In this document: one piece after another, positions 1 through 6,666 of the stretch
How the letters are laid out: each line of letters begins with the position of its first letter
Numbering within the stretch: the first letter of the stretch is position 1
Assembly: GCA_001803565.1 (NCBI GenBank)
Contig: MHDQ01000238.1
Span: forward strand, 1-6,666
DNA: 6,666 nucleotides
Direction of reading: 5' to 3'
DNA from: Nitrospinae bacterium RIFCSPLOWO2_12_FULL_45_22
GTDB taxonomy: Bacteria; 2-12-FULL-45-22
Program-made: the position numbers and the translations under genes
The notes under the pieces: model-generated
Database searches by the model: none
What the model saw: the letters and a program-made list of their open reading frames with translations, nothing else
What the model was told of the DNA's origin: nothing

Positions 1-26
1 CTTCTCTTGAAGGGTGGTTCAGTCAT
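1..26 (-). CDS. Possible 5' end of a divergent integron integrase gene (partial, runs off the window)
   Basis: On the minus strand an ATG at 26-24 opens a frame that reads MTEPPFKR and then leaves the window. Eight codons cannot identify a protein. The assignment rests on position: in integrons intI lies next to attI and is transcribed away from the cassettes, and here the frame starts about 90 bp from an attI-like core at 116-122 and diverges from the cassette promoter. No clear Shine-Dalgarno is visible, only GAAAA just before the ATG and AGAGA further upstream. The sequence left of position 1 would settle it; until then this is inference from layout. Confidence 0.35.
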
Positions 27-53
27 TTTTCAATAAAATATCTCTAAAAATTA

Positions 54-82
54 TTGATATCAGGCTTATTCCAATATATACT
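54..82 (+). promoter_or_regulatory. Cassette promoter (Pc-like), sigma-70/sigma-A type
   Basis: The -35 box is TTGATA at 54-59 and the -10 box is TATACT at 77-82, with an ideal 17-bp spacer. Each hexamer has five of six consensus bases. Transcription would start near 88-90, leaving a leader of about 50 nt before the TTG start at 142. It lies between the possible intI start and the attI core, which is where the common cassette promoter is found in many integrons. No other good promoter is visible before the genes at 142, 523 and 1821, so it probably drives all three. Confidence 0.6.
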
Positions 83-100
83 CCAGCTAAAAATAGAATA

Positions 101-122
101 AGTTTAAAAGTAAATGTTAGAG
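101..122 (+). other. attI-like integron recombination site (cassette boundary)
   Basis: GTTAGAG at 116-122 fits the core-site consensus GTTRRRY except at the last base; strand exchange would fall between G116 and T117. The AT-rich flank TTAAAAGTAAATGTTAG resembles the layout of the attI1 L/R pair as I recall it. There is no long inverted repeat around it, as expected for attI and unlike attC. Cassette 1 would run from 117 to 499, about 383 bp. Its circular form would restore GTTAGAG opposite CCCTAAC (451-457), which pair over CTAAC/GTTAG. Confidence 0.6.
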
Positions 123-127
123 GTTAC

Positions 128-135
128 GAAAGGAG
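128..135 (+). promoter_or_regulatory. Ribosome binding site deciding the TTG start at 142
   Basis: GAAAGGAG lies six bases before the TTG at 142. It is a near-perfect Shine-Dalgarno at good spacing, and the frame offers no ATG in a comparable place, so the TTG is accepted as the start. It lies just inside the cassette, 11 bp after the recombination point. Confidence 0.7.
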
Positions 136-141
136 CATATT

Positions 142-456
142 TTGCGCGCAGTAGAAAATTGCAATTCCATTGAGGAAGTCCGTTTCAACATTGATCGGAT
201 TGACCGTCAAATTGTCGCCCTTCTGGCTGAGCGGGGTGGCTACGTGAAGCAAGCAGCTCGGTTCAAGAAGACCACCGATGACGTGAAAGCCCCCCAACGT
301 GTCGAGCAAGTCATTTCCAAGGTAACGGCTCTATCTCAAGAGTTGGGCGCAAATCCATCTGTCACGGAGCAGGTCTACCGGGCAATGATTTCCGGTTTTA
401 TTAACGCTGAGTTGGCTGAACATGCTTCGCTTAAGGGCAATGCAACCAACCCCTAA
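142..456 (+). CDS. Chorismate mutase / isochorismate-pyruvate lyase, AroQ (PchB-like) class; integron cassette gene
   Basis: This 104-residue protein has the length and all-helical pattern of single-domain AroQ enzymes, which work as intertwined dimers. Chorismate mutase makes prephenate from chorismate; the PchB branch also cleaves isochorismate to salicylate and pyruvate. From memory it aligns without gaps to Pseudomonas PchB over the first helices, and the active-site residues R14, R31 and K42 coincide; IDRIDRQIVALLAER and YVKQAARFK are the tell-tale segments. The fourth key position, Gln90 in PchB, is Glu90 here (FINAE). Fungal chorismate mutase uses Glu at the equivalent site, so activity is plausible but pH dependence or substrate choice could differ. 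The start is TTG with a strong Shine-Dalgarno. The TAA stop at 454-456 lies inside the attC R'' box, as in many cassettes. There is no signal peptide, so it is cytoplasmic. Family assignment is firm; which of the two reactions it favours is not. Confidence 0.85.
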   Translation: MRAVENCNSIEEVRFNIDRIDRQIVALLAERGGYVKQAARFKKTTDDVKAPQRVEQVISKVTALSQELGANPSVTEQVYRAMISGFINAELAEHASLKGNATNP

Positions 457-505
457 CATTGCGGTCGAGAGGGACGCTCCGCGCGGCTCACCGCGGGCGT
501 TAGCC
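451..505 (+). other. attC site (59-base element) between cassettes 1 and 2
   Basis: The boxes are in the canonical order. R'' is CCCTAAC (451-457), L'' is GCGGTCGAG (461-469), L' is CTCACCGC (487-494) and R' is GTTAGCC (499-505). R''/R' pair over CTAAC/GTTAG. L''/L' pair as GCGGT with ACCGC and GAG with CTC, leaving one extra C in L'' (position 466). That is the extrahelical base that IntI uses to choose the strand, equivalent to GTT-C-AAGC versus GCTTAAC in aadA attC. The 17-nt centre (470-486) includes the small palindrome CCGCGCGG and would form the terminal structure. Cleavage would fall between G499 and T500. Confidence 0.8.
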
Positions 506-507
506 GG

Positions 508-516
508 AAAAGGAAG
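508..516 (+). promoter_or_regulatory. Ribosome binding site deciding the TTG start at 523
   Basis: AAAAGGAAG lies six bases before the TTG at 523 (the AGGA core is eight away) and directly follows the attC R' box. It supports the TTG over the first in-frame ATG at 610, which would remove 29 residues and has no comparable site. Confidence 0.6.
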
Positions 517-522
517 ATACCG

Positions 523-1818
523 TTGCTGAAACAACTAACGCTATTCGACAACCCTGTAGAGGGATCGCCAGACTTGAAGTTATCACGTTCTGGCACCTTT
601 GTTGACAACATGTCTTTACCTATCCATCGGTGGTTCCGCTATTCAGCAGGGTTTGCCGCGTCGTGGGTTGAGGAAGTTCTGTTAGAGTGGCGTATCCAGC
701 CAGGGCAATTCGTTCTTGATCCCTTTGCTGGTTCCGGTACTGTACCGGTCGTTTGCGATAGCATCGGCATCAACAGCATCGGAGTTGAAGCTCATCCGCT
801 GGTCGCTCGAATCTGCAAGGCGAAACTATTGTGGGAATGCGATCCCATCCAGGTCAGATCTTTTGCAGCCGAAGTGCTGAAGTACGCACAAGACCAAAAG
901 CCAAATGTTTCGTCATACCCTCAGTTGATCCAGCGAAGCTTCGACACAGAAGCGCTCGCAACCCTCGATAGTCTGAAGTCAGCATGGTCATCGCTACAAG
1001 ATTCATCACCAGAATCAGAACTTGTCTGGCTCGCCTTGACTTCAATCCTTCGCCCGACGTCAAGAGCGGGGACTGCTCAATGGCAATACATTCTACCCAA
1101 CAGGACAAAGAAGAATGTGATCCATCCGCTACTGGCCTTTCAGCAGCAAGTAGAGACTATCAAGTCAGATATTCGATGCATGCAGGCAAGGGCCAAGCGT
1201 TCACGCGCCGAGATTATCGCGGGGGATGCTCGCGCCTTTGCGAGTTCCATGCCACAAAAGGTTGACGCGGTAATCACGTCTCCTCCCTATGCTAATAATT
1301 ACGACTATGCAGACGCCCTACGGTTCGAAATGACCTTCTGGGGCGACGTTACTGGCTGGGGAGACATCCATGAGACTGTAAGGAAATACTTAATCGTATC
1401 CTCATCTCAACATTCGTCACGGGAGAGACTCAAAGCAAGCGATCTGCTTGGATCGGACGCAGTAGAACCTATTCGGAATGAACTCGCTGTCGTTATGGAC
1501 CAGCTCGCTAAGGTGCGCGAAGCTCACGGCGGAAAGAAGCCTTACCACACCATGATTGGCGCCTATTGCCGAGACATCAGCCTAGTACTTCGACAACTGA
1601 GGATTGCCTGCAAGCCCGAATCTCGAATGTGCTGGGTCATTGGTGACTCAGCTCCATACGGGGTTTATTGTCCCATCGAAAAGTGGATCGGAGAACTCGC
1701 AATGGCGGCAGGTTTCAAACAATATCACTTCGACAAACTGAGAGATCGCAACATCAAGTGGAAGAATCGCAAACATAGAGTCCCGTTGAAAGAGGGGCTT
1801 CTCTGGATCGAGGGCTGA
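523..1818 (+). CDS. Site-specific DNA methyltransferase (N4-cytosine or N6-adenine type)
   Basis: This 431-residue protein carries the two hallmarks of amino-methyltransferases. Motif I is FVLDPFAGSGT at 63-73, the S-adenosylmethionine site. Motif IV is TSPPY at 252-256, the catalytic loop; SPPY is commonest in N4-cytosine enzymes and also occurs in N6-adenine ones. Motif I precedes motif IV by about 180 residues, so the order is not that of classical beta-class enzymes, although the motif spelling is. The intervening part and the region after 270 may hold the target-recognition domain. HRWFRYSAGF (35-44) recalls the N-terminal segment common in this methylase family, and WVIGDS (371-376) looks like a late core strand. 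The stop is 2 bp from the next ATG, so the two genes are coupled and probably form a restriction-modification pair in which this enzyme protects the host. Target sequence cannot be read. It appears full length and intact. Confidence 0.88.
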   Translation: MLKQLTLFDNPVEGSPDLKLSRSGTFVDNMSLPIHRWFRYSAGFAASWVEEVLLEWRIQPGQFVLDPFAGSGTVPVVCDSIGINSIGVEAHPLVARICKAKLLWECDPIQVRSFAAEVLKYAQDQKPNVSSYPQLIQRSFDTEALATLDSLKSAWSSLQDSSPESELVWLALTSILRPTSRAGTAQWQYILPNRTKKNVIHPLLAFQQQVETIKSDIRCMQARAKRSRAEIIAGDARAFASSMPQKVDAVITSPPYANNYDYADALRFEMTFWGDVTGWGDIHETVRKYLIVSSSQHSSRERLKASDLLGSDAVEPIRNELAVVMDQLAKVREAHGGKKPYHTMIGAYCRDISLVLRQLRIACKPESRMCWVIGDSAPYGVYCPIEKWIGELAMAAGFKQYHFDKLRDRNIKWKNRKHRVPLKEGLLWIEG

Positions 1819-1820
1819 AT

Positions 1821-2345
1821 ATGGCAGAATCTCCGGCGCATAGATTTGGACAGTTAATCGGCGAATTGCTTGAATCGGTTGTGCGTCCTCAGCTCGAGGA
1901 CTTCTGTCAGGATCAAGGACTTTACCTTGACCACCAGAAAAGAGAACGACCGGCACGATCAGGCAGGAAGGTTTCATGGACAGATCAGTACGGAAATGCG
2001 CATGATCTTGACTTCGTGATCGAGCGAGAAGGCACAGATCATCAGATTGGCAGGCCAGTTGCTTTTATCGAGAGCGCATGGCGAAGATACACAAAACACT
2101 CTCGAAATAAGGCTCAGGAGATCCAAGGGGCGATTTTGCCTCTTGCCGAGAAATACCGATGGAACAATCCGTTTCTTGGAACGGTACTCGCAGGTGTTTT
2201 TACCGAAGGGTCGCTGGATCAGCTACGTTCACTTGGATTCCAAGTCCTATATTTCCCATACGAGTCACTTGTTGCGGCGTTTCAATCAGAAGGAATCGAC
2301 ATCGCATTTGACGACCCTCTGTGCCCTCTGCGTGCTCTGCGGTGA
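1821..2345 (+). CDS. Putative type II restriction endonuclease, PD-(D/E)XK-like, C-terminus probably lost or altered
   Basis: The 174-residue frame starts at an ATG with GAGGG six bases upstream, 2 bp after the methyltransferase. Its role is inferred mainly from that pairing. DLDFVIE (62-68) followed by AFIESAW (81-87) is the acidic-strand arrangement of a PD-(D/E)XK core, with D64 and E84 as likely metal ligands. The classical E-x-K lysine is not in place; K92 or K97 in the basic stretch RRYTKHSRNK (88-97) could replace it. LGTVLAGVF (119-127) and GFQVLYFPYE (139-148) look like further core strands. The last residues, CPLRALR, are encoded by the CTCTG-rich repeat at 2315-2344 and have no protein-like character, so the natural end was probably replaced where the array broke. 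Whether the remaining protein cuts DNA is uncertain. If it does not, the methyltransferase is an orphan. I do not recognise a named enzyme. Confidence 0.6.
   Translation: MAESPAHRFGQLIGELLESVVRPQLEDFCQDQGLYLDHQKRERPARSGRKVSWTDQYGNAHDLDFVIEREGTDHQIGRPVAFIESAWRRYTKHSRNKAQEIQGAILPLAEKYRWNNPFLGTVLAGVFTEGSLDQLRSLGFQVLYFPYESLVAAFQSEGIDIAFDDPLCPLRALR
2315..2344 (+). repeat. Degenerate CCTCTGTG/CTCTGCGGTG-type tandem repeat at the array end
   Basis: Three imperfect units follow each other: CCCTCTGTG (2315-2323), CCCTCTGCGTG (2324-2334) and CTCTGCGGTG (2335-2344). I recall similar strings, reading CACAGAGGACACAGAGG on the other strand, as dispersed intergenic repeats in many environmental bacteria; that is memory, not a search. 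Here the repeat supplies the last codons and the TGA of the nuclease frame, which suggests a recombination scar rather than coding sequence. Confidence 0.55.
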
Positions 2346-2353
2346 AAGATTAC

Positions 2354-2378
2354 GAATTTTTTTATGTCAAAAAAATTC
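2354..2378. repeat. Perfect AT-rich inverted repeat at the junction
   Basis: GAATTTTTTT (2354-2363) and AAAAAAATTC (2369-2378) are exact 10-bp complements around a 5-nt loop. It lies between the convergent nuclease and ATPase genes. It lacks a GC-rich stem, so it is a poor terminator by itself. Part of it doubles as the T-tract of the minus-strand terminator. Confidence 0.5.
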
Positions 2379-2399
2379 CGGTTTCTGTATAATGGAATT
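2369..2399 (-). terminator. Weak intrinsic terminator of the minus-strand operon
   Basis: Reading the minus strand, AATTCC (2399-2394) and GGAATT (2379-2374) can form a 6-bp stem with a 14-nt loop. Five more T residues (2373-2369) follow at once. The stem overlaps the last bases of the ATPase stop codon. The loop is long and the stem short, so efficiency is doubtful, but position and T-tract fit the end of the operon. Confidence 0.4.
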
Positions 2400-4107
2400 A
2401 ACTGGTTACCTTGAGGGAGCGCATACGGTTTATGGCCCCGGCTAGCTCATAGATACGGGGTAAGACAAGATTGCCGGCTTTATAGGGCAAGATAATATCG
2501 AGGGTCTCCCTTTCTATTTGCGCAAACATCTTTTTTAAGCCAGTATAAAGGTCAGGGGTCGAATCCAAGAAGTTTTGGCTATAGTAATAGATCATCTCAC
2601 CGATAGCCCGCGTCTGGCTGGTATCAACTAACTGTTCCAGGCAGCTCAGGTCCAGGCTCTGTTGGCCAAATAGGATGGTCAGCAGCCCTTTGGTATATAT
2701 CTTTACTTCCCTCTTACCCCGGCTGGCAACAAAGCTGCTGGGCAAGGGTTTCCGGGGCCTGATCGTACCAAAGCTCGCACTACCTTCTCTTGCACGACTA
2801 GCGGGGTATTCGTTCAGGAGTGCCTTTACCTGGCTAGTAACGTCTCGGGGAAGAAATTGCTCCATCATAATAACCCTGCTGGCTACCTCGAAATAGTCAC
2901 CAGAACCGCCCATGACCAGGATAGTAGAAACACCTGATTCTTTATAGAGCTGCTCTACCTTATCCAGGAAGGGCGTGATAGGTTCTTTGTCTTTACTCAC
3001 TATGCGCTGCATCCGGACATCGCGGATCATGAAGTTGGTAGCCGAAGTATCTTCGTCAATCAGCAGGAGCCGGCAACCTACTTCTAGGGCCTCCATAATA
3101 TTAGCCGCTTGCGAGGTGCTACCACTGGCATTCTCAGTGGAAAACCTGACAGTATCCTTACCTAGAGGCAGGTTATTGATGAAGGGGCTAATATCTACTT
3201 TTTCGACGTAGCGGCCATCTTCTGCCCTGATCTTTACCGCATCAGCCCTAGTAGTTACATACTCCCGGCCATCACCCGGTATATGGTTGTATACACTACG
3301 CTCCAGGGCGGTAAGGAGGGTAGATTTACCATGAAACCCACCGCCTATAATCAGGGTTATCCCTTCCGGCAGCCCCATACCCCGGATAGTCCCTCTATTC
3401 GGGGCTACCAGCCCTATCTCTAGCTCAGGTGGTGATTGAAATTCTATAACCCCCTTATCTAAGGGGCGATCATCTACCCCGCTCCTGCGGGGCAGTATAG
3501 AACCGTTAGCGATAAATGCTACCAGGTGACTCTCTTTTAGCTGCTGCCTAAGACTCCCTTGATCCTCTACTACCTGGATATGCCTATGGAGCTGCTCACT
3601 GTCGAGGTTTTTATAGATTAATGCCCGGCGGATAATGGCCGGTAATTCCTGGAAAAATATTTCAGCGGCCTCTTTAGCCAGGACGGTTCTGCCAGCCGCA
3701 GGGAGCCCTACGACAAAGCGAGCTTCCACACCCTGGCTATTGACGAGCATGGAGGTACGGGGCAGGACCTCCTGGCCCGGGGTATCAATACTTATGAGAC
3801 CGCTAGTACCCATGCCGCGGTGACCTTTAGCTATTTCTTTGATAGCCAATGCAAAGCTACGGGTCAGAAAATCTTCTAAGGCTATCTTCCGGGCCCGGTT
3901 TTGATATAACTCTTCAGGTAAGGCTGCCACTGATTGCGGTACCCATATACGAAGGCGGGATGGAGGGGCAAAGGGATCGCCCTGGACATGATCTATGAAG
4001 ACCTGGTAGCTGCTAAAATCGTAGCGACCTTCCAGGTCTTTATATGCCTTATATCCACGGCCATCAATCCTTTGCAAGATGAAGCGCAACTGGTCATGAC
4101 TCAGCAT
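2398..4107 (-). CDS. ABC-class P-loop ATPase, COG3044 family (predicted)
   Basis: At 569 residues the protein has the usual length for this family, whose biochemical role is unknown to me. Walker A is GGGFHGKST at 255-263. The signature-like segment ASGSTSQA runs 327-334. Walker B is CRLLLIDEDTS (345-355), with D351 and E352. The spacing from Walker A to Walker B and the signature just before it are ABC-like, but there is no membrane segment, so this is a soluble ATPase and not an exporter. MGGSGDYFEVASRVIMM (399-415) follows where the switch region is expected and is well conserved in the family as I recall it. The N-terminal 240 residues and C-terminal 150 residues are family-specific. An in-frame TAG two codons upstream fixes the ATG at 4107 as the earliest start. 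Only a weak Shine-Dalgarno is visible, so translation may depend on the upstream hslO. It is the last gene of the operon. Confidence 0.87.
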   Translation of the reverse strand: MLSHDQLRFILQRIDGRGYKAYKDLEGRYDFSSYQVFIDHVQGDPFAPPSRLRIWVPQSVAALPEELYQNRARKIALEDFLTRSFALAIKEIAKGHRGMGTSGLISIDTPGQEVLPRTSMLVNSQGVEARFVVGLPAAGRTVLAKEAAEIFFQELPAIIRRALIYKNLDSEQLHRHIQVVEDQGSLRQQLKESHLVAFIANGSILPRRSGVDDRPLDKGVIEFQSPPELEIGLVAPNRGTIRGMGLPEGITLIIGGGFHGKSTLLTALERSVYNHIPGDGREYVTTRADAVKIRAEDGRYVEKVDISPFINNLPLGKDTVRFSTENASGSTSQAANIMEALEVGCRLLLIDEDTSATNFMIRDVRMQRIVSKDKEPITPFLDKVEQLYKESGVSTILVMGGSGDYFEVASRVIMMEQFLPRDVTSQVKALLNEYPASRAREGSASFGTIRPRKPLPSSFVASRGKREVKIYTKGLLTILFGQQSLDLSCLEQLVDTSQTRAIGEMIYYYSQNFLDSTPDLYTGLKKMFAQIERETLDIILPYKAGNLVLPRIYELAGAINRMRSLKVTS

Positions 4108-4188
4108 GGTCTATTCTTTGATCCGCTTCCCATGTTCTTCGATAAGCAAGACCCAGCTCCCCCATGTTTGTTCCCACTCTTTGATTCC
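4108..4188 (-). other. In-frame linker: 25 coding-like codons between the hslO TAG and a second TAG
   Basis: After the hslO stop TAG (4191-4189) the same frame runs for 25 sense codons. It reads GIKEWEQTWG, then SWVLLIEEHGKRIKE, then TAG (4113-4111), ACC and the ATG of the ATPase. The gap is exactly 28 codons counting from the hslO stop to the ATPase start. The peptide is charged, amphipathic and protein-like. It has no ATG; a TTG at its fourteenth codon could start only a 12-residue peptide. It could be a degraded small gene, a lost C-terminal tail of Hsp33, a readthrough extension, or chance. No terminator or promoter is seen here. Confidence 0.35.
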
Positions 4189-5106
4189 CTAATTGCCATT
4201 GGTACTGACCACCGCCTTTTTTCGCCTTATTATAGCCGTTAAGACCTTTTCCAGGTCTTTTGCGGAGAAGGTATACACCTTGCTGCAAAAATTACAACTT
4301 ATGGGCGTTTTCAATCGCTTTTCCACCATTTCCCTAATCTCTTCTTCACCCAGGGCATACAATGTGCCCTCTACCTTTTTCCGGGAACAGCGGCAGCGGA
4401 AGCGGACCTCCTTTTTTGTCATAAAAGTAATACCGTATTCCCCTACTGCCAGGTCCAATAACCTTTCCGGGCCATAACCTTCCATGATTAATTGGCTGCA
4501 ATATGGGAGTTCCAGGAGCCTATTTTCGATATGAGCAAGGGCTTCTTCTTTCGCACCTGGTAGGGCCTGGATAAAGATACCACCAGAGGCCTTTACCGAG
4601 TTATCACTCTCTACATATATCCCCAGGGCCATCGCCGAAGGTATCTGTTCCGAGACCGTCAGGTAATAGGCTAAGTCTTTTCCTAACTCACCACTTATTA
4701 AAGGTACCGCACCACAATACGGCTCTTTCAGACCCAAATCTTTATAAACATAGAGAAAGCCCTTTTGACCAACGGCCAGGCCAACGTCTAATTTGCCATC
4801 TTTGCTAGGCAGGTGGATACGGGGCCGTTGGACGTAACCCCGAACATTTCCCTGGGCATCGGCCTCTACTACGACCTCTTTTAAGGGACCATCACCCATA
4901 ATTTGTAGAGTTACCCTTTGCTGGCTGTTATATTTAAGGAGGCTACTTAGCAGTATGGCCCCACTCAGGGCTTTCCCTAAAGCTGCGGTAGCTACGGGAT
5001 AAGTCTGGTGCCGGGTGCGGGCCTCTTCTACCAGCCCGGTATCTACCACGGCAACACAGCGGATACTAGCCTCTTTGATAATGCCAGAAACCAGGTAATC
5101 GGACAT
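4189..5106 (-). CDS. hslO: Hsp33 redox-regulated holdase chaperone
   Basis: This 305-residue cytoplasmic protein matches Hsp33 throughout. The N-terminal chaperone fold runs from about 1 to 230. The C-terminal zinc switch has its four cysteines in the canonical CxC...CxxC pattern: C238 and C240 in FRCRCS, and C271 and C274 in SCNFC. In the reduced state these bind zinc and keep the protein off; oxidative stress with heat releases the zinc, and Hsp33 then dimerises and holds unfolding proteins. All four ligands and the linker between them are present, so redox control should be intact. The ATG overlaps the previous gene's TGA as TGATG, with AGGGA nine bases before it, so translation is coupled to the TIM-like gene. 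It ends with TAG. Confidence 0.96.
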   Translation of the reverse strand: MSDYLVSGIIKEASIRCVAVVDTGLVEEARTRHQTYPVATAALGKALSGAILLSSLLKYNSQQRVTLQIMGDGPLKEVVVEADAQGNVRGYVQRPRIHLPSKDGKLDVGLAVGQKGFLYVYKDLGLKEPYCGAVPLISGELGKDLAYYLTVSEQIPSAMALGIYVESDNSVKASGGIFIQALPGAKEEALAHIENRLLELPYCSQLIMEGYGPERLLDLAVGEYGITFMTKKEVRFRCRCSRKKVEGTLYALGEEEIREMVEKRLKTPISCNFCSKVYTFSAKDLEKVLTAIIRRKKAVVSTNGN

Positions 5107-6575
5107 CAGGCAATTTCCCTGGAGCGTCTTCCTCGACCAGTGATTTCCAGGACTTTCCGCATAAAAGAAAAAACGCCCGTCCCTTTACCGTACATGTATA
5201 ATTCTTTCACCGGCTCATCTATTAACCTGGGGATAGAAGAAGGGACAAGGTCTTGATAGTTTCCGCTTCTCACCTTTGCCCGAATCCGGGCCTGGTAATA
5301 TGCCGGTCGCATCAGTAGTTTCATTAATTTTTGACTATCCTGCTCCGAGACCCGCACTTTTAAGCCATAACAGTCTTCTCCTATGAGGAATATCTTATCA
5401 TAGACCTCTTTTTCTTCTAGTGGGCGCTGGATATTATTATACTCAGAGATCTCTTTTAGGTAGCGCTCTACGGCCTCTTGCCAGCTTATGGATTCTTGCC
5501 AATTTATGGATTCTTGCCAGAGCTTTTCGCGAAACGGTGTAGCGAAGGCACTGGCTGCCAGGCTACCCACTGCCCCACAATCCCTAATCGCGATAATAAT
5601 ATCCTGGACCGTTTCTACACCTGCCCCGCAGTATACTGGTAGCGCAGGATTAATCCTTTTAACTGCAGCTCCGGTTTGTTTAATTATTTCAGGCTTTTGC
5701 TGTACGATAGAAATTCCCTTGCCAATAAACTCATCCCACTCTACGGCAATAGCTATAGTCTTATAAACATGGTTTATTACGACATGGTAAAAGTGTTCCT
5801 TTAACTTATCCCCTAGAATGTTGGAGATAGATTCTTTTAGCAGGGTCTGATACTTGGTGAAAGGAACCTTAAATTGTTCATAGGCCATCCGGCAATCTTC
5901 CTTTTCCAGCAGTCCAAAAAAGATCTCCTTAAAATCACCCTGCTTAAAAGACCCCTTGGACAATCCTTCTGGGAATCTACCAAAGAGTCTTTCCAATTCT
6001 ATATAGGATTTAACAGTCAATTTATCCAGGAGCTTCTGCCCAAAATCTTTATATACCTGATCCCTAAATTCCTGGCTGGTGAGCATTTTGGCTATTTCTG
6101 AGGCCGTTTCTGGGCCATCGGCACATATGACCAGATTAAGCCCAGCATCTAAGCCGGCCAGGATCGCGTCCCTTAAGAAGCGAAAGTCTTCTGGCTTATT
6201 ATTGACTTCCCCGGTCTCCTTTTGCCGTTTTCCCGGATTATGCCCATATATCCGGTCTTCGTAGTGATTTATCAAAGTACCGTGGGCACCCAGATTAGCT
6301 AATGCCCGGGGGGTAGTAGAACCGGTCCAGCTCGCCCCTGGGGCTACCGGGTCTATGGATTGGCCAAAGACGTGGAAATAATCAAAAAGCGCGGGGTCCT
6401 TACGTGCCAGACTATCTACTGCCTCGTGGATCTCTGCGTTATTTACGCAAACAATAAGGGGATGGCGGTAGACCTTAGCTAGTTCTGCCGCCGTGACTAC
6501 ATACTTACCGATCCTTTCACCGGTAACGATCTGTTTCAAGTTTATTATTAATTCTGGCCAATGTTGGTATGGCAT
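5106..6575 (-). CDS. Divergent triosephosphate-isomerase-like TIM-barrel protein with insertion and C-terminal extension
   Basis: From the ATG at 6575 the protein has 489 residues, about twice the length of triosephosphate isomerase. The TIM landmarks appear in order: INLKQ (N12-x-K14, as in NWKMN); a long loop-strand SIDPVAPGASWTGSTTP leading to LGAHGTLINHYEDR with H104 (as in LGHSERR); NLVICADGPE (147-156); VEWDEFIGKG with E279 (as in AYEPVWAIGTG); CGAGVET (316-322); and AVGSLAASAF (335-344). The catalytic Lys, His and Glu are all retained, and the spelling is nearest archaeal-type TIM. About 105 mostly charged residues (163-268) are inserted between strands 5 and 6. About 140 residues follow strand 8, ending in a basic tail (GRGRRSREIA). 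It may be an isomerase on a related substrate or a non-glycolytic paralogue; the substrate is unknown. A longer frame begins at 6596 but lacks a ribosome site. It is the first gene of the operon with hslO and the ATPase. Confidence 0.72.
   Translation of the reverse strand: MPYQHWPELIINLKQIVTGERIGKYVVTAAELAKVYRHPLIVCVNNAEIHEAVDSLARKDPALFDYFHVFGQSIDPVAPGASWTGSTTPRALANLGAHGTLINHYEDRIYGHNPGKRQKETGEVNNKPEDFRFLRDAILAGLDAGLNLVICADGPETASEIAKMLTSQEFRDQVYKDFGQKLLDKLTVKSYIELERLFGRFPEGLSKGSFKQGDFKEIFFGLLEKEDCRMAYEQFKVPFTKYQTLLKESISNILGDKLKEHFYHVVINHVYKTIAIAVEWDEFIGKGISIVQQKPEIIKQTGAAVKRINPALPVYCGAGVETVQDIIIAIRDCGAVGSLAASAFATPFREKLWQESINWQESISWQEAVERYLKEISEYNNIQRPLEEKEVYDKIFLIGEDCYGLKVRVSEQDSQKLMKLLMRPAYYQARIRAKVRSGNYQDLVPSSIPRLIDEPVKELYMYGKGTGVFSFMRKVLEITGRGRRSREIA
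5476..5520 (-). repeat. 18-bp in-frame tandem repeat inside the TIM-like gene
   Basis: Two 18-bp copies (5476-5493 and 5494-5511) differ at only two bases; a third copy is partial (nine identical bases, 5512-5520). In the protein they give WQESIN, WQESIS and WQEAVE, a six-residue period just after the last barrel strand. The near identity points to recent slippage. The frame is kept, so copy number could vary between strains without breaking the gene. Confidence 0.8.
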
Positions 6576-6579
6576 CTTA

Positions 6580-6590
6580 GCTCCCCCCTT
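6580..6590 (-). promoter_or_regulatory. Ribosome binding site deciding the start of the TIM-like gene
   Basis: On the minus strand AAGGGGGGAG ends five to six bases before the ATG at 6575. The upstream ATG at 6596 is preceded by CCTTTCCTAGCA, which is pyrimidine-rich and has no Shine-Dalgarno. The seven extra residues (MKKGGAK) would simply be the ribosome site translated. The start at 6575 is therefore preferred. Confidence 0.75.
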
Positions 6591-6641
6591 TTTCATTGCT
6601 AGGAAAGGATTGACTTTTTAACTTATTTTGCTTTATTTTCT

Positions 6642-6666
6642 ATTCTATCCTTTTAAAACAAAAGGA
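6642..6666 (-). promoter_or_regulatory. Upstream region of the operon: palindrome and possible -10 at the window edge
   Basis: The 70 bp before the operon are very AT-rich, as promoter regions of low-GC bacteria often are. TAGAAT (6647-6642) could be a -10; its -35 would fall at and beyond the window edge, so it cannot be tested. TCCTTTT (6666-6660) and AAAAGGA (6654-6648) are exact 7-bp inverted arms around GTTTT, and could be a protein-binding palindrome or the tail of a longer hairpin outside the window. Confidence 0.25.

Follow-up and report, generated by a model that had tools for sequence, protein, structure and literature searches.

A probable chromosomal integron end with a chorismate mutase cassette and a leader in three copies, from an under-sampled bacterial lineage

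Introduction

Earlier surveys have catalogued integrons in fourteen phyla, including the Firmicutes, in which they are rare yet already on record (PMC8618304; PMC9024848). The systems closest to the locus described here are the sedentary chromosomal integrons of Proteobacteria and of other lineages represented by MAGs (L044-L123), with which it has in common an attI leader, a gene stop within R'' and the structure of attC. It differs from them in having no visible intI, in belonging to a sparsely sampled host phylum, and in a leader that occurs in three copies, at least one of which lies away from intI. An attC without a visible intI is also the mark of CALIN elements, clusters of attC without integrase (PMC9024848, PMC8618304), which in IntegronFinder 2 contain by default at least two attC (PMC9024848). 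This class was considered and set aside: C238 has a single attC, short of the two required, and an attI-like leader is present. The integron of Limnochorda pilosa, a member of the Firmicutes (PMC9024848), likewise lies outside the usual groups, while the host studied here is placed in another and, in the comparison collection, much smaller phylum. In archaea, an assembled genome with many attC spread over its contigs has been described (PMC9668308).

The window, meaning the whole stretch of DNA analysed, consists of all 6,666 bases of one contig (C238), position 1 being the contig end. The source assembly, from an uncultured bacterium, comprises 3.67 Mb in 321 contigs and is 85% complete and 1.3% contaminated. 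The left 2.3 kb of the contig is read here as the attI-proximal end of a chromosomal integron, with a probability of about 0.8. Its plus strand encodes a chorismate mutase of 104 amino acids, a type II DNA methyltransferase and a short restriction enzyme. The features are as follows.

1-26, minus strand: first codons of a divergent open frame (MTEPPFKR, from translation), cut by the contig end
27-122, plus strand: AT-rich leader with attI core; copies on C107 (94%) and C28 (83%), similarity ending at 122 and 121
54-82, plus strand: putative cassette promoter Pc, TTGATA-17-TATACT, from the hexamer pattern and promoter-like hexamers in the other leader copies
116-122, plus strand: attI core GTTAGAG with a probable crossover after G116, where the homology of the three leaders stops
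117-499, plus strand: complete gene cassette, 383 bp in its integrated form, as deduced from the core at 116-122 and R' at 499-505
142-456, plus strand: AroQ-class chorismate mutase gene, PchB-like, 104 aa, TTG start (Pfam CM_2, PchB structures)
451-505, plus strand: attC recombination site (covariance model R1, 29.8 bits, E 1.1e-5)
523-1818, plus strand: type II DNA methyltransferase of a second, incomplete cassette that begins at 500 (PADLOC MTase_II, E 3e-117)
1821-2345, plus strand: gene for a type II restriction enzyme, lacking its 3' end (matches a 288-residue profile over residues 1-161)
2305-2398, no strand: break that separates the cassette part from the host operon and contains a dispersed CTCTGCG-type repeat (end of nuclease homology, repeat matches)
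2398-6596, minus strand: host operon encoding an ABC-class ATPase, Hsp33 (hslO) and a TIM-like protein; a flank outside the integron (gene annotation, composition)

Results and Discussion

The attC site and the first cassette

A preliminary description had read positions 54 to 505 as an integron platform (Pc, attI, cassette and attC) next to a Firmicutes-like operon. The integron part of this reading was supported by an attC model and by the recurrence of the leader at two other places in the genome; a Firmicutes host was not supported. A bare attC pairing motif is weak evidence, as it was equalled in 60 of 400 shuffled windows. Since a hand-written pairing scan performed at chance level for 451-505, a covariance model (R1) was built. 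Its candidates were picked by pairing scan on 80 contigs that carry intI in named genomes, and the 34 sites that were aligned all come from genomes other than the source. In this alignment the R and L stems covary, with 93% of cells paired and a covariation score above that of every shuffle and every slid version. In the window R1 gave a single hit, which spans 451-505 (29.8 bits, E 1.1e-5); the next best unfiltered match there reached 9.3 bits. Across the source genome, 19 contigs carry the 31 attC that it found at E<0.01, and it gave no match in 131 kb from 12 other contigs of that genome. An Rfam search returned nothing at 451-505.

The site is composed of R'' (CCCTAAC, 451-457), L'' (CGGTCGAG, 462-469), L' (CTCACCG, 487-493) and R' (GTTAGCC, 499-505). 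The proposed pairing of R'' with R' and of L'' with L' is present in seven of seven positions of the L stem and five of seven of the R stem. The extrahelical C466 is found unpaired within L'', and the stop codon of the cassette gene (TAA, 454-456) lies inside R'', as had been described. In its left half, the site matches sequence on an intI contig (L102) of a betaproteobacterial MAG with 97% identity over 30 nt. Two points count against an integron end here, namely the imperfect R stem and the fact that this is the only attC on the contig.

The gene of the first cassette starts with TTG and is preceded by AAAGGAG at 129-135. Its product scores 72.9 bits against Pfam CM_2 (cut-off 27) and matches PchB structures with an E-value of 2e-10. 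It thus has the fold family and the active-site region in common with the PchB isochorismate lyase and the AroQ chorismate mutases. It differs from the former by a score of only 75.4 bits against the equivalog cut-off of 126 for isochorismate lyase (PRK07075); that identity was rejected, while assignment to the wider CM_2 family holds. A search of a paper collection found no report of a chorismate mutase cassette.

The leader and its copies

The core GTTAGAG claimed earlier is present at 116-122, and so are the two promoter hexamers, TTGATA at 54-59 and TATACT at 77-82, with a spacing of 17 nt. As a pattern, promoter-like hexamer pairs occur in the window at chance level (3 sites against 2.9 +/- 1.8 in shuffles). 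Across the three leader copies the hexamers are TTGATA/TATACT twice and TTGACA/TACAAT once. Apart from C107 and C28, the source genome gave no meaningful score with 27-122, and a search for the leader in five G001 stretches gave no match.

Different genes stand behind the three copies: the chorismate mutase on C238, an FRG-domain gene on C107, and an IrrE-like peptidase together with a DUF4411 gene on C28. The FRG gene, too, ends within an attC (5634-5544, 18.4 bits with R1), and no attC follows the genes on C28. Because the similarity ends at the core and the genes behind it vary from copy to copy, 27-122 is assigned as a putative attI/promoter leader; integration at attI leaves such a pattern of different cassettes behind one core. 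The comparison yielded what is expected of an attI site, a leader that is conserved up to the core and followed by varied cassettes.

The surroundings of the copies are less regular. On C107 the leader lies behind the end of another gene with no adjoining intI, and on C28 it directly faces dprA, with dprA and topA as neighbouring genes and no intI. This placement beside dprA instead of intI is an unexplained feature, and the lack of intI on C238 and beside the C28 leader counts against the reading as an integron end. So does the comparison with the attI regions beside the intI genes of C243, C304 and C115, to which the leader showed no resemblance. In C107 (L039 6573-6610) and C28 (L037 4380-4417) the leader is opened by a 38-bp palindrome with the core ATAATCATAAATATTTATCATTAT; the palindrome is missing from C238, whose sequence diverges left of 27.

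The 150-bp leader might be a short repeat or a promoter element with no relation to attI, beside which cassettes were inserted ectopically. The palindrome opens the two copies that lie away from intI, and one of these, on C28, has no attC after it. Against such an element, the similarity stops at the expected insertion core in all three copies and the genes behind two of the three end inside an attC, and we regard it as quite improbable.

The second cassette, the break and the host operon

The gene of the second cassette begins with TTG at 523, 17 nt past the first attC, with the purine-rich AAAAGGAAG upstream of the start. The restriction enzyme that follows the methyltransferase has a homologue on the Paracoccus plasmid pAMI7 that is 308 residues long and likewise adjoins a methyltransferase. 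R1 found no attC in the window downstream of this restriction-modification pair. The left end of the contig carries a captured gene that is complete and another that is broken. The sequence CTCTGTGCCCTCTGCGTGCTCTGCGGTGAA at 2310-2345 resembles a repeat in C287, C136 and C2 and in the Chloroflexi locus L061, and the gene of the host ATPase ends about 50 bases beyond the break. For this right-hand break a deletion fits best.

The host operon groups by composition with other contigs of the source genome, and the cassette part does not. Such a difference, together with a nuclease that breaks off at 2305-2398, where a dispersed repeat lies, would also be seen if assembly or binning had joined a foreign integron fragment to the host operon near 2305-2398. 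A chimera of this kind is very unlikely, as a composition difference is expected of imported cassettes, many other integron loci adjoin host genes in the source genome, and a leader copy on C28 adjoins the dprA-topA genes, whose composition matches that of the host operon.

Within the operon, the 496-aa protein (5106-6596, minus strand) has a triosephosphate-isomerase-like match and overlaps the start of hslO; no homologue of it was found in the 40 other genomes searched.

The host phylum

The impression of a Firmicutes host arises from Hsp33, which among solved structures scores best against a Bacillus protein; the host is not thereby a Firmicute. In the comparison collection, whose taxonomy is followed here and splits the old Firmicutes, the host phylum consists of two genomes, both with complete intI, attC and Omp85. 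The other genomes of the collection are related to the source at the domain level only. A search for Spo0A found none in the source genome, which at 85% completeness makes the absence no proof. These findings do not support the Firmicutes assignment. Some diderm Firmicutes possess Omp85, so the host may still be related to the wider Firmicutes.

Integrase genes in the source genome

Two complete integron integrases are encoded in the source genome, on C243 and C304 (467 and 439 bits, cut-off 265). Both align over their full length to IntI4 of Vibrio cholerae, including the catalytic residues and the additional stretch specific to integron integrases. About ten further pieces of intI are damaged by splitting, internal deletion or frameshift or are interrupted by contig ends, and some of the broken genes adjoin host genes with attC on the other side, e.g. 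on C115.

The divergent ATG at 26, proposed earlier as the start of an intI just outside the contig, does exist, and its frame leaves the contig after eight codons (MTEPPFKR). It could be the start of intI, a possibility that eight codons neither support nor refute; setting them against the N-termini of about 75 IntI genes was uninformative. The first 24 bases of C238 have no other occurrence in the source genome and no overlapping contig. The end of C7 falls within an intI (residues 217-314) whose orientation is compatible with a position left of C238, and C7 is a candidate join only.

Several other observations concern the integrase loci of this genome. The intI copies on C136 (L027 12142-12656) and C317 (L029 9142-8631) have a common internal deletion, with residues ~126-268 missing, and 596 bp of their DNA is 83% identical, which suggests duplication of an already deleted integrase. 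Isolated fragments with some 25-100 residues from the C-terminal end of intI are found on C287, C95, C106, C7 and C2 (L033, L035, L036, L028 and L038); the one on C7 is cut by the contig end and the other four are internal. Repeat blocks (L037 344-2532, L025 6480-6900, L164 6468-6945 and 9291-9412) are contiguous in C304 and interrupted in C28, where they are split by about 1.3 kb of extra DNA with a transposase gene and by another 0.4 kb, and adjoin N-terminal fragments of another integrase. Toxin-antitoxin-like pairs occur in the cassette regions behind attI on C243 (L024 3541-4164), as a HigB-like protein with an HTH partner, and on C115 (L026 8836-9506), as a similar-looking pair.

With two complete IntI at other loci, the leader might also be a duplicated attI/promoter platform with no integrase of its own, so that dispersed chromosomal slots, e.g. 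the one upstream of dprA, would be filled in trans by IntI. This would account for a leader present three times in one genome, each time ahead of other genes, and for the copies beside dprA on C28 and behind a gene end on C107, neither of which adjoins intI. The left flank of the C238 copy lies beyond the contig end, the copies number only three, and broken intI genes are common in this genome, so that the simple loss of an intI accounts for these observations as well. We consider such platforms unlikely; if real, they would amount to a dispersed integron with many expression slots.

Proposed history of the locus

For an integron end, the following course is proposed. The leader at 27-122 would hold the attI site and a promoter, and an intI may once have lain beside it. 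An integron integrase would have inserted the promoterless chorismate mutase cassette at G116, by recombination between attI and the attC of the cassette (now at 451-505), folded from its bottom strand. The restriction-modification cassette behind it would then have lost its end, leaving an array cut on the left by the contig end and on the right by a deletion or rearrangement. The cassette genes would presumably be expressed from the leader promoter.

Conclusions

The locus is most likely an ordinary chromosomal integron end from an under-sampled, integron-rich lineage. As such it is a sound and largely expected case, with no new mechanism and no record for the Firmicutes. The feature that most deserves follow-up is the leader, which is repeated and has no integrase as its neighbour. 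Its three copies, in which the same core is followed by different genes, offer a natural test of the copying of attI and of whether it can be served in trans. Complete integrases and attC in both collection genomes of the phylum show that cassette exchange extends past the well-sampled groups.
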